DNA from: Terriglobia bacterium | GTDB taxonomy: Bacteria > Acidobacteriota > Terriglobia > Terriglobales > Acidobacteriaceae | Direction: 5' to 3' | NCBI GenBank assembly: GCA_020073525.1 | Contig: JAIQFA010000010.1 | Location: forward strand, 1 to 64,000 | DNA: 64,000 nt | Shown here: one piece after another, positions 1-64,000 of the stretch | Position numbering within the stretch: position 1 is the first letter of the stretch | Layout of the letters: each line of letters opens with the position of its first letter | Position numbers and translations under genes: made by a program | The notes under the pieces: model-generated | What the model was told of the DNA's origin: nothing | Seen by the model: the letters and a program-made list of their open reading frames with translations, nothing else | Databases searched by the model: none

Positions 1-32
1 CAGGGGGCAACGTGGAGGAGGCGGATGCAGCT

Positions 33-875
33 TTAACGCAGCCAGTCTTCCAGTTCGATCCCGCGCTCGGTCTTCTCGTCGCGATACTTCACGATCACCG
101 GCGTGTAGAGAGACAGGTCCCATTCCGCGCCCTTGCCCTTTTTTACCGCACGCGAGCCGGGCACGACCACTGCATTCTCCGGGACTTCCAGCGGCCGCTC
201 ACCTGATGCGCGGTAGACCTCACCGCGCACCAAATCGTAGAGCGGGGTGGATCGGGTAAGAATCGTTCCCGCTCCCAAGACCGCGTGGGCGCGAACCAGC
301 GTGCCTTCGTAGACTCCGCAATTGCCGCCGATCAGCACATCGTCTTCAATGACGACCGGGGCGGCATTGACGGGTTCGAGAACGCCTCCAATCTGCGCAG
401 CGGCGCTCACGTGCACGCGTTTGCCAATCTGCGCGCAAGAGCCGACCAGGGCATGCGAGTCGATCATCGAGCCTTCATCCACGTAAGCCCCGACGTTGAT
501 GAACATGGGAGGCATGCAGATGACCGACGGCGCGACGTAGGCTCCTTCGCGGATAGAAGAGCCACCCGGCACCAAGCGAATGCGGTCGGCGAGAGTGAGG
601 CGGCGGGCAGGGAAGGTGTCCTTGTCGACGAAGGAGAGCACGTCGCCGTCCGACATTTCTTTGAGCTCGCCAAGTCGGAAGCCGAGCAGGATGCCTTGCT
701 TGACCCAGGCATTGACGACCCAGCGGCCAGCGACTTTCTCAGCGGCGCGAATTTCGCCGCAAGTCAGGGCGGAACGAAAGTCGAGAAAGGTGCGACGGGC
801 TTCGGCATTGTCGAACTTCTCGTTCGTCGATAGGCGTTCAATCGACGACTGCAATGTGGATAGCGAATCTGACAT
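33..875 (-). CDS. dapD: 2,3,4,5-tetrahydropyridine-2,6-dicarboxylate N-succinyltransferase (DapD)
   Basis: Cytoplasmic enzyme that transfers succinyl from succinyl-CoA to tetrahydrodipicolinate, the entry into the succinylase branch of meso-DAP/lysine synthesis. The 280-residue length is close to the family norm of about 275. The central part shows the left-handed beta-helix hexapeptide pattern and the family signature around VDEGSMID, then VGSCAQIGKRVHVS and IGGVLEP, and a second block VLIGGNCGVYEGTLV. ATG start at 875. It is the last gene of the minus-strand lysine block and lies 134 bases after dapA, with a repeat-bearing gap between, so co-transcription is likely but not proven. Identification is confident. 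Confidence 0.95.
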   Translation of the reverse strand: MSDSLSTLQSSIERLSTNEKFDNAEARRTFLDFRSALTCGEIRAAEKVAGRWVVNAWVKQGILLGFRLGELKEMSDGDVLSFVDKDTFPARRLTLADRIRLVPGGSSIREGAYVAPSVICMPPMFINVGAYVDEGSMIDSHALVGSCAQIGKRVHVSAAAQIGGVLEPVNAAPVVIEDDVLIGGNCGVYEGTLVRAHAVLGAGTILTRSTPLYDLVRGEVYRASGERPLEVPENAVVVPGSRAVKKGKGAEWDLSLYTPVIVKYRDEKTERGIELEDWLR

Positions 876-899
876 AGGAAGTTGATGTAAAGCACTACC

Positions 900-1009
900 C
901 TCAAACCTGCGTTTTCCAACGCTGCCGACAAAACAGCAGGTCCTTCGCTTCGCTCAGGATGACAAGTTTCAGTTGGATTAAGCTAACAGCTAGAAGCTAG
1001 TAGCTGCTC
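900..1009. repeat. Intergenic repeat remnants between dapA and dapD
   Basis: The gap holds a stretch near 933-963 (cagcaggtccttcgcttcgc, then tcaggatgac) that resembles a common acidobacterial intergenic repeat by recollection. It is followed by short tandem gctag-type units at about 980-1000 (agctaacagctagaagctag). A similar gagagctgacagctgagagc run occurs at 15730-15765. No coding potential is seen. Confidence 0.4.
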
Positions 1010-2140
1010 TTACGCCACACACTTGCATTCGCTGCGGATCAGAACCCCGGGCATCTGATGAGTCGCTTCGCGTGCCTCGGGCAGATTGCCGTACGGCCCG
1101 TGCCAGCGCGAATGATTGGGGTCGTGTCCGGTAGGGCGTCCTTTGCCGGAACTGCACTGCCCACAGCTGGCGCGGTGCAGAATCGCCTTATGCGGGCCCG
1201 CGGCCCAATTTTCATAAACGTAGAATTCCGACGCTGGGGCTGGCGGAGCGGCAGACCGGGTAATCAACCCGGCGTCGGTTGCGATTTTCTGCAACTTTGA
1301 TCGCGTGTCGCGGCGCATCGGAAGCAGGGGCAGGCGGTAGACCTCCTCGACCTTGCCCATCATTGCCAGGACAGCCTTCACCGGCAGCGGACTCGATTCG
1401 ATGAAGTTGGCCTGCATCAGCGGAAGATATTTGCGATGGAGGGTACGTGCCGTGTGCCAGTCGTTGTTCAGGGCGGCGCGCGTCATCTCCGCCATTTCGC
1501 GCGGAATTTCGTTGGACGCTACCGAGATGACGCCCACACCGCCGAGCGCGATCACCGGCAAAGTGACGGCGTCGTCGCCGGAGAGCACCACGAAACTTTC
1601 GGGCACCAAGTTCAGCACCTCTGCGATTTGCGTCATGTTGCCGCTGGCTTCCTTCACTCCAGCGATATTCGGGACCTCGGTCAGCCGCGCCAAGGTTGCG
1701 GGTTCAAGATTGGCCGAGGTGCGCCCCGGCACGTTGTAGAGGATCACGGGCTTGTCAACCGCTTCGGCGATCGCACGGAAGTGCCGATATTGGCCTTCCT
1801 GCGTCGGCTTGTTGTAGTACGGCGATGCGGTCAGGATGGCGTTGACGCCGGGGCGCGCTGCCACTTCTTTCGCTTTGGCGACTGCCTCCTGCGTCGAGTT
1901 GGAAGTCGCGCCGGCTACGATCGGTACGCGTCCGGCGACGACTTCGATGGTCACGTCGATGACGCGCAGCCACTCATCGTGGGTGAGCGTGGGCGTTTCT
2001 CCCGTGGTGCCGCAGGGAACCAGGAAGTCGATGCCTGACTCCACCTGCCAGGCAACCAGATTGCGCAGTGCATTTTCGTCGACCGCGCCGTCCTGGGAGA
2101 ACGGAGTGACGAGAGCGGTGCCACATCCTCGTAGTTGCAT
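1010..2140 (-). CDS. dapA: 4-hydroxy-tetrahydrodipicolinate synthase (DapA) with an extra C-terminal Cys/His domain
   Basis: Condenses pyruvate with aspartate semialdehyde in meso-DAP/lysine synthesis. From ATG 2140 the protein has 376 residues. The TIM-barrel core occupies 1-293, with the CGTTGE motif at 43-48, Tyr135 in LYNVPGR and the Schiff-base Lys163 in GVKEASG. Usual DapA proteins end near residue 295, but this one continues through a Pro/Ala linker (about 295-305) into a 70-residue module starting FYVYENW. The module has H322xxxC326xxC329, then WHGPY and a terminal C372xC374. It resembles small stand-alone Cys/His proteins of unknown function. An upstream GTG extension to 2263 was rejected because it would translate an intergenic repeat. 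The core is certain; the role of the tail is unknown. Confidence 0.93.
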   Translation of the reverse strand: MQLRGCGTALVTPFSQDGAVDENALRNLVAWQVESGIDFLVPCGTTGETPTLTHDEWLRVIDVTIEVVAGRVPIVAGATSNSTQEAVAKAKEVAARPGVNAILTASPYYNKPTQEGQYRHFRAIAEAVDKPVILYNVPGRTSANLEPATLARLTEVPNIAGVKEASGNMTQIAEVLNLVPESFVVLSGDDAVTLPVIALGGVGVISVASNEIPREMAEMTRAALNNDWHTARTLHRKYLPLMQANFIESSPLPVKAVLAMMGKVEEVYRLPLLPMRRDTRSKLQKIATDAGLITRSAAPPAPASEFYVYENWAAGPHKAILHRASCGQCSSGKGRPTGHDPNHSRWHGPYGNLPEAREATHQMPGVLIRSECKCVA

Positions 2141-2202
2141 GGCTAAAGCATAACTCTTCTCGCACACGCTTGCATGAGCAGGGTTTGTTGGTGTGGATGT
2201 TG

Positions 2203-2250
2203 GTGTGGAGACGGGCGCCTCGCCCGTCCAGCCGAGCGAAGCTCGGCAGT
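2203..2250. repeat. Palindromic intergenic repeat (gacgggcg family)
   Basis: Two adjacent hairpins, gacgggcgcctcgcccgtc and gccgagcgaagctcggc. The same two-hairpin unit, with minor changes, recurs at 15604-15650. It lies between dapB and dapA and supports the downstream ATG for dapA. Confidence 0.7.
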
Positions 2251-2281
2251 TATCGGTGGCCAAAGCAGCTCTGGACTTTCG

Positions 2282-2962
2282 CTACAGCTCGCGCCAGACC
2301 TCGCGGAACTCGTAGAACCCTGTTTTCCCCGCTAGCCACTCGGAGGCGCGGACGGCGCCCTCCGCAAACCCCTGTCGCGACTTGGCATCGTGGCAGAGAT
2401 AGATTCGGTCGGCAGATGAATTGAAGACCAACTCGTGCATGCCAACCGCGTCACCTTCGCGAAAGGAGACGATCTCAACTTCCTGGCCGCCAGACTCGCG
2501 CACAATCTTCTGGATGGTGATGGCAGTGCCCGAAGGCGCGTCCTTCTTGTGCTCATGGTGACGCTCAAAGATCTGCCCCGAGTAGTCGAACTTGAGCGCA
2601 GCGCCCGCCGTCGCGGCAATTTCGAAGAACAGGTTTACGCCGATGGAGAAATTTGATCCGTAGAGAAATCCCGTTTGTGCGGAAAGCACCATTTCGCGCA
2701 AGCGCGGCACCTGGTCGTACCAGCCGGTGGTTCCGACCACGATGTGTTTCTTCGCGCGGATGCAGGCCTCGGCATTAGCCACGGCCGCCGTCGGTGTGGT
2801 GAAGTCGATTACTACATCTGCAGTAGCGAGCCCATCCGGCGTCAGAGCGCTCGATCCAGCGTTCTCGGCGGCGGAAAGAACGCGCACATGATGCCGCCGC
2901 GCCCGCGCCACTTCCGCAACTAGATACCCTGTCTTCCCTCGGCCGAGAATTAGAAGATTCAT
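2282..2962 (-). CDS. dapB: 4-hydroxy-tetrahydrodipicolinate reductase (DapB)
   Basis: NAD(P)H-dependent reduction step after DapA. The 226-residue protein begins with a shortened nucleotide-binding segment (MNLLILGRGKTG) and has VVIDFTTP and VVGTTGW in the Rossmann part. It also has the substrate signature ERHHEHKKDAPSGTA, equivalent to the family His-His-x-x-Lys-x-Asp-x-Pro-Ser-Gly-Thr motif. It is about 40 residues shorter than the classical enterobacterial enzyme, mostly from a compact N-terminal half. All visible catalytic residues are kept. It lies 141 bases upstream of dapA in the same direction. Confidence 0.93.
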   Translation of the reverse strand: MNLLILGRGKTGYLVAEVARARRHHVRVLSAAENAGSSALTPDGLATADVVIDFTTPTAAVANAEACIRAKKHIVVGTTGWYDQVPRLREMVLSAQTGFLYGSNFSIGVNLFFEIAATAGAALKFDYSGQIFERHHEHKKDAPSGTAITIQKIVRESGGQEVEIVSFREGDAVGMHELVFNSSADRIYLCHDAKSRQGFAEGAVRASEWLAGKTGFYEFREVWREL

Positions 2963-2980
2963 GCTAAAACCTTAAGGGCA

Positions 2981-3059
2981 ACCACAGGGGGCACAGAGGA
3001 GCACAGGGGAAGGCGAACGGACCATGGTTTCCCCTGTGATCCTCTGTTTCCCCTGTGGT
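2981..3059. repeat. Long imperfect inverted repeat (about 30-bp arms)
   Basis: The left arm 2981-3010 (begins accacagggggcacagagga) and right arm 3030-3059 (ends tttcccctgtggt) are near-perfect reverse complements with about four mismatches and a 19-base loop. It fills the gap between lysC and dapB, so it would form a large hairpin in the lysC-dapB transcript. The architecture matches the elements at 49474-49550 and 63485-63559. Confidence 0.75.
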
Positions 3060-3088
3060 GGATGTTCTTTGCATGGTCAGGCAATTCC

Positions 3089-4462
3089 TCATGCAAATAC
3101 TTCCGGATCAGCTTCGGCGAAAAATGCGTGATGTAAGCGTCGGACTACTTCCGCCGCGTCGTCTTCTTCAATCACGAAGGTAAGATTAATTTCGGACGCA
3201 CCCTGCGAGATCATGCGAATCTTCACGTCCTCTAAGATGCCGAAGACTTTGGCGGCGATTCCGGGAGTTTCGCGCAGATTCTCGCCCACCAGACAGACGA
3301 TCGCCTTCCGCCCCTCGTACTTCACATCCGCCAGTTTCGCCAGGTCGGCGGCCAGTGCCGGGATGGCTTCGTTAGTCTCGGCCGTCACCGAGACGCTGAC
3401 CTCGGATGTCGAAACCACGTCCACCGCGACTTCGTGCTTATCGAAGGCCTCAAAGATGGACTTCAAGTATCCGCGCACCAGCAGACGGCGCGGCGCGGCG
3501 ACTTCTACGAGCGTGATTTTTTTCTTGAGCGCGATGGCTTTGAAAATATTCGTGCAGCGCGGCGCGCGGGCCGTGACTTTCGTCCCTTCGCAGGTTGGGT
3601 TCAGCGAGTTGAGAACGTAAACCGGAATGTTCTGCTGGATCGCGGGCAGCACGGTTGCAGGATGCAGAACCTTGGCGCCGAAGTAGGCCAGTTCTGCAGC
3701 TTCGTCAAAGCTGATGACCTTGATGCGGCGCGCCTCCGGGCAAAGGCGCGGGTCGGTGGTCATCATGCCGTCGACGTCAGTCCAGATTTCGATGCGCTCA
3801 GCATTGAGGCCGGCGCCAAAAATCGCCGCCGAAAAATCCGAGCCGCCGCGGCCGATGGTAGTGGTGATGCCGGCTCGATTCGAACCAATGAACCCGCCCA
3901 TTACCGGAACCTTAAGGGCGTCGATCAGGGGCTGGACTTTTTTCCGCAGGCGCTCGTTGGTTTCTTCGAATTGAGGAACCGCGCGGGTATAGGCGCTGTC
4001 CGTGAGCAGACACTGGCGCGAATCGATGTGCGCACCGGGCAATCCGCGGGCGACGAAAGCGGCGGCGACGATCTTGCTCGAAAGCACCTCGCCGAACGAG
4101 GCAACGTAGTCGTAGGTGCGCGGAGTGATTTCTCCCACCGCCCCGATGCCACGCAACAATTCATCCAGATCTTCGAAGTCGGCGCCCAGATCGCCGTGAA
4201 ATTCAGTGAACAGGGCCGTGCCGAGCAGTTCTCCGGCAGTGTCGTAGTGGCGCTCACGCAAGGCGCGCGCCATCTTGAGGGCCGCCTTGCGATCGCCGCC
4301 TCCGGCCGCCTTTCCCATGGCAAGCAGGGAATCGGTGACCTTGGCCATGGCACTGACCACCACCACCGGACGGTCCGCCAACCGGCCTTGGACGATGTGC
4401 GCCACTCGGTCAATCGCTTTTGCGTCTTGTACGGAGGTCCCGCCGAACTTCATGACAATCAT
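3089..4462 (-). CDS. lysC: Aspartate kinase
   Basis: Phosphorylates L-aspartate, the first step of the aspartate family. The 457-residue protein begins MIVMKFGGTSV. It shows the kinase core with GRGGSDFSA and WTDVDGMMTTDPR in the first 260 residues, then two ACT regulatory domains (about 310-457), as expected for a feedback-regulated monofunctional aspartokinase. ATG 4462 is chosen because ctcctt at 4474-4479 (AAGGAG on the coding strand) lies 11 bases upstream; ATG 4453 is an alternative. A longer frame to 4531 would run into the repeat at 4503-4560. It sits between asd and dapB in one minus-strand block. No lysine riboswitch was recognised in its leader. Confidence 0.95.
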   Translation of the reverse strand: MIVMKFGGTSVQDAKAIDRVAHIVQGRLADRPVVVVSAMAKVTDSLLAMGKAAGGGDRKAALKMARALRERHYDTAGELLGTALFTEFHGDLGADFEDLDELLRGIGAVGEITPRTYDYVASFGEVLSSKIVAAAFVARGLPGAHIDSRQCLLTDSAYTRAVPQFEETNERLRKKVQPLIDALKVPVMGGFIGSNRAGITTTIGRGGSDFSAAIFGAGLNAERIEIWTDVDGMMTTDPRLCPEARRIKVISFDEAAELAYFGAKVLHPATVLPAIQQNIPVYVLNSLNPTCEGTKVTARAPRCTNIFKAIALKKKITLVEVAAPRRLLVRGYLKSIFEAFDKHEVAVDVVSTSEVSVSVTAETNEAIPALAADLAKLADVKYEGRKAIVCLVGENLRETPGIAAKVFGILEDVKIRMISQGASEINLTFVIEEDDAAEVVRRLHHAFFAEADPEVFA

Positions 4463-4502
4463 GGGCGGGGGGGCTCCTTGCGGCTCGCAGACCCGGTTTC
4501 CC

Positions 4503-4560
4503 GTAGAGACGCGGCTTGCCGCGTCTCCCACGACGAAGACCGGGCAAGCCCCGTCTCTAC
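4503..4560. repeat. Palindromic intergenic repeat (gtagagacgcgg family), copy 1
   Basis: Begins gtagagacgcggcttgccgc and continues gtctc (a hairpin). It ends with the related gggcaagccccgtctctac. The same pair of units recurs at 6879-6957. It lies between asd and lysC. Confidence 0.75.
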
Positions 4561-4598
4561 ACTGGAACCGAGACCTGCCTCTGCGGTGGATTTCCCTA

Positions 4599-5651
4599 TC
4601 ACCCTAGATACCCCTTCGCCTTGAGCAGTTCGGCATTCAGCAGAGCAGCTCCAGCCGCACCACGAATGGTGTTGTGCGATAGAACCGTAAACTTCCAGTC
4701 GAGGACATTGCATTTGCGCAAGCGGCCGACCGCCGTGGTCATGCCGGCGCCCAAGTCGCAATCGAAACGAGGCTGGGGACGGTCCGGGGCAGTCATGTAC
4801 ACCACCGGTTGCTCGGGCGCGCTTGGTAAACGCAGTCGCTGCGGTTCGTCGCGAAAATCGTTCCAAGCGGCGATGATTTCCTCGGCTGTGGCCTTTTTCT
4901 TCAGCTTGATAGCGATCGACTCGGTATGGCCATCTTCGACTGCGACACGATTGCATTGCGCGCTCATGGCAAACGGCGCCGGGTCGATGCGCGCGCCATT
5001 CAGCGTTCCCAGCAACTTTTGGGTCTCCTCTTCCATCTTTTCTTCTTCGTTCGCGATGTAGGGAATCACGTTGCCCAGGATGTCGAGTGAAGCTACGCCG
5101 GGATATCCTGCGCCGCTCACCGCCTGCATGGTGACCGCCATGACGGTCTCCAGCGTGAACGCACGATGCAACGGAGCGAGCGCCAGCACCAGTCCGATCG
5201 CGGAGCAGTTCGGATTGGTGACAACATATCCTCCCGATTTGCTGCGCCAGGATTGTTTTTCGATCAGACGAATGTGGTCGCCATTGACCTCGGGAATCAC
5301 CAGCGGGACGTCGGACTGCATGCGCAGGGCGCTGGAGTTGGAAACAACGGCGCAGCCGGCGTCGGCAAATTGAGGCTCCAGTTCGCGGGCGATGCCGGAA
5401 TCGAGGGCTGCAAAAACAATTCTTGGCGCGCCTTCGGACTTGGCCGGAGCAACTTTCATGCTGGCGACGTTCGCGGGGATCGCGGTTTTCAAACGCCAGC
5501 GCGCAGCTTCGGCATAAGGTCGCCCTTCCGAACGGTCGGAAGCGGCCAGCCATGCGACTTCAAACCACGGATGACGCTCCAGCATCTGGATAAATCGCTG
5601 GCCGACGATGCCCGTGGCACCGAGGATTCCTACAGGAAGCTTGTTCGACAT
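4599..5651 (-). CDS. asd: Aspartate-semialdehyde dehydrogenase
   Basis: Reduces aspartyl phosphate to aspartate semialdehyde, linking LysC to DapA. The 350-residue protein has the NADP-binding GILGATGIVGQRF at 8-20, the catalytic Cys149 in NPNCSAIG, and ILGNVIPYIANEEEKM plus NRVAVEDGHTES typical of the archaeal/fungal-type branch. ATG 5651 is preferred over a TTG four codons upstream. It is the first gene of the minus-strand lysine block and is divergent from galT, so the block promoter should be in 5652-5817. Confidence 0.95.
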   Translation of the reverse strand: MSNKLPVGILGATGIVGQRFIQMLERHPWFEVAWLAASDRSEGRPYAEAARWRLKTAIPANVASMKVAPAKSEGAPRIVFAALDSGIARELEPQFADAGCAVVSNSSALRMQSDVPLVIPEVNGDHIRLIEKQSWRSKSGGYVVTNPNCSAIGLVLALAPLHRAFTLETVMAVTMQAVSGAGYPGVASLDILGNVIPYIANEEEKMEEETQKLLGTLNGARIDPAPFAMSAQCNRVAVEDGHTESIAIKLKKKATAEEIIAAWNDFRDEPQRLRLPSAPEQPVVYMTAPDRPQPRFDCDLGAGMTTAVGRLRKCNVLDWKFTVLSHNTIRGAAGAALLNAELLKAKGYLG

Positions 5652-5817
5652 AATGAATTTCAATTTTATACTAGCGATTTTTCTTAGGAGATGCCGCCGC
5701 TGATTCGCGGGCGAATTCGACGCACGTGACCGCTTCTTGCGGACGAGACGCTGGCATACGGCCCTCGGTGCCTGTTCGAGTCTCGATGGCTAATGTACGC
5801 TGTGTCTAGGAGCAACT

Positions 5818-6852
5818 ATGTCAGAGCTACGCCAGAATTTTTCTACCAAGGAGTGGGTTGTGATCGCTACCGATCGAGCCCGCCGTCCGGAAGAAATGGT
5901 GCGCCACCGTGAGCGGAAGCCGTTGGCATCGTTTGTCGCCAATTGTCCTTTTTGCCCGGGAAACGAGAAGCTGACTCCACCGGAAGTTCTGCGGGTGCCC
6001 GCATCCATGGACGTGCCCTGGCATGCGCGAGTGATACCGAACAAGTTTGCGGCCCTTTCCCGCGACGCGCAGCCGACGCGCACGGTGCACCGTACGCGCC
6101 GGGCGATCAACGGCTTCGGGGTTCACGATGTCATCATTGAGACGCCCGATCACTCGCAGGTTCTGGCCCTGATGCCCGATTCCTATGTGGCGGAAATTCT
6201 CCGCATCTACAAGATTCGCTACGATGAACTCAGCCTCGACCCGCGTATCGCTCACGTTACGATCTTCAAGAATCATGGGATCGACGCCGGCACCAGCCTG
6301 GAACACCCGCACTCCCAGATGATTGCGACTCCCGTGATTTCGCTGCAGGTGCGGGAGCGCTTTCAACACGCCCTGCGGCACTACGACGACTTTGGCGAGT
6401 GCATGTTCTGCCAGATGATCGAAGAAGAATTAGAAGAACAGACCCGCATCGTCATGGCTTCCGAGCACTTTGTCGCGCTCGAGCCGTATGCCTCGCCGGC
6501 TCCGTTCTCTACCCATATTTATCCGCGGCGGCACATGGCCAGTTTCGGAGATGTGGGCGGCGCGGAGATGAGCGATCTGGCGCGCGTGCTGCGCTCGACG
6601 CTGGCCAGGCTCTATCACGGACTGGCGGATCCGGATTTCAACTTCACGATCCGAAGCGCTCCCGCCGAGAGCGTCGGCGTCAAACACTTTCACTGGTATC
6701 TGAGCGTGATCCCCCGGCTCACACGAGTGGCCGGATTTGAACTGGGCTCGGGAATGTTTATCAACACGGTTCTGCCGGAAGCAGCGGCCGAGTTTCTTCG
6801 CAAAGTCGATGTCGAAACAGTGAAGGACGCGGTTTCGGCGGCCACGTTGTAG
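5818..6852 (+). CDS. galT: Galactose-1-phosphate uridylyltransferase (GalT-like)
   Basis: Leloir-pathway enzyme exchanging UMP between UDP-glucose and galactose-1-phosphate. The 344-residue protein is a HIT-superfamily nucleotidyltransferase. It has a Zn-type pair C43xxC46 (CPFC), the HPHSQ signature at 163-167 with His165 as the predicted nucleophile, a second CMFC pair, and a C-terminal KHFHWYLSVIPRL block as in GalT. A tctaggagc Shine-Dalgarno precedes ATG 5818. It is a single gene, divergent from asd, with no other galactose genes in view. Related acidobacterial enzymes may act on other sugar-1-phosphates. Confidence 0.88.
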   Translation: MSELRQNFSTKEWVVIATDRARRPEEMVRHRERKPLASFVANCPFCPGNEKLTPPEVLRVPASMDVPWHARVIPNKFAALSRDAQPTRTVHRTRRAINGFGVHDVIIETPDHSQVLALMPDSYVAEILRIYKIRYDELSLDPRIAHVTIFKNHGIDAGTSLEHPHSQMIATPVISLQVRERFQHALRHYDDFGECMFCQMIEEELEEQTRIVMASEHFVALEPYASPAPFSTHIYPRRHMASFGDVGGAEMSDLARVLRSTLARLYHGLADPDFNFTIRSAPAESVGVKHFHWYLSVIPRLTRVAGFELGSGMFINTVLPEAAAEFLRKVDVETVKDAVSAATL

Positions 6853-6878
6853 AAGTTCTGGAGTCCTGCCCATTTCCC

Positions 6879-6957
6879 GTAGAGACGCGGCTTGGCGCGT
6901 CTCTTTCCGCGGCGTGTGACAGGTCGCAACGTGAGACGGGGCAAGCCCCGTCTCTAC
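6879..6957. repeat. Palindromic intergenic repeat (gtagagacgcgg family), copy 2
   Basis: gtagagacgcggcttggcgc (continuing gtctc) and the mate gagacggggcaagccccgtc (continuing tctac), separated by about 29 bases. Same arrangement as 4503-4560. It sits between the convergent galT and permease genes, where its hairpins could also end transcription. Confidence 0.75.
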
Positions 6958-6966
6958 AGAAGTTTT

Positions 6967-8079
6967 CTAGCTTCTCCCGCGTCCCAGTTCTGGCGGGAAC
7001 GAGTACTCGTTGAGCGGTCCGAACTTGCGCTTTTCGGCGTAGATTCGCCACCGGCGCCACACGATGCGCAAGCTGGCCATCACCGGGATGGAGAGGTAGA
7101 CGCCGAGAATTCCGGCGATTTCGCCGCCCGCGAGAATGCCGAACAAAGCCCCCAGCGGGTGCAGTTCTACGCTGCCTCCCATGACGCGGGGAGAGATTAC
7201 GTAATCCTGCACCATCCGCCAAAGAACCAAAAACAGCAGCAGGAACGCCCAGTGCTGGTATCCGGCAAGAATGGCGACCACCATCATGGCGGCACCTGCC
7301 ATCAGCGGCCCGGCTACGGGGACGAACTCCATCGCGCCTCCCGCGGTGCCGAGCATGAGCGCATAGGGAACGCGCATCGCTCCCAAAACCGAGGCGTAGA
7401 CCACGAAGGAGAACGCTGCCAGGGTGAGTTGCGCGCGAATGAATTGGGCGAGCATCTGGTTCAGATCCTGAAGCACATCCTGTAGAAACTCACGCTGCGA
7501 GCGCGACTGCACCAGCGAAACCAGCACTTCATGGAAGCTGCCACCGTCGCGCAAAAAGAAAATCGCAAGGATCGGCACCAGAAACAGCACCCACACTTCC
7601 TGCGCCGCTTCGGCAACGCGAATGCCGATGCGTTGTGCCAGTTGGGACAGGTCTCCCCACCGGCTCGTCAAGAAGCTCTGAATCCGCGTCTGCGTGGTAT
7701 CGCTCCATCCATGCTGGGTTCCGATTCGTTCGGCAAGTTGGTGGATCTGGCCGGAGAGTTGGCCGGAACTGGCCTTATCCATAAGTCCGGGCAGCGATTC
7801 CTCCAAGCGGGAACTCTGGCGGGCAATTCTCGGTCCGACGAGAAAACCGAACACACTCAAGGCCACGAGCAGCAGGAGGTAAATAATAGTGATTGCCCAG
7901 GCGCGGCTGCGGACCAGTTTCTCCAGGCGCGCTACGGCGGGATTGATGAGGTAAGCAAAAAAAATGGCGAAAAGGAAGAGAATCAGGGTGCGCCGCGCCG
8001 CATAAAGAAAACCCAGTCCCACGGCGAACAGCAATGCCGTGACCAGAATGCGCGAGGTACGTGAATCAAGAATCGTCAA
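6967..8079 (-). CDS. AI-2E family transporter (PerM/UPF0118 type permease)
   Basis: Integral inner-membrane protein of 370 residues. Two hydrophobic segments near the N terminus (about 10-70) are followed by an amphipathic region, and a cluster of membrane segments lies in 150-340. The family-like stretches include FLVPILAIFFLRDGG, the central RAQLTLAAFSFVVYASVLGA and the late GAMEFVPVAGPLMAG. The family includes AI-2 exporters and Na+/H+ antiporter-like members, so the substrate cannot be set. It stands alone, convergent with galT across a repeat. Confidence 0.85.
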   Translation of the reverse strand: MTILDSRTSRILVTALLFAVGLGFLYAARRTLILFLFAIFFAYLINPAVARLEKLVRSRAWAITIIYLLLLVALSVFGFLVGPRIARQSSRLEESLPGLMDKASSGQLSGQIHQLAERIGTQHGWSDTTQTRIQSFLTSRWGDLSQLAQRIGIRVAEAAQEVWVLFLVPILAIFFLRDGGSFHEVLVSLVQSRSQREFLQDVLQDLNQMLAQFIRAQLTLAAFSFVVYASVLGAMRVPYALMLGTAGGAMEFVPVAGPLMAGAAMMVVAILAGYQHWAFLLLFLVLWRMVQDYVISPRVMGGSVELHPLGALFGILAGGEIAGILGVYLSIPVMASLRIVWRRWRIYAEKRKFGPLNEYSFPPELGRGRS

Positions 8080-8204
8080 GGTTTGTCCGAGCCGCCCCGC
8101 TCCTGCAATCTTGTTAGACGCCTCTATGGTAGCGCTCGAAAGCGAGTGCGATCCAATTCCGAAAGGGGCTGACCCTCAGCCGGCGGATGTCGTGCTGCTC
8201 ATGG

Positions 8205-8966
8205 CTAATCGCGCTCCACTTCCGTATTTTCTCCCACAATCGAGATCCGCATCACCTTGAATCGATCGTGATCATCGAGCCAGACTTCCCACGTCCCGGC
8301 ATCGCTCTTGAGTTCCAACTTGAGTAGGTCTTGTGGAACGCCTTTGCGGGTGATCGTTTCCCGGCCAAGGACCTCCGCCGTGAGCGACGCCGAAATACGC
8401 TGACGCGGGTTGATGGTTCCGAATTGAGTCCGGCGCTTGGGTGTGCAAAGCAATTGCCCCTTGTCCTGCTTGCAGGCCGTGCCTAGAAATTTCCACGCCA
8501 GCACTTCGCGGTGGATAAAAAAATAATCGTCCAGGATGCTGGTCGATGGCGGCAGGAGATAGGGCTGCTCGTGCTCCTTTTCTCCGGGCCCGGCGCTCCA
8601 CTTCTGAGTGAGAAACTCGCCATTCGGGAGCAGTACCGATTCCCCTTTCTCCGGGCTCACTTCCTTCCACTCGTAACGCCGGATATCGCCGGTAGCGGTC
8701 AGTTGCATTTCGGAGGTTTGCACATCCTGGGTGGGTTCATTCTCCGTCTTGAACTCGGAAGTGATGACGCTGCCATTGCTGGTCTGGTAGATCGAAAACG
8801 TCTCGGTTCCCACACGATGGCCCTTCTGGTACACCCCGAAGGTGCCGGAGTCGACGTTCGTTCCCTCGTGCTCCTTTTCTTTCTCTTTGGGCATGGGAGC
8901 GGCCAGCGCTGCCATGCACCAAACAAGCACCATCATGAATGCGAGCAGCTGATAAGACAACTTCAC
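8205..8966 (-). CDS. Secreted protein of unknown function (DUF6134-like)
   Basis: A 253-residue protein with a clear signal peptide (residues 1-22, hydrophobic FMMVLVWCMAALAA). The predicted periplasmic body is all-beta-like and contains GTFGVYQKGHRVGTETFSIY. The GTG start at 8966 overlaps the shikimate kinase stop (GTGA), and AGGAG lies 7 bases upstream, indicating translational coupling. I do not recognise a catalytic motif. The layout resembles periplasmic beta-barrel-fold proteins of the DUF6134 type, a weak inference. Confidence 0.75.
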   Translation of the reverse strand: MKLSYQLLAFMMVLVWCMAALAAPMPKEKEKEHEGTNVDSGTFGVYQKGHRVGTETFSIYQTSNGSVITSEFKTENEPTQDVQTSEMQLTATGDIRRYEWKEVSPEKGESVLLPNGEFLTQKWSAGPGEKEHEQPYLLPPSTSILDDYFFIHREVLAWKFLGTACKQDKGQLLCTPKRRTQFGTINPRQRISASLTAEVLGRETITRKGVPQDLLKLELKSDAGTWEVWLDDHDRFKVMRISIVGENTEVERD

Positions 8967-9538
8967 TGTGATTCTCCTGTTCCTGAACGTAAGCGATTCT
9001 GCCGGGATGCCGCGTCTTCCGGAGTTCCTCTCAGTTGCAATGCACCCTCGATCTCAATGCAAATGGACGCTAACGACTTGCCCGTGGTCTCCACCACCAT
9101 GCTCGCCTGGCGATAAAAGGGAAGGCGTTCCGCATACAGTTGAGCAAATTGCTCAGGATCTCCCCGCAACGGTCGTTCCACGCCATCCGTCAGGCTCCGT
9201 TGCCACAGTTCGGCGGCAGGCGCGTCCAGGAAAACCGATGGCCATTGCCGAAGCAATTCGCGGTTCTTTTCTTGCGCGAACGCCCCGCCGCCGAGCGCAA
9301 CCACATAGTGGTGTCGCCGTAACTCCGCCAGCAGATCGCGAAGCGCGTTGGTTTCAGCAAGCCGAAACCCGGGCTCCCCTCTTTCCCGAAAAATCTCCGG
9401 GACGGTTCGCCCCTCGCGGGACTCAATTTGGACGTCCAGATCCACGAAATCCCAGCCCAGACGCCGGGCAAGTTCCTGCCCTATGCTGCTCTTGCCGGAG
9501 GCCATGAAGCCCACAAGAAACACTGCGCGCACTTCCAT
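8963..9538 (-). CDS. aroK: Shikimate kinase
   Basis: Phosphorylates shikimate in aromatic amino-acid synthesis. The 191-residue protein has Walker A GFMASGKSS, the shikimate-binding DLDVQIE, the FRERGEPGFR arginines, ALGGGAF, and the lid segment ERPLRGD, all as in AroK/AroL. ATG 9538 (MEVRAVFLVG) is chosen over an upstream frame to 9601 because family members start just before the beta-strand of the P-loop. Its stop overlaps the start of the secreted protein downstream, an unusual partner with no known link to the shikimate pathway. Confidence 0.93.
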   Translation of the reverse strand: MEVRAVFLVGFMASGKSSIGQELARRLGWDFVDLDVQIESREGRTVPEIFRERGEPGFRLAETNALRDLLAELRRHHYVVALGGGAFAQEKNRELLRQWPSVFLDAPAAELWQRSLTDGVERPLRGDPEQFAQLYAERLPFYRQASMVVETTGKSLASICIEIEGALQLRGTPEDAASRQNRLRSGTGESQ

Positions 9539-9615
9539 GGCGCTCCCTGGCGCGTCGACAGGCGATTCTACCGCCCAAGGTCCGCGCCGCTCTGCTCCCA
9601 TTGATTTTCTGTGGT

Positions 9616-10464
9616 TCAGCGTTGCTTGAGGCGGATTCTACCACTGAAAGACCGCAGCACGACCTCCGATGCTGCCTTGCCGGCCGTGCCAAAGAAGGAA
9701 CGTCCTGCATCTACGGCAGAGCGTGAGTGCTGGGCTAAGAGAGGGAAGTCGTGTTGGACACGACCCAGCACCGAGTGCGCCTTGAAATCGGCCGAGACAT
9801 CTGGAGGCACCAGGGCCTCGATATCGCCAGTGTGAGTGGCGAATTTATAGTCGCCGCCGGAGCCGAAATCGCCATCATAGAAAATCTTTCCGCTGCTCGA
9901 CGTGGCCTGCACCAGCGGCCCAGTGACCGCCTTCAAGTGTACGTCGCCGCTGATCGACTCGACCTCGACGTGGCCATTGCTGACATCCGTTAGCGTGATC
10001 GGCCCGCGCATGGTTCGGACGTGCACATGACCATTCTCGACATCGCGAACACTCACCATCGCATCCGGACCTTCCAAGGTGAGGTCTCCTCGCAAATGTT
10101 CCGCGGACAGCGGGCCAGTTGAAGAGTGGAGGCTGAGAGTAGCGTCGGGAGGAATCAGCAATTCGTAGTCAACTTGGCCTGCATCCTGGCTCGCACCCGG
10201 CAAAAGGTGGGATTCGATTTCGATCCGATTGCCATTTTGCTGCTGGTCAACTTCCACCTTGTCCGACTTTAGCGTGGCGGTCACCACAACTTCGTTGCTG
10301 TTGCCGGGTCTTGCCGAAATCGCCCCATACTGGGTATCCACGGAGACATTAGCGTTGTGACCGACTGTATAGCGGTATTCTTTCTTGGATTCGGCGAAAG
10401 CCGCCGACGCCAGACAGGTTGCCAGAACAACAGCTACGACCGCGGTTTGTGGAAGACTCGCCAT
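9616..10464 (-). CDS. DUF4097-type beta-strand repeat protein, secreted
   Basis: A 282-residue protein with an N-terminal signal peptide (cleavage probably after SAAFA, about residue 24). Short beta-strand repeats with the alternating pattern seen in DUF4097/putative adhesin proteins follow, for example GHVHVRTMRGPITLTDVSNG and GHVEVESISGDVHLKAV. The ATG at 10464 is 43 bases after the anti-sigma gene, so it is the third gene of a sigma/anti-sigma unit and a likely target or envelope sensor for it. The molecular role is unknown. Confidence 0.82.
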   Translation of the reverse strand: MASLPQTAVVAVVLATCLASAAFAESKKEYRYTVGHNANVSVDTQYGAISARPGNSNEVVVTATLKSDKVEVDQQQNGNRIEIESHLLPGASQDAGQVDYELLIPPDATLSLHSSTGPLSAEHLRGDLTLEGPDAMVSVRDVENGHVHVRTMRGPITLTDVSNGHVEVESISGDVHLKAVTGPLVQATSSSGKIFYDGDFGSGGDYKFATHTGDIEALVPPDVSADFKAHSVLGRVQHDFPLLAQHSRSAVDAGRSFFGTAGKAASEVVLRSFSGRIRLKQR

Positions 10465-10507
10465 AAAACTCCGCCCCTGCGGCCGGGATCGCCGGTCCGC
10501 CTTTCCC

Positions 10508-11272
10508 CTATTGGATACGATCTAACGCGATTTGGTAAAGAAGCGCCTTTTGCTGATAAGCATCGATCAAATGTTGCCGGGCGAATACATCTCCCGGATT
10601 CCGATTCACATAAGCTTGCGTTTCCCGGATGTCGGCATTGACCGCCTGCAACTGATTTTCATAGGTGGTCCGCATCGAAGGAGAAAGCGTGGAAACTACG
10701 CTGAGAAACTGTTGATCTTCTGTGCTCGGCGCGGATTCCATGGGTTGTTGTGCCATCGGCTCATGCCTGGCCGACTTCTGTGCCAGTTGTTGAGGACCCG
10801 GGGCAGGTGCTGGAGCAGGAGTAGCCACTGGGGTTTCCGCTAACGAAGGAGTCACAGCAGGCGTGGGAGCTGCCGGAGCCGTCGGAACTTGCTTCGCTGC
10901 TTGCGGTGCCGGCTTATGACTCACCACGTAAGAGCTAGCCGCGAGCAAAGCTGCCGCGACCGGTGCGAGCCACCACGCGCTCCATCGCCGGCGAGAGGCT
11001 GGAACGAGTACGGGCCGAATCTGAGCGGATTCCGGTTCGCGGATCAGCCCTTCGGCCCGTAATTCCACTGCAATTCTCACCCACACTCTGGGCGCCGGTT
11101 CTTCGGTTGCTGCCAGTTGCCGGGCTTCGCTCGCGATCAGCTTCAAGTCCGAAACCAGATCCGAGCAAGCTGGACACGACTTCACATGAGTTTCAAAGGC
11201 AGCCTGAAACTCACTATCCGGAGTGCCGTCAAGGACCTCCGGCAGGACTCTCTCTACATCGGAACACGTCAT
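10508..11272 (-). CDS. Anti-sigma factor with zinc-finger (ZAS-like) domain and one membrane segment
   Basis: The 254-residue protein begins MTCSDVERVLPEVLDG and has the ZAS motif HVKSCPAC (H-x3-C-x2-C) in the first 40 residues, which typically holds an ECF sigma factor inactive. A single transmembrane segment (about 106-124, WWLAPVAAALLAASSYVV) follows. An Ala/Pro-rich periplasmic linker leads to a C-terminal helical region ending near ALLYQIALDRIQ. ATG 11272 fits the zinc-finger start better than a frame beginning six codons upstream. It lies 31 bases after the sigma gene. Confidence 0.88.
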   Translation of the reverse strand: MTCSDVERVLPEVLDGTPDSEFQAAFETHVKSCPACSDLVSDLKLIASEARQLAATEEPAPRVWVRIAVELRAEGLIREPESAQIRPVLVPASRRRWSAWWLAPVAAALLAASSYVVSHKPAPQAAKQVPTAPAAPTPAVTPSLAETPVATPAPAPAPGPQQLAQKSARHEPMAQQPMESAPSTEDQQFLSVVSTLSPSMRTTYENQLQAVNADIRETQAYVNRNPGDVFARQHLIDAYQQKALLYQIALDRIQ

Positions 11273-11303
11273 AGCCAACCCTCTCCCCAATACCGCAACT
11301 TCG

Positions 11304-11894
11304 CTAGCCAGTCTTGGCCTTTTCGGCTCTCATGAACTTCAGAAAATCTCGCAGCTTCAATCGTGCCTTGTGGAGCTGCGACTTGCTGTTGCCAATCGAG
11401 CATCCCACGATTTCGGCAATCTCGTTGTGCTCGAATCCTTCAACATCGTGCAATACAAAAACCGTTCTGTAGCCCGGCGGCAGCCGGTCAATGGCCCGCT
11501 GCAACTGCAGGCGATCGATCGAGCCCGTCAGTTTCACGTCCCGGGTTCCAAATTCCTTCCTCGGAGCCTCGTCGTCGGCCTCCAAAGTTTCTTCGAGCGA
11601 TACCACCGGCAGGCCCTTCTTGCGCAGTTGCATCAGGACGACGTTGACCGTCATACGGTGCAACCAGGTGGAGAAGGCGGATTCGCCGCGAAAGGTGCTG
11701 ATCTTGCGAAAAAGCTGGAGAAACGCTTCCTGGGCCAGATCTTCGGCCTGCGCGGGATTGGAGACCATGCGCAAACATAGCGAGTAAACTCGGCGTTTGT
11801 GCAGGTTATACAGGGTCTCGAAGGCTGCTTCGTTGCCCTGCTTCGCCTGCTCAATTGCTTCTGCTTCGGTGCTGCGTTGTTTCTGGTCGGTCAA
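11304..11894 (-). CDS. ECF-type RNA polymerase sigma factor
   Basis: A 196-residue sigma-70 family protein. Region 2 spans about residues 20-90 ([56 protein letters not shown]). Region 4 spans about 130-185 ([41 protein letters not shown]). The start appears to be TTG at 11894, since no ATG or GTG exists between the upstream in-frame stop and the conserved region; AAAAGG sits 4 bases before it. Cognate anti-sigma and DUF4097 genes follow, consistent with an envelope-stress regulon that is probably autoregulated. Confidence 0.92.
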
Positions 11895-12224
11895 GTCGCC
11901 TTTTCCGGCCGCTACTGCTTCAGATGCGGCTTCGAACTCTTTTCGTTGTACAAATTTGCCGAGGGAGTTGCGGAAGCACTCTCGACCATTTCCAAGTCGT
12001 CAGAATACCAAAAACCGTAGCTTGCGGGATGAGGTATCCGGCCAAAATGTCCGGGAAAGCATCCCCCGTCGATCACTTTCGTAACTGCCGGAAGCGCGGC
12101 TGGCAGCCGATCCGTTCGTAGAGGGTCTGGCTAACTCTTGGTTCCCCCCGTGCGCCCCCGTGTACCCCGTGGTTAACGCTTTTTGCAATTCATAGTCAGA
12201 GTTATCCAAAGGCTGGAGCCCCTC
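11895..12224. other. Intergenic region without a recognisable gene
   Basis: 330 bases between the sigma-factor start and the MFS gene end. The part next to 11895 should carry the sigma-operon promoter, which I could not pinpoint. A GC-rich repeat-like stretch occurs at about 12145-12175 (cgtgcgcccccgtgtacccc, then gtggtt), resembling half of the accacagggg-type inverted repeat at 2981-3059. Open frames here are short and unconvincing. Confidence 0.5.
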
Positions 12225-13733
12225 CTATCCTCTGGCCGTGATCGTCTCCAGCCCATGCCCGTGCGGGCCGGTTTCGCGAATCCTTAACAGGATGGCGAAG
12301 GTCAGGCCTACGAACCCGAGAACGGAGAAAATCCACATCCCCAGCCCGTATCCTCCCGGGTTATCCAGTCCCGCGTGCGAGTAGTCATTGGCCTTGCCAA
12401 TCAGCAGGTTCAGGATGAAGAAGCCGATCTGCTGGATCAGCGTCATCAAGGCGTAAGCGGTGCCCAGCCGGTTCTGGTCCACAATATAGGCCACCGACGG
12501 CCACATGACCGCCGGGATCAACGAGAAAGCGATTCCCATCATCGACATGGTAACCAGCAAAAGTAGAGGAAAAGTTAGGTGCAGCAAAGTGAAATGCCAA
12601 GAGGTGATCCACGGGATTGCGAGCGTCACAGTTCTCGACGCCGAAAGATACGCTGTCATCAGATAAACCGGCATGAGCAGCACGGATCCAAGCATCATTA
12701 ACAACGCCCGCTTTGCGACCTTGTCTACCATCAACCCAAACAGGGGCGTAGCAATCATTGCCGTGATTGGCAGCAGGCTATTGCAGAACCCCGCCTGCTG
12801 GGTGGCTACTGCCAATGTCATTCCGGGGTGGGCAGCGAGAATTTTGTTTGTAAAGAAATCGATTGCAAAGGTGCGGAACGGAAAGATCGCGGAATAAAAG
12901 GTAAAACAGAGCCCGACCACGAACCAATATGACGGGTTGAATCGAAAGAAGTCTTTAAGAGCGGTCCAAACCTTCGCAACCGCTGAGCGGAACGGTAATC
13001 CATGGATCTGGAAACTCTGCCCGAACTCCAGCTTGTCAATAGAACCAGCCTTACCCAGTTCGTAGCGTCCCTCGGCCCGGTTTTCGAGCGCCCAGTAGAT
13101 GGCCGAACAAACTAGAGCCATTAGCCCGGCGCCCACCGCAATCAATAGGGGCCCCTGCCAACTGGGTTCGCCCGCGGGGCCATTGGGATAAAACACCTTG
13201 TGGGCCCAAGTCGGCGAGTTGTCGGCTGCGACCGAGGCCAGACGGGCAATCGTGAGGTTGATCCCGAAGGCGAAGCTCAATTCCTTGCCCTTAAACCACT
13301 TGGCGAGCACAGTGGTGACCGCGACGATCATGGATTCGGCGCCCAGACCGAGCACCGTGCGTCCGGCGATCATCACTCCGGGACGGCCGCGTGCGGCGGT
13401 CAGAGCGGCTCCCAGAAAGCAGAGGGCGGCAAAGAACGTGATCGCCTTCTTGGTGCCGATTCGGTCGATCACGATGCCGCCGATAAGCAAGGTCGCAACC
13501 GCGGCCACGCTATAGGACGAATTCAACCATCCAAACGCAGTAGCAGAAAAGCCGAGCTTGTCGATGAAGATGCGTTCCAGTGGGTTGATGCTGTCGTAAA
13601 TGTAATAGTTGCCGCCCATCGCCACGCTGACGAACAGCAGCACGGTCCAGCGGTATAGGGGAGACGGTTCCGGTCGAGCAGTATCAACCATCGAGGCACT
13701 CATCCCAGGCGCCGAACTGGCGCCGGCGTTCAT
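12225..13733 (-). CDS. Major facilitator superfamily transporter (MFSD1-like)
   Basis: A 502-residue inner-membrane protein with about 12 hydrophobic segments split by a cytoplasmic loop near residues 215-255. The N-terminal half carries the MFS loop motif IDRIGTKKA and GRTVLGLGAESMIV, followed by WFKGKELSFAFGINLTIAR. That stretch closely resembles the MFSD1 subgroup (WFKGKELxxxFGLxLSxxR), whose animal member moves dipeptides. This parallel is from memory, so the substrate is only a suggestion. ATG 13733 is the first ATG; 13703 and 13691 are also possible because no clear ribosome site decides. Monocistronic. Confidence 0.85.
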   Translation of the reverse strand: MNAGASSAPGMSASMVDTARPEPSPLYRWTVLLFVSVAMGGNYYIYDSINPLERIFIDKLGFSATAFGWLNSSYSVAAVATLLIGGIVIDRIGTKKAITFFAALCFLGAALTAARGRPGVMIAGRTVLGLGAESMIVAVTTVLAKWFKGKELSFAFGINLTIARLASVAADNSPTWAHKVFYPNGPAGEPSWQGPLLIAVGAGLMALVCSAIYWALENRAEGRYELGKAGSIDKLEFGQSFQIHGLPFRSAVAKVWTALKDFFRFNPSYWFVVGLCFTFYSAIFPFRTFAIDFFTNKILAAHPGMTLAVATQQAGFCNSLLPITAMIATPLFGLMVDKVAKRALLMMLGSVLLMPVYLMTAYLSASRTVTLAIPWITSWHFTLLHLTFPLLLLVTMSMMGIAFSLIPAVMWPSVAYIVDQNRLGTAYALMTLIQQIGFFILNLLIGKANDYSHAGLDNPGGYGLGMWIFSVLGFVGLTFAILLRIRETGPHGHGLETITARG

Positions 13734-13832
13734 TTGTGAAGAAGAGCAACGGCAAAAGATAACAGATTGGTGTGGTTTGGTGTTGGCCGGCACGCGGAGT
13801 AGAATCTCGTTGGGAGTCTAGGAACGTCAGCG

Positions 13833-14051
13833 ATGTCTACCGCGAACCAAGTCATTGCGAGAGATCCAGATGTGCTCGGCGGGACCCCCGTCTTCCGTGG
13901 CACACGCGTCCCATTTCAGGCGCTATTGGACTATCTTGAAGGTGGACAGACGCTGGTCGAGTTTCTGGATGACTTTCCCACCGTTACCCGCGACGCCGCC
14001 ATCTCTGCCCTCGAACAGGCAAAGCTGCTTCTCGTCAGCCAACTAGGATGA
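13833..14051 (+). CDS. DUF433-type antitoxin, orphan
   Basis: A 72-residue protein matching the DUF433 (VapB-like) pattern: VIARDPDVLGGTPVFRGTRV, then LLDYLEGGQTLVEFLDDFPT and a C-terminal helix. DUF433 genes usually overlap a DUF5615/PIN-like toxin gene. Here the stop overlaps an ATG (ATGA at 14048-14051) that opens MRILLD, the usual toxin N terminus, but the frame then ends after 25 codons inside the tail of the convergent amidohydrolase gene. The antitoxin reading frame itself looks intact. Confidence 0.88.
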   Translation: MSTANQVIARDPDVLGGTPVFRGTRVPFQALLDYLEGGQTLVEFLDDFPTVTRDAAISALEQAKLLLVSQLG

Positions 14052-14125
14052 GAATCCTTCTAGATACCCCTCATCGGCTTCCCACCATTCCGCGCACCGA
14101 TTCGATCAGCTTGGACGAATCGTAG
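14048..14125 (+). pseudogene. Truncated DUF5615-type toxin remnant
   Basis: The ATG overlapping the DUF433 stop starts MRILLD, the characteristic first strand of DUF5615 PIN-like toxins. The following residues (TPHRLPTIPRTDSI) do not continue the family and a TAG comes at 14123-14125. The sequence from about 14071 belongs to the opposite-strand amidohydrolase gene, so the toxin body appears deleted with a junction near 14066-14071. The family call rests on six residues plus gene order. Confidence 0.5.
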
Positions 14126-15516
14126 CCGATGCCGTCTTTGAACACGGTCTCAACGTTCTCGATGTCTTCGATCCGCTTCGACGGGTCGCCCTTGATCAAC
14201 ACCAGATCCGCCTGCTTGCCGGGAGCGATGGTGCCGATGTGGTCCAGCTCTCCCAGAAACTGCGCGCCGTTTGCCGTTGCGATGTGAATGGCCTCCAGCG
14301 GGGTGAATCCCGCCTCCACCAGCAACTCGACTTCCCGCTGATCCCCGAAGCCCGCGATTACTCCTCCCATGCCTGTGGGATCCAACCCGGCCAACAGCAA
14401 CCCTCCGGCTTGTGCAAAGGCGTGTTCGAATTCCATTTCTTTTTTGAAGGCGGCAGGCCAGGGGGACGAGTCGGAGTGGTATCGCTGCCGGATCGCGTTC
14501 GCATCGCCGGCGCGTACCTTGTTGGCGAGCACGGCGCTGCGGGCGTCGGGCGAAAGGGCATCGAGAATGCGCGGCTGGATCGTGGGACGTCCGGGAACGA
14601 TCATTTCGAACACCGGCAGCGTCGAAGTAATCGCAACGTGGTGTTGAACCAGGTCCATGATCGTGTCGTGCAGCGGCCCGCTTTGCACATCGAGCTTGGA
14701 GATGAGCTCGTAATCATTTTTTTCGGGACACTCGCCGGACTTTTTCCAGGGAAAGAATTCCGTGTCGACGAGCAACCCGTGTTCCAGGTCGTCAATACCA
14801 ATCGAAGCCGCTTCGCGAAAGCCAATCGAGCAAAGATGCCCGGTAACTTTGGCGCCGCGCTTGTGGGCCGCAGCCACGGCAGCGGAAAGTTCGGCCGGAG
14901 TGATGAACATGTACGCCTTGAAGTTGTCGACGCCCTGATCCAACCAGAAATTGACAGTCTTGGTGGCATCCTCAGGCCCGGCAAGCTGGTGCATCTGCAG
15001 TGCCCAACTGCCCGCGCCTTCCAGATAAGGCCCAGTAACGTGAATCTTCGGGCCCGGCGTCTCACCCTTGTCAATTTGCTTCTTCAACTCGAGATCGGTG
15101 TAGGGCTCGAGGGAACCGGTCGTGCGAATGGTCGTCACGCCGCCAGCTAGGTACAACCGCGGAAAGGTGAATGCCATCTCGCCGAAAATCCCGTTGCCCA
15201 CCGGATAAAACATGTGATCGTGCATGCCGACGAGACCAGGAATGACACTGTAGCCGTGCAGATCGATCACCTGGGCATCTTTGGGGACGGTCGCCGAAGC
15301 GGCGTCGGAAACCGATTCGATCTTTCCTTTGGAGAGCACGAGAGTCTGGTCTTCCCGCGCGGCCGCACCCGTGCCATCAATCACGCGCACATGGGTAAGC
15401 GCGATCACGGGCGCGTCCACCTTCACGAAGCCGTGCACCTGTGGCGATAGAGTTTGGGCCACAAGAGCAACAGGGCAAGCGAGCATCACGAGAAAAGCAA
15501 CGATCCGTTTACACAT
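14071..15516 (-). CDS. Secreted amidohydrolase-family protein (imidazolonepropionase/prolidase-like)
   Basis: A 481-residue protein with a signal peptide (MCKRIVAFLVMLACPVALVA) and the amidohydrolase metal-centre motifs: GMHDHMF (HxH), GAKVTGHLCS, DDLEHGL, and GLDPTGMGG with a late Asp. C-terminal composite beta-sandwich elements include GTIAPGKQADLVLIKGDP. ATG 15516 follows an excellent GGAGGG site. Such exported acidobacterial enzymes are related to cyclic-imide or dipeptide hydrolases, but the substrate cannot be read. Convergent with the DUF433 gene. Confidence 0.88.
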   Translation of the reverse strand: MCKRIVAFLVMLACPVALVAQTLSPQVHGFVKVDAPVIALTHVRVIDGTGAAAREDQTLVLSKGKIESVSDAASATVPKDAQVIDLHGYSVIPGLVGMHDHMFYPVGNGIFGEMAFTFPRLYLAGGVTTIRTTGSLEPYTDLELKKQIDKGETPGPKIHVTGPYLEGAGSWALQMHQLAGPEDATKTVNFWLDQGVDNFKAYMFITPAELSAAVAAAHKRGAKVTGHLCSIGFREAASIGIDDLEHGLLVDTEFFPWKKSGECPEKNDYELISKLDVQSGPLHDTIMDLVQHHVAITSTLPVFEMIVPGRPTIQPRILDALSPDARSAVLANKVRAGDANAIRQRYHSDSSPWPAAFKKEMEFEHAFAQAGGLLLAGLDPTGMGGVIAGFGDQREVELLVEAGFTPLEAIHIATANGAQFLGELDHIGTIAPGKQADLVLIKGDPSKRIEDIENVETVFKDGIGYDSSKLIESVRGMVGSR

Positions 15517-15603
15517 GGCGAAACCCTCCGTCACTACAGGGCAGGATTCTACCGAAGAAAACAAGAAGGAGTGCGGAAAGCTTGAAGAGTTCTAGTTTTG
15601 CTT

Positions 15604-15650
15604 GTGTGGGGACGGGCGCCCCGCCCGTCCAAGCCGAGTGAAGCTCGGCA
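15604..15650. repeat. Palindromic intergenic repeat (gacgggcg family), copy 2
   Basis: gacgggcgccccgcccgtc and gccgagtgaagctcggc, matching 2203-2250. It is followed at about 15730-15765 by a run of agagctga-type short tandem units. Confidence 0.7.
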
Positions 15651-15771
15651 GCTGCCACAGTCACATCAAATCTGGCTGCGGGACAAAAACGAAAGCTCCC
15701 AGCCGCAACGCAAAGGTCGCGACCGAGAGCTAATAACTGAGAGCTGACAGCTGAGAGCTGAGAGCAGCTTC

Positions 15772-16323
15772 TTACATCTTTTCCGTCTTACCGCCGTACT
15801 TCACAGTTCCGTTCTTGTCATTCTGGCGGGTGACGTCGTCGTTGGTATAAACGTGACCGGCCTTCTTGAAGCCCTTGGCCGCACTCGCGGCTCCGGCTGC
15901 ATCGTCGGTATGTTCCCGTCCAGTGAAGTACGTCCAGCCAGCGTGCGCTTCTTCGCGGGCGCCACGTTCTTCACGCATATGTTCTTCGTGCATCGGGTGC
16001 CGTTCGCGTCCAATGGGTTCGGGCCACAGGTGGACTTGGGGACTCGTCATCGGTGCGTCGCCGCCCTGGTACCAGACGGGCACGGTGTACTCCGAACTCG
16101 TTGATCCCTGGATCTGCGAAAGCGTCGAGTTGGTCGCGCCAGCAATGAGCCCCGTCGTGGCGTTCGTGGCGCCTACCGGGTTCGGGGAAAATGTCTGGAA
16201 GGAAATCTCCGGCGTGGTCACCAGCGGGATATACGGGCCGTAGAAGGGGTGAGGGAAAGGCTGTTGCCCAAAAGCCGCTACAGCCATCAGAACCACTATG
16301 GTCAGAGTCAAACAGGGTCGCAT
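15772..16323 (-). CDS. Small secreted protein of unknown function
   Basis: The 183-residue protein has a signal peptide (LTLTIVVLMAVAAFG) and a Pro/Phe-rich start of the mature part. A middle section lists TTGLIAGATNSTLSQ, a highly charged segment (RERHPMHEEHMREERGAREE) follows, and the C terminus resembles DDVTRQNDKNGTVKYGG. Low complexity and the absence of family motifs prevent a functional call. ATG 16323. Alone between repeats and a ThiF-type gene. Confidence 0.65.
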   Translation of the reverse strand: MRPCLTLTIVVLMAVAAFGQQPFPHPFYGPYIPLVTTPEISFQTFSPNPVGATNATTGLIAGATNSTLSQIQGSTSSEYTVPVWYQGGDAPMTSPQVHLWPEPIGRERHPMHEEHMREERGAREEAHAGWTYFTGREHTDDAAGAASAAKGFKKAGHVYTNDDVTRQNDKNGTVKYGGKTEKM

Positions 16324-16519
16324 ACTGCCTCCACTAGGGACTTACACCTTCCCCTATAAGTGCAGTTTGCTGGCCAGTTCCCGGTCTGCCGAATACCACC
16401 CGGATGTCCGGAGATTCGCGGCACTCTCGGCTAAACCCCTGCAATCCCGGCGATGCCAAGGCGCGAGGCGGGTGAAATTTGGTGCGCACAACCTGCAATC
16501 GATTGGCGCAGTCGCGATC

Positions 16520-17548
16520 TCAACTGCCAACGTAGCGGGCGTAGAGACTGCGCGCAATAGCAGTGTCGGTGGTTCCCTTAATGATGGCCCGGCCATCCGG
16601 AAATAGCGTCATCTCGTACGGCTCGCGCCAGAACTTCAACACAAACTCGTTGTGCCGAACCTTGCCAAGGGACTGAAGGCGGGTACTCATTTCTGCAAAA
16701 TCCACCGGTCGCTGCTGCTCGTGGATCTGCACAGAATTCCGTCCGCACATCGTAATGTGGGGCCGCCCTTCACCCGCCAAATGGACGAACTCCCGTTCGC
16801 CGCAGACACGGCACGCAGCGCGGGGACTAGCCGCCGCCAATTCCGCCCGTTCGTTACTCCAGACATCCCAGGAAAGCAGCGTCCGTCGCATCTTCGAACG
16901 CGCGCCGACCAGAAACTTCAACGCCTCGGTTGCCGCAATCGACGACACCAGGTTTACGGCCGAATTCAAAATGCCGGCGGTCTCGCAGGTTTCCACGGTC
17001 CCGCGCGGGGATTCCGGAAAGATGCAGGCCAGGCATGCCGTTTCGCCGGGCAGGATGTTCATGGTCACGGCATAGCTGCCGACCGCGGCTGCGTAGATCC
17101 AGGCCACGGAATTTTTCACGGCGTAGTCGTTGATCAGGTAGCGGGTTTCGAAATTGTCGGTGCCATCCAGGATCAGATCGCAGCCGCCCAGCAGGGAATC
17201 GACGTTCGCCGGAATCAAGTCGACCACCTGCGGCTCGACCACGATGTGCGAGTTGAAGCGCGCGATTTGGCGAGCCGCGGCGATTGCCTTGGGCACAGAT
17301 TCGCGCGCATCGTTCTCATCGAACAGCGATTGCCGCTGCAAATTGCTCGGCTCGACATAGTCGCGATCGACAATCCGCAGTGTTCCCACGCCCGATCGCG
17401 CCAGCAATGACGCGAGAACCGAACCGGTGGCGCCGCATCCCACGATGATCACGCGCGCCTGCGCCAGCTTCTTCTGTCCTTCCGCTCCGATCTCCTTGAA
17501 CAGCACTTGGCGCGAGTACCGGTCGTTGATTTCCAAAGCCGTTTCCAA
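16520..17548 (-). CDS. ThiF/MoeB/HesA-family adenylyltransferase
   Basis: An E1-like enzyme that adenylates the C terminus of a ubiquitin-like sulfur carrier such as MoaD or ThiS. The 342-residue protein begins RYSRQVLFKEIGAEGQKKL. It has the nucleotide loop GCGATGSVLASLLARSGVG and DRDYVEPSNLQRQ, and the catalytic-type DGTDNFETRYLINDYAV. The Zn pairs are CLAC and CRVC. Beyond residue 265 is an extra segment ending in MTLFPDGRAIIKGTTD, as in MoeB/ThiF relatives without a rhodanese domain. The TTG start at 17548 has AAGG 8 bases upstream. The carrier partner is not nearby, so moeB versus thiF is unresolved. Confidence 0.88.
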   Translation of the reverse strand: METALEINDRYSRQVLFKEIGAEGQKKLAQARVIIVGCGATGSVLASLLARSGVGTLRIVDRDYVEPSNLQRQSLFDENDARESVPKAIAAARQIARFNSHIVVEPQVVDLIPANVDSLLGGCDLILDGTDNFETRYLINDYAVKNSVAWIYAAAVGSYAVTMNILPGETACLACIFPESPRGTVETCETAGILNSAVNLVSSIAATEALKFLVGARSKMRRTLLSWDVWSNERAELAAASPRAACRVCGEREFVHLAGEGRPHITMCGRNSVQIHEQQRPVDFAEMSTRLQSLGKVRHNEFVLKFWREPYEMTLFPDGRAIIKGTTDTAIARSLYARYVGS

Positions 17549-17671
17549 AGCGCTTACCTTAGAGATTACCTTTCCCGAGCTTTCTAACCAGTATTATAGG
17601 TTCCGGTCGTCAAACTCGATCCTTGCGAGCAAACTTTGCCGTCCCGCGCTTCATCGAACCCGAAAGGCTTC

Positions 17672-20600
17672 ATGGTTAACCGGCTAGATTTTCGGGGGAT
17701 AGTATTCGGCAGCGCCGTTCAGCTTGTGATGGTATCCCTGCTCGCTCCGATGGTCGTGCACCGGACAGGTTGGGCACAGGACTCTCCTCCTGCGCGGCAA
17801 ACGGCAGATTCCTCCTCGCAGTTCGGAACCATCACGCCCTACTTGGGCCTGACGATTGACAAGATGGAATTGCCGGGTGTTCCGCCGGAAGAAGCGGCAG
17901 CCTTGCTGGCGGCCACCCCGCTCAAAATCGGCGAACCGCTCACGCGAGAGAAACTGCACGACGCGATGCAGGCGCTTTTTGCCACGGGACGCTTCTCCGA
18001 TATCCAAGCCGAAGCGGATCGTTCCGAGACGACCGGCGTCAGGCTGCGCTTCCTGACGGCTGCCAATTTTTTTGTGGGCATAGTAACGATGGAAGGCGTG
18101 TCCCAGAATCCGTCCGCGAACCAGTTGGTAAGCGCCACCCGCCTGCAACTCGGCGAACTCTACTCCCGGGACAAAATCGACCGCGCCCTGGCGGGCATCC
18201 AGCGGGTCATGGAAGAGAATGGGTTCCACCAGTCGATCGTGACGTTCACCGAACAGCGTGACGAGAAGCAACACCAGGTCAACCTAACTTTCCATGTTAT
18301 TTCCGGAGTTCGCGCCGTCGTGGGAGAGATCACGTTGGAAGGCGATGCCGGATATTCCATCGAACAGATCAAAGAGATCGCCAAGTTGCACGCTGGTGAC
18401 GGGGTCCTCTCCAGCCGCATTACCCGTGCCCTGCAAAGAATTCGCGCCCGTTACCAGAAGCAGGACCGGCTGCTCGCCCAGGTCTCGATTGCCAGCCGCA
18501 CCTATCTTCCCAAACGCAACACGGTGGACTATGTCTTGAAAATCGATCGTGGTCCGGTCGTACAGATCGCCGCCGAGGGTTTTAAACTCAGCCAGCGCAT
18601 ACTACGGAAGCTGGTGCCAATTTACGAAGAAGGCGCGGTCGACGATGATCTGCTCAACGAAGGCCGGCGCAACATCCAGAACCATCTGCAGACGCTGGGG
18701 TACTTCGAAGCCACCGTCAGTGTGAGCCAAAACAGCGCGCAGAACGGCAAGAATGTGCAGGTGGTTTACGCCGTCAATCCCGGCGACCGGCACAAGCTCG
18801 CCGCCATTCGCATTTCCGGGAGTCGTTTTTTCTCCGAAGAAATGATTCGCTCGCGCATGCAGGACCAAGCTGCTGGACGCCTGTTCAGTCACGGGCGCTA
18901 CAGCGAGGTGCTGCTGGAAGAGGATGTGCGGAGCATCCAGAGCCTTTACCGGGCGAGCGGTTACCGGCAAGCCGAAGTTACCAGCAAACTCCTGACTAGC
19001 TACCAGCATGATCCGTCGCTGCTCGCGATTCAGATCACGATCAAGGAAGGTCCCCAGACACGCGTGGCCTGGGTCCGGATCGAGGGTGGATACACGCTTC
19101 CGCAGGAACAACTCCCCGAGATCTCCACGGCGGAAGGACAAGGTTTTGATGAGTCGAGCCTGGCGGAGGACCGCGACACGATCCTGGGAAAGTATTACGA
19201 CAACGGCTTTCCCAATGCCACCGTTGACGTCGCCTATGTCTCGGCGCCCTCATCGGGCAATTTGCCGCGGGTGGGTGTGACTTTCACGATTCACGAAGGC
19301 GAACAATTTTTTGTCAATCACGTGTTTCTCGATGGGCTCCATTACACCCGGCCCGGAGTCGCCCGCCGGGAAATGCGGGTGCAATCGGGCGCGCCTCTGA
19401 GCCAGCAGGAGATGCTGGAGAGCCAGCGCCGCCTGTACGATCTCGGCCTTTTCCGGCAGGTGGACACAGCGATCCAGAATCCGGACGGGACCGAGTCGCG
19501 CAAGAACGTGCTGGTCACAGCGCGTGAGGCGGATCGATATACATTCGACTACGGCGTCGGTTTCGAATTCCAGACCGGACAGCCCTCAGTCGGGACCAAC
19601 CAACCCCTTGGCACTACCGGAGTCAGCCCGAGAGTTTCGTTCGGCGTCAGCCGCATCAACGTGGGCGGGCGTCATCAAACCCTCACCATGAAGACCAACG
19701 TCAGCCGCCTGCAGCAAAGGGGACTCGTCAACTTCGACGTCCCAAAGCTGCTGAACCGCGACCGGCGCTGTTCGGCCACGGGGTTTTACGACAACACCGT
19801 AGACGTTTCCACGTTCACTTCGGAACGGCTGGAGGGCACGCTGCAGGTTTTGCAGGTGCTCTACAAGGTGCCTGACCGCGACCTCACCACGCTCACGTAT
19901 CGTTTCAGTTATCGCCGCGTGAAGGCCAGCAACATCGAGGTCACGGACAACCTCATCCCGCTCCTTTCGAAGCCAACCCGGGTAGGAACTCCCAATTTTC
20001 TCTACATACGCAACCGCCGCGATAACGACCTGGAAAGCACGCGCGGCAGCTACACCACCGTCGAAGGCGGGGTTGCCGCCAGCTATTTTGGCTCCGAGGC
20101 GGACTTTAGCCGCCTGCTGATCAAGAACTCGACCTATCACAGCTTTTTTCGAAATCGCAGTACGGGGCGAGGGTTTGTGTTCGCCCGTTCCACCAGCGTC
20201 GGGGTGGAGAATCCGTTCGGGAACACTGTCGTATTGGATCCAGCGGGATCAGCCTCGACCGGACAGGCTCTGATACCCTTGCCCGAACGTTTTTACAGTG
20301 GTGGCGGCAACTCTCATCGGGGATTCGGGTTAAATCAGGCAGGGCCGCGCGACCCGTTCACCGGGTTTCCCGTGGGCGGCAGTGCCGTGTTCCTCAACAA
20401 TCTGGAGATGCGTTTTCCCAACGTTACCGTGCCTTACCTTCTGGATAACATCGGCTTTACGATTTTTCACGATATGGGGAATGTCTTTGCCCGGCCCCAG
20501 GAAATGCTCCCGAGCCTGGGCCGTTTCCACCAACCCAATCAGGAGGCCTGTCTCCATGAAAACACGCATTCAAACTGCAATTACAACTATGTCTCCCACG

Positions 20601-20797
20601 CCATTGGCATGGGGGTGCGCTATCAGACACCCATCGGACCGTTACGCTTTGACTTCGGATACAATCTAAATCCGCCGGTCTTCCCAAGCTACACGAACAT
20701 CACGAGCCAACCGCCACCTGGACAGACGGTCGGGCAGTTTGGGTATCAACGCGCCGGACATTTCAACTTTTCGTTTAGCGTTGGGCAGTCTTTCTGA
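17672..20797 (+). CDS. Omp85/BamA-family outer-membrane assembly protein with seven POTRA-like repeats
   Basis: A 1041-residue protein: signal peptide near the N terminus, then about 590 periplasmic residues dividing into seven consecutive POTRA-like units, each ending in a beta-strand plus G-x-x segment. The cues are MELPGVPPEE, VGIVTMEGVS, VGEITLEGDA, VVQIAAEGFK, LAAIRISGSR, VAWVRIEGGY and VNHVFLDGLH. A C-terminal 16-strand-type barrel starts around TFDYGVGFEF and ends FNFSFSVGQSF with a terminal Phe. Classical BamA has five POTRA domains and TamA three. ATG 17672 has a GAAAGG site. The stop overlaps the next ATG (TGATG), forming an operon with a SurA-N-like gene and tamB. Confidence 0.9.
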   Translation: MVNRLDFRGIVFGSAVQLVMVSLLAPMVVHRTGWAQDSPPARQTADSSSQFGTITPYLGLTIDKMELPGVPPEEAAALLAATPLKIGEPLTREKLHDAMQALFATGRFSDIQAEADRSETTGVRLRFLTAANFFVGIVTMEGVSQNPSANQLVSATRLQLGELYSRDKIDRALAGIQRVMEENGFHQSIVTFTEQRDEKQHQVNLTFHVISGVRAVVGEITLEGDAGYSIEQIKEIAKLHAGDGVLSSRITRALQRIRARYQKQDRLLAQVSIASRTYLPKRNTVDYVLKIDRGPVVQIAAEGFKLSQRILRKLVPIYEEGAVDDDLLNEGRRNIQNHLQTLGYFEATVSVSQNSAQNGKNVQVVYAVNPGDRHKLAAIRISGSRFFSEEMIRSRMQDQAAGRLFSHGRYSEVLLEEDVRSIQSLYRASGYRQAEVTSKLLTSYQHDPSLLAIQITIKEGPQTRVAWVRIEGGYTLPQEQLPEISTAEGQGFDESSLAEDRDTILGKYYDNGFPNATVDVAYVSAPSSGNLPRVGVTFTIHEGEQFFVNHVFLDGLHYTRPGVARREMRVQSGAPLSQQEMLESQRRLYDLGLFRQVDTAIQNPDGTESRKNVLVTAREADRYTFDYGVGFEFQTGQPSVGTNQPLGTTGVSPRVSFGVSRINVGGRHQTLTMKTNVSRLQQRGLVNFDVPKLLNRDRRCSATGFYDNTVDVSTFTSERLEGTLQVLQVLYKVPDRDLTTLTYRFSYRRVKASNIEVTDNLIPLLSKPTRVGTPNFLYIRNRRDNDLESTRGSYTTVEGGVAASYFGSEADFSRLLIKNSTYHSFFRNRSTGRGFVFARSTSVGVENPFGNTVVLDPAGSASTGQALIPLPERFYSGGGNSHRGFGLNQAGPRDPFTGFPVGGSAVFLNNLEMRFPNVTVPYLLDNIGFTIFHDMGNVFARPQEMLPSLGRFHQPNQEACLHENTHSNCNYNYVSHAIGMGVRYQTPIGPLRFDFGYNLNPPVFPSYTNITSQPPPGQTVGQFGYQRAGHFNFSFSVGQSF

Positions 20798-21489
20798 TGA
20801 AACTGCAATGGATCCAACTCGGAAAACCTTGCGCGATCGCCCTTGGGTTGAGTCTGGCGCTGGTCAACTCTGCGGTGGCCGGCCAAGTCATCGACCGCGT
20901 GGTCGCCAACGTCAACGGCCACGTGGTTTTGCAAAGCGACTGGGAACAGGAGGTGGCTTTCGAAGCCATTTCGAATGCCCGGGACCCCGACTCGTTCACT
21001 TCCACCGAACGCAATGCGGCCCTCGATCGCCTGGTCGATCAGGAACTCCTGCGCGAGCAGGTTCGCCCGTCGCAACCACTTCCCGGCGAGCAGATCACTA
21101 CCGGCGTTGCTCAAGTCCGCAAGCTTTATACAGATTGCGCCACCGATGAAGGATGGCGCGCGAAGCTACAACGGTATGGACTAAGCCAAAGCTCGATGGA
21201 GAAGCACCTGGGCGACCAGATCCAACTGATGAAGCTCGTGGAAGATCGACTGCGCCCATCGATTCAGATCGACCAGCGCGCGGTGGAAAGCTACTACCAG
21301 GATCAGTTGTTGCCGGAAATGAAACGCGCCGGCAGTCGCATGACACCGCTAACCGAAGTCTTTGGCCGAATCAAGGATTTGCTGGCCGAACGGAAGATGA
21401 ACGAACTGCTCTCGGGATGGCTGGCAAATCTTCGCTCCGAGAGCCATATTTTGACCCCTGAGGCCAGCGCCGGAGAGCGCAACCCTTGA
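20797..21489 (+). CDS. SurA N-terminal-domain-like periplasmic chaperone without PPIase domain
   Basis: The 230-residue protein has a signal peptide (residues 1-27) and then VIDRVVANVNGHVVLQSDWE, the start of the SurA N-terminal chaperone domain. A helical region follows containing ALDRLVDQELLREQV and LSQSSMEKHLGDQIQLMKLVE. The C-terminal helix (about 185-220) corresponds to the segment that packs back on the chaperone module. No parvulin domain is present, so it is a chaperone-only relative. Overlap with both neighbours (TGATG and TTGA) indicates co-translation with Omp85 and TamB. Confidence 0.85.
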   Translation: MKLQWIQLGKPCAIALGLSLALVNSAVAGQVIDRVVANVNGHVVLQSDWEQEVAFEAISNARDPDSFTSTERNAALDRLVDQELLREQVRPSQPLPGEQITTGVAQVRKLYTDCATDEGWRAKLQRYGLSQSSMEKHLGDQIQLMKLVEDRLRPSIQIDQRAVESYYQDQLLPEMKRAGSRMTPLTEVFGRIKDLLAERKMNELLSGWLANLRSESHILTPEASAGERNP

Positions 21490-24400
21490 GCGAGGAATCG
21501 CGCGAGCAACCGGCCGAGCGATGGACCGAGCCGCCACCTCCTGAGCGCCGGCGCATCCTGTGGAAACTGTTTCTGGGGTTTTGCGTCTTCAGCTTGATTG
21601 GATTTGCCCTGCTCGGCTGGTATGTCACCACAGATTCTTTCCAGCAGATGGTCCGGCGCCGGGTGATTGCATCGGCGGAAAGACTCACGGGCGGCCGCGT
21701 CGAAATCGGACAACTGCACACCATCCCGTTCCGCTTGCGGGTGGACGTTCGCAACTTGACGATCCACGGCCGCGAAGCTTCCGACCAGATCCCGTTTCTG
21801 CATGTCGACCGCGTGCAGGCGGAAATGAAAATCATTTCGCTCCTCAGCACCACGGTCAACTTGCATTCCCTGGTGCTCGAGCATCCGGTCGTCCACCTTA
21901 TTGACTATCCCGACGGCACCACCAACGCCCCCGTGCCCGAGGAGAGCCGTTCTACTGGCCGGGGGCCGGTCGAGCACCTCATCTCACTTGCGGTTTCGCA
22001 CATCGAGGCGCAGCGCGGCGAGTTGCTTTGGGAAGACAAGCGAATCCCTTTCGATTTTGCCGTGCGCGACCTGGCCGCGCTTTTGAACTACTCTCTATTG
22101 CGGCGGCAATATGAGGCTCAGGTATCGGCGGGTAGCGTCAACACGCGCGTCCAAGACTTCCCGTCATTCGTGTGGCGGGCGGACGCTTCGTTGATTCTCG
22201 CCCGCGGACGCGCCGATATCAGCAGTCTGACGGTGACCTCCGGAAAGTCCGAAATTCATTTCGCGGGGCGCCTGCTGGACTTTCACAACCCCCAGTTGAG
22301 TGGTGACTATCATGGCGTCGCCGATCTCAGCGAATTCGCGGCCTTAACGCGCCAACCGCAAGTTCGCAAGGGTGCGGCCCAGTTCCAGGGCAAAGGTTCC
22401 TGGAGCCTGCAGGATTTTTCGACCGAGGGAACCGTGCAGGCCAAAGACATCGAATGGTCGAACGGAAAATTGTCGATGCGGAATGGCCGCATCAGCGCCG
22501 GCTTCGCCGTTACCCCGAACCGCTTCCGAGTCTCTTCCATCAAGGCGAACCTGCTGGGCGGCGACCTGCTGGGCGATGCCGATGTGACAAACTGGCAGAA
22601 TTCGCTCGAACCCAGTCTAGTTCACGGACGAAGTCACGTGGTCGGACGGTTAGCTCCGGCCGGTTTGCAGCGCGGCTCGGTGCGCCTGCAATTGGTGGGT
22701 TTTCCTTTGACACCGGCGTTGGTCATGCTGAGTTCAAAAAAACTTCCCCTGGATCGCCTCAATTTTTCTGGAAGCACGAGCGGGAATGTGGAGATGCTTT
22801 GGGTGGGCTCGATTCGCGATGCCGAGACTCGCCTGAACCTCAGCGTTGCGCCGCCGCTGAAACCAACACCAAACGAAATCCCAGTGCGCGGGAGGATTGA
22901 TGGCATCTACCGCGGATCGCGCGACGAACTGGAAGTGAACCAACTGCAGTTGACCACGCCCGCCTCCGAGATCACCGCCACCGGCAATCTGGCAGCGACC
23001 TCGTCGCTGCGTTTCACATTCACCAGCCACAACCTGAAAGAGTGGACACCGCTGCTCGAAGCAGCCTACGGATCCCGCGAGTTGCCCTTTGCGGTTCACG
23101 GCTGGGCAAGCCTCAACGGCAACGCCAGTGGCAGACTGTCAGCGTTGTCCGTGAACGGAAATCTCGAAGCTTATGACTTTGATACTACGTTGCCGGCGAC
23201 CGAGCGGCGCTCCTCGCGATCCGTTCACTGGGACGCGCTCTCTGCTGCCGTTCAGTACTCCAGCAATCATTTCGCCGCGCACAATGGCTCTCTGATTCAT
23301 GGTCACGCCATCACGCACTTCGACGCCAGTGCCGCCCTCGCTGCGGGTGCGTTTCCCGAGAGTGCGCCTTTCACTCTGCACTTTGACATCCGCAACGCCG
23401 ACGTGGCCGAACTTGCGCAACTAGCCGGAGTCACTCACCCCCTGGCTGGCACCCTGGATGTTTCGGCCACCGTTTCGGGGACGCGTGCGAACCCCCACGG
23501 CGATGGACACCTCGATCTGCACAATGGAATGGCCTACGGAGTGAGCGTTCCGGTGCTGAAGAGCGATCTCCGCCTCGCGGATGGCGAACTTAAGTTCAAT
23601 AACATCGAAACCACGGCCTACGACGCCGCCCTTTCCGGCAATGCCGCTGTCAGTACTTCGACCCGGGAATTCTCGAAAAGCGCATTTCGTCTGAATCTTT
23701 CTGGACGCAACCTCGATCTAGCCCGTTTGCCGCGCTTCCAGACCAGCCGCTTCACCGCGGATGGCATCGCCGATTTTACGGTGCGAGCCAGCGGAACTCC
23801 CCAGGAGCCCACAATCGAGGCACATGTTCATCTTAAGGATCTCGCCCTGAACAAGGAGCGTGCTGGAGATTTCTACGTAGACGCGGTCACCCGAGGACGG
23901 CAGCTTGATCTCAAGGCGCACTCCGACTTCGATAAAGCGGACTTGACCATTGCGGGGAACATCACACTCGAAAATGACTTTCCGGCGGATCTTACCCTGG
24001 CCTTTCATCATCTCGACGCCGATTCGCTTCTTCGCATTTACCTGCCGGGAAAAATCACGGGGCATTCACAGCTGGACGGAACGTTTCACGTTCGCGGTCC
24101 GCTGCGCACTCCGCGCGACTTGAAAGCGTCCGCCGAGATCCAGTCACTGAGCGCTGAGATTGAGCACGTGCGCATCCAAAGTGTCGAGCCCATTCGTTTT
24201 GAAGTCGCGGATCAGGTCCTGCTACTGGAAAGCCTTCACCTTAATGGAAGCGGGACAGATTTCACGGCACACGGCCGGGCGCATTTAAGCGGGGCGCAAG
24301 AGCTCGATCTCCGCCTCGATGGCACCGTCAATATGACGCTCTTGCAGTCGCTGAACCCCAAGATCCTGGCGCGCGGCACTCTGGGCGTAAACCTCAACGC

Positions 24401-25595
24401 TGGCGGTACGCTTTCGCAGCCCGTGCTCCAAGGACGCCTGGAAGTGAAGAACACCTTCGTCAGTCACAACGACTTTCCCAGCGGCCTGAGCGACCTGAAC
24501 GGCGTCCTGCAGTTCGATCGCAACCGCATTCAGATCGAAAGCCTGACCGGCACCACCGGCGGCGGCACGATCGGACTGACCGGCTCGGCAACCTACCAGG
24601 GCGGTGCGCTTCTCCTCGATTTGGGCGCGACCGCACATGATGTTCGCCTCCGCTATCCTCCGGGCGTAAGTTCCACCGCGAACGCCGATCTCCGCCTGAC
24701 CGGCAGCACAAACTCCGCGCTGCTGAGCGGAAATGTAGTGGTCACCAAACTGGCCGTCACTCCGGGATTTGATTTTGGCGCCTATATCGAGAAGAGCAAG
24801 CAAGGAGGCGTCCTGACGCAGACCGATAGTCTGCAGAGTCGTCTCAAGCTCGACGTTCATGTCGTCACAACTCCTGAATTACAGATGCAAACCGCCATCG
24901 CACGGCTTTCTGGTGATGCCGACCTGCGAGTGCGAGGCACCGCCGACCGTCCGGCGATCCTGGGAAGAGTGGAAGTGCTGGAAGGAGAAATTTCTTTCAA
25001 TGGGACTAAGTACAAGCTGGAGCGCGGCGATGTTACATTCGCGAATCCGGCGAAGACGCAGCCGATCATCGACATGACGGCAACCACGCGCGTGCGCGAC
25101 TACGACATCACGGTGCAATTCCGCGGTGACGCCAGCGTCACCAACGGCTTGAAAATCACGTGGCAGTCCGAACCACAACTGCCGGAAGCTGACGTCATCG
25201 CCCTGTTGGCTCTCGGACGCACGCAGGAAGAATCCGCCGCCGCGGGCTCGAGTGGATCCTTCGGGTTTGGCGGCGAGGCCTCCAACCTGCTTATCAACCA
25301 GGCGCTCAATAGCACGGTCAACAGCCGCCTGCAGCGTTTGTTCGGAGCCAGCCGCGTCAAGATCGATCCCCAGGGTTTGGCCAGTGAAACCAGCGTGGTT
25401 CGGGGACCTCAGGTCACGGTCGAGCAGCAAGTGGCCAGCAATCTCACACTGACTTACAGCACCAACGTCTCGGTTTCGACGCAGCAGATTATTCAGGTCG
25501 AGTACAACGTGTCGCGGAATGTTTCGATCGTCGCGCTGCGCGACCAGAACGGAGTAGTCAGTTTCGACTTCAGAATACGGCGCCGGAAGAAATGA
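21486..25595 (+). CDS. tamB: TamB-like translocation and assembly module protein (AsmA/DUF490)
   Basis: A 1369-residue inner-membrane-anchored periplasmic protein. The N terminus has a cytoplasmic Pro/Arg-rich tail, one membrane helix (about 25-47, LFLGFCVFSLIGFALLGWYV) and a long AsmA-like beta-groove fold. The C-terminal 350 residues have the DUF490 character, with GRVEVLEGEISFNGTKYKLE, RGDVTFANPA and PEADVIALLALGRT. Such proteins bridge the membranes for autotransporter or lipid transport together with an Omp85 partner. It starts at TTG 21486, overlapping the SurA-like stop by four bases. It completes a three-gene operon. Confidence 0.92.
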   Translation: MSEESREQPAERWTEPPPPERRRILWKLFLGFCVFSLIGFALLGWYVTTDSFQQMVRRRVIASAERLTGGRVEIGQLHTIPFRLRVDVRNLTIHGREASDQIPFLHVDRVQAEMKIISLLSTTVNLHSLVLEHPVVHLIDYPDGTTNAPVPEESRSTGRGPVEHLISLAVSHIEAQRGELLWEDKRIPFDFAVRDLAALLNYSLLRRQYEAQVSAGSVNTRVQDFPSFVWRADASLILARGRADISSLTVTSGKSEIHFAGRLLDFHNPQLSGDYHGVADLSEFAALTRQPQVRKGAAQFQGKGSWSLQDFSTEGTVQAKDIEWSNGKLSMRNGRISAGFAVTPNRFRVSSIKANLLGGDLLGDADVTNWQNSLEPSLVHGRSHVVGRLAPAGLQRGSVRLQLVGFPLTPALVMLSSKKLPLDRLNFSGSTSGNVEMLWVGSIRDAETRLNLSVAPPLKPTPNEIPVRGRIDGIYRGSRDELEVNQLQLTTPASEITATGNLAATSSLRFTFTSHNLKEWTPLLEAAYGSRELPFAVHGWASLNGNASGRLSALSVNGNLEAYDFDTTLPATERRSSRSVHWDALSAAVQYSSNHFAAHNGSLIHGHAITHFDASAALAAGAFPESAPFTLHFDIRNADVAELAQLAGVTHPLAGTLDVSATVSGTRANPHGDGHLDLHNGMAYGVSVPVLKSDLRLADGELKFNNIETTAYDAALSGNAAVSTSTREFSKSAFRLNLSGRNLDLARLPRFQTSRFTADGIADFTVRASGTPQEPTIEAHVHLKDLALNKERAGDFYVDAVTRGRQLDLKAHSDFDKADLTIAGNITLENDFPADLTLAFHHLDADSLLRIYLPGKITGHSQLDGTFHVRGPLRTPRDLKASAEIQSLSAEIEHVRIQSVEPIRFEVADQVLLLESLHLNGSGTDFTAHGRAHLSGAQELDLRLDGTVNMTLLQSLNPKILARGTLGVNLNAGGTLSQPVLQGRLEVKNTFVSHNDFPSGLSDLNGVLQFDRNRIQIESLTGTTGGGTIGLTGSATYQGGALLLDLGATAHDVRLRYPPGVSSTANADLRLTGSTNSALLSGNVVVTKLAVTPGFDFGAYIEKSKQGGVLTQTDSLQSRLKLDVHVVTTPELQMQTAIARLSGDADLRVRGTADRPAILGRVEVLEGEISFNGTKYKLERGDVTFANPAKTQPIIDMTATTRVRDYDITVQFRGDASVTNGLKITWQSEPQLPEADVIALLALGRTQEESAAAGSSGSFGFGGEASNLLINQALNSTVNSRLQRLFGASRVKIDPQGLASETSVVRGPQVTVEQQVASNLTLTYSTNVSVSTQQIIQVEYNVSRNVSIVALRDQNGVVSFDFRIRRRKK

Positions 25596-25742
25596 TAGCG
25601 GGTTGATCTTTCCAGAGAGTTTTCCTTCGTGTACCTTAGTGTCCTTGGTGGCTGAAGATCTTGCCCTTGACATAACTCGCCAAACCAGCAACTCTATCTG
25701 TTTTCACTCCACGCCCGCTGAAGCGGGTAAAGGAAAGCCAAT

Positions 25743-26714
25743 TTGCGAGTGCGGGTGTTTTATCACGACAAGTGTTTTGACGGGGCCTGCTCGGCGGCCC
25801 TGTTCTCCCGTTTCTACCGGGAACGAATCCGCAGCGATGTGGACTTCGTATACTCCGGCCTGCTGCATCGCGCCGGCTCTCTCTTCGACGAGAAGCAGTT
25901 TGACGGCGACGAAAATGCCATCGTCGATTTCAAGTATTCCAGTTCTCCCGCCATCACCTGGTGGTTCGATCACCACGAGAGCGCCTTTCTATCGCCCGCC
26001 GATGCCGCCCATTTCGAGCAGGATCAGAGCAACCGCAAGTTTTACGATCCGGCCTTCAAGTCCTGCACAAGCTTTATTGCGATGATCGCGAAAGAACACT
26101 TCGGTTTCGATGCGCGCCCGGTCGCAGAACTGGTGCAATGGGCCGACATCGTGGACGGCGCCATGTACGAAAATGCGAAGTCCGCAGTCGAAATGAAAGC
26201 TCCGGCGATGAAGCTGACCATGGCCATTGAAGCCGCCAGCGAGCGCGACTTCGTCAGGAACCTGATCCCGCTGCTCGCCTACCACCCGCTCGCCCAGATT
26301 CTGGAAGAGCCCATCGTCGCCGCCGTCCTGCCGCCATTGCTCGACCGCCACGAGCGCTCGGTCGACATTTTGCGGCAGCGCACGGAAGAAATAGAAGGCA
26401 CGATTTTCTTCTACATCTCCGACCTCGACCTCGAGGGCTACAACAAATTCATTCCCTACTACCTGCATCCGGATTCCATCTACAGCATTGGCCTGAGCAA
26501 GAGCTCGTTCCGGGTAAAGGTTTCGGTCGGATCGAACCCCTGGTCGAAACGCGAACCGACCGTCAATCTAGCCAGAGTCTGCGAACGCTACGGCGGCGGA
26601 GGCCATGCCCGCGTCGGCGCCATCTCGTTCGATGTAACTCAGAATGACGCCGCCCACAAAGCCGCGCAGGAAATCGTTGAGGAGTTGCGAGCCAGCGTCC
26701 GCCAGGAGACTTAA
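25743..26714 (+). CDS. DHH-family phosphoesterase
   Basis: The 323-residue protein begins RVFYHDKCFDGACSAAL (the first DHH-family Asp-containing motif) and shows the signature WWFDHHES. A later WADIVDGAMY supplies the third metal-binding motif. The DHHA1 part near the end contains RYGGGGHARVGAISF, like NrnA/GdpP-related enzymes. The substrate (nanoRNA, cyclic dinucleotide or other) is undetermined. It begins at TTG 25743 with AAAGGA about 8 bases upstream. The preceding gap holds half of a ttcgtgtccttggtgg-type repeat. Confidence 0.88.
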   Translation: MRVRVFYHDKCFDGACSAALFSRFYRERIRSDVDFVYSGLLHRAGSLFDEKQFDGDENAIVDFKYSSSPAITWWFDHHESAFLSPADAAHFEQDQSNRKFYDPAFKSCTSFIAMIAKEHFGFDARPVAELVQWADIVDGAMYENAKSAVEMKAPAMKLTMAIEAASERDFVRNLIPLLAYHPLAQILEEPIVAAVLPPLLDRHERSVDILRQRTEEIEGTIFFYISDLDLEGYNKFIPYYLHPDSIYSIGLSKSSFRVKVSVGSNPWSKREPTVNLARVCERYGGGGHARVGAISFDVTQNDAAHKAAQEIVEELRASVRQET

Positions 26715-26727
26715 GAAACGGGACCTT

Positions 26728-26795
26728 CGTATCAGGGTATTGCTTTAGCGATACCGCACGTTCTTCGAAATCGAATGCCCCTTTAGGGGCCACGC
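26728..26795. repeat. Palindromic intergenic repeats
   Basis: Two hairpin units: cgtatcagggtattgctttagcgataccgc (shown in the window from 26728) and tgcccctttaggggccacgc at 26776-26795. They resemble the cggcatgcctgaa/ctgatacg units at 45881-45915 and the ggggctaaagccc unit at 54761. No gene seen here. Confidence 0.6.
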
Positions 26796-26848
26796 TTTAG
26801 AATGAATCCGCGATCAGACTCCGGATACCGGAAATCAATTTTCACCCA

Positions 26849-27370
26849 ATGCATCCCAGAATCCCACATCCCCACGTCCACGATCCCGCCCACATCAAAG
26901 GCGTGCGCACCGTCGCCACCGTGGAATTTACGAAAGGGATCGTTGTGGTTCTTGCGGGCTTGGGCGCATTCTCCATGCGCCACAAAGACATCTGGGGAGT
27001 GGCGGAAAGTTTCCTCGAATTTTTTCATGTGAACCCGAATCACCGCTACGTGGGGTTCTTCATTGATCTGGTCTACCGAATCAGCGACGTACGCCTGTGG
27101 AAGATTGCCGTGGTGGCAACGGTCTACGCGATTCTTCGCTTCGTCGAGGCCTACGGCTTGTGGTACGTCTGCACCTGGGCGGAATGGCTCGCAATTGCTT
27201 CGGGGACGATCTACATCCCATTCGAGGTCGCCGACCTGTTGCGCCATCCCACTCCGTTTGGAGTCCTGATCATCGTGGTCAACGTCGGGATCGTTCTTTA
27301 CATGCTGATGCTGCGCATGGAGGCCGCCAAGAAGCGCCACGCCGCAAGACACCATTCGGAATCTAGCTAG
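26849..27370 (+). CDS. DUF2127 family membrane protein
   Basis: The 173-residue protein has four hydrophobic segments (about 25-45, 75-95, 100-125 and 130-150). It carries the DUF2127 type pattern VATVEFTKGIVVVLAGLG, then RISDVRLWKIAVVATVYA, LRFVEAYGLWYVCTWAEWLA and IASGTIYIPFEVADLLRHPT. The N terminus is His/Pro rich. It is an integral membrane protein of unknown function. The DHH gene ends 134 bases upstream, after a repeat block. Confidence 0.88.
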   Translation: MHPRIPHPHVHDPAHIKGVRTVATVEFTKGIVVVLAGLGAFSMRHKDIWGVAESFLEFFHVNPNHRYVGFFIDLVYRISDVRLWKIAVVATVYAILRFVEAYGLWYVCTWAEWLAIASGTIYIPFEVADLLRHPTPFGVLIIVVNVGIVLYMLMLRMEAAKKRHAARHHSESS

Positions 27371-27396
27371 GGAAGCGCTGCGCTCGCTGCCGGTGT

Positions 27397-27951
27397 TTAC
27401 TGATGACGCCATTGGGGCTCGTCGGTCTTCAGGGTGGTTGGGATCGAGGCTTGCAGCGATTTCACCAAATTGCCATTCGATTTGGAATTCGCTTCGGCAT
27501 GGGCGTTGGCATTGTCTATTTCCATGGTCAGATCGTCGTATTCGCGGTCTTCGACGCTGGACCATGCGGAGGCTCCGATTGGGCGACGCGCCACCGACTG
27601 GCGGTCGATGACGACTTGCGTCGGCAGCTTCGGTTCGAGCGAGGTGCGCTTGAGGTTCATCGAAGCCGTCTGCAAGGCATAGAGCATGAGGGCGGCTTTC
27701 TTGTAGTCAATTTCGTTCATTACCAGTTGCTCCATCACCTTGGCCAATGCGACCTGGATGGAGTTGGCGTCCTCAAGCGTCGGAAACGCTAGCTGCCACT
27801 CGGTGTGGTCTTTGAGCGCCTCGAGTTCGGGCCAGTGGTAGCGGATGTGGTAGTAGCAGTAAGTAGCTTCGCGGAGGGCGGGCGATCCGCACTGGGTTCC
27901 GTTCACCTTAATGTGCTGACAGCGGGAAATGTTAAGCGGATATAAGGCCAT
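27397..27951 (-). CDS. Acidobacterial small protein with a C-x9-C-x10-C-x2-H motif
   Basis: The 184-residue protein has an N-terminal Cys/His knuckle C11-x9-C21-x10-C32-x2-H35 in the context CQHIKVNGTQCGSPAL. This spacing resembles zinc knuckles in small proteins with an HGGKST tail, a comparison from memory. It then has KAALMLYALQTASMNL, a helical part and a polar tail. The family appears many times in Terriglobia by recollection, without known function. Convergent with the DUF2127 gene 26 bases away. It marks the start of an accessory stretch. Confidence 0.7.
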   Translation of the reverse strand: MALYPLNISRCQHIKVNGTQCGSPALREATYCYYHIRYHWPELEALKDHTEWQLAFPTLEDANSIQVALAKVMEQLVMNEIDYKKAALMLYALQTASMNLKRTSLEPKLPTQVVIDRQSVARRPIGASAWSSVEDREYDDLTMEIDNANAHAEANSKSNGNLVKSLQASIPTTLKTDEPQWRHQ

Positions 27952-28458
27952 TTTGTTTGTGCTCCATTTATGAAATGTATGAAGTATGAAAAGAAATGGG
28001 AAGCCCGGGAGCGGATGATTACTAGTTGGTACCTATACCCCCCTCCCCCCTGGTCTAGTGGAATCATGGGGTTGGCGGGAATTTTTGGACTTGGTCTTTG
28101 AATCGAAAGGAGTTATATCAAAGTATTCCGGAATAAGGAGTTACGGGCTATCGGGGGACCGGGTCATCGGATCATCGGGTCATTGAAGAGCAAGATCTTC
28201 TAAGTTGCCGTCGCCTTAAGTTGTCAAAGAACGCAGGAGATATTCTTGGGGCAGGGCGTGATGCGTCTCTGGAGACGGGCACACTTCTGCCTGGGCGAAA
28301 CAGGGTTCAGTTTCGGGGATTGTGAGTTGGATGTCTGTGATGGCGCACACAGGCTGTTTGTGATGAAAAAATCGGGGGCGACTCAAGAACTCGCTGCATG
28401 CTGCCGGAGTACCCACCCTTTGCAGAGAACGCAAAGGGCCACCCGCCATCAAGCCGAT
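27952..28458. other. Gene-poor intergenic region
   Basis: 507 bases with no convincing reading frame. It contains a C-rich tract at about 28037-28050, a tandem-like gtcatcgg repeat at 28162-28187 (gggtcatcggatcatcgggt), and a REP-like palindrome at 28411-28447. Short frames on both strands were judged spurious. Confidence 0.6.
28411..28447. repeat. REP-like palindrome, distal copy
   Basis: Reads acccaccctttgcagagaac then gcaaagggccacccgcc. The ccctttgc/gcaaagg stem matches the REP units flanking the transposase gene at 30.6-31.4 kb, about 2.3 kb away. Confidence 0.75.
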
Positions 28459-28890
28459 CTAAGATTTCAACTCTCCGCGGGCGTTCTGCATCGCTCGCAA
28501 CTTCAACTGTTCAGTCGCCTTGTGAACGTTGCTATTAAAATATTCGACTGTATCCTGGCAGAACTTGTTGCGCTTAGCTTTTCCTACCTTACGAATCATG
28601 GGCGATCTCTGCTCGGTAAATTCCGCGATCGCCTCTCCCAACAGTTTGTCTAGATGCTTGCCTTGCTGGGCGAGTCGTCGCAGATGCGGACCTTTCTTCT
28701 TTCGGAGTTTTGCCGAGGGCATCGCGAGCACCATGTGCCACGGAAAATTCCGGTCGAACTCCTCGGCCATGCGCGCCAATTTGACGGTCTGGATGTCCAA
28801 CTCGCGCTGATGAGAGTTATCGGAAAGAAGTTCGATCATGCTTCGCATCGCGAGCGCCTTCGCGTGATAGATAAGTGAATCCTGTGCCAT
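28459..28890 (-). CDS. Hypothetical protein
   Basis: The 143-residue, highly basic, probably helical protein (MAQDSLIYHAKALAMRSMIE) has clusters of Lys/Arg (KLRKKKGPHLRR) and Gln/Lys. No motif, signal peptide or membrane segment is seen. ATG 28890. It ends close to the REP copy at 28411-28447. Function unknown; I do not recognise the family. Probable accessory gene. Confidence 0.6.
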   Translation of the reverse strand: MAQDSLIYHAKALAMRSMIELLSDNSHQRELDIQTVKLARMAEEFDRNFPWHMVLAMPSAKLRKKKGPHLRRLAQQGKHLDKLLGEAIAEFTEQRSPMIRKVGKAKRNKFCQDTVEYFNSNVHKATEQLKLRAMQNARGELKS

Positions 28891-28993
28891 CGTCTTCCTT
28901 TCTTCGAGGCTCAGATTACCACGAACGAGTCACCCCTTTGGTTGCGGGACTTGTACTTGCGATTCGATCACAACCGGAGTACAACGTTCACAA

Positions 28994-29740
28994 ATGATTT
29001 GGTTCTTCAACGCCGCACCTTACGTAGTTGCTGTGGGTGCGATCTTACTCAGTCTTTTCGAGATCATCAAGGACTGGGGTGATTACAAGAAGAAGTGGTT
29101 GAGGATCGCGGTTGCTTTTGTTTTCATCATCGTCTCGGTCGTTTCGGTAATAAGTCTTCACCACGACGAGACGGAGAAAACGAAGATTGCTCATGACAGC
29201 AAAGTTGAGAATGACAAGTTACGCGACGATCTAGGTAGCACTCGTGACGAACTCCAGAAGACACGAGATGCACTCGGCGAGATGCGCAACAGCTTATCTC
29301 AACTCTCGAAGCCGCATGGTCCAAAAGCAGAACTCAGTTTCACGTTTGTTCCGTTTCCGAATCCACCGATGGGTCAACCGATGATTCCGGTTACACGGAC
29401 GACACTCCCGCGCAATCCGGACGGGAGTGTTCACGTTGAGTTTACCCTCGTGAATCTCACGAAGGTCGATGCTATCGCCGTCAACATCAACGTCCGAATC
29501 TGTGCCGAGTGTAAGTTTGCAAAAGAACCAGCAGGGCTGTTGAAAGACCCTCAGTTGGGTGAGACGGGTCGTTTTCTATTCTTGCCGCGCGTCCACGCAA
29601 TGGAAACGTACTTGACTATTAGCCTCGATATTGCTGTTCCGCCAAACGTCGGGGATTTTCCAGTCGGATTTGAATATCGTTGCAACAATTGCGTGCTCCC
29701 AACCCAAGTCGCACAAGGAACAGTTGTGATCGCGAGGTAG
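28994..29740 (+). CDS. Hypothetical membrane-anchored coiled-coil protein
   Basis: The 248-residue protein has two hydrophobic segments near the N terminus (about 5-24, VVAVGAILLSLFEI, and 37-56, RIAVAFVFIIVSVVSVISL). A charged, heptad-like coiled coil follows (about 57-110, KVENDKLRDDLGSTRDELQK). The C-terminal half is all-beta-like, with VRICAECKFAK and YRCNNCVLPTQ giving two CxxC pairs. No family recognised. Codon and base use appear less GC-rich than the neighbouring core genes, by eye. Confidence 0.6.
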   Translation: MIWFFNAAPYVVAVGAILLSLFEIIKDWGDYKKKWLRIAVAFVFIIVSVVSVISLHHDETEKTKIAHDSKVENDKLRDDLGSTRDELQKTRDALGEMRNSLSQLSKPHGPKAELSFTFVPFPNPPMGQPMIPVTRTTLPRNPDGSVHVEFTLVNLTKVDAIAVNINVRICAECKFAKEPAGLLKDPQLGETGRFLFLPRVHAMETYLTISLDIAVPPNVGDFPVGFEYRCNNCVLPTQVAQGTVVIAR

Positions 29741-29870
29741 GGCGAGATCATGCTTGAGAAGAGGGAATGAATGCTTTTCCTGTTGTTGGGGCTGGCCCAC
29801 CCTTCGTACTTAACAACTGCGGTCGGCGCTTGTCTATCTCCTGCATGACTTGTTCCGCCCTCCCGGCCTC

Positions 29871-30611
29871 TTAAGGCACCGACCCGAGCACCTTTTCCTT
29901 GCTCAGATGAACCAAGTGCCCATGAATTCGCAGCACATAAGTGCGATCACCTTCAAAAATCACCTCAACAAGATCCGATAATCGCGCCGACTTCTCTCCA
30001 AGTTGCGAACCAGGAAACACCAAACCCATCTCCTGCGCACCCTGAACTACATCGCCAGCGATCAGCAGATGCGTCTCCTGCATCCCCTTACCTGCGAGCG
30101 CGGACCGGCTCTGGACCATGCCAAAGCCCACCGCGTAGTTATAAAGGAAAATCAGAAACAAGAAAAACGCAAACGCCTGTTGCGACAACCTAGATCGGTG
30201 CAAAGGGTTCGAAAAGAAGACCAAGCCAGCAGCGAGTCCGAACGCAGGCCACGACGCCATCAGCGCATCTCGAATCCAACATTCGTAAACCCAACAAGCC
30301 AACGAAAATACACTTACGAAAGCAATTACCCCGGACAGGAAAGCGCAAAGCAGAATGCGCTTTCCCTTAGTGGCGTCCCGCAAGTGCAGCACCATGATTC
30401 CGAACAATCCCGGCACCACACACAGACAGACCAAAAGTGTACCCACGAGAAAGTGACGAGGGCTCAAAACGACAAGGTCCCCAGGAACACCTAGGCGCAG
30501 TAAGAACTCGAGCTGCTCACACAGACTCACGCCATAACAAAGGGCCCCAGCCGCGGCGGTGTACTTGATTGCTAGGTCAACAGCGTTCGAAGCAGAAGGG
30601 GTGCTGTCCAT
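29871..30611 (-). CDS. Hypothetical membrane protein
   Basis: The 246-residue protein from ATG 30611 (MDSTPSASNAVDLAIKYTAA) has about five hydrophobic segments in 15-160, including LVGTLLVCLCVVPGLFGIMV and ILLCAFLSGVIAFVSVFSLA. A C-terminal polar domain ends in HGHLVHLSKEKVLGSV. A longer frame to 30743 was rejected because it would include the REP-like palindrome at 30627-30679. No family recognised. Confidence 0.6.
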   Translation of the reverse strand: MDSTPSASNAVDLAIKYTAAAGALCYGVSLCEQLEFLLRLGVPGDLVVLSPRHFLVGTLLVCLCVVPGLFGIMVLHLRDATKGKRILLCAFLSGVIAFVSVFSLACWVYECWIRDALMASWPAFGLAAGLVFFSNPLHRSRLSQQAFAFFLFLIFLYNYAVGFGMVQSRSALAGKGMQETHLLIAGDVVQGAQEMGLVFPGSQLGEKSARLSDLVEVIFEGDRTYVLRIHGHLVHLSKEKVLGSVP

Positions 30612-30626
30612 GTTCCGAAATTCTAA

Positions 30627-30679
30627 ACCCACCAGGCGGGCAGGTGGCCCATCCTTTGCGTTTTGTGCAAAGGGTGGGG
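30627..30679. repeat. REP-like palindrome upstream of transposase, inverted orientation
   Basis: Reads acccaccaggcgggcaggtg then gcccatcctttgcgttttgt and gcaaagggtgggg. It is the reverse-oriented counterpart of the units at 31332-31407. Confidence 0.75.
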
Positions 30680-30759
30680 ATTCCCAAAGTGGAATCCATG
30701 AGAGGTTGACTTTCGCTTTTCTCCGCCACAAAGTCAGCACCAACTTTAGGAGTAAGAGT

Positions 30760-31302
30760 ATGCCGACGGGCCTGAAGCGCTACTATGGGCACGATCATCT
30801 GCACTTTCTGACCTGCAGTTGTTGTCATCGGCAGCCTTGGCTCGCCTCCTCCCGCCGCCGCGATTTGTTCTTGCGGGTTGTGGAAGCGGCGCGCCAGCGC
30901 TATCATTTCGTCGTGGTCGGATACGTGGCCATGCCCGATCACATTCACTTGCTAATCAGCGAACCCGAGCGCGGCACGCCTTCGACGGTCATGCAGGTGG
31001 TGAAGCAGCGTTTCGTCCGCCGTGTGTAGCGCAGGAAACGACTCCACGCGGAGCAGGCCGAGTTGTGGTCCGACGAGCCGCACGTGTGGCAACGCCGTTT
31101 CTATGACTTCAATGTCTGGAGCGAGCGCAAGCGCATCGAGAAACTGCGCTACATGCATCGCAATCCGGTGAAGCGCGGGCTGGTGCTGGAGCCGGAGCAG
31201 TGGGAATGGAGCAGTTACCGCAGCTATGTGGGGCAGGAAGAGGGAAAGGTGAAGATCAATCAATGGCCGGAAGTTGTGATGAAGATTCGGACAGTGGCAT
31301 AG
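30760..31302 (+). pseudogene. REP-associated tyrosine transposase (RAYT/IS200-like), interrupted by in-frame amber
   Basis: Starts MPTGLKRYYGHDHLHFLTCS and contains the HUH motif H61IH63 in MPDHIHLLISEPE. It continues in the same frame after TAG at codon 90 (31027-31029), where the rest of the family signature appears: WQRRFYDFNVWSERKR and IEKLRYMHRNPVKRGLVLEP. Intact, it would have about 180 residues, normal for the family. A single base change can account for the stop, so it looks like a recent nonsense mutation. The enzyme family acts on single-stranded REP hairpins, and matching palindromes flank it here. Confidence 0.85.
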
Positions 31303-31331
31303 CTGGATGCCGTTCGCTTCGGCGGTCCGGA

Positions 31332-31407
31332 GTGCCCACCCTTTGCAAAAGGCGCAAAGGATGGGCCACCCGCCCTTTGCAAAAGGCGCAAAGGATGGGC
31401 CACCCGC
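31332..31407. repeat. Two tandem REP-like palindromes downstream of transposase
   Basis: Two direct copies of the ctttgcaaaaggcgcaaagg unit, each followed by atgggccacccgcc. They lie directly behind the broken transposase gene, completing a REP-RAYT-REP arrangement. A run of gaactgaga short units follows at 31420-31450. Confidence 0.85.
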
Positions 31408-31458
31408 CCGCCGATCCTCACTGAGAACTGAGAACCGGGGAACTGAGAACTTCACTCG

Positions 31459-33447
31459 TTACAGCGAGCAGCTGCAATCTGCTGGCGGAACGTGCGCCTT
31501 CAAGAAATCGGCTACGCGCTTGTAGGCGTCGATCTGGTTCTCCACCTTGGCGAAGCCGTGGCCTTCGTTCTCATAGACCTTGTATTCGACCACGCCGCCG
31601 CGCTTCTTAATCGCATCGACCACCTGCTGCGCTTCAGTTTTGGGGCAACGCGGATCGTGGCCTCCCGCTAGCAGATAGAGCGGGGCTTTGATCCGGTCCA
31701 CAAAGTTGATTGGCGAACGATCTTCGTAGAGCGCCTTGTTCTTCTCGGGATCGCCCATGGTCGCGAGATCCGACTGCTGCAGCACCGGGTCTTCGTTCTG
31801 GATCTCGGTAAACCAGTTCACAAAAGGTACGATCGGAACGCCCGCCGCCCACAGCTCCGGAGCTTTGGTGACTCCCATCATCGTCATGTAGCCACCGTAG
31901 CTGCCGCCCATCAGGATGAGTTTCTTGGGATCGACATAGCCGGTCTGCTTGAGAAAGTCGGCGGCTGCGAGCACATCCTGCAAGTCGCCGCCGCCCATGT
32001 CGAAAAGATTGGCGTGCTGAAATTCTTTGCCGTAGCCAGTCGATCCGCGATAGTTCGGAGCGATCACAATGTATCCCTGGTTGGCCATGTACTGGACGAA
32101 GCGATTGAAGTTGTTCATCGTTTGCGCTGTCGGCCCGCCGTGAACATAAACAATCGCAGGATGCTGGCCGTTGCGAGGCAGGTTGTAGGGAACATAGACG
32201 AATGCGGAGATCGTCCACTTTCCGTCTTTGCTCGGATAGTGGACGAGGTGAGGCTCGACCATGTCCTCGGCGCGCACGCCGCCCACGAGTGAGTGCGTGA
32301 GCTGATGCGACTTGCCATCGGCCAGCGTGTAGACCCACAAATCGCCGGGAGCCGTTGGGCCCGTGTGTGCGTAAAGCATCCGCGAGTTGTCGCGAGTAAA
32401 AGGCGAATCGTTGCCCGACGGCCAGTTCAACCCTTTGGAAAGCGGCAACGCGCGCGCCTTTCCAGCCGCAATGTCGTAGACGTAGATGTCCATGTTGCCG
32501 TCCACGTTCGCCGTGTAGGTCAGAGACTTGCCGTCGGGAGAGAAGGTTCCACTCTGGATCTCCCATTTATCGCGGGTCAGCCAATGGATCTTCCTGGTTG
32601 CAATTTCCAGCAGCCCAACGTTGTCGTATCCGTTGGCGGCGTTGGAGGTGAGCAGAACATGTTTTCCGTCGGGCGAGATGTCGTTGGCTTCAAACGTTTG
32701 TTCGCCATCATGCGGCGTGAGCAGCGTACTCTGGGCGCTCGCGACATCGACCATGAATACATTGGAGTCTGTGCCCTTTGCCTGCGTCTGGTTGTAGACA
32801 ATAAACTTTCCGTCTGCCGACCAGTTGGGAGCAACGTTCATGCGGTCTTTGGCGGTGCCCGTGGTCATGTGCTTCACTTCGCGCATGAGCGTGTCGTAGA
32901 GATCGATTTCGAACACCGACGATGTCTTCGGCTTGACCATGTAAGCGAGGTAGCGTCCATCGTGCGACCACGCGGGACTCTCTTCCGCGATCTCGCGCGT
33001 GTTGGTCAGGTTCACGACCTGTCCAGTTTTCGGCGACACGAGAAAGATGTCCCACTGCTCGTCGCCGTCGTAATCGGAGATGTAGGCGATCCACTTGCCG
33101 TCCGGCGACCAAGTTGGGCTGGCTTGGCGCTGATCGCTCACCGTGAGCTGCATCGGCCAACCTCCTTCGGAGGGTACGAGCCAAATGTTATTGCGGCCGC
33201 TCAGGTTGCTGACGAAGGCGACGGTCTTTCCGTCCGGCGACCAGGTCGAACCTCCGATCTGGCGGGTCATGTAGAGCTTCTCGATCGTGAGACTCTTTTC
33301 GACTCGGGCGTCGGGCTTCGACGTGACCTGCTTGGGATCGGTGATCGCTTGCGGGGCGGGCAGAGTCTGGGATGCGATGACGGTGCTCATGAGTACGACC
33401 ATAACAAACAGGCTGAGAATGCGGATGCTTCCTCGAAAAAGTAGCAT
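31459..33447 (-). CDS. S9-family peptidase (prolyl oligopeptidase/DPP-like), secreted
   Basis: The 662-residue protein has a signal peptide (SIRILSLFVMVVLMSTVIAS), an N-terminal seven-blade beta-propeller with TolB-like units (TWSPDGKTVAFVSNLSGRNN, TWSPDGKWIAYISDYDGDEQ, and others), and a C-terminal alpha/beta-hydrolase. The triad is visible: Ser in GGSYGGYMT, Asp in GGHDPRCPKTE and His in NEGHGFAK. It probably cleaves short peptides in the periplasm or outside. ATG 33447 is preferred to a TTG one codon upstream. A paralogue lies at 59975-61906. Confidence 0.92.
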   Translation of the reverse strand: MLLFRGSIRILSLFVMVVLMSTVIASQTLPAPQAITDPKQVTSKPDARVEKSLTIEKLYMTRQIGGSTWSPDGKTVAFVSNLSGRNNIWLVPSEGGWPMQLTVSDQRQASPTWSPDGKWIAYISDYDGDEQWDIFLVSPKTGQVVNLTNTREIAEESPAWSHDGRYLAYMVKPKTSSVFEIDLYDTLMREVKHMTTGTAKDRMNVAPNWSADGKFIVYNQTQAKGTDSNVFMVDVASAQSTLLTPHDGEQTFEANDISPDGKHVLLTSNAANGYDNVGLLEIATRKIHWLTRDKWEIQSGTFSPDGKSLTYTANVDGNMDIYVYDIAAGKARALPLSKGLNWPSGNDSPFTRDNSRMLYAHTGPTAPGDLWVYTLADGKSHQLTHSLVGGVRAEDMVEPHLVHYPSKDGKWTISAFVYVPYNLPRNGQHPAIVYVHGGPTAQTMNNFNRFVQYMANQGYIVIAPNYRGSTGYGKEFQHANLFDMGGGDLQDVLAAADFLKQTGYVDPKKLILMGGSYGGYMTMMGVTKAPELWAAGVPIVPFVNWFTEIQNEDPVLQQSDLATMGDPEKNKALYEDRSPINFVDRIKAPLYLLAGGHDPRCPKTEAQQVVDAIKKRGGVVEYKVYENEGHGFAKVENQIDAYKRVADFLKAHVPPADCSCSL

Positions 33448-33689
33448 CAAACGGCGCCTCGGAATTCAATTTGCGAACAGGGAATTCTAACAGCCTCACC
33501 CCGGTTGAATCTTTCGCGCACTTTGGGCCGCGTTCCATTTGCTGCCCAAGGCGTACAAGAAAGACCACAGCCTCTGATGTCGACTGGGGTTTGTCGTTAC
33601 TCCGAAAATTGCGCTCGAATTCGTGCCGTGTCCACCCCCGCCCAATCGGTGTTTGGACGAGCAATCCGGGGATTCTAGGATGGATGTGA

Positions 33690-34694
33690 ATGGCGGAAAT
33701 CAACTCTGCCCGCGGAAGGATGCAGGCCGTGAACAAACCAGATTTCTTTATCGTGGGAGCACCAAAATCCGGCACCACGGCACTCTATTCGTACCTGGCC
33801 GGCCACCCTGACATCGGCATGGCGAAGGAAAAGGAGCCGCATTTCTTTGCCTCCGATGTCGTGGGCCACCAGAGAGGTTCGTCAACGCTGGCGCAGTATC
33901 TGCGCAATTTTGATCACGCCACGGGGAAGCGCCGAATCGGCGAGGCATCCACGTCGTATTTAGCGTCTCGAAGAGCCTGTCAGGAAATTCGTGACTTCAA
34001 TCCAAACGCTCAAATGATCGTGATGGTGCGGAACCCAATCGATGTCATTCACGCATTGCATAGTCAAAGGGTGCTCGCCGGCAGGGAGCACATCACCCGA
34101 TTCGAGTCGGCGGTTGACTCTCTGGAAACGCGTTATTGGCAGTCAGGCCGTTATCGGGGTGAAGCCGTTCTCCAGTTGAGCTATCGCGAGGCAACCCGAT
34201 TGTCGGGGCAGATTCAACGATATTTCGATGCGTTCGGCAGGCAGCGGGTTCACGTCATCCTGTTCGATGATTTCGCGCGTGCTCCCGGAATTGAGTATGA
34301 GGAAGTTCTGAGATTCCTGGGAGTGCGCTCGGACGGACGGCGCGACTTTGAGATCATTAATGGTAATAGGCGGATGCGCTCTGAAGCCCTACAGAAGACG
34401 TTGCGGCAGCTATCCGGAAAGTTTTGGCGCATCGAGCGCGCATTTCCGACCTGGTGTCGAGAAGCGAGAGCGATTGCGGCGCGACTCAACTATGTTCATG
34501 AGCCACGCCCCGCCATGGATGCTGGGTTTCGACGGCGATTGGAGGTGGAGTACGCCCCTGAGATACGCAATTTGGAGAAGTTGCTTGGCAGAACTCTCGA
34601 ACATTGGCTCGCCGGGTCCAGCCGAGTCGTTCAAAATCCGGAGCCTTCCGGGTCCCATTTGGATGACTGCCCGGTGGCGCAACTTGGCCGGTAG
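33690..34694 (+). CDS. Sulfotransferase family protein
   Basis: The 334-residue protein starts with the 5'-phosphosulfate-binding loop DFFIVGAPKSGTTALYSYL. It also has VMVRNPIDVIHALHSQ, corresponding to the second PAPS motif, and DFARAPGIEYEEVLRFLGV. It probably transfers sulfate from PAPS to a carbohydrate or other hydroxyl acceptor, as in the bacterial heparan-type sulfotransferase branch. ATG 33690 has AGGA about 9 bases upstream; ATG 33720 is an alternative. Divergent from the S9 peptidase and convergent with the glucoamylase. Confidence 0.88.
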   Translation: MAEINSARGRMQAVNKPDFFIVGAPKSGTTALYSYLAGHPDIGMAKEKEPHFFASDVVGHQRGSSTLAQYLRNFDHATGKRRIGEASTSYLASRRACQEIRDFNPNAQMIVMVRNPIDVIHALHSQRVLAGREHITRFESAVDSLETRYWQSGRYRGEAVLQLSYREATRLSGQIQRYFDAFGRQRVHVILFDDFARAPGIEYEEVLRFLGVRSDGRRDFEIINGNRRMRSEALQKTLRQLSGKFWRIERAFPTWCREARAIAARLNYVHEPRPAMDAGFRRRLEVEYAPEIRNLEKLLGRTLEHWLAGSSRVVQNPEPSGSHLDDCPVAQLGR

Positions 34695-34703
34695 GCTGAG
34701 CGC

Positions 34704-37100
34704 TTACTCAACGGTTACCTGGTAGTCTCGTCCTTCCCAGCGTGCAGCATTTTTCCAGAAGAACGTGAAAACGATCGTGCGGCCTACCGGAAGATTGTCC
34801 GTTGGCAGATCCAGGTGTTGCAGGTTCCAGCCACTTTCTTTGGAGCTGCTGTCGTGGGAAGTCTGCCACCCGTCGACGCTCCAGTGTACGAGCGCCGGTT
34901 CCATCACGAGAAGCCGCAGCTTCTTTCCACACGGCATGGTGCGTGGCTTGTTATTGAAGCGCCAATTGAAGCACTCCGCGGATTTCTTTCTTTTTAAGTA
35001 GCGTTCCACTGTCTGTGGTGGTTGGTCAAATATCCGTCCGTCGAGCAGCGACCGGCGCAGCTTGATGTATTCCGAGTGAGCCCAGACCAGCGGGCACGCC
35101 GAGCCCGACGCTTTTCCGGCGAAAAGCTCGCGCTCCGGAATGTCGGTTGCGTCCCATACCTGTTCTGGAATCAGGCGGCTCGTCCCGGTGGAATTTTCCA
35201 TCACTCCCAGCAAGGCCTCGGCGGAAGCGGTGCGACCCGCGGCGAGTTCGTAGTGGGCGCGCTCACCCGCCAGCAGCGGCCAGGGCCGGCCAACCCCTGT
35301 ACCATCGAACGGAGATCCATCTTCGTGCTCGCCATAGCCGTCGCAGTTGTAGCGGTACCAGCCCGGGCCTTGTGGAAGCTTCACGCGCAGCAGTTCGTCG
35401 ATGACCTTGATCGTATTCAGAATTCGCGGATCGTCGGACGCGCGCAGTCCGAACCGTACCAGAGCCAGAGCGTCGGGACTTACGATCTCGATCGCCGCCG
35501 CGTTCGCGCTCAAGGCTCGATTCTTGATGGGAACAAATCCTTGTAGGGGTGAAGCGGCCCCATCTCCGTCCGGAGGCGAGATTCGGATGTAGTAACCTTC
35601 GACTCCGACTTGGCGTGCGAGGTCGCTGTTGACCGCGTAGGTCCAGCGCTCGATGTTGTCGTTCCAGGTATCGGCCATCTGGCGCAGGAATTCCGCGGGC
35701 TGGGCCTGACCCATGGACTGCGCGAGATCGGCAGCCACCAGCAGAGCAGACACTTCTGCTGCCAGCGTGAATGGGGAATAGCCACCGTCTTCTTCCCAGC
35801 GGTCCTGCTGGGTAACGGGACCGTTAGCTACGATGAAAGCAGCCGCTTTGCGCACCATCGGCCACCAGCGTTCGCTTTCTCCGAAGCAGCGCGAAGATTC
35901 GCGGCGTAGCAGATCGACAAGCAGAATCGGAAAGGCGGTTTCGTCCATCTGCAGGCCGTTCCAGTAGGGACGCCCGTCCAACCACATGTTCTGCGCCCAG
36001 TGTCCGTCAGCTTCCTGCGTGGCCTCGAGATAATGCAACACTCGCAGGGCGTCGTCGTGGGCGCCTGCTGCCAGCAATCCACCAGCGCTCTCGACCAGAT
36101 CGCGCGGCCAGATCAGGTGATAGCCGCCCAGATCCTCATCGCCTTTGTTGAAGCCCCAGGGAATGGAGAGGCTGGCAATGATTCCGCCGAGGAAGTCCTT
36201 GGATTCATGAGTGCGAACAGCTGCCACGCTGGCCCGATACAAGTCTTTCTCTCGCGGCTTCTCGTCGAGCTTCTTGAGCGTCTGCTGCCAGTTCCGCCAG
36301 TGAAAGACGTAGTCCTTGCGGGTGGTCTCGTAGGCAGTCAGCAGGGAAGAGAGGGCCTGCTGACCGGCCTCGGCCCAGATTGCGCCAAATCCGAGGGCGA
36401 GGATGAACTCGCCGCTGCAGGCGGCCAGGTCAATTTCAGCGGTCAGCGCGATATTCCCGTTCTCGGCGCGGTCGTACTCCGACGTCATCTGGAAATGTTG
36501 CGAAAGATCCTGCCAGCCGTCCGACACACCTGCAAATCCGACAGAACGTTTGAGCCACGGCGCGGAACAGGCGAGGGCGAGGGCGCAGGAATCACGCTGG
36601 GCAAACAGCATCGGGTGCCCTTTGTACTGGTCCACCCAGCCGGTATTGCCGTATCCCATATTCGCCAGGTGAGACGCCAACAGTCCATAGAGGCGGTAGT
36701 CGCCGAGCTTTCCCTGAAGGGGCACAAAGCGAATTTTCTGTAACACGACGTTTCGCCACGGATCGGTCAGCACTTCCTTCTCGATCCGGTACCGGCCTTG
36801 CATGTCGGTATTGGTTAGTTCATAGGCTGGCACTCCTGGTTCGATCGGAAGGTTGCGGAAGGTACAATGGCGTTTCTCTTCGGAGAAGAAGCCGCGGCCG
36901 TCGGTGACAATCAGGCCGAAGTCGCGGGTGCAGGCTTGATCGACCCGAGGAAAGTAGATTTCGTTGAGAATGCCATGACTGAGCGTGAACCAAACCCGGC
37001 TGTGGAGGTTCAGGGCGGTGCCAGCGCCGGTCTTGGCGCTCGAAGTCCAGCGGGGTGCGATGCCGGGCCAGCCCGGCGCATAACGAAGGTCAGAGTTCAA
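34704..37100 (-). CDS. GH15 glucoamylase / glucodextranase-like enzyme
   Basis: The 798-residue protein has an N-terminal super-beta-sandwich (about 1-270, starting PGWPGIAPRWTSSAKTGAGT) and the GH15 alpha/alpha barrel. The barrel has LGGYHLIWPRDLVESAGGLL, GLQMDETAFPILLVDLL and WARSEYIKL-like endings (VWAHSEYIKLRRSLLDG). Glu residues of the GH15 active site fall in these blocks. A C-terminal beta domain carries WSVDGWQTSHDS. It releases glucose from alpha-1,4 or alpha-1,6 glucans. No export signal is obvious, so it may work on intracellular glycogen-like glucan. Confidence 0.9.
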   Translation of the reverse strand: MNSDLRYAPGWPGIAPRWTSSAKTGAGTALNLHSRVWFTLSHGILNEIYFPRVDQACTRDFGLIVTDGRGFFSEEKRHCTFRNLPIEPGVPAYELTNTDMQGRYRIEKEVLTDPWRNVVLQKIRFVPLQGKLGDYRLYGLLASHLANMGYGNTGWVDQYKGHPMLFAQRDSCALALACSAPWLKRSVGFAGVSDGWQDLSQHFQMTSEYDRAENGNIALTAEIDLAACSGEFILALGFGAIWAEAGQQALSSLLTAYETTRKDYVFHWRNWQQTLKKLDEKPREKDLYRASVAAVRTHESKDFLGGIIASLSIPWGFNKGDEDLGGYHLIWPRDLVESAGGLLAAGAHDDALRVLHYLEATQEADGHWAQNMWLDGRPYWNGLQMDETAFPILLVDLLRRESSRCFGESERWWPMVRKAAAFIVANGPVTQQDRWEEDGGYSPFTLAAEVSALLVAADLAQSMGQAQPAEFLRQMADTWNDNIERWTYAVNSDLARQVGVEGYYIRISPPDGDGAASPLQGFVPIKNRALSANAAAIEIVSPDALALVRFGLRASDDPRILNTIKVIDELLRVKLPQGPGWYRYNCDGYGEHEDGSPFDGTGVGRPWPLLAGERAHYELAAGRTASAEALLGVMENSTGTSRLIPEQVWDATDIPERELFAGKASGSACPLVWAHSEYIKLRRSLLDGRIFDQPPQTVERYLKRKKSAECFNWRFNNKPRTMPCGKKLRLLVMEPALVHWSVDGWQTSHDSSSKESGWNLQHLDLPTDNLPVGRTIVFTFFWKNAARWEGRDYQVTVE

Positions 37101-37178
37101 AAGAAGTCGTCCTCACCGTCAAGCAGTTTGCCAGAAGATGCGAATCTATGCTCAAAGTTTCACCGAATGGGAGGAAAC

Positions 37179-38060
37179 GTGCATCTAACTCGAAGTATGT
37201 CAGGCCGCTCAAACGTACGCTTTCAGGTTGCGATCTTTGTGGCCAGCGCGCTCGCATTGCTACTGATGGTTCCGCGCGCCCTTGTCGGCCTACCCTCGGC
37301 GGGGCTTGACCGCGGGTTCGGACGGCTTTACGACCTGGATTTTACCGGAGCGCAGAAGGAATTCGAGTCGTGGGAGAAGGTGAATCCCGAGAATCCCATG
37401 GGTCCAGTGAGCGAAGCGGCTGGCATCCTGTTTTCTGAATTTGATCGGTTGGGGGTGCTGGAAGCACAGTTTTACGAAGACGATTCGGTGTTCGCCGCCA
37501 GGAAAAAATACGATGCTGATCCGCTGAAGCGGGTGCTGTTTGAGCAGCAGCTCGACCGCGCGGAAAACCTGGCAAAAGCGAGGTTAAGCCGGGACGCTCA
37601 CGATCGCGATGCGCTTCTGGCGATGACGCTCAGCAATGGGTTGCACTCCGACTATGCTGCGCTCATCGAGAAACGCAACATGGCATCATTGCACTACACA
37701 AAGGAAGCAACAGGCTGGTCGCAACAACTGATCGCGGTCGATCCCACCTGCTACGACGCTCATCTGGCGAGCGGCGTCAGCCGTTACATTGTCGGATCGA
37801 TGGCCGCACCGGTGCGATGGGTGTTGCGGCTGGGAGGCGTCTCGGGCGACAAGGCTGCGGGAATTGCCGAATTAAAGTTGACGGCGGAGCAAGGCCATCT
37901 ACTCGCCCCGTTTGCGCGGATCCTGTTGTCGATCGCCTATGTGCGCGAGAAGGATTTGCCGCGCGCCCGAGAGATCCTAATGGCCCTGCAAAAGGAATAT
38001 CCAAACAACACGCTTTTCGGCCGCGAATTGTCGCGAATTGACCAACGCGCGAGCCGCTAA
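37179..38060 (+). CDS. TPR-like secreted or membrane-anchored protein
   Basis: The GTG at 37179 is the best start because GGGAGG lies 4 bases before it; ATG 37167 and ATG 37197 are alternatives. The 293-residue protein has a hydrophobic N-terminal segment (RFQVAIFVASALALLLMVPRA) followed by helical repeats such as ARTKYD-type DRAENLAKARLSRD, consistent with tetratricopeptide-like architecture. A longer in-frame extension upstream would overlap glucoamylase antisense and is not used. Function unknown. It lies upstream of pstS, separated by a small hairpin. Confidence 0.6.
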   Translation: MHLTRSMSGRSNVRFQVAIFVASALALLLMVPRALVGLPSAGLDRGFGRLYDLDFTGAQKEFESWEKVNPENPMGPVSEAAGILFSEFDRLGVLEAQFYEDDSVFAARKKYDADPLKRVLFEQQLDRAENLAKARLSRDAHDRDALLAMTLSNGLHSDYAALIEKRNMASLHYTKEATGWSQQLIAVDPTCYDAHLASGVSRYIVGSMAAPVRWVLRLGGVSGDKAAGIAELKLTAEQGHLLAPFARILLSIAYVREKDLPRAREILMALQKEYPNNTLFGRELSRIDQRASR

Positions 38061-38080
38061 GTACTTGGAAACCCAAGTAC
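38061..38080 (+). other. Stem-loop at the end of the TPR-like gene
   Basis: Perfect 8-bp inverted repeat gtacttgg-aaac-ccaagtac right after the stop codon, without a T-run. It may be a weak terminator or part of a leader. Confidence 0.5.
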
Positions 38081-38081
38081 G

Positions 38082-38119
38082 TTCATGAGAAATTCACCGC
38101 GTTGTAACCTCCCTTTAAT
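38082..38119 (+). promoter_or_regulatory. Candidate PHO box upstream of pstS
   Basis: Four 5-base elements repeat exactly every 11 bp: TTCAT at 38082, TTCAC at 38093, GTAAC at 38104 and TTAAT at 38115. PhoB-type response regulators bind direct repeats with this 11-bp period ahead of pst genes. A -10-like CATAAA is at 38128-38133. A similar TTAAT/GTAAC pair with the same spacing lies before pstC. The regulator genes phoB/phoR are not in the window, so this is inference. Confidence 0.45.
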
Positions 38120-38176
38120 ACTTCGCCCATAAAACAAACTTGCATACCTAAATCAAGCATGAGGAGGACTCGTCTA

Positions 38177-39196
38177 GTGATACGCCTGAAACATCGCATC
38201 TCGCTGCTGCTGTTGGCAGGTCTCGCATTGGTGCTGCCGGTTATGGGGCAGACCACGTTGAATGGAGCGGGCGCCACCTTCCCGTATCCCATCTATTCCA
38301 AGTGGTTCAGCGAATACAACAAGCTGCACCCGGAGGTGCAGATCAACTACCAGTCGATCGGTAGCGGGGGCGGCATCAACCAACTGAAAGCAGGCACCGT
38401 GGATTTCGGCGCCAGTGATATGCCTCTCAAGGACGATAAGGTAAAAGAAATACCCGTGCCCTTCGTGCAACTGCCGACCGTGCTTGGCTCCGTGGTGCCC
38501 TCGTATAACATCAGCGGGGTCACGGCTGAATTGAAGTTCACCCCGCAGGTGCTCGCAGGGATCTATCTTGGCAAGATCTCCAAGTGGAACGACCCGGCCA
38601 TCGCAAAAGCCAATCCCGGGGTCAAGCTTCCCGACACGGGAATCGTGGTGATCCATCGGTCGGACGGTAGCGGTACCACGTTCGTGTGGACCGATTACCT
38701 TTCCAAGGTGAGCCCCGACTGGAAGTCGAGCGTTGGCAGCAACACTTCCGTCAGTTGGCCGATTGGTCTCGGTGGCAAGGGCAATGAAGGAGTGACGGGC
38801 ATGGTCCGCCAGACGGACGGATCAATCGGCTATGTGGAGCTTATCTACGCTCTGCAAAACAAAGTTCCGTTTGGTGTTGTGCAGAACGCCGCGGGGAACT
38901 TCGTCAAGGCGAGCCTGGAATCTACCACTGCGGCTGCCTCGGCGGCCAAGTTCACCCCGGGCGATTTCCGCATCTCCATCACCAATGCTCCCGGCAAGGA
39001 CGCCTACCCCATCGCCAGTTTCACCTATTTGCTGGTTCCAACGCATTGGAAGGATGCGGGCAAGGGAAAGATCATGGCGGATTTTCTCCGCTGGATGCTC
39101 AGAGACGGCCAGCAAATGGTCGAGAACCTGAACTACGCCAAACTGCCCCAGGGCCTGGTTGAGATGGAGCAGGCGACGGTTCAAAAGATCCAGTAA
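38177..39196 (+). CDS. pstS: Phosphate ABC transporter substrate-binding protein PstS
   Basis: Periplasmic phosphate-binding protein of the Pst uptake system. From GTG 38177 it has 339 residues. It has a signal peptide (RISLLLLAGLALVLPVMG) and a mature start near TTLNGAGATFPYPIYSKWF, which is the canonical PstS N terminus. Ligand-binding pieces include SIGSGGGINQLKAG, HRSDGSGTTFVWTDYL and GGKGNEGVTGMVRQ. AGGAGG at 38162-38167 is 9 bases before this GTG; ATG 38159 would put that site inside the gene, so GTG is preferred. It is split from pstCAB by about 7 kb of polyphosphate genes. Confidence 0.95.
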   Translation: MIRLKHRISLLLLAGLALVLPVMGQTTLNGAGATFPYPIYSKWFSEYNKLHPEVQINYQSIGSGGGINQLKAGTVDFGASDMPLKDDKVKEIPVPFVQLPTVLGSVVPSYNISGVTAELKFTPQVLAGIYLGKISKWNDPAIAKANPGVKLPDTGIVVIHRSDGSGTTFVWTDYLSKVSPDWKSSVGSNTSVSWPIGLGGKGNEGVTGMVRQTDGSIGYVELIYALQNKVPFGVVQNAAGNFVKASLESTTAAASAAKFTPGDFRISITNAPGKDAYPIASFTYLLVPTHWKDAGKGKIMADFLRWMLRDGQQMVENLNYAKLPQGLVEMEQATVQKIQ

Positions 39197-39242
39197 CGGT
39201 GAAGCAGGTCCACTAAAGCACCGGAACGGGGCCGTCGTAATT

Positions 39243-39309
39243 TGTCTCCCCGGGGACAAGTGTGCACGAAGCGAAGGAAAAGCTTTGCGCACGCCTGTCC
39301 CCGGGGACA
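39243..39309. repeat. Imperfect inverted repeat with ccccgggg cores
   Basis: Left part tgtctccccggggacaagtg (ending tgcacgaagc) and right part gctttgcgcacgcctgtccc (ending cggggaca) are near-reverse complements. It lies between pstS and the porin and could form a long hairpin. No T-run is seen. Confidence 0.6.
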
Positions 39310-39480
39310 TCCCTCTCGCAGGCCCTAATCGCTAAAAATCCCCGTTTTCCGGCTAGTTCTCGCGCGAAGAGAACTGGCAGCGGAATTGCTCACCAATCTC
39401 CAGTTAGTCTAGTATGGTTATAGGGATTGTGGTATGTATATCCCGACAGCCACAGATTTTGGCTACCAGGAGAGAGAGAA

Positions 39481-41301
39481 ATGAAAGCGGGTATCAAACT
39501 AACCATCGTTCTGCTGTTGGCGGCGTCGGTGCTGCTGCAGGCGCAAACGGCTCCGCCAAAGAAGAAGGGAAGCAAGGCCGTGAATCCGGACGTGCAAGCT
39601 TTGAAAGATGCGGTGGCGGCGCAACAGGAACAGATTATCGCCCTTTCGCAACAACTGCAGCAAACGAACCAGCAATTGCAGCAGACCAACCAGCAGTTCC
39701 AGCAAACTCAGCAGCAACTGCAACAAGCGCAGCAGGCTGCCGCGGACGACGCCCAACAGAAAGCGAACGAAGTTGCCGCCGCATCGGCCCCGAAGGATTC
39801 CGTCGACAAGCTCAATTCGGAATATGCCGATGTGCGAACCGCACTGACCAGTCATGCGCTTACCGAGCAGGAGCAGCAGAAGCGTTTCTCCGGCCTCGAG
39901 GACGCTCTCGGCCGCTTCCGCTGGACGGGTGACGTACGGGTGCGCGGTGAGAGCTACTTCCAGAAGTACAGCGGATGCGCACTCTGCAACGACCGCTCGC
40001 GCGCCCGCATCCGGGTTCGCTTTGGCTTTGAAGGCAAGTTGAATGATGATTTCATCGCGGGCGTTGCGCTGGCTTCAGGAACGCTGGGTGATCCCACCAC
40101 GACCAACGAAAGCCTGACCAACAACTTTGACCGCAAGACGATTGCATTGGATCGCGGCTACATCACCTATAACCCAATCGCGGCCAGGTGGTTCTCGGCG
40201 ACGGCCGGCAAGTTTGCTTTTACCTGGGCCCGCACGTCTGTCACCTTTGATCCCGATATCAACCCCGAGGGCTTCGTGGAAAAGTTCAACCACGATTTCG
40301 AGAGCGTACCTTTGGTAAAGAACGTCAATGTGCAATTCATGCAGTTGCTCTACAACGAAGTCGCGGGTACCAGTTCCAGGTCTCTGGGATTGTTCGGTGC
40401 CGGCCATGATTCGTTTGCGGTGGGCGGGCAGATCGGCGGACGCCTGCAGCCTTTGAGTTTCTGGACGTTGTCGCCGTCGTTTACCCTCTTGAATTTCCAC
40501 GGCGCAGATGCGCTCCTCAATTCAAGCGCGTTTGCGACGGCAGCCACCAGCGTTGCTGGCACGGTCACCATCAGCGGGACGACCTATCCGGTCACCGTTG
40601 TAGGAGGAGGCGAAGGCCCGGGTTGCGCCACCATTAAGGGCGGCTCGAACTCCGCGCAAGCGCCTAGCACAACGCTAGTGGGCGGATGCCCGTTCGCTGC
40701 CAACGGCATGACCAACTCCACCTACATTGATGCGAACGGCAACGCGCATTTCCTCTCCAGCTTCCTTTATGCCGACCTGATCCTGAACAACCAGTTCAGG
40801 ACGGGGAACCCTCGTCTGCCGATCAACTTGTTGCTGGAATACGAAAATAATCTGAACGCTGCCAGCCATCCGTACGACTACACGGCCACCGGCTTGCAGT
40901 CCTCGTCCACGCCGAATACGTCTCTCGGCAAGCAATCGCACGCTTACCTGGCTGACATCAGCGTCGGCCAGCAAAGGAAGAAGGGCGACATCCAGATTGG
41001 ATATGCGTTCCTGCGCGACGAGCAGGACGCGACGATTGCGTCCTGGGGTGAAAGCGATCAGCGGGCGCCGACGAACGTGCTGCAGCATCGCATCTACGCT
41101 CTGTGGCGCGTTGCTCCAAACACCACCGCGTCGTTCACCTGGTGGCACGGCCGCACCTTGGACCCGTACCTCGAGAACGCGGTTCTGGCTCCGGGAATGA
41201 AAGTTTCGACCACTCCTGGAACGGGCGTGCTGGTGCCAGGTTCCGGCGCGCAGGAACCTTGGCTCAATCGTTTTCAGTTCGACTTGATCTACACCTTCTA
41301 G
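39481..41301 (+). CDS. Outer-membrane porin with Gln-rich coiled-coil N terminus (putative phosphate porin)
   Basis: The 606-residue protein has a signal peptide (IKLTIVLLLAASVLLQA), a Gln-rich heptad segment (about 48-95, with QQLQQTNQQLQQTNQQ) and a C-terminal beta-barrel of short strands ending RFQFDLIYTF with a terminal Phe. It matches the putative porin (Porin_5-like) pattern, where the coiled coil can act as a periplasmic spacer or peptidoglycan contact. A GGAGAGAG site precedes ATG 39481. Its place between pstS and ppk1 suggests phosphate or polyphosphate uptake; this is inference. A strong terminator follows. Confidence 0.82.
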   Translation: MKAGIKLTIVLLLAASVLLQAQTAPPKKKGSKAVNPDVQALKDAVAAQQEQIIALSQQLQQTNQQLQQTNQQFQQTQQQLQQAQQAAADDAQQKANEVAAASAPKDSVDKLNSEYADVRTALTSHALTEQEQQKRFSGLEDALGRFRWTGDVRVRGESYFQKYSGCALCNDRSRARIRVRFGFEGKLNDDFIAGVALASGTLGDPTTTNESLTNNFDRKTIALDRGYITYNPIAARWFSATAGKFAFTWARTSVTFDPDINPEGFVEKFNHDFESVPLVKNVNVQFMQLLYNEVAGTSSRSLGLFGAGHDSFAVGGQIGGRLQPLSFWTLSPSFTLLNFHGADALLNSSAFATAATSVAGTVTISGTTYPVTVVGGGEGPGCATIKGGSNSAQAPSTTLVGGCPFAANGMTNSTYIDANGNAHFLSSFLYADLILNNQFRTGNPRLPINLLLEYENNLNAASHPYDYTATGLQSSSTPNTSLGKQSHAYLADISVGQQRKKGDIQIGYAFLRDEQDATIASWGESDQRAPTNVLQHRIYALWRVAPNTTASFTWWHGRTLDPYLENAVLAPGMKVSTTPGTGVLVPGSGAQEPWLNRFQFDLIYTF

Positions 41302-41336
41302 TCGCACTCCAGTGCGATTTGGGGTCTCAATCGCAG

Positions 41337-41366
41337 GGCGCCGGTGGTAAAGTGGCGCCTTTTTTG
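41337..41366 (+). terminator. Rho-independent terminator after the porin gene
   Basis: ggcgcc-ggtggtaaagt-ggcgcc stem-loop followed by tttttt (41360-41365). Another short palindrome with a T-run, cgccggcgtttttt, lies at about 41405-41418. Confidence 0.8.
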
Positions 41367-41458
41367 ATAGCTCTTGAGCTCTCGAGCCACGACCCGCCAG
41401 CAAACGCCGGCGTTTTTTGCTCGAAACCGGCAACCCCGTAGCTAGCAGCTCAACTTGG

Positions 41459-41464
41459 TATACT
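41459..41464 (+). promoter_or_regulatory. Candidate -10 element for ppk1
   Basis: TATACT at 41459-41464 is a good -10 hexamer about 97 bases before the ppk1 start and downstream of the porin terminator. No clear -35 is visible, so it is tentative. Confidence 0.35.
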
Positions 41465-41560
41465 ATGTCGAGTCGGATGCCTTACAGGGTCTTGATTGCG
41501 CTGTTGTTGTTCCTGAGTTCCTCCTCCGAATAGCAATAGAGGAAGTACCTTTTTACCGAT

Positions 41561-43732
41561 ATGGTCCGAGCAACACCGAGCAGTCGCGCCCCTCTCCTGA
41601 ACCGCGAAGCCTCGTGGCTGAAATTCAACTGGCGGGTGCTGGAAGAAGCCGGGGATCTCCGCAATCCCGTGCTCGAACGCGTGAAGTTTCTGGCCATCTC
41701 CGCCAGCAATCTGGACGAATTCTTCGAAGTGCGGGTCGGCGGCCTGTTGCAGCAACTAGAAGACGGCCACAACTCCATGACTTCCGACGGCCTCACCATG
41801 GTGGAGGAGCGGGATTTGATCAAGGAGGCGACCCACGAGTTCGTCGAAGAACAATATTCCTGCTGGAACGAGCGTTTGCGGCCGGAGCTGGCGGAGCAGG
41901 GAATTCGCGTTCTCGGCATCGACGAACTGGATGAGGCAGCACTGGCGTTCGCGGAGGAGTACTGCGAACGCGAACTCGATCCATTGCTCACCCCGGTTAC
42001 AGTAGATCCGGCACATCCATTTCCTCGCGTGATCAACAAGGCGCTGTGCGTAGCGCTGTTGCTGCGCCGCCGCCGCCGTTCCTCGCTCACCTACACCGGA
42101 GTCGTAACCGTTCCGCGGGCGCTTCCGCGCCTGGTCCGTTTGCCATCCCAGGGAACGATCGATTTCATCTTTCTGGCCGACCTCGTCCTGCACCATGCCA
42201 CGCGGATGTACAAGGGCTACGACATCGTTTCGTCGGCGGCATTTCGCGTCACGCGCAACAGCAATCTGTACCTGCAGGAAGAAGAATCGCGCAATCTGCT
42301 GGAATCCGTGCGCACCGAACTCCATAATCGCCGCAAGGGCGACGCGGTGCGGATGGAAATCGATTCCGAGGCCGACCCGGAAATTATCGAGCGACTGGGC
42401 ACGGTGTTCGAATTGGACCGCTGGCAGATTTTTCCGGTCAACGGGCCGGTGAATCTTTCGCGGCTGTTCAACATTTACGACGAAGCCGCGCGGCCCGACC
42501 TGAAGTTTCACACTTACGTTCCGCGCGAATTGCGGCTAACCGCAAAGTCTCACGATCTGTTCGAAGAGCTGCGACGCCATGACGTTCTGTTGCACCATCC
42601 CTACGATTCCTACGATGCGGTTCTGTCCTTTATTCAGTCGGCCGCCGAAGACGAGCGCGTGCTCTCCATCAAGCAGACGCTTTACCGGACTGGCGAACAT
42701 TCGCTGATTGTTTCTTCGCTGATGGCCGCGGCGGCCCACAAGGAGGTCACCGCTGTCGTGGAACTGAAGGCGCGGTTCGACGAAGCGTCGAACATCCGCT
42801 GGGCGCGCGATCTGGAAGATGCCGGCGTGCAAGTCTTCCACGGGCTGGTGGGTCTGAAGACGCACTGCAAGCTTTCGCTGCTGGTGCGGCGCGATCCCGA
42901 TGGCGTAACCCGGCAGTATGCCCACCTCGGCACAGGAAATTACAACGCGACCACGGCGCGAATCTATACCGATCTCAGCCTGCTCACGGCGGACCCGGAA
43001 ATTACCAGTGCAGTGCACAATGTTTTCAGCTTTCTTACGGCCTATGCTGAACATCCCAACTACGATCCGATGCTAGTCGCGCCTCTGGATCTGGCCGAAA
43101 AGTGCATGAGCCTGATTGAGCGAGAAGCCGAGCATGCGCGGTTGGGGCGTCCGGCGCGAATGATTGTCAAAATCAACTCGCTGGTGGATAAAGATATTGT
43201 CCAAGCCCTGTACCGCGCTTCGCAGGCCGGAGTGGATATTGAGCTGCTGGTTCGCGGCATTTGCTCGTTGAGGCCGGGAATTCGCGGCCTCAGCGACCGC
43301 ATCCGCGTGCGCAGCATCGTCGGCCGTTTCCTCGAGCACAGCCGCATCTTTTACTTTGAGAATGGCGGCGAACCGGAAGTCTACCTGGGCAGCGCCGATT
43401 GGATGCCGCGCAACCTGCACGAGCGCGTGGAAGTCCTGTTTCCGCTCAAGAGCCCGCTACTGCGCGATCGCGTAGTGCATGAAATTCTGGGCGCCTACCT
43501 CGCGGACAATGTGAAAGCGAGGTTTCTGCAAAAGGACGGCCGCTACCTGCGTCCATGGCAATCGCCAAAAGGGCGCAGCAAGAGACCGCCTCGAGGCCCT
43601 GCTGCCTTCAGCGCCCAGGATTTTCTCATTGGTGTGGCGGAAGGCACCAGAAGTCCGGAAGAGATTCCCACATCCGTGCCGCGGCGCGCTTCTCGATCGT
43701 CGATCAGTCGCGCTTTGATTGGAAAGGAATAG
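41561..43732 (+). CDS. ppk1: Polyphosphate kinase 1
   Basis: Reversibly polymerises inorganic polyphosphate from ATP. The 723-residue protein has the PPK1 N-domain start LLNREASWLKFNWRVLEEA and SNLDEFFEVRVGGL. The catalytic PLD-like domains contain ARIYTDLSLLTADPE, LGTGNYNATTAR and VGLKTHCKLSLLVRRD with the first catalytic His. The second active-site block EHSRIFYFENGGEPEVYLGS, then ADWMPRNLHERVEVLFP, is near the C terminus. It is followed 9 bases later by a SixA-like gene and lies within the phosphate island. Confidence 0.96.
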   Translation: MVRATPSSRAPLLNREASWLKFNWRVLEEAGDLRNPVLERVKFLAISASNLDEFFEVRVGGLLQQLEDGHNSMTSDGLTMVEERDLIKEATHEFVEEQYSCWNERLRPELAEQGIRVLGIDELDEAALAFAEEYCERELDPLLTPVTVDPAHPFPRVINKALCVALLLRRRRRSSLTYTGVVTVPRALPRLVRLPSQGTIDFIFLADLVLHHATRMYKGYDIVSSAAFRVTRNSNLYLQEEESRNLLESVRTELHNRRKGDAVRMEIDSEADPEIIERLGTVFELDRWQIFPVNGPVNLSRLFNIYDEAARPDLKFHTYVPRELRLTAKSHDLFEELRRHDVLLHHPYDSYDAVLSFIQSAAEDERVLSIKQTLYRTGEHSLIVSSLMAAAAHKEVTAVVELKARFDEASNIRWARDLEDAGVQVFHGLVGLKTHCKLSLLVRRDPDGVTRQYAHLGTGNYNATTARIYTDLSLLTADPEITSAVHNVFSFLTAYAEHPNYDPMLVAPLDLAEKCMSLIEREAEHARLGRPARMIVKINSLVDKDIVQALYRASQAGVDIELLVRGICSLRPGIRGLSDRIRVRSIVGRFLEHSRIFYFENGGEPEVYLGSADWMPRNLHERVEVLFPLKSPLLRDRVVHEILGAYLADNVKARFLQKDGRYLRPWQSPKGRSKRPPRGPAAFSAQDFLIGVAEGTRSPEEIPTSVPRRASRSSISRALIGKE

Positions 43733-43741
43733 TCACTCCAA

Positions 43742-44272
43742 ATGTTTCTCTATTTCTTGCGCCATGCCAGTGCCGGAACTCAGTTCAGCAGCGCGAAGAA
43801 GGACGAAAAGCGCGGCCTCGATAAAGACGGCATCGAGCAATGCGGATATATTGGCCGCGCCCTCGCCGCGCTCGGCGTGCAGGTGGAAGTTATCATCTCC
43901 AGCCCGCTCAAGCGATCGACACAAACCGCCGCTTTGGTAGGAAATGAAATGGGCCACGAAGGCAAACTGGTCACGGACAACGCGCTGCGTCCGCAAGCAA
44001 ACTTCACTGATTTTCAAAAGATGCTGGAAAAGTACGCGCAGCAGGATGCCGTTCTGCTGGTGGGCCACAATCCAAACTTACGGGAATTTCTCGGACGGGT
44101 GATCAGCGACAGTGGATGCGAGGCGGTGGTGGAGCTGAAGAAAGGGGCAATAGCCAAGGTTGAAATGAGGCGCAATTCCGGGTCGCTGAGCTGGTGCATT
44201 ACGCCCCGCATCCTGCGCGCGCTTCACGCGGCGGCTACCGAGAGTTCGCGACCGAAGACTTCGCGGAAGTAG
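43742..44272 (+). CDS. SixA-like phosphohistidine phosphatase
   Basis: The 176-residue protein has the RHG-type motif in MFLYFLRHASAG, then YIGRALAALGVQVEVIISSP with a second conserved SPLKRSTQTA and VLLVGHNPNLREFLGRVISD carrying the late catalytic His. It belongs to the histidine phosphatase superfamily, SixA branch. It follows ppk1 closely, so the two are probably co-transcribed and polyphosphate-linked. The last 49 bases overlap the 3' end of the convergent Ppx/GppA gene. Substrate unproven. Confidence 0.9.
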   Translation: MFLYFLRHASAGTQFSSAKKDEKRGLDKDGIEQCGYIGRALAALGVQVEVIISSPLKRSTQTAALVGNEMGHEGKLVTDNALRPQANFTDFQKMLEKYAQQDAVLLVGHNPNLREFLGRVISDSGCEAVVELKKGAIAKVEMRRNSGSLSWCITPRILRALHAAATESSRPKTSRK

Positions 44273-45756
44273 GCCCCGTCCTTCTCAATCGCCCACACTT
44301 CCAGGTCCACACTTGCCTTTCCGCGCGGCGACAGCTTCATGGAGACTCTGCCGTTGCGCGACGAAACGGCAACTTTCTCGACCGACTGAATTCTCCCCAT
44401 ATTCAAAGCGCGCGCGATACGAAGCAGCACCGACGCCTTCGTTACATTCTCCCGCTCCTCGGGATTCAAGGTACTCATCGGACCTTCGCCCGGCGTGGGG
44501 CGCGACTTGCCGAGGTAGCGCGCGATCGAGCCAATGATCCGCCGTTGTTGTGGCGTGTACCCCAGGATTTCCGAGTGCGCGATGATGTAATAGGTGTGAC
44601 GGTGGTGTCCGTTGCGGTTGACGTAGTCACCCACCTCGAACAGCATGGCCGCAGCCGAGAGCCATTCGCGATAGTCTGCCGGAAGCTGATGTACTGATTT
44701 CAACGAAGAAAATAGAAGCAACGCAGAATCGCGCACCTGCAAAGCGTGATGCAGGTCAACCCGGTAATGTTCGACGGCGCGCTTAATCGACTCCCACCGC
44801 TCCGATTCAATGGCGCGGCCTGATCTCGTGCTGCGATCGTATTCCGCGGCCATCTGGGCCAGGATGCCGTCGCGCAACCCGAGCGCCGAGTAGCGAAAGC
44901 CGGGGAGATGGCATCGCTCCAGCAATTCCGCGTACACCACCGCGCCCGCACAAATGATTTCTGCGCGGCGCGGACCGATTCCGGGGACTTTCCGTCGCTG
45001 CTCCAAAGTGAGGCGCGTAATCTGGCCGGCAATGCGGCGCATCGTTTCGCGGGTAGCGTACTTGGCTGGCTGGCGTTTCCTTGGGCCCGCCAGATGACTC
45101 GCAACGCCTACCAGTGCGGCGGCTGTGCCCGAGGTGGCGATGACGGCGCCCACGCGTGCGGACTTAATCCGATCTTGAATGCGTGTAATTTCGCGGGCCA
45201 CGAATCCCTGGAGCCGCTTCAGTTCGCTTTTGCGTGGCGGATCGTGCCGCAGGAATTCGCCGGTCAGGCGCACGGCCCCGAGCGGCAAGCTCACCGTGTC
45301 CTGGAGGTGTCCCTCGCGAGTAAGCGTGAGTTCGCAGCTGCCTCCGCCGAGGTCCACCAGCAGAACATTGCGGGCGCCCAGGCGGCTGGCGGAGACAATG
45401 CCGAGGTGGATGAGGCGGGCTTCTTCGAGCCCGGAAATGATTTCGATGGTCCAGCCGGTGGTGGAACGCACCCACTCCAGAAAAGTGCGCGAGTTGCGGG
45501 CATCGCGGAGAGCCGCCGTGGCCACGACCTTTACCGAGTCTGTTCCGCACTCCTGCGTGGCACGATGAAAGCGCCGCAAAACGCGCACGGTTTCCGACAT
45601 CGATTCGGGTGAGAGCAGTCCGCCGCTGAATACCCCTTCGCCCAATCGCGTGACTTCGCGATCTTCGTGGATCTCCTTGAGCCGGCCGGCTTGCAGGCGC
45701 GAAACCTTGAGGCGAACGGAGTTCGACCCGATGTCGATGGCGGCAAAGGTGGGCAT
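44224..45756 (-). CDS. Ppx/GppA family exopolyphosphatase / pppGpp phosphatase with HD domain
   Basis: The 510-residue protein from ATG 45756 begins MPTFAAIDIGSNSVRLKV (actin-like ATPase fold). It has VVATAALRDARNSRTFLE, VLLVDLGGGSCELTLTREG and VIATSGTAAALVG, typical of Ppx/GppA. The C-terminal half has an HD-type helical domain (YRVDLHHALQVRDSALLLFS). It degrades polyphosphate or hydrolyses pppGpp; with ppk1 and the pst genes adjacent, a polyphosphate role is most likely. It overlaps the SixA-like gene tail to tail by 49 bases. Confidence 0.92.
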   Translation of the reverse strand: MPTFAAIDIGSNSVRLKVSRLQAGRLKEIHEDREVTRLGEGVFSGGLLSPESMSETVRVLRRFHRATQECGTDSVKVVATAALRDARNSRTFLEWVRSTTGWTIEIISGLEEARLIHLGIVSASRLGARNVLLVDLGGGSCELTLTREGHLQDTVSLPLGAVRLTGEFLRHDPPRKSELKRLQGFVAREITRIQDRIKSARVGAVIATSGTAAALVGVASHLAGPRKRQPAKYATRETMRRIAGQITRLTLEQRRKVPGIGPRRAEIICAGAVVYAELLERCHLPGFRYSALGLRDGILAQMAAEYDRSTRSGRAIESERWESIKRAVEHYRVDLHHALQVRDSALLLFSSLKSVHQLPADYREWLSAAAMLFEVGDYVNRNGHHRHTYYIIAHSEILGYTPQQRRIIGSIARYLGKSRPTPGEGPMSTLNPEERENVTKASVLLRIARALNMGRIQSVEKVAVSSRNGRVSMKLSPRGKASVDLEVWAIEKDGAYFREVFGRELSVAAA

Positions 45757-45847
45757 TGGAGTGACGATCAGTATTCTCACATCCGGGCCGCATGACGCAA
45801 GCTGTGGGCGCTTGTCACCCACGGGGAGAACTTCATCTCCGGCCGCA

Positions 45848-45915
45848 GCGCCTTAAGGCGCGCTTGTAGCGCAACACTTACGGCATGCCTGAAGCTGAAG
45901 GCATGCCCTGATACG
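45848..45915. repeat. Palindromic intergenic repeats upstream of pstC
   Basis: gcgccttaaggcgc at 45848-45861 and cggcatgcctgaagctgaag (then gcatgccctgatacg) at 45881-45915. Same family as units at 26728 and 54793. Confidence 0.65.
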
Positions 45916-45998
45916 GACCGCACCTGCAACACATTCTGATGAGCAATGGGGTCGGTATAGAAGGCCCGAAACCTCCAAAAATGGAGAAGGGCTGCATT

Positions 45999-46025
45999 TT
46001 AATCGATTTGTAACAACGCTTTGGT
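45999..46025 (+). promoter_or_regulatory. Candidate PHO-box-like repeats upstream of pstC
   Basis: TTAAT at 45999 and GTAAC at 46010, with a weak TTGGT at 46021, 11 bp apart as in the pstS box. Only 14 bases separate the last unit from the pstC ATG, which is unusually tight, so this is less secure than the pstS site. Confidence 0.3.
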
Positions 46026-46039
46026 AGCCTCAAGACGGA

Positions 46040-47074
46040 ATGTCTAACCAAGCCCTGCCCCGGCCGCGTTTCAACGCTCCCGACCCGGAGCGGGATGCGA
46101 AGGCCGCCCTGAAAATTGAAGCCAGAACGACGCCGCTTTTGCAGGGGAAGGTCAGCGAAATCCCCGACGCTTTGTTTGGCTGGGCAATGCGCTTTTGCGG
46201 CGTGGCCGTGGTGGCGCTGCTGGGTTTGATCGTTTACCAGTTGGTGGTGGGCTCCCAGCTCTCCTGGCATGCGTTTGGCTGGAAGTTTTTTTGGCAATCG
46301 GAGTGGAATCCGGTATCCGATCAGTACGGCGCGCTGCCGTTCGTCTACGGCACGATGGTTTCCTCGCTGCTTTCGCTCGTCATCGCAGTGCCGCTGTCTC
46401 TGGGCGTGGCCGTGTTTATTACCGAGATGTGCCCGGTCGGACTGCGTGGGATTCTTTCTTTCACTACCGAACTCCTGGCTGCCATTCCTAGCGTGGTTTA
46501 CGGACTTTGGGCAATCTTCGTTCTGGTGCCGATTATTCGCACATATGCGGAGCCGTTTCTCGCCAAAACGCTCGGGTGGACAGGACTGTTCAGTGGACCT
46601 CCGTACGGCATCGGCATGCTGGCCGCCGGCGTGATTCTGGCGATCATGATCATTCCCATCATCTCGTCGATCACCCGCGAGGTCCTCACCGTCGTACCGC
46701 AACACCAGCGTGAGGCAGTTCTAGCGCTCGGAGCAACGCGCTGGGAGATGATCCGTATGGGCGTGTTGCGCAATGCCCGGGCTGGAATCGTGGGCGCTAT
46801 CATTTTGGGTCTTGGCCGCGCCCTTGGCGAAACCATGGCGGTCACCATGGTGATCGGGAACCGCCCGGAGATCGCCAAGTCGTTGTTTGCTCCTGGATAC
46901 ACGATGGCCAGCGTGCTCGCCAATGAATTCACCGAAGCGACCGGCGACCTGTATCTTTCCGCCCTGATTGAGATTGGTTTGGCGCTATTTTTTGTGACGA
47001 TTGTAGTCAACGCGCTCGCACGGCTCATGGTGTGGAGCGTAACTCGAGGCCAACCGGCAAGAAGCGTTGCCTGA
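46040..47074 (+). CDS. pstC: Phosphate ABC transporter permease PstC
   Basis: The 344-residue inner-membrane permease has about six or seven hydrophobic segments. Motifs include ITEMCPVGLRGILSFTTELLA, AIPSVVYGLWAIFVLVPI, and the EAA-type loop EVLTVVPQHQREAVLALGAT with RWEMIRMGVL. Late in the protein there is ALGETMAVTMVIGN, diagnostic for PstC. It forms the channel with PstA, energised by PstB. A Pro/Arg-rich cytoplasmic N-terminal tail (about 35 residues) precedes the first helix. First gene of the pstCAB-phoU operon. Confidence 0.95.
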   Translation: MSNQALPRPRFNAPDPERDAKAALKIEARTTPLLQGKVSEIPDALFGWAMRFCGVAVVALLGLIVYQLVVGSQLSWHAFGWKFFWQSEWNPVSDQYGALPFVYGTMVSSLLSLVIAVPLSLGVAVFITEMCPVGLRGILSFTTELLAAIPSVVYGLWAIFVLVPIIRTYAEPFLAKTLGWTGLFSGPPYGIGMLAAGVILAIMIIPIISSITREVLTVVPQHQREAVLALGATRWEMIRMGVLRNARAGIVGAIILGLGRALGETMAVTMVIGNRPEIAKSLFAPGYTMASVLANEFTEATGDLYLSALIEIGLALFFVTIVVNALARLMVWSVTRGQPARSVA

Positions 47075-47075
47075 T

Positions 47076-47966
47076 ATGAACTCCAATTCGGCAGCGGTGA
47101 GTATTCCGCAAGTGAGCATCCCGCCGTTCAGTTGGCGGCGGCGTGTGACTGATCACGTGATGACGGGAGTTGCTGTGCTCACCGTCCTCCTCGTGCTCTT
47201 GCCGCTCTTCGCTATTTTTGCCTATCTGGTTTTCAAGGGCATCGGTTCGATTAACCTCGCTTTCTTGACGCAAACCCCGAAACCGGTCGGTGAGCCGGGC
47301 GGCGGAATGGCCAACGCCATCGTCGGCTCGATGGTCATCCTGGCCATTGCCAGTCTGCTCGGCGTGCCGCTTGGAATCGGCGCGGGAGTGTTTCTTTCGG
47401 AGTATGGCCGGAATCGCTATGGCGATATCGTGCGGTTTGTCTCCGACGTGTTGAATGGCGTGCCTTCGATCGTGATCGGCATTGTGGCTTACGGGCTGGT
47501 CGTGATGAGGCAGAAGCACTTTTCGGCGCTGGCCGGTGGGGTGGCGCTGGCGATCATGATGATTCCGACCATCGCCCGTACCACCGAGCAGATGCTGCTG
47601 CTGGTTCCGCAGGCGATCCGCGAAGCTGCATTCGGCTTGGGCGTTTCGCGCTGGCGCACGACGCTTTCGATTACGCTGCGCACGGCTACCTCCGGCGTCA
47701 TCACCGGCGTCATGCTGGCCTTTGCTCGCGTGGCGGGAGAAACCGCGCCGCTGCTCTTTACCGCCTTCGGAAACCAGTTCTGGAATTGGAAGACGGATCA
47801 GCCGACCGCAGCCTTGTCGCTGCAGATCTTCACCTACGCGATCTCGCCATTTGATGAATGGCACAAGCAGGCGTGGGCGGGCGCGCTGGTTTTGATTGTT
47901 CTTATTGTTGGTGCGGTCGCCGCAGTTCGGATTGCAGTGCGCCACGGAACTTTGTCAGGAGCTTAA
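47076..47966 (+). CDS. pstA: Phosphate ABC transporter permease PstA
   Basis: The 296-residue inner-membrane permease has six hydrophobic segments. It contains PKPVGEPGGGMANAIVGSMV, FLSEYGRNRYGDIVRFVSD, VLNGVPSIVIGIVAYGLVV and the EAA loop VPQAIREAAFGLGVSRW, all PstA-like, plus LAFARVAGETAPLLFTAFGN. ATG 47076 follows the pstC stop by one base; an upstream TTG would overlap pstC. It pairs with PstC for phosphate uptake. Confidence 0.95.
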   Translation: MNSNSAAVSIPQVSIPPFSWRRRVTDHVMTGVAVLTVLLVLLPLFAIFAYLVFKGIGSINLAFLTQTPKPVGEPGGGMANAIVGSMVILAIASLLGVPLGIGAGVFLSEYGRNRYGDIVRFVSDVLNGVPSIVIGIVAYGLVVMRQKHFSALAGGVALAIMMIPTIARTTEQMLLLVPQAIREAAFGLGVSRWRTTLSITLRTATSGVITGVMLAFARVAGETAPLLFTAFGNQFWNWKTDQPTAALSLQIFTYAISPFDEWHKQAWAGALVLIVLIVGAVAAVRIAVRHGTLSGA

Positions 47967-47972
47967 CCAGTT

Positions 47973-48731
47973 ATGGGCGTCGGAATTAGAGTCGAACAGC
48001 TGAATGCGTTTTACGGCAAGACGCAGGCTTTGTTCGACATCAACATCACCGTGCAAGCCAACCACGCGACCGCGCTGATCGGGCCGTCGGGCTGCGGGAA
48101 ATCCACGTTCATTCGCTGCCTGAACCGCATGCACGAAACCATTCCCGAGGCTCGGGTCGAAGGCGCGGTTCACATCGGCGATCTTAGCGTTTACAACGGA
48201 ACGTCCGCTACCCAGTTGCGCCGCCGCGTCGGCATGGTGTTCCAGAAGCCGAATCCGTTCCCGACCATGTCCATCTACGACAACGTGGCCGCCGGGCTCA
48301 AGCTAAACGGTTTTGGCAACCGGAAACAACTGGATGAGATCGTCCAGAAATCCCTGCACAGTTCAGCGTTGTGGGATGAAGTCAAAGATTCTCTCCACAA
48401 GAAGTCTGGCGCCAGCCTTTCCGGCGGCCAGCAGCAACGGCTGTGCATCGCACGCGCTCTCGCCGTTCAGCCGGAAGTCCTGCTCATGGATGAACCTTGC
48501 TCGGCGCTCGATCCCATCTCCACCGGCAAGATCGAGGAGCTGATTTTTCAGCTAAAAGAGCAATACACGATCGTAATTGTGACGCATAATATGCAACAGG
48601 CAGCCCGGGTGGCCGAATTCACTGGGTTTTTCTTGCTCGGCAAGATGATTGAATTCGATAAGACGGAAAAGATATTTACTAACCCCTCCGACAAACGGAC
48701 GGAAGACTACGTCACAGGCAGGTTCGGATAA
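47973..48731 (+). CDS. pstB: Phosphate ABC transporter ATP-binding protein PstB
   Basis: The 252-residue ATPase has Walker [16 protein letters not shown]-loop [17 protein letters not shown], signature [17 protein letters not shown] and Walker [14 protein letters not shown], with the switch His in VTHNMQQA. It starts [16 protein letters not shown], characteristic of PstB. It overlaps phoU by one base. Confidence 0.97.
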
Positions 48732-49426
48732 TGCGTACGCGCTTTCAGCAACAGATGGAGGACCTCCGGGAAAAACTGCTCCGCATGGGCGGCCTCGCGG
48801 AGCTGGCGGTAGATCGCGCCACCCAGGCGTATACCGAGCGCGATCTCACGCGCTGCCAGCTGGTCCTCGAAAACGAGAGCCTCATCAACGCCGCGGAGCG
48901 CGAGATTGATGAGCTCGCCTTCGACATTCTCGCCACGCAGCAACCGGCGGCGGTGGACCTGCGCTTCATCCTCGCGGTCACCAAGATCAACGCCGATCTG
49001 GAGCGCGTAGGCGATCAGGCAGTGAACATTGCTGAGCGCGTCATGGACCTGATTGAACTGCCAGCCGTCGAGTTGCCAGTCGATATTGGACGCATGGCTA
49101 CCGCCGTCAGCGCCATGGTGCGACGCGCCCTGGAGTCGTTTGTGGAAGGCAAAGCCGAACTCGCGCAGGCCGTGCTGGAGATGGATCACGTCGTCGATCG
49201 CATGCGTGACGAAGCTTTTATTGTGCTCGTGCGAAAGATGAATGAAGAGCCGCAAGTCACTCAGCAGGCGCTGGATGCGCTCTTAGTGGCACGCAATCTC
49301 GAGCGCGTCGCGGACCACGCCACCAACATTTCCGAGGATGTCATTTTCTGGGTGCTGGGAGCTGACGTCCGCCATCACGCGCAGGCAGCGTCGGCTGCTC
49401 CAAGACCGGATACGCGCGAACAATAG
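48731..49426 (+). CDS. phoU: Phosphate-specific transport system accessory protein PhoU
   Basis: The 231-residue all-helical protein has duplicated PhoU repeats. The first contains FQQQMEDLREKLLRMGGLAE, LAFDILATQQPAAVDLRFIL and NADLERVGDQAVNIAERV. The second contains LAQAVLEMDHVVDRMRDEAF and VARNLERVADHATNISEDV. It modulates Pst uptake and signalling through the Pho sensor kinase, which is not in the window. It ends the pst operon and is followed by a long inverted repeat. Confidence 0.96.
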   Translation: MRTRFQQQMEDLREKLLRMGGLAELAVDRATQAYTERDLTRCQLVLENESLINAAEREIDELAFDILATQQPAAVDLRFILAVTKINADLERVGDQAVNIAERVMDLIELPAVELPVDIGRMATAVSAMVRRALESFVEGKAELAQAVLEMDHVVDRMRDEAFIVLVRKMNEEPQVTQQALDALLVARNLERVADHATNISEDVIFWVLGADVRHHAQAASAAPRPDTREQ

Positions 49427-49473
49427 ACGCGAAAAGATCCCTACTGCGGATCATGTTCATAGCGTAACTCATC

Positions 49474-49550
49474 ACCACCAAGGACACGAAGTTACACGAA
49501 GGTTTTTGCTCATTAGGGTTCGCTTCGTGCTACTTCGTGTCCTTGGTGGT
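49474..49550. repeat. Long inverted repeat (28-bp arms), ttcgtgtccttggtgg family
   Basis: Left arm 49474-49501 (accaccaaggacacgaagtt, acacgaag) and right arm 49523-49550 (cttcgtgctacttcgtgtcc, ttggtggt) match with two mismatches around a 21-base loop. Copies or relatives occur at 63485-63559 and, as a half, at about 25622-25655. It may terminate or stabilise the pst transcript. Confidence 0.8.
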
Positions 49551-49601
49551 TAAGAACTTTCTTCGTCCCGCATCAGACCCTGCGATACACTGTTCCAGCC
49601 C

Positions 49602-50711
49602 ATGAGCCAGAGAATCCGCGTTTTTGCCACCTGTGACATCGGAGACGCCCTCAGCATTCTTCGCCACAAGGGATACGACATCGAGGTCTATCCCAAGCCC
49701 GAAGCTCCACCGAAAAGCCTGATCATCGAAAAAGTGAAGTCTGGCGTAAATGGCCTGATCACCACCCTGCGCGATGCGATCGACGCCGAGGTTTTCGCTG
49801 CCGGAGAAGGCACGCTCAAGGTGGTCGCACAGATCGCCGTCGGATTCGACAACATCAACCGCGCCGATGCCAACAAATACAAAGTGCCGTTCACGCATAC
49901 CGCCGACGTGCTGACCGAAGCGACCGCGGAGTTTGCCTTCTTCCTGATGGGCGCGCTCGCCCGCAAACTATGGTCCGCCGAACATCTGACGCGCGAAGAT
50001 CGTTGGGGATATTGGCATCCGTACTTGCCGTTTCTGGGCGACGAAGTCACCGGAAAAACCGTTGCGGTCATCGGTACGGGGCGCATCGGCCTCGCTATGA
50101 TCAAGAAGTGCGCCGGATTCGACATGAACATCCTGTGCTTTGATCCGGCCTATGAAAACCACGACTACATCCGGGCCATCCAAGAGGTGAAGGATCTGCG
50201 CTTCCAGCGCGGCATCAGCCGTGAGAGAGCCTCCATTCGTTACACCACGTTGAACGAAGCATTGAGTGGCTCGGATTTCATCAGCCTGCACGTTCCGCTG
50301 CTGCGCGAGGGCGAGAGCGCCACGCCGACCTATCACCTGATCAACGAAGCCACGTTGCGCATGATGAAGCCCACTGCCATGATCGTAAACACATCGCGTG
50401 GACCGGTGGTAGACGAGGCAGCGCTGGCCCACGCGTTGCGCGAGAACTGGATTGCCGGCGCCGCTCTCGATGTTTACGAGACCGAGCCACTGCCCGCCGA
50501 TTCGCCGCTGCGCGATCCTGCGATCGCCGACCGTTGCCGGCTCCTGCCGCATTTCGCCAGCGCCGCGCGCATTACGCGCTTGTCGTCTGACCCGAATAAG
50601 GGCATGGCCGGACGCTGTGTGCAGGGACTGATCGACGTTCTGGAAGGGAACTACGGCGGGGATGTTACCAAGATGCCGTACGTAGTGAACAAAGAAGCGT
50701 TCGCGAAGTAG
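49602..50711 (+). CDS. D-isomer-specific 2-hydroxyacid dehydrogenase (glyoxylate reductase-like)
   Basis: The 369-residue NAD(P)-dependent oxidoreductase has GFDNINRADA, the Rossmann motif GKTVAVIGTGRIGLAM, and the catalytic trio Arg in NTSRGPVVDEAAL, Glu in DVYETEPLP and His in LLPHFASAA. The NAD domain contains an insertion of about 15 residues (near IRAIQEVKDLRFQR) compared with typical 320-residue members. The substrate is probably glyoxylate, hydroxypyruvate or a related 2-keto acid. Single gene. Confidence 0.88.
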   Translation: MSQRIRVFATCDIGDALSILRHKGYDIEVYPKPEAPPKSLIIEKVKSGVNGLITTLRDAIDAEVFAAGEGTLKVVAQIAVGFDNINRADANKYKVPFTHTADVLTEATAEFAFFLMGALARKLWSAEHLTREDRWGYWHPYLPFLGDEVTGKTVAVIGTGRIGLAMIKKCAGFDMNILCFDPAYENHDYIRAIQEVKDLRFQRGISRERASIRYTTLNEALSGSDFISLHVPLLREGESATPTYHLINEATLRMMKPTAMIVNTSRGPVVDEAALAHALRENWIAGAALDVYETEPLPADSPLRDPAIADRCRLLPHFASAARITRLSSDPNKGMAGRCVQGLIDVLEGNYGGDVTKMPYVVNKEAFAK

Positions 50712-50873
50712 ATGGCGTTGGCGGTGCTGGCATCCAGCTTCTCGAAAGACCGCGAGACGCGGGGCACCCGGCCCGATTCCAGTTCGTGGCTTGTACCCTT
50801 TACACAGAAAACCCCAACCGGTGCTCTGACCGGACGCTTCGAAACCAGAGACAGACGGGTTTCCATTACTCCT

Positions 50874-51752
50874 TCATTGGCATTCAAGCCACCCAACTTG
50901 TCCTTTCTTGTTTTTGATTTTTGCTGAGTTTCCTTTTTGCTCTAAGACTTGTACGGGGTCGTCTTCTACTACACTACCGGTGATGACTAAGCCATCCGGA
51001 ACACTGTGAAGGTTGCCGCTGCATGCAGCGTCTTCTCCGTCGGATTCGGTGTGAGCCGCTCTATCGGTACCTGCGACCGGCGCTTCGCTGTTCGCGCCTG
51101 ATCTTCGTGCAGAGGGATCGCATCTTTCAGTTGAATGCAAGAGGCCCGTGGTGACAGCCTCCTTCGCGGCCAGATAACAAGGATCGGATAGGAGTTCTTC
51201 CGTTGCGACTGTTGCCTTATCGGTCGCCCTCTTGCTGGCATCAGCAACAGAGGTAGCCGGCCTGCGATATACCGGTGAAATTCCAAGAGCCTGCATTTCG
51301 AGTTCGTGGGAATTTTCTTGCAAAACCGCTATCTGAGTGTCTGTGTCGATCGTATTGTGATTCGCCGTAATGAAAAAAACCGTATTGCTCACGATTTGGG
51401 CAACGCGCTTTTCACCGGGACTTTCCGCGAAAGCTTGAAGATCATCAGACGCCTTTTCCGCTGCTACTGCGCGTAGAGTCCATGACTCCTTGTCGTCTGA
51501 CAGTTCCATCATGTTGCCAGCAGACGTTAGTGTCTTGGTATCTAGTAGATGTTCATTCAGGCGATCTATGGCTGCAAAAGCCTTTCGCCCTAGTGCCATG
51601 AACTCCTTGGAGAATTCTCCGGGTTTCGCAGTTGTCAGCTTGGGCGCACTTTGCAATGGTGCGGGTGTGGGTTTGTGTTTAGGCGCGTTCTGTGCCAGCA
51701 CATGGCAGCAGAGCAGGGTTGCGGCGAACAATAGCGTAGCAACGTTTCTCAT
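50874..51752 (-). CDS. Secreted protein with a C-terminal SH3-like segment, unknown function
   Basis: The 292-residue protein from ATG 51752, with GAGG 5 bases upstream, has a signal peptide (NVATLLFAATLLCCHVLA). A helical, acidic middle includes KASDDLQAFAESPGEKRVAQ. A C-terminal segment, about 250-292, resembles a bacterial SH3-like module (DDPVQVLEQKGNSAKIKNKK, GQVGWLECQ). The SH3-like call is weak. No family recognised otherwise. Longer starts to 51845 lack a clear site. Confidence 0.6.
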   Translation of the reverse strand: MRNVATLLFAATLLCCHVLAQNAPKHKPTPAPLQSAPKLTTAKPGEFSKEFMALGRKAFAAIDRLNEHLLDTKTLTSAGNMMELSDDKESWTLRAVAAEKASDDLQAFAESPGEKRVAQIVSNTVFFITANHNTIDTDTQIAVLQENSHELEMQALGISPVYRRPATSVADASKRATDKATVATEELLSDPCYLAAKEAVTTGLLHSTERCDPSARRSGANSEAPVAGTDRAAHTESDGEDAACSGNLHSVPDGLVITGSVVEDDPVQVLEQKGNSAKIKNKKGQVGWLECQ

Positions 51753-51909
51753 TGTTGCCTCGTAACGCATCGCGAGTCCATTGGTGTAGCCGCCAACAAA
51801 CGTGATCTGTAACTGGACATCCTCTGACCGCTTCGCCTTGGACAAAGTGGTACGTTGGGGACACGTCCAAAAGCGTACCCTATCCCGATTCTCCTTTCCG
51901 TGACCGTCG

Positions 51910-52338
51910 TCACCCTTTGCTCAAGGCGGCGTGTGCATCCTGCTCCAGCCAATATTTGTGGATTCGGTCGCCTGCGCTGCCGCGAACCGTCTCATGCTTG
52001 ACTATCGGATTAATGTTCGCTTTCTTGGCAGCTTTGCTAATGCCAGCCAATATCCCGGCTAACTTTTTGTTGCCGGAGAGTTTATTGCCGGGAAGGTGCA
52101 TCTCATCGCGGAATTGTGCGTCCGTCGTGAACTCAGGAAATGCCTTATTCAGTAAATTCACCGCAAACTGCTGTTCCGCCGGCAGGGACTCTAGCACAGA
52201 TCGAATCGTCTTCTGTCCGCCCCTCGCGTGCTCGCACCCGGACGCGCCAACGGCGGATTCTAGATTGACAAGAGCCGCAACCTCTCCAGGCGAATCACAA
52301 GTGACTTCTTGACCTCGGAACCACATTTTGTATGGCAT
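51910..52338 (-). CDS. Hypothetical protein
   Basis: The 142-residue protein from ATG 52338 (MPYKMWFRGQEVTCDSPGEV) has GGGGG upstream. It is mostly helical, with AGILAGISKAAKKANINPIV in the C-terminal half and a charged tail. No motif recognised; not a membrane protein. A dyad at 52367-52394 lies just upstream and may control it. It and the neighbouring SH3-like gene look like accessory insertions between core genes. Confidence 0.55.
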   Translation of the reverse strand: MPYKMWFRGQEVTCDSPGEVAALVNLESAVGASGCEHARGGQKTIRSVLESLPAEQQFAVNLLNKAFPEFTTDAQFRDEMHLPGNKLSGNKKLAGILAGISKAAKKANINPIVKHETVRGSAGDRIHKYWLEQDAHAALSKG

Positions 52339-52366
52339 CACGTGCCCCCTGCAGGATTCAATACAT

Positions 52367-52394
52367 GATATGACAGACATATGTCAATGATATC
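52367..52394. promoter_or_regulatory. Candidate operator dyad
   Basis: gatatgaca at 52367 and tgtca..gatatc at 52382-52394 form an imperfect inverted repeat around acatatgt. It lies upstream of the 51910-52338 gene. Binding protein unknown. Confidence 0.25.
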
Positions 52395-52578
52395 TGGTAA
52401 TGCATCACTGGATAGTGTGACATCTGTTGCGGGACTGGTTGTGGGCTCAATCGAGAGCCCTCGGCTGTTATCCTTGGAGTTCGCCCTCCTGTGTTTCGTG
52501 GCATGTCCCACGCATCTGAAGGCCCGCAAACTTGTCGCCGCTCGATCCGACCTGCTACTCTCGCCATTCACCCACGCT

Positions 52579-54726
52579 ATGAATACTATTAAATGGATTT
52601 TCGCCTGCCTAGCCTGTCTGTCGCTCGCTGCTCAGGCCCAGGTCAACGACGTTGCCCGAGCACTCAAGGTTCTGCCAGCGCCGAAAGAAGTACACATGGC
52701 CGAGGGCAGGATCGTAATCAAACCTTCGACCACCATCCTTATTAGCAGCAGTGAAGACCGAATTGCGGCCGAGACTCTACAAAAGGAGATCCACGACCGC
52801 ACCGGGATGAGGCTGTCGATTGAACCCGTAACCGCAGCGCCGAAAGGCACGGGATACATCTCACTCGGACGACTGACTGATCGCGGCCTGCGCTCCTATC
52901 TTGAATCGCAGGGAATCAAAACTGGTGACGACCTTGGCAACCAGGGTTATGTAATCCGCGTGACCAACTCCGGCGTGATCGTCGCCGGACGCAGCGCGCA
53001 AGGACTCTTCTATGGAGTGCAAACCCTGCGCCAGTTGCTTCGAGAACAAGGAAGAACGGGCGCAAATACCGCCGTCCTCGCTTCGCGGGCAGGAGTGCCC
53101 GCGCCACACGAGCAACTTGCCATCCCGGCGCTCACCATCCGTGACTGGCCCAGCATGGAATGGCGGGGCGTGTCGGACGACATCAGCCGCGGCCCGATCC
53201 CTACGCTTGACTACCTGAAGATGCAGATCCGTACTTTGGCTGAATACAAGATCAACCTGCTCGGGTTCAACATGGAGCACGTCTTCGACTTCCAGACGCA
53301 GCCTCTTGTCTCTCCTGGAAAAGCGGCATTAACTCCGGCCGAGATCAAGGAACTGGGAGACTACGCCAGCAAGTACTACATCACGCTCCTGCCCGAGCAG
53401 CAGGCCTTCGGGCATCTTCATCAATTGCTGAAATACGAAATCTATTCCGACATCGCCGAGATGCCCCATGGGCACGTGCTCACGCCCACCAATCCCAAAA
53501 CCTACGATTTCATTCGCCAGGTTTATGACGAGGTCGTTCCCTTGTTTCCTGGGCCGTTCTTCCACATCGGCTCGGATGAGACTTTCGAACTGGGCCTCGG
53601 ACGGACGAAAGATCTCGCTGCCCAGGAGGGACTCGGCCGCGTTTATCTCGAACATCTCCAGAAAGTTTTCGAGATCATGCAGCCGTATCACAAGCAGCTC
53701 ATGTTCTGGGGGGACATCGCGGTCAAATATCCCGAACTGCTAACCATCCTTCCGAAGGACATGATCGCCGTCCCCTGGGACTACGACCCGAAGCCCAGCT
53801 ACGAAAACATCATTACCCCTTACACCAATGCCGGATTGCGCGTGGTGGTTGCGCCCGGAGTTGGAAACTGGCGCGTCATTTGGCCTGATCTGGACAGTGC
53901 ATTCGTGAACATCCGGAACTTCGTTCGCGATGGACAGAAACATCAGGCGCTTGGCGCCCTCAACACGAACTGGAATGATGATGGGGAGTCACTCGTCGAC
54001 ATGACCTGGCCTGCGCTGGTCTTTGGTGCCGCCGCCAGTTGGCAACCGGGCGAGTCGAGTATCGAAGAGTTCAAGAGCAGCTATGACTGGGCGTTCTACC
54101 GGAATGACGACAGCACTTTTGCCGGTGTGCTGGAGAATCTCGATCGCCCGCACACACTCCTTGCGGGAGTGAAACTGGGCAGCGCGAGCCACGAGCTTTT
54201 CTGGTCTGATCCATTCAGCGAGGCGGGCGCTGACACGGCTGCCAAGGCGCTCCCCGTCACTCACGATTTACGCCTCAGCGCGGAACACGCCGCCGAAACG
54301 CTCATGCTCAACCGAGGGAAGGCGCACCTCCATTCTGAGACTCTTGACGACATGCTCCTGGCGGCGTGGCATCTGGACACGCTCGGCCTGAAGATTCAGT
54401 TCACGTCCGAAATCAGTCGCTACTACTGGGACGCCTATCAAAATCAGAAGGATGCGACGCGTGCGCAACAGGATCTCGACGAAATTGTGGACATCAATGG
54501 GCGCCTGGAAAGTCTGCGGGATGCGATCACGCAGATGCGCCAGAAGTACGCCGACGGCTGGGCCCGCGAAGACCAACCTTATTGGCTGGACAACGTTCTG
54601 GTCCGCTACGACAATCTGGCGTTGGAGGTACAGACAAAGATCGTTGCGGTCCAGGCGGCGCAACGGCAGTTTTGGACCAGCAAGACGCTGCCTGCGCCGG
54701 AGCAATTAGGATTCTTTCTGAAGTAG
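52579..54726 (+). CDS. GH20 beta-N-acetylhexosaminidase, secreted
   Basis: Removes terminal GlcNAc or GalNAc from glycoconjugates or chitin fragments. The 715-residue protein has a signal peptide (WIFACLACLSLAAQA). It then has the GH20b-type N-domain (LPAPKEVHMAEGRIVIKPST), the TIM-barrel with KINLLGFNMEHVFDFQ, the catalytic pair Asp333-Glu334 in FHIGSDETFELG, and VVPWDYD/RVVVAPG blocks. A helical C-terminal domain (about 580-700) follows. ATG 52579 is taken over an upstream frame because the signal peptide starts there. It sits next to an aminotransferase and a glycosylasparaginase. Confidence 0.9.
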   Translation: MNTIKWIFACLACLSLAAQAQVNDVARALKVLPAPKEVHMAEGRIVIKPSTTILISSSEDRIAAETLQKEIHDRTGMRLSIEPVTAAPKGTGYISLGRLTDRGLRSYLESQGIKTGDDLGNQGYVIRVTNSGVIVAGRSAQGLFYGVQTLRQLLREQGRTGANTAVLASRAGVPAPHEQLAIPALTIRDWPSMEWRGVSDDISRGPIPTLDYLKMQIRTLAEYKINLLGFNMEHVFDFQTQPLVSPGKAALTPAEIKELGDYASKYYITLLPEQQAFGHLHQLLKYEIYSDIAEMPHGHVLTPTNPKTYDFIRQVYDEVVPLFPGPFFHIGSDETFELGLGRTKDLAAQEGLGRVYLEHLQKVFEIMQPYHKQLMFWGDIAVKYPELLTILPKDMIAVPWDYDPKPSYENIITPYTNAGLRVVVAPGVGNWRVIWPDLDSAFVNIRNFVRDGQKHQALGALNTNWNDDGESLVDMTWPALVFGAAASWQPGESSIEEFKSSYDWAFYRNDDSTFAGVLENLDRPHTLLAGVKLGSASHELFWSDPFSEAGADTAAKALPVTHDLRLSAEHAAETLMLNRGKAHLHSETLDDMLLAAWHLDTLGLKIQFTSEISRYYWDAYQNQKDATRAQQDLDEIVDINGRLESLRDAITQMRQKYADGWAREDQPYWLDNVLVRYDNLALEVQTKIVAVQAAQRQFWTSKTLPAPEQLGFFLK

Positions 54727-54760
54727 CGATCTTCAGCTGGACTGAGAGCACAGGACCTCG

Positions 54761-54819
54761 GGGGCTAAAGCCCTTATCATTATTGTCTTGATCGGCACGG
54801 CTGAAGCAGTGCCCCTCCC
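54761..54819. repeat. Palindromic intergenic repeats
   Basis: ggggctaaagccctt at 54761-54775 and cggcacggctgaagcagtgc (ending ccctccc) at 54793-54819. Relatives are at 26776 and 45881. Confidence 0.65.
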
Positions 54820-54857
54820 AAAACGAATCATTGGACAGTCCTTAGTCCTTCGAATTT

Positions 54858-56027
54858 ATGTTTTCGCACCGTACGAACTGGCGGCTTAATCCGAACGCTC
54901 TCACGCGAGCGATCGAAGAAGCGCGAGCCTCGGAACAGGAACTTCTCGATCTCACAGTTTCCAACCCGACCGAAGCCGGCGTACGCCCCGATCCTGAAAC
55001 CGTGCTCGCCGCGCTGGTGAATCCGGAAGCGATGCACTATGACCCGCAACCCCGCGGCCTGCTCGCCGCGCGCCAAGCGGTGTGCCGTTACTATCATGAG
55101 TCCCATGAAGTGTTCGATCTCGATCCCGAGCGCCTGATTCTGACCACCAGCACCAGCGAGGCCTATTCGTATGTATTCCGGCTGCTCTGCAATCCAGGCG
55201 ACGAGATCCTTGTACCCAAGCCAAGTTATCCGCTGTTCGAGTTTCTCGCCGATCTTGCCGACGTGAAGCTTGTGCCGTATCCGCTGCTCTACGATCACGG
55301 TTGGCAAATCGACTTCGATTCGCTCTACAAAGCGGCCACGGCGCAGTCGCGGGCGGTGATTCTCGTCCATCCCAACAACCCCACGGGGTCGTATGTCTCG
55401 GCTGCGGAAACCTCGGCGCTTAACGCATTCTGCCGCGACTACAGTCTGTCTCTGATTGTGGACGAAGTGTTTCTCGACTACTCGCACGACGGCACGCTGC
55501 GCAGCAGCTTTGTCACCAACACAGATTCGCTGACGTTCACTCTCAGCGGAGTTTCCAAGATTTCTGCTCTCCCGCAAATGAAACTTGCATGGGTGGCCAC
55601 CAGCGGGCCGGAGGAAACGGTCGCGGAAGCGGGGGCGCGACTGGAAATCATCGCCGATACCTATCTCTCCATGAACGCTCCGGTCCAGCTTGCCGCCCCG
55701 GTGCTACTCGAACAGCGTAAACAGATCCAGCCTATTCTTCTTGATCGCTTGCGCGTGAATCTGGCGGAACTGGATAGCCAGCTTTCAAACCGCCCCTCGT
55801 GTAGGCGGCTGCAGGTCGAAGGCGGATGGTACGTTGTGTTGCGCGTCCCGGTACTTGGAACGGACGAAGACCTTGCCATCGATCTGCTGCGCAAGATGGG
55901 TGTGATCGTGCATCCTGGACATTTTTACGATTTTCCAGACGAGGGCCACCTCGTGCTGAGCCTGATCTCGGAACCAGTTGATTTTCGCGAAGGCGTCGCG
56001 CGGCTGCTGCAGGTGCTGGGCGACTGA
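54858..56027 (+). CDS. PLP-dependent class I/II aminotransferase
   Basis: The 389-residue fold-type I enzyme has the N-terminal DLTVSNPTEAGV, then LTTSTSEAYSYVFRLLCNPG, VHPNNPTGSYVS, LIVDEVFLDYSH and the PLP Lys in FTLSGVSKISALPQMKLAWV. An Arg for the substrate carboxylate lies near the end (VLSLISEPVDF context). The amino-acid specificity cannot be read. Position between GH20 and a glycosylasparaginase may mean it processes released aspartate or another amino acid, an inference. Confidence 0.9.
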   Translation: MFSHRTNWRLNPNALTRAIEEARASEQELLDLTVSNPTEAGVRPDPETVLAALVNPEAMHYDPQPRGLLAARQAVCRYYHESHEVFDLDPERLILTTSTSEAYSYVFRLLCNPGDEILVPKPSYPLFEFLADLADVKLVPYPLLYDHGWQIDFDSLYKAATAQSRAVILVHPNNPTGSYVSAAETSALNAFCRDYSLSLIVDEVFLDYSHDGTLRSSFVTNTDSLTFTLSGVSKISALPQMKLAWVATSGPEETVAEAGARLEIIADTYLSMNAPVQLAAPVLLEQRKQIQPILLDRLRVNLAELDSQLSNRPSCRRLQVEGGWYVVLRVPVLGTDEDLAIDLLRKMGVIVHPGHFYDFPDEGHLVLSLISEPVDFREGVARLLQVLGD

Positions 56028-56257
56028 CTGCATGCACACACTCGCGGTGGACATGAGAACTGGGTTGTTCTCTCTGGAGTCGGCGTCGTAGGCAAGGTGC
56101 CGTCCCTTGCGGGACCCAGAATTTCCCCTATATCTACCCGGCACTGACGTGCCGGGCTTTCCTGTTTCGCCGCTGCCCGGCTGGAGTATCGTGGCTCCGC
56201 GCCGATCAGATGGCGCTCGTGTTATTCTTCTCGCCGTTTCCCGAGCACGGAGAATTC

Positions 56258-57511
56258 ATGTCCATAAGCCGTCGTGGATTTATTGGTTCTGCAATCGCTG
56301 CATCAGTGGCCAGTGGCCTGAATGAGCGAGGCCTCAACGCGCAAGACAAAGCTAACAGCGATGCTCCCGCGTCCGGCCAACCATTCGGTACCGGCAAGCG
56401 GCCGATCATCATCTGCGCCAACAATGGCGTCAACTATCTCGACGGCGCTTTCTCTTTTCTCAAGAACGGCGGCGACACGCTCGATGCTGCTATCCGCGTT
56501 GTGAAAGGCCCGGAAGACGATCCGAACGACGATTCGGTTGGACTCGGCGGCCTTCCCAACGAAGAAGGCGTGGTTGAACTCGACGCCTGCTGCATGCACG
56601 GACCCACTCGGCGCGCCGGATCCGTCGGCGGGGTGCGGAACATCAAGAATGTTTCGCTTGTGTCAAAAGCCGTCATGGAGCACACGGGGCACGTGATGCT
56701 GGTCGGCGAAGGCGCGGAACGATTCGCGGTCGCCATGGGGTTCCCGCGGGAGAATCTGCTTACCGAACGCTCACGCAAGATCTGGCTTCTGTGGAAAGAA
56801 ACCAATTCGACCCACGACTGGTGGGGGCCGGGATTGGCCGACCCTCATTGGACTCCGCCTTCGACACCGCCGCAAGCGGCACTCTGGAAAGAACGCATCC
56901 ATCGCCTCGAGGAGCACGCTGCCCGACTCGGCATCGAACCGGAATGGCGCATGGTCGCCATCCGGCGCGTCTTGTCTCCACCGACGGGCACCATCCATTG
57001 CTCGGCACTTAACGACAAGGGTGAAATGTCAGGTGTCACGACCACCAGCGGCCTCGCGTTCAAACTCCCCGGACGCTGCGGCGATTCGCCGATCATCGGC
57101 GCCGGCTGCTATACCGATCAGGACGTGGGCTCCGCCGGCGCAACCGGGAGCGGGGAAGAGAACATCAAGATCGCTGGCGCCCACACCATCATCGAGAACA
57201 TGCGGCATGGCATGTCGCCCCTCGAAGCCGGAATGGACGCGCTTAAACGCATCGCCCGCAACTACAACAACGACATGAACAAGCTCAAGTTCCTCGATAT
57301 GACCTACTACATCCTGCGCAAAGACGGCGCCTATGCCGGTGTGTCGCTCTGGGAGGGCTACTCCGACAAACCACATAAGATCGCGGTACACGACGGTACC
57401 CGACGCTCCGAGGTTACTGTGGCGTTGTTCAAAGGCGCCTCGCATGAATTTCCCCCGTTTCCAGTCAACATGCCAAAGGAGTTGACGCAGGATTCCGTGT
57501 ATGTGAAGTAG
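56258..57511 (+). CDS. N4-(beta-N-acetylglucosaminyl)-L-asparaginase (glycosylasparaginase), Tat-exported
   Basis: Cleaves the GlcNAc-Asn bond of glycopeptides. The 417-residue Ntn-hydrolase has a twin-arginine signal (MSISRRGFIGSAIAAS), DDPNDDSVGLGGLPNEEGVV, and the autocleavage region PTGTIH with predicted nucleophile Thr245. It then has GVTTTSGLAFKLPGRCGDSP and IIGAGCYTDQDVGSAGATGS. The usual HD-T-IG around the nucleophile is replaced by TG-T-IH, also seen by memory in acidobacterial relatives. ATG 56258 has GGAGA 5 bases upstream. Confidence 0.9.
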   Translation: MSISRRGFIGSAIAASVASGLNERGLNAQDKANSDAPASGQPFGTGKRPIIICANNGVNYLDGAFSFLKNGGDTLDAAIRVVKGPEDDPNDDSVGLGGLPNEEGVVELDACCMHGPTRRAGSVGGVRNIKNVSLVSKAVMEHTGHVMLVGEGAERFAVAMGFPRENLLTERSRKIWLLWKETNSTHDWWGPGLADPHWTPPSTPPQAALWKERIHRLEEHAARLGIEPEWRMVAIRRVLSPPTGTIHCSALNDKGEMSGVTTTSGLAFKLPGRCGDSPIIGAGCYTDQDVGSAGATGSGEENIKIAGAHTIIENMRHGMSPLEAGMDALKRIARNYNNDMNKLKFLDMTYYILRKDGAYAGVSLWEGYSDKPHKIAVHDGTRRSEVTVALFKGASHEFPPFPVNMPKELTQDSVYVK

Positions 57512-57584
57512 GTTCGCAAAGAAGACGCGTGAAATAAGAAAGGCACATCGCCGCAAAGCCACTTCCGCCCCCTCCATACGGGTG

Positions 57585-57590
57585 TACAAT
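57585..57590 (+). promoter_or_regulatory. Candidate -10 element for the HPF-sigma gene
   Basis: TACAAT at 57585-57590 with upstream TG resembles an extended -10 about 57 bases before the ATG. No clear -35. A small GC-rich hairpin (cggggaccttcccccg) sits in the leader at about 57616. Confidence 0.3.
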
Positions 57591-57646
57591 AATTTTGTTA
57601 GGACCGCAGCTTCACGGGGACCTTCCCCCGCGTTCGAGGCGCGAAA

Positions 57647-58687
57647 ATGAACGTTCACGTCAGTTACAGGGTCCACAAAACTCCCGACATCGAAAAAGAA
57701 ATCAGCCACCAGATCGAGAAAATCCAGAAGCGCCTTCACGTCTTCCGGCCCGAACTGGTTCATCTGAAAGCCGTTGTCGAGCAGAATACGGCGCGCGAGG
57801 GAACCCTCGTCTCTCTGAATCTACGCATACCATCCGTTCAACTGGCCGTGCAGGAGAAAGCCCCGAGCGCGACCGCGGCCATCAAGTCGGCGTTTGACGA
57901 ACTCATCCAGCAGATTGGGCGGCATAAAGAACTGCTGCGCTCCAGCCACAAATGGCGGCGCTGGCGCGGAGGGCCACAGGAATCGCCCGAGCCCGGCGTT
58001 CCATTCGAGCAGACGCTGGCAGCGGTACTGCCGCCGACCATTTCCGCCGATGACATTGGTTCGTATGTGAATGCGAATCTTTCGCGGCTCGAGCGTTTTG
58101 TGGACCGCGAACTCTACTTCCGCCGCTCCGACGAAGAACTTCCAGAAGACGGCCTTTCCACCTCCGAGGTCGTAAACGAAGTGATCGCCCGGGCTCTTGG
58201 CGACAGCGACCGCCCGGAGAAAATGTCGCTGGAACCGTGGTTGTATCACCTTGCCCTGCAGGCCATGAACGAGATGACGACGCGCCTTCAGGAGCTGGAG
58301 TCTTCCGTCCATTTGGAAGACAGTCGCCGCCGGCAAAATGTGGAAGCCTCGGACGAAGCTGGGCTGCAGTTTCATCAGCCCGACGAGGGTTGGACGCGCG
58401 AAAGCGCGATCCCCGATCGGCGCGTCTCCACTCCTGAACAAGCCGCCTACTCCGACGAAGTCATTGCTCTGGTGCAAGCCGCACTTCACGGCGCCGACCG
58501 CACCGACCGCGAAGCCTTTCTCCTCTACGGCATAGAAGGTTTCTCCCTCACTGAAATTGCCGCCATTACCGGACGGCATCCGGAGGCCGTGCGCGAGTCC
58601 GTGCAGCGGGCACGCGACTGTGTGCGCAGCGCGCCTTCGATCGCGAGCGAATTTCACAGCGAACTCTTAGTCAAAACTCGAATCTAA
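57647..58687 (+). CDS. HPF/RaiA (S30AE) domain fused to sigma-70-like regions 2 and 4
   Basis: The 346-residue protein has two parts. Residues 1-105 read as a ribosome hibernation factor domain: MNVHVSYRVHKTPDIEKEIS, LVSLNLRIPSVQLAVQEKAP and basic KWRRWRGGP. After a Pro-rich linker, residues 145-215 contain LSTSEVVNEVIARAL and MSLEPWLYHLALQAMNEMTT, like sigma region 2. Residues 262-326 contain STPEQAAYSDEVIALVQAAL and GIEGFSLTEIAAITGRHPEA with VRESVQRARDCVRS, a region-4 helix-turn-helix. Fusing a ribosome-binding domain to transcription-factor-like regions is rare. It is followed 39 bases later by a baeRF gene. Both halves appear intact; whether region 4 binds DNA is unknown. Confidence 0.85.
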   Translation: MNVHVSYRVHKTPDIEKEISHQIEKIQKRLHVFRPELVHLKAVVEQNTAREGTLVSLNLRIPSVQLAVQEKAPSATAAIKSAFDELIQQIGRHKELLRSSHKWRRWRGGPQESPEPGVPFEQTLAAVLPPTISADDIGSYVNANLSRLERFVDRELYFRRSDEELPEDGLSTSEVVNEVIARALGDSDRPEKMSLEPWLYHLALQAMNEMTTRLQELESSVHLEDSRRRQNVEASDEAGLQFHQPDEGWTRESAIPDRRVSTPEQAAYSDEVIALVQAALHGADRTDREAFLLYGIEGFSLTEIAAITGRHPEAVRESVQRARDCVRSAPSIASEFHSELLVKTRI

Positions 58688-58726
58688 TAACCAGTACCAG
58701 CATCTCAGCATTGAAGGAGCGTCGAG

Positions 58727-59902
58727 ATGATGACCCGGGACGAAATCCGTGAATTGGCAGCTTTTCAAGCGGACGAAACCAAAGGGGCGTGTGCCCTGAG
58801 TTTTTACTTTCAACCTGATCCTCCCCAGGATCGTTCCCATCGCCACGAAGCAATTGTCGCCAAGGATGTCGTCAAGCAGGCGCTGAAAAGCGCTGCGGCT
58901 GTCGGCAAGAATGGTTTTCTTCACGCGGACCTGGATCGGGTTCTCGATCTGGCCACGAACCTCCGCGGCCACGCCCGGGGGAGGGCAGTTTTCGCCTGCG
59001 CGGCTCAGAATTTCTGGAAAGAGTACGAATTGCCTCCGCAACTCGGAGGCACGCACATTTATCTGCAGTCCCAGTTTCAGTTGAAGCCATTGGCCGCCTT
59101 GCTGGGAGCGCAACCCGCACTTTGCGTTGCCATGGTTGACCGGCAGCGAGCCCGTCTCTTCGATCTTCGCCTGGACGACTTGCGCGAACGCGGAGCGATT
59201 GTCCACATGCTCTCACGCAATGGATCGAGCTATGGTTACAACGGCTACGAAGGCGGCCATGCTGAGCGCCGCGTGTCGGAAGAAGCGCTGCAACACTTCA
59301 AGGCTGTCTCAGAACGGCTGCGGAACGATTTCGAGAGAGGCATTTGGGAGCGGCTCATTGTGGGGTGCCAGGATGCGAACTGGTCCGAGTTCGAGTCCCA
59401 CCTTCACCCTGATGTCAAAAAGCGCCTGATTGGCCGCTTCTCCGCCGATGTGGCCAGCGTTTCGAATGAAGAAATTCGCGATCACGCTGCTGCCGAACTC
59501 AACCGCTGGATCGCAGAACGAGGTTCCAAGAAGGCAAGCGAAGCGCTGGATTTCGCTAAGTCCAACGGGCGCGGTGTCAGCGGCCTCCGCCGCGTGCTGC
59601 AAGCCCTGGAAACTGGGGAAGTGCAGAGTATCTTCCTCAGCGAAAACTTTGCTGCTCGGGTTGTGCAGTGCCCCAACTGCGGCCACCTTGACGCCCATCT
59701 GGTCACGTCCTGCGTCGCCTGCGGACACGCCACTCGTGAACTGAACGACGTCTGCGATGCCATTATCCCCATCGCCATCCGGCGCGATATTGAATTGTTC
59801 TATCTGAAGGACCACGCCGACCTGGATCGCGCCGGGAACATCGCGGCGCTTCTGCGCTTCCGCTCCGATCAGACCACTGGACAGATCGCAGCCGCGTCAT
59901 AG
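58727..59902 (+). CDS. baeRF-type (bacterial eRF1-like) peptide-release/rescue factor candidate
   Basis: The 391-residue protein shows a three-domain layout like archaeo-eukaryotic release factors. Residues 134-151 read VAMVDRQRARLFDLRLDD. The catalytic-loop position has YEGGHAERR (Gly176-Gly177-His178) instead of eRF1 GGQ. Residues 195-305 contain RGVSGLRRVLQALETGEVQS, an L7Ae-like third domain. A zinc ribbon C315xxC318...C329xxC332 is present. This resembles baeRF family 10-like proteins. AAGGAG is 7 bases before ATG 58727. Co-transcribed with the HPF-sigma fusion, it suggests ribosome rescue or hibernation; activity is not proven. Confidence 0.8.
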   Translation: MMTRDEIRELAAFQADETKGACALSFYFQPDPPQDRSHRHEAIVAKDVVKQALKSAAAVGKNGFLHADLDRVLDLATNLRGHARGRAVFACAAQNFWKEYELPPQLGGTHIYLQSQFQLKPLAALLGAQPALCVAMVDRQRARLFDLRLDDLRERGAIVHMLSRNGSSYGYNGYEGGHAERRVSEEALQHFKAVSERLRNDFERGIWERLIVGCQDANWSEFESHLHPDVKKRLIGRFSADVASVSNEEIRDHAAAELNRWIAERGSKKASEALDFAKSNGRGVSGLRRVLQALETGEVQSIFLSENFAARVVQCPNCGHLDAHLVTSCVACGHATRELNDVCDAIIPIAIRRDIELFYLKDHADLDRAGNIAALLRFRSDQTTGQIAAAS

Positions 59903-59916
59903 CCAGATCAGTCGAA

Positions 59917-59949
59917 GACGGGGCCGCCGGAAACTCCAGCAGCCCCGTC
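59917..59949. terminator. Bidirectional hairpin between convergent genes
   Basis: GACGGGGC at 59917-59924 and GCCCCGTC at 59942-59949 form an 8-bp perfect stem with a 17-base loop, between the baeRF and S9 peptidase gene ends. No T-run, so termination is only inferred. Confidence 0.5.
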
Positions 59950-59974
59950 TCACGACACCGGTTGGCCTGAGCGG

Positions 59975-61906
59975 CTATTGTTTGACGCTGTCGAGTAGTT
60001 TCTGTTCCGCGTCGCTCGGCGGTTCGTGCCTTCCTCCGAGATACTTTGCCAGGAATTCTTCCGCCGCCGCATTGAAAGCCATACGGTTTTCAGGACGGGC
60101 AAAACCATGTCCCTCGTCCGGAAAGACGAAGTACACGACGGGCTTGTTGTTCTTGCGCATGGCGGCAACAATCTGGTCGCTTTCCGCCTTGTTGACGCGC
60201 GGATCGTTGGCACCCTGGCCGATCATCAACGGCACCTTGATTTGGTCGGCTTTAAATAATGGCGATTGCGATTTAAGGAATTCCTCGTTGTCTCCCATGC
60301 GTTTGTGGAAGACGGCGAGCAGCGTAGACCAGTAGGGAGGAATTGTTTTCAACAACGTGTTCAGGTTCGAGGGACCAACTATATCAACGCCGCATGCGAA
60401 GGCGTCGGGCGCGAAGGCGACGCCCGCAAGGGTAGCGTAGCCGCCGTAGCTGCCTCCCATAATGCAAACTTTGGCGGAAGCGGCGATACCTTCCTTCACC
60501 GCCCAGTCTTTACCGTCGAGGAGGTCGGTATGCATAGTACCGGCCCACTGCCGATCACCAGCGTTCAGGTACTGTTTGCCGTAGCCGGTCGAGGCACGGA
60601 AGTTTGGCTGAAGGACCGCGTATCCACGATTGGCGAGCCACTGCGCATAGGGATCGTATCCCCAGAGATCGCGTCCCCAAGGACCGCCGTGCGGGAAAAT
60701 GACCATGGACAAGTTCTTCGGGTCGATTCCCGCGGGAGTTGTTAGATATCCATAGATCGTCATCCCGTCGCGTGCCTTGTACTGGATCGGCTTCACTTTG
60801 GCAAGTTTGAAGTTCTCGAGTGCTGGACGGTTGCTGAAAAGGGCCGTCGCTTTCTTGCTGGCGCGGTCGTAGAGGTAGTAGTAGATCGGAGCGTCGTCCC
60901 CTTCAAAGGCCACGACCCACTTGTCGTCAGCCAAGTCGCGGCTGATGTCACTGATGTCAGCATCGCGGACCTTCTTGAGGGCATCGAAATCAGGCTGCAG
61001 GGCAGGGTCAAGAATCTGGAAGTCACGGCGCTCGCGCAAGAAGACCACGGCCTGAAGCTTGCTGGTTTGGGGTTGGGTGACCACAAACGAAACATCAAAT
61101 TGCGGATCTTCGGAAATGACTGTGCGCTTGGCGGTCGCGATGTCGACTGCAACGAGGCGGGCGGCATTCGCATCCAGGGAGGTGATGACCCACAACGCAC
61201 GATTGTCCGGAGAAAACCCCGAGATGTTGCCCAAGGTTTCTTCCGGTCCCCACTTCATCAATTCGCGCCAGGGAGATTTGGCGCCGTCGCGCACGCGAAT
61301 GATCGTGCCGCCGTCAGGCGTCGTCACCTGTGCGGCGCGGACCTGCAAGTCGTGATCGGGCTGAAAACCGGCGACATCGCCAGGATTTTCTGTGTCGAGG
61401 GTAAGTTCGCCAGTCCCGAGATTCACCCGGTAGATGTCGAACACCTTGGGATCGCGCTTGTTCAACTGGATGAGGGCGGTCTCTGGATGAGCAGGCTCCA
61501 GAGCGACGATGTCGGCGCGAACCTTATCGAAGGGCGTCAAGTCGCGCGTTTGCTTGGTAGCAATGGTGGTTTGAAAGACGCGCCAGTTCTCATCGCCGTT
61601 CTGATCCTGGGCATAGAGGATGCTCTTCGAGTCGTACTGCCAAAATAAATTGCGGATTCCGCGCTTACGGTCGTTCGTGATGGCGCGATCGTCAGTCTTG
61701 CCCAGCGTGCGTACCCAGATGTTGAGCACACCTTGGTCGGGCGCAAGATAGGCGAGCAGCGTTCCATCGGGCGAAATTTGGGGTGAGGAGCGTTCAGGAT
61801 TGCCGAATAAGACACTGCGTGGAATCAATTGGGTCTGAGCTAGTGTGAGTGCGCTGAGGGCAAGGAGAAGAAACAGAGCCAGGTAGGCAGAACGGGAACG
61901 GATCAT
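59975..61906 (-). CDS. S9-family peptidase (second copy), secreted
   Basis: The 643-residue protein has a signal peptide (AYLALFLLLALSALTLAQ), a beta-propeller with TolB-type repeats, and a C-terminal alpha/beta-hydrolase. Visible catalytic residues are Ser in GGSYGGYATLA, Asp in GANDPRVNKAES and His in DEGHGF. It is a paralogue of the 31459-33447 gene with lower similarity in the propeller. It probably digests peptides outside the cytoplasm. Convergent with the baeRF gene. ATG 61906. Confidence 0.92.
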   Translation of the reverse strand: MIRSRSAYLALFLLLALSALTLAQTQLIPRSVLFGNPERSSPQISPDGTLLAYLAPDQGVLNIWVRTLGKTDDRAITNDRKRGIRNLFWQYDSKSILYAQDQNGDENWRVFQTTIATKQTRDLTPFDKVRADIVALEPAHPETALIQLNKRDPKVFDIYRVNLGTGELTLDTENPGDVAGFQPDHDLQVRAAQVTTPDGGTIIRVRDGAKSPWRELMKWGPEETLGNISGFSPDNRALWVITSLDANAARLVAVDIATAKRTVISEDPQFDVSFVVTQPQTSKLQAVVFLRERRDFQILDPALQPDFDALKKVRDADISDISRDLADDKWVVAFEGDDAPIYYYLYDRASKKATALFSNRPALENFKLAKVKPIQYKARDGMTIYGYLTTPAGIDPKNLSMVIFPHGGPWGRDLWGYDPYAQWLANRGYAVLQPNFRASTGYGKQYLNAGDRQWAGTMHTDLLDGKDWAVKEGIAASAKVCIMGGSYGGYATLAGVAFAPDAFACGVDIVGPSNLNTLLKTIPPYWSTLLAVFHKRMGDNEEFLKSQSPLFKADQIKVPLMIGQGANDPRVNKAESDQIVAAMRKNNKPVVYFVFPDEGHGFARPENRMAFNAAAEEFLAKYLGGRHEPPSDAEQKLLDSVKQ

Positions 61907-62037
61907 CGAATGATCTCCGAGGTCGGCTGAATTGTACGCGAATCTAGATACGGCGGGGAACCGAGGCTTGTTCCGTGAAATGTTCAGTGTGGTTGCCGGG
62001 TATGGTGGAATCCGACGGCCTGAGCGAAAATGAATTC

Positions 62038-62667
62038 ATGATTCACAAGATCCTTCCAGTTGGCCCGTTGCAATGTAACTGCTCGATCATAGGCGACGAG
62101 ACCACGCACGAAGCCATGGTCATCGATCCTGGTGACGACATTGAAGATGTTCTCGCCATCGTCCGCCAGCACAAACTGGAAGTGAAGCAGATCATCATCA
62201 CCCACGCCCACATCGATCACGTGGGCGGAGCGATGAAACTGCGCGCGCAGACGGGCGCCCCAATTCTGCTCAATCAGAATGACTACGCGCTGCTGAAAAT
62301 GCTCGACGTGCAAGCGTCCTGGCTCGGCATGGCCGCGCCGGGCGCGGTTGCCATCGAAGCGAGTATCGGGGATGGGGAATCGTTGCAGACGGGAAATCTG
62401 AAGGCCAACGTGCTTCACACTCCCGGGCACACCGAGGGCAGCGTCTGCCTCTATTTTCCCACGGAGAAATTACTGATTGCCGGCGACACTCTGTTCGCCC
62501 GCAGCATCGGCCGCACCGATCTCCCGGGAGGCTCGTTCGAGAAAATCATGCGGTCGCTGCACGACCGCGTATTAACTTTGCCAGATGAAACTCTGGTGAT
62601 CCCTGGGCACGGCCCGAAGACAAGCATCGGAGAGGAAAGGGAAGAGAACCCATTCTTGAAAGGCTAG
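62038..62667 (+). CDS. Metallo-beta-lactamase-fold hydrolase (GloB-like)
   Basis: The 209-residue protein from ATG 62038 (MIHKILPVGPLQCNCSII) has the HxHxDH metal motif in ITHAHIDHVGG, HTPGHTEGSVCLY and the Asp in IAGDTLF, followed by GRTDLPGG and VIPGHGP. It is similar to glyoxalase-II or persulfide-dioxygenase-like hydrolases lacking the glutathione-binding C-terminal domain. Longer starts (61975, 62002) are possible but less like the family. Substrate unknown. Confidence 0.88.
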   Translation: MIHKILPVGPLQCNCSIIGDETTHEAMVIDPGDDIEDVLAIVRQHKLEVKQIIITHAHIDHVGGAMKLRAQTGAPILLNQNDYALLKMLDVQASWLGMAAPGAVAIEASIGDGESLQTGNLKANVLHTPGHTEGSVCLYFPTEKLLIAGDTLFARSIGRTDLPGGSFEKIMRSLHDRVLTLPDETLVIPGHGPKTSIGEEREENPFLKG

Positions 62668-62768
62668 GTCTCAGGTGGTAGGTCTCAGGAAAGACTCTGT
62701 GAAGCCGGACTTAGGACATCAGCAAGGACCAGGTTTTGCCTTTCCTGAGACCTAAAGACCTGAGACCT
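62665..62768. repeat. Inverted repeat between convergent MBL and secG genes
   Basis: aggtctcaggtggtaggtct (ending caggaaag) at 62665-62692 and ctttcctgagacctaaagac (ending ctgagacct) near 62739-62768 are complementary arms around a 45-base loop. They sit exactly between the two convergent stops, suggesting a shared terminator or repeat. Confidence 0.6.
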
Positions 62769-63116
62769 TTAGTTTTGTGGCGCCTGGTTCTGAGGAACGG
62801 TCGGCGGCGCGGATGGAGCGGGAGTCGCTGGCTGCGATTTCGTCTGCGATGGCTTTACGCCGGAAAGCACGGACGTAGGTCCAGTCTTCCGCGCCGCAAA
62901 GATCGAAAGCGTGATTGACGTGAGCATGAAAACGATTGCGGACCAAGTCGTCGCCCGGGAAAGAACCGAAGCCGCGCCCCGCGGGCCAAACGCCGTCTGA
63001 CTGCCCTGACCGCCGAAAGCGGCCGCCAAGTCGCCGCTCTTGCCGCTCTGCAGCAACACCACCCCAATCAGAAACAGGCAAACGATCACGTGAATCACTA
63101 CGATCAAAATGGTCAT
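62769..63116 (-). CDS. secG: Preprotein translocase subunit SecG
   Basis: The 115-residue protein has two membrane helices (about 3-20 IVVIHVIVCLFLIGVVLLQ and 55-75) flanking the conserved loop LLQSGKSGDLAAAFGGQGSQ and the GPRGAASVL region. These are classic SecG features, though the Pro/Ala-rich C-terminal tail (QSQPATPAP-like) is longer than in E. coli. Upstream of it on the same strand lies the tRNA-Leu gene. Part of the SecYEG export channel. Confidence 0.93.
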   Translation of the reverse strand: MTILIVVIHVIVCLFLIGVVLLQSGKSGDLAAAFGGQGSQTAFGPRGAASVLSRATTWSAIVFMLTSITLSIFAARKTGPTSVLSGVKPSQTKSQPATPAPSAPPTVPQNQAPQN

Positions 63117-63207
63117 GACAAAAAGACTCCGTCCGGGCTACAGGCCCGATTCAAATTCCAATCTTCGGTTCAGCAATCCCTGAAACAATTCGCGGGAATC
63201 AGTGCGA

Positions 63208-63292
63208 TGGTGCGGAAGGGGGGATTTGAACCCCCACGCCTTTCGGCGCCACCCCCTCAAGATGGTGTGTCTGCCAGTTCCACCACTTCCGC
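63208..63292 (-). tRNA. tRNA-Leu (anticodon GAG)
   Basis: The reverse strand folds with acceptor GCGGAAG pairing CTTCCGC, a D-arm GTGGAACTGGCAGAC, anticodon stem CCATC/GGTGG with loop TTGAGGG (anticodon GAG), a variable arm and T-arm GGGGGTTCAAATCCCCC. The discriminator A and an encoded CCA follow (TGG at 63208-63210 on the plus strand). It sits upstream of secG in the same direction, a frequent bacterial arrangement. Confidence 0.93.
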
Positions 63293-63648
63293 TTTAAAAT
63301 CAATCGCTTGCAGACTGTTTGAGGGAAGATCGAAGTCTGCGGGGCAGACGCCGGGACTCGTAGTTCAGACGACTTCAACAGCGGCGCACCACTGTGCCTG
63401 GCATCATGCTTCCTCAATGTTTATACACGGTCAAACGAGGCTGTTCAAGTTCGCACGCGCTCAGGTGGTTCCCAAAAACCCTTTACACAAGGGACACGAA
63501 GTTACACGAAGGCTAAATCTGCTTCGGGCTTCCTTCGTGATCCTTCGTGCCCTTTGTGGTTGAGGAAGTCCGGGAGCTGGCACCCTCACATTTGCGTGCC
63601 GTCGTGGTTACGTTTATGTTGAGATGCGCTCCTCGACTCCATCCCTTT
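63293..63648. other. Intergenic region between tRNA-Leu and MFS gene
   Basis: 356 bases with no convincing gene. Contains the ttcgtg/cctttgtggt inverted repeat at 63485-63559. The stretch next to 63293 should hold the tRNA promoter (reverse strand), which I could not define by eye. Confidence 0.5.
63485..63559. repeat. Inverted repeat, ttcgtg family
   Basis: Left arm (acacaagggacacgaagtta, cacgaagg) at 63485-63512 and right arm (ccttcgtgatccttcgtgcc, ctttgtgg) at 63532-63559 are complementary with a few mismatches, like 49474-49550. Confidence 0.7.
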
Positions 63649-64000
63649 ATGAATGGTCGCGTCTTCTTCTGGTCGCTCACTTCCGCACTTGCCGGGTTCC
63701 TTTTCGGTTTTGACACGGTCGTCATCTCCGGTGCGGAAAAAACAATTCAGTCGCTGTGGGGTTTGAGTAACGGACTCCACGGGATCGCCATGGCTTCCGC
63801 ACTCTACGGCACGGTAGTGGGTTCGCTGATCGGCGGTTGGCCTACGGACCGATTCGGACGCAAAGCCACGCTGCTCTGGATCGGTGTTCTTTACTTTGTC
63901 GGCGCGGTCGGGTCGGGATTGGCAACCAACGTCTGGTTGTTCATCGGCGCGCGCGTCATTGGCGGTCTGGGCATCGGCATTTCGACCGTGGCTGCGCCGC
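63649..64000 (+). CDS. Sugar-porter-type MFS transporter, 5' part only
   Basis: 117 codons are present before the window end. ATG 63649 opens MNGRVFFWSLTSALAGFLFG, then FDTVVISGAEKTIQ and the MFS loop PTDRFGRKATLLWIGVLYF. GARVIGGLGIGISTVAAP is typical of the SP/sugar porter family. An in-frame ATG at 63616 is an alternative start. Neither has a clear ribosome site. The gene continues beyond the window. Confidence 0.75.
   Translation, partial: MNGRVFFWSLTSALAGFLFGFDTVVISGAEKTIQSLWGLSNGLHGIAMASALYGTVVGSLIGGWPTDRFGRKATLLWIGVLYFVGAVGSGLATNVWLFIGARVIGGLGIGISTVAAP

Follow-up and report, generated by a model that had tools for sequence, protein, structure and literature searches.

A ribosome-hibernation (HPF/RaiA) domain fused to a sigma-like domain, next to a Balon-type gene, in Acidobacteriota

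Introduction

Genes of the baeRF/Balon type that adjoin HPF/RaiA genes, and alternative sigma70 genes within Balon operons, have already been described in the available text of two published reports (PMC10901736, PMC6514570). In E. coli, transcription and translation are silenced by separate factors, Rsd and RMF/HPF, which are coordinated by gene regulation, according to the accessible part of a further study (PMC6904343). The joint shutdown and restart of transcription and translation in bacteria is the question on which the protein described here bears. No description of an HPF–sigma fusion was recognised among the open-licence papers that literature searches listed.

Here, such a fusion is characterised in a window of 64,000 nucleotides from a Terriglobia bacterium of the Acidobacteriaceae (assembly GCA_020073525.1, contig JAIQFA010000010.1, positions 1 to 64,000). 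In the encoded protein, flexible linkers connect an HPF-fold domain with one of sigma fold; close behind, on the same strand, lies a Balon-type gene.

Architecture of the locus

A preliminary description had placed both genes where they are listed in Table 1, the first in a single unbroken frame, the second 39 bases further on and preceded by a strong ribosome site. All of this holds, the 39-bp gap separating genes on the same strand and the ribosome site of the second gene reading AAGGAG. Upstream of the fusion gene, scanning with the consensus gave no complete sigma-70 promoter. A conserved leader hairpin is unsupported, as the RNAalifold consensus fold of the leader contains 0 pairs and its comparison with Rfam returned no match.

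Table 1. Coordinates of the features of the locus within the window
Feature	Position	Strand	Evidence
Conserved GGGTGTACAAT box, -10-like	57580..57590	+	GTA.AAT invariant in 26 aligned upstream regions
Conserved leader	57591..57646	+	GAGG ribosome site at 57636-57639; upstream alignments
HPF/RaiA-sigma-like fusion gene, 346 aa	57647..58687	+	HMM, AlphaFold/Foldseek, homologue alignments
HPF/RaiA (S30AE) domain, residues 1-105	57647..57961	+	Pfam PF02482, 30.7 bits; Foldseek
Flexible linker, residues 106-131	57962..58039	+	AlphaFold pLDDT <50 at 103-130
Sigma region-2-like helical domain, residues 132-220	58040..58306	+	TIGR02937 span; ECF sigma alignment
Acidic linker with HQPDE, residues 221-264	58307..58438	+	QPDE = 58376-58387
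Sigma region-4-like domain, residues 265-330	58439..58636	+	PF08281, 31.8 bits; PF22233 PhyR_sigma-like, 27.3 bits
Balon-type (baeRF family 10) gene, 391 aa	58727..59902	+	HMM, homologue alignment, Foldseek
baeRF family 10 core domain, residues 119-256	59081..59494	+	PF18854, 76.3 bits
Zinc-ribbon cysteines C315, C318, C329, C332	59669..59722	+	invariant, 12 homologues

Domain evidence for the fusion

The two halves of the protein had been read by eye as an HPF/RaiA domain and a sigma-resembling C-terminal half, a reading with which HMM searches and AlphaFold/Foldseek agree. The S30AE match (PF02482, residues 9–96) clears its cutoff of 23.7 bits, and the top Foldseek structures for this half are HPF/RaiA proteins, such as 4hei_A, 2rql and 8rd8_D (target TM 0.84–0.86); the NCBIfam equivalog yfiA scores 21.8 bits, below its cutoff of 40.9. 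No S30AE C-terminal domain, which mediates dimerisation in long HPF, was found among the Pfam matches with E up to 10.

In the second half, Sigma70_r4_2 (PF08281) matches residues 286–324 above its cutoff of 25.7 bits, and the NCBIfam sigma70-ECF model TIGR02937 aligns with residues 146–327 (E=3e-10), its 40.0 bits falling slightly under the cutoff of 42.9. For sigma region 2 by itself the window fusion has no Pfam match; the call is based on the stretch covered by TIGR02937, on an alignment to 20 own-genome ECF sigmas and on Foldseek alignments to ECF sigmas over ~200 columns. The C-terminal half aligns with sigma domains by both HMM and structure. The order and fold of the two sigma regions are retained at ~25–30% identity, and the alignment with ECF sigmas also shows the sigma-fold residues W198, R288, L293, E303 and A305 retained. 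The protein is almost certainly what its name states, an HPF/RaiA domain followed by a sigma-like domain.

In PhyR, a degenerate sigma-like domain binds the anti-sigma factor NepR. The PhyR_sigma-like model (PF22233) just exceeds its cutoff of 27 bits in the window fusion, where Sigma70_r4_2 scores higher, and no Pfam match to a receiver domain was found there. Among 16 divergent fusions, four score higher with PhyR_sigma-like than with Sigma70_r4_2, and one of these four, L096, also clears the PhyR_sigma-like cutoff.

The Balon-type neighbour

The second gene, originally taken to be release-factor-like, belongs to baeRF family 10 according to its HMM match (PF18854, cutoff 27.1 bits). Its best Foldseek match is Msmeg1130 (8v9l_z; E 2.4e-19, TM 0.68/0.70), and it resembles Balon, Rv2629 and MSMEG_1130. 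Against the NCBIfam equivalogs for hibernation factors it scores 44.1, 42.8 and 37.4 bits, all below the respective cutoffs of 480, 320 and 330. The earlier label can be sharpened, the gene being a predicted Balon-type hibernation factor. GGQ is absent and GGH stands at 176–178, as previously noted, but the aligned position reads GGH in two and AGH in ten of 12 homologues, with only G177 and H178 invariant. The zinc ribbon also noted at that stage is borne out by four cysteines conserved in all 12 (Table 1).

Distribution, selection and gene neighbourhood

The fusion is present in 30 of 37 genomes of the same family (three as pieces at contig ends), and in 13 of 14 genomes of a sister family. 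Across the phylum, full-length copies were found in 22 of the 396 genomes sampled, which may be an underestimate because only five first-look candidates per genome were scored. Median dN/dS is ~0.1 in every region of the fusion, linkers included, indicating purifying selection among 19 same-genus loci (L001–L019; 128 to 166 of 171 pairs computable, by region).

In all 24 same-family genomes that have Balon, its gene lies directly after the fusion, as it does in one genome of another family (G056); in a distant family (L094) it lies 313 bp away. The expectation of conserved adjacency is thus borne out wherever Balon occurs in the family, but Balon has no match in six of the 30 same-family genomes with the fusion, nor in any of the 13 sister-family ones. 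A strict two-gene system, which had been proposed with the proviso that homologues lacking the downstream baeRF gene would defeat it, is rejected on these counts, while the fusion itself stands. Ten genes near Balon-less fusions comprise four of the metallo-beta-lactamase fold, five encoding LysM/SLT transglycosylases and one convergent gene of the serine beta-lactamase fold. Scanning of fusion neighbours brought no anti-sigma gene to light. In one genome (G059), Balon adjoins a short HPF that belongs to the same subfamily but has no sigma half.

With the S30AE model, the fusion is the sole match in all 13 sister-family genomes having one and in five of five searched f70 genomes (one fusion being cut by a contig end), which is a statement about the model and leaves room for another HPF, since the same model is blind to the HPF half of the G320, G312, G189 and L095 fusions and of the second G430 copy. 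A separate S30AE protein is also present in many fusion genomes.

The HPF half

Of 18 positions that are basic elsewhere among S30AE proteins, six (8, 25, 28, 41, 92 and 94) stay K/R/H in 73–95% of fusions; the other 12 are not retained, and three are gained. Fusions exceed the other proteins in charge over the HPF domain as a whole (+5.8 against +4.1) but fall below them in its C-terminal helix (+4.2 against +6.6). The unretained positions and the less basic helix count against a hibernation role; an action of the HPF half on ribosomes is still likely.

The sigma half

The sigma half was compared in 41 fusions and in 20 of 52 own-genome PF08281 matches (ECF sigmas). The fusions comprised 16 same-family, sister-family and G056 loci, 20 further loci and five of six scanned plasmid fusions, L117 being omitted for its near identity to L115. 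The signature Gln of region 2.2, which has a role in core binding, is present in 20 of 20 ECF sigmas and in none of the 41 fusions, where it is D (34) or N (7). Counting related sequences as independent, the mean net charge of the sigma half is -17 in fusions and +0.6 in ECF sigmas, and the corresponding means are +0.46 and +3.75 for regions 2.3–2.4 (window protein -1) and +0.12 and +2.45 for the 4.2 helix (window protein +2). As the number of K+R in this helix does not differ (2.76 versus 3.05, p=0.42), its drop in charge is due to acidic gains. By position, K/R is found at 316 in 14/41 fusions and 18/20 ECF sigmas, at 318 in 1/41 and 10/20, and at 321 in 8/41 and 19/20, and is more frequent in fusions at 323 (31/41 versus 12/20). 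In the window genus the recognition-helix charge stays at +1 to +2, and the window protein retains R316, R321 and R323. The linker motif QPD[DE] occurs in 33 of 41 fusions and in no ECF sigma (0/20); it is absent from all five sister-family members of the set, and from L063, L108 and L019.

Across the family, most of the traits by which a sigma reads promoters have been lost from the sigma half, although this is less evident in the window genus, and it is probably not a classical promoter-reading sigma. The earlier suggestion that the fusion may sense or recruit polymerase has to be read against this loss. Loss of the region-2.2 Gln, strong acidity and the QPD[DE] linker are the reasons for reading it as a putative protein-binding mimic.

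Plasmid and proteobacterial relatives

Relatives of the fusion occur in 289 plasmid records, and the four whose neighbourhood was inspected lie in tLST-type islands; no match to Balon was found on plasmids. One homologue (L116) is carried by the megaplasmid of Methylorubrum extorquens AM1. Neighbours were viewed in eight of 25 records of relatives, two of them nearly without annotation, and at five annotated proteobacterial loci the homologues lie among Hsp20, GroEL, DnaK, FtsH, Clp-type AAA and HdeD genes. Public annotations call the relatives sigma-70, sigma-28 or FliA.

In an hhalign comparison, 27 fusions (none of them orf11) and four near-identical tLST orf11 rows (Neff 1) align with probability 99.8 and E 2.6e-29 over 340 columns, which points to shared full-length ancestry. 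No Pfam match to S30AE was found at E up to 1 in any of four orf11 homologues, and the sigma half of the four scanned is still more degenerate. In the available text of earlier work, orf11 shares <30% identity with all proteins whose function is known (PMC8290217), and it is not one of the seven genes, out of 13, that lowered resistance to heat or chlorine when deleted (PMC8407380). Homology to the fusion offers orf11 a domain-level identity.

Proposed function and alternatives

As a tentative explanation of the whole, the two genes would form a ribosome-hibernation pair in which the sigma-mimic half links ribosome occupancy to transcription. By analogy with their families, the HPF domain would sit in the mRNA/tRNA channel on the 30S subunit of an idle ribosome and the Balon homologue would fill the ribosomal A site. 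The sigma-like half, which residue patterns suggest no longer reads promoters, would bind a sigma partner, either an anti-sigma factor or RNA polymerase, and ribosome occupancy would then shift which sigma or polymerase is available. Coupling to transcription through such a partner is possible, and is put forward with reserve. In favour of this explanation are the HMM and fold matches of both halves, the low dN/dS over the full length, the position of Balon, the sister-family and f70 genomes whose sole S30AE match is the fusion, the residue changes in the sigma half, the PhyR_sigma-like scores and the neighbours of the proteobacterial homologues. Against it weigh the positively charged recognition helix of the window genus, the unchanged K+R number of the 4.2 helix, the basic positions not retained in the HPF half, the fusions that have no QPD[DE] motif or no Balon match, and the scanned neighbourhoods, in which no anti-sigma gene was seen. 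More speculatively, the fusion may represent a widespread and undescribed family of single-protein couplers, whose HPF head would report idle ribosomes and whose sigma-mimic tail would capture or free an anti-sigma factor or RNA polymerase, spanning Acidobacteriota and Proteobacteria, pairing with Balon in some lineages, and carried by stress-tolerance islands, as orf11, into bacteria of enteric and environmental origin.

The sigma-derived half could instead be purely ribosomal, taking over from the C-terminal domain of long HPF in, for instance, ribosome dimerisation or shielding, with no role in transcription. The lack of that domain in the fusion is consistent with this, as are the drift of the sigma half away from DNA binding, the absence of other S30AE matches in the sister family and f70, and the short HPF beside Balon in G059. 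Such a role is nonetheless rather unlikely, as both sigma regions hold their order and fold at low identity, and many fusion genomes encode a separate S30AE protein.

Less probable again is a working ECF-type sigma with the HPF domain as its sensor, sequestered by ribosome binding and, when free, directing RNA polymerase to stress promoters. The TIGR02937 alignment covering regions 2–4, the five retained sigma-fold residues, the several Arg and positive charge of the recognition helix in the window's own genus, the unchanged K+R number of the 4.2 helix family-wide and the public annotations of relatives all speak for it. Against it stand the region-2.2 Gln, universal in the own-genome ECF sigmas and missing from every fusion, the fall in charge in regions 2.3–2.4, the 4.2 helix and the sigma half as a whole, and the even greater degeneracy of the tLST homologues. 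That the fusion arose by faulty gene prediction or assembly, or is a decaying gene, is refuted by its low dN/dS and by conservation across many genomes, which disfavours chance or an assembly artefact.

The union of HPF head and sigma-like tail in one protein would make a physical link between translation and transcription testable, in a family some of whose genomes have no other detected S30AE protein.

Comparison with known systems

The fusion shares with HPF/RaiA/YfiA factors (PF02482) their fold, length and six of 18 basic positions, but is divergent in sequence and carries a sigma-like domain where long HPF has its C-terminal domain. It resembles PhyR in matching the PhyR_sigma-like model, but is without a receiver domain, and Sigma70_r4_2 is the stronger match in the window protein. 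The tLST orf11 proteins match it over their full length and retain the linker FYQPDD and the segment DVVDEA, yet are highly diverged. Published fusions of an HPF domain to a regulatory-type module follow the same architectural idea; here the partner is sigma-like and the hosts are bacteria, and the available text on those fusions mentions none with sigma. ECF sigma factors with fused regulatory domains likewise combine the sigma 2–4 fold with an extra domain, whereas those in the accessible text have no HPF extension, and the window fusion has lost sigma signature residues (PMC8999054). In published Balon/baeRF loci, as far as the available text covers them, HPF and sigma are separate genes, whereas in the window they are one protein (PMC10901736, PMC6514570). 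The idea of joint silencing is shared with Rsd and RMF/HPF of E. coli, for which the accessible text describes separate proteins rather than a fusion (PMC6904343).

Architecture of the gene pair

The pair consists of an HPF/RaiA (S30AE) and sigma-like fusion followed by a Balon-type gene, listed in the table with the other features that have coordinates.

Coordinates of the gene pair and associated features
Feature	Location	Strand	Details
Fusion ORF	57647-58687	+	346 aa, ATG start
Gene 2 ORF	58727-59902	+	391 aa, 39 bp past fusion, AAGGAG site
Box and leader upstream of fusion	57580-57646		GGTGTA[CAG]AAT box
Short HPF upstream of Balon gene	L162, G059:C684:10200-12300		122 aa
Second Balon gene beside fusion fragment	G001:C1:35114-36704
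STAS-domain genes after fusion (family f69)	L095:4501-4839; L109:4524-4922
tLST orf11, apparent fusion relative	L142-L145:9001-10146

Pfam assigns residues 9-96 of the fusion to S30AE and 286-324 to Sigma70_r4_2, both above cutoff, while the NCBIfam sigma70-ECF model covers residues 146-327 (E=3e-10) with a score slightly under its cutoff. We regard the HPF and sigma-like domain content as firm. The preliminary description had read these domains by eye, a reading that is borne out for the HPF domain and the sigma-like part alike. Its second claim, a closely spaced baeRF-type gene with a strong ribosome site, also holds, gene 2 belonging to baeRF family 10 (Pfam) and resembling the hibernation-factor models for Balon, Rv2629 and MSMEG_1130 (NCBIfam), with scores far under the equivalog cutoffs.

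Structure prediction of both proteins, proposed there as a check, is in agreement. The AlphaFold model of the fusion, built on an alignment of 29 fusions (mean pLDDT 72, pTM 0.43), has a confident HPF domain, a disordered linker (103-130) and sigma-like parts made of helices, with low confidence at residues ~220-261. In the PDB, Foldseek matched it at E 1e-3 or better to HPF/RaiA structures, with target TM 0.84-0.86 (4hei, 2rql and 8rd8_D, the last a RaiA solved in one structure with Balon), and to ECF sigmas, for which target TM was only 0.28-0.64 (SigW-RsiW 5wur, RpoE-NepR 5uxx, AlgU, SigH and sigma-E). For gene 2, the closest structure to the predicted model (mean pLDDT 72) was Msmeg1130 Balon (TM 0.68/0.70). 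A profile of 27 diverse fusions, searched against PDB sequences, recovered sigma factors (4.8e-14 at best) as well as HPFs (1.4e-8 at best).

Median pairwise dN/dS across 19 same-genus loci was 0.085-0.113 in each of five regions of the fusion, both linkers included; these values are rough because median dS is near 1. Upstream lies a highly conserved box and leader, with GTA.AAT invariant in 26 loci. The stretch also shows a CGGGG...CCCCG palindrome, but RNAalifold predicted no consensus pairing there and a comparison with Rfam found nothing.

Conservation and neighbourhood

A first survey took in 61 genomes: 37 of the same family, 14 of the sister family and ten others. The fusion was found in 30/37, 13/14 (~30% identity) and one (G056), respectively, three of the same-family copies being pieces at contig ends (G016, G021, G023). 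The Balon gene, present in 24 same-family genomes, directly follows the fusion in every one, with a gap of 15-78 bp at the 23 loci measured; its frame is split in two in G006. Conserved adjacency, as earlier envisaged, thus holds wherever the same family has the Balon gene, but a Balon match is absent from six of the 30 same-family fusion genomes (G004, G015, G022, G028, G033, and G016, which is cut at a contig end) and from the sister family altogether. In G056 a Balon gene begins 111 bp past the fusion and runs off the contig. In genome G001, a second Balon gene adjoins a C-terminal fragment of the fusion.

Both halves were matched in 22 of 396 genomes sampled phylum-wide, from ten families. 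Twenty loci were fetched from 19 of these, each with a single ORF matching both halves (L108 without a middle stretch). At five of the 20 loci a Balon gene lies downstream, at a distance of no more than ~55 bp in four and of 313 bp in L094. Among ten divergent fusions, Pfam scored S30AE above cutoff in nine and Sigma70_r4_2 in six. Other genes following the fusion encode a STAS-domain (anti-anti-sigma type) protein at two f69 loci and a class I/II aminotransferase in L096, L099 and L102 (families f70, f62 and f81).

The HPF half

G059 has a short HPF, without a sigma half, directly upstream of its Balon gene and belonging to the fusion's HPF subfamily (E 3.7e-31 against the fusion HPF profile); this is either a pre-fusion state or a loss.

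The fusion is the sole S30AE match in all 13 sister-family genomes that have any (G049 has two, both fusion-type; the fourteenth lacks a match) and in 5/5 f70 genomes searched, the G392 copy being cut by a contig end. An additional S30AE protein is present in other genomes, among them the one the window comes from and many from the same genus. The S30AE model misses the HPF half of fusions in G320, G312, G189 and one copy in G430, so a sole S30AE match need not mean that no other HPF is present.

Eighteen other S30AE proteins (the G059 short HPF and 17 encoded at separate loci) served as reference, and 18 positions carry K/R/H in 70% or more of them. Fusions keep six at that level (8, 25, 28, 41, 92, 94), drop below it at 12 and gain three basic positions. 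Net charge is +5.8 in fusions against +4.1 for the whole domain, and +4.2 against +6.6 for its C-terminal helix. Judged from sequence, ribosome binding by the HPF half is plausible.

Divergence of the sigma-like half

The sigma half was compared in 41 fusions and 20 ECF sigmas of the same genome, related sequences being counted as independent. The region 2.2 Gln, found in 20/20 ECF sigmas, occurs in 0/41 fusions (D 34, N 7). With kinship ignored, mean net charge of the half is -17.2 in fusions (-25 to -8) versus +0.6 in ECF sigmas (-11 to +10), that of regions 2.3-2.4 is +0.46 versus +3.75, and that of the 4.2 recognition helix +0.12 versus +2.45, with K+R number alike (p=0.42). K/R is rarer in fusions at 316 (14/41 versus 18/20), 318 (1/41 versus 10/20) and 321 (8/41 versus 19/20), and commoner at 323 (31/41 versus 12/20). 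The linker motif QPD[DE] occurs in 33/41 fusions and no ECF sigma; the fusions lacking it are L063, L108, L019 and the five from the sister family. W198, R288 and further fold positions are retained, and region 4.2 is less eroded in own-genus fusions (charge +1 to +2). Among 16 divergent fusions, PhyR_sigma-like outscores Sigma70_r4_2 in four (L096, L108, L061, L114) and passes its own cutoff only in L096.

We tentatively propose that the operon encodes a hibernation pair, in which the sigma half of the fusion would be a sigma mimic. It is rather unlikely that the sigma-derived half acts on the ribosome alone, and improbable that the protein is a functional sigma factor equipped to sense ribosomes, the retained fold positions being set against the missing Gln and the acidic charge.

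Plasmid homologues and tLST orf11

By tblastn, fusion homologues occur in 25 plasmid records, 17 covering at least 80% of the query, with 23-31% identity among the 20 matches listed; hosts include Burkholderia, Paraburkholderia, Cupriavidus, Shinella, Paracoccus, Sphingomonas, Roseomonas and Methylorubrum. Of six plasmid fusions, two exceed the S30AE cutoff and two a sigma-4 cutoff (Pfam), the others falling under. Annotated neighbours, depending on locus, are Hsp20, GroES/GroEL, DnaK, FtsH, a Clp-type AAA protein, HdeD, thioredoxin and a cation:proton antiporter.

A search with the Shinella protein matched 289 plasmid records, 271 of them along 80% or more of its length; they include Klebsiella (126), Enterobacter (74), Acinetobacter (31) and Escherichia (17). 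At four inspected loci this 'hypothetical protein' follows hdeD-GI in all and precedes trx-GI in three, which is where orf11 lies in tLST1 according to the gene order given in excerpts of PMC8290217. Four orf11 homologues gave a weak sigma-4 trace (E 0.002-0.03) and no S30AE match in Pfam. Profile-profile alignment with the fusion (340 columns, E 2.6e-29; the orf11 side being four near-identical rows), together with the retained linker FYQPDD and DVVDEA segment, argues for homology, and the orf11 found on plasmids of enteric bacteria and Acinetobacter seems to belong to the family as a strongly diverged branch. Proteobacterial copies group together in a single clade of a 44-row tree (support 96/96).

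According to the same excerpts, one tLST-type island has a 'sigma 24 like' gene among its hallmarks. When all 13 functional genes were singly deleted in a K-12 tLST strain, orf11 fell outside the seven needed for heat/chlorine resistance, and lipid oxidation was unchanged, according to the available portion of PMC8407380; in LHR2 an insertion disrupts orf11 (PMC5383660, in part).

Comparison with known systems

In the literature searched, no description of an HPF-sigma fusion was recognised. HPF-baeRF adjacency is already known (PMC6514570, excerpt), and Balon, a hibernation factor, is most often found beside RaiA, with alternative sigma70 genes among its operon neighbours (sections of PMC10901736). 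A fusion of HPF to another domain is described in archaea, in the HPF-CBS protein HibA (part of PMC13324472).
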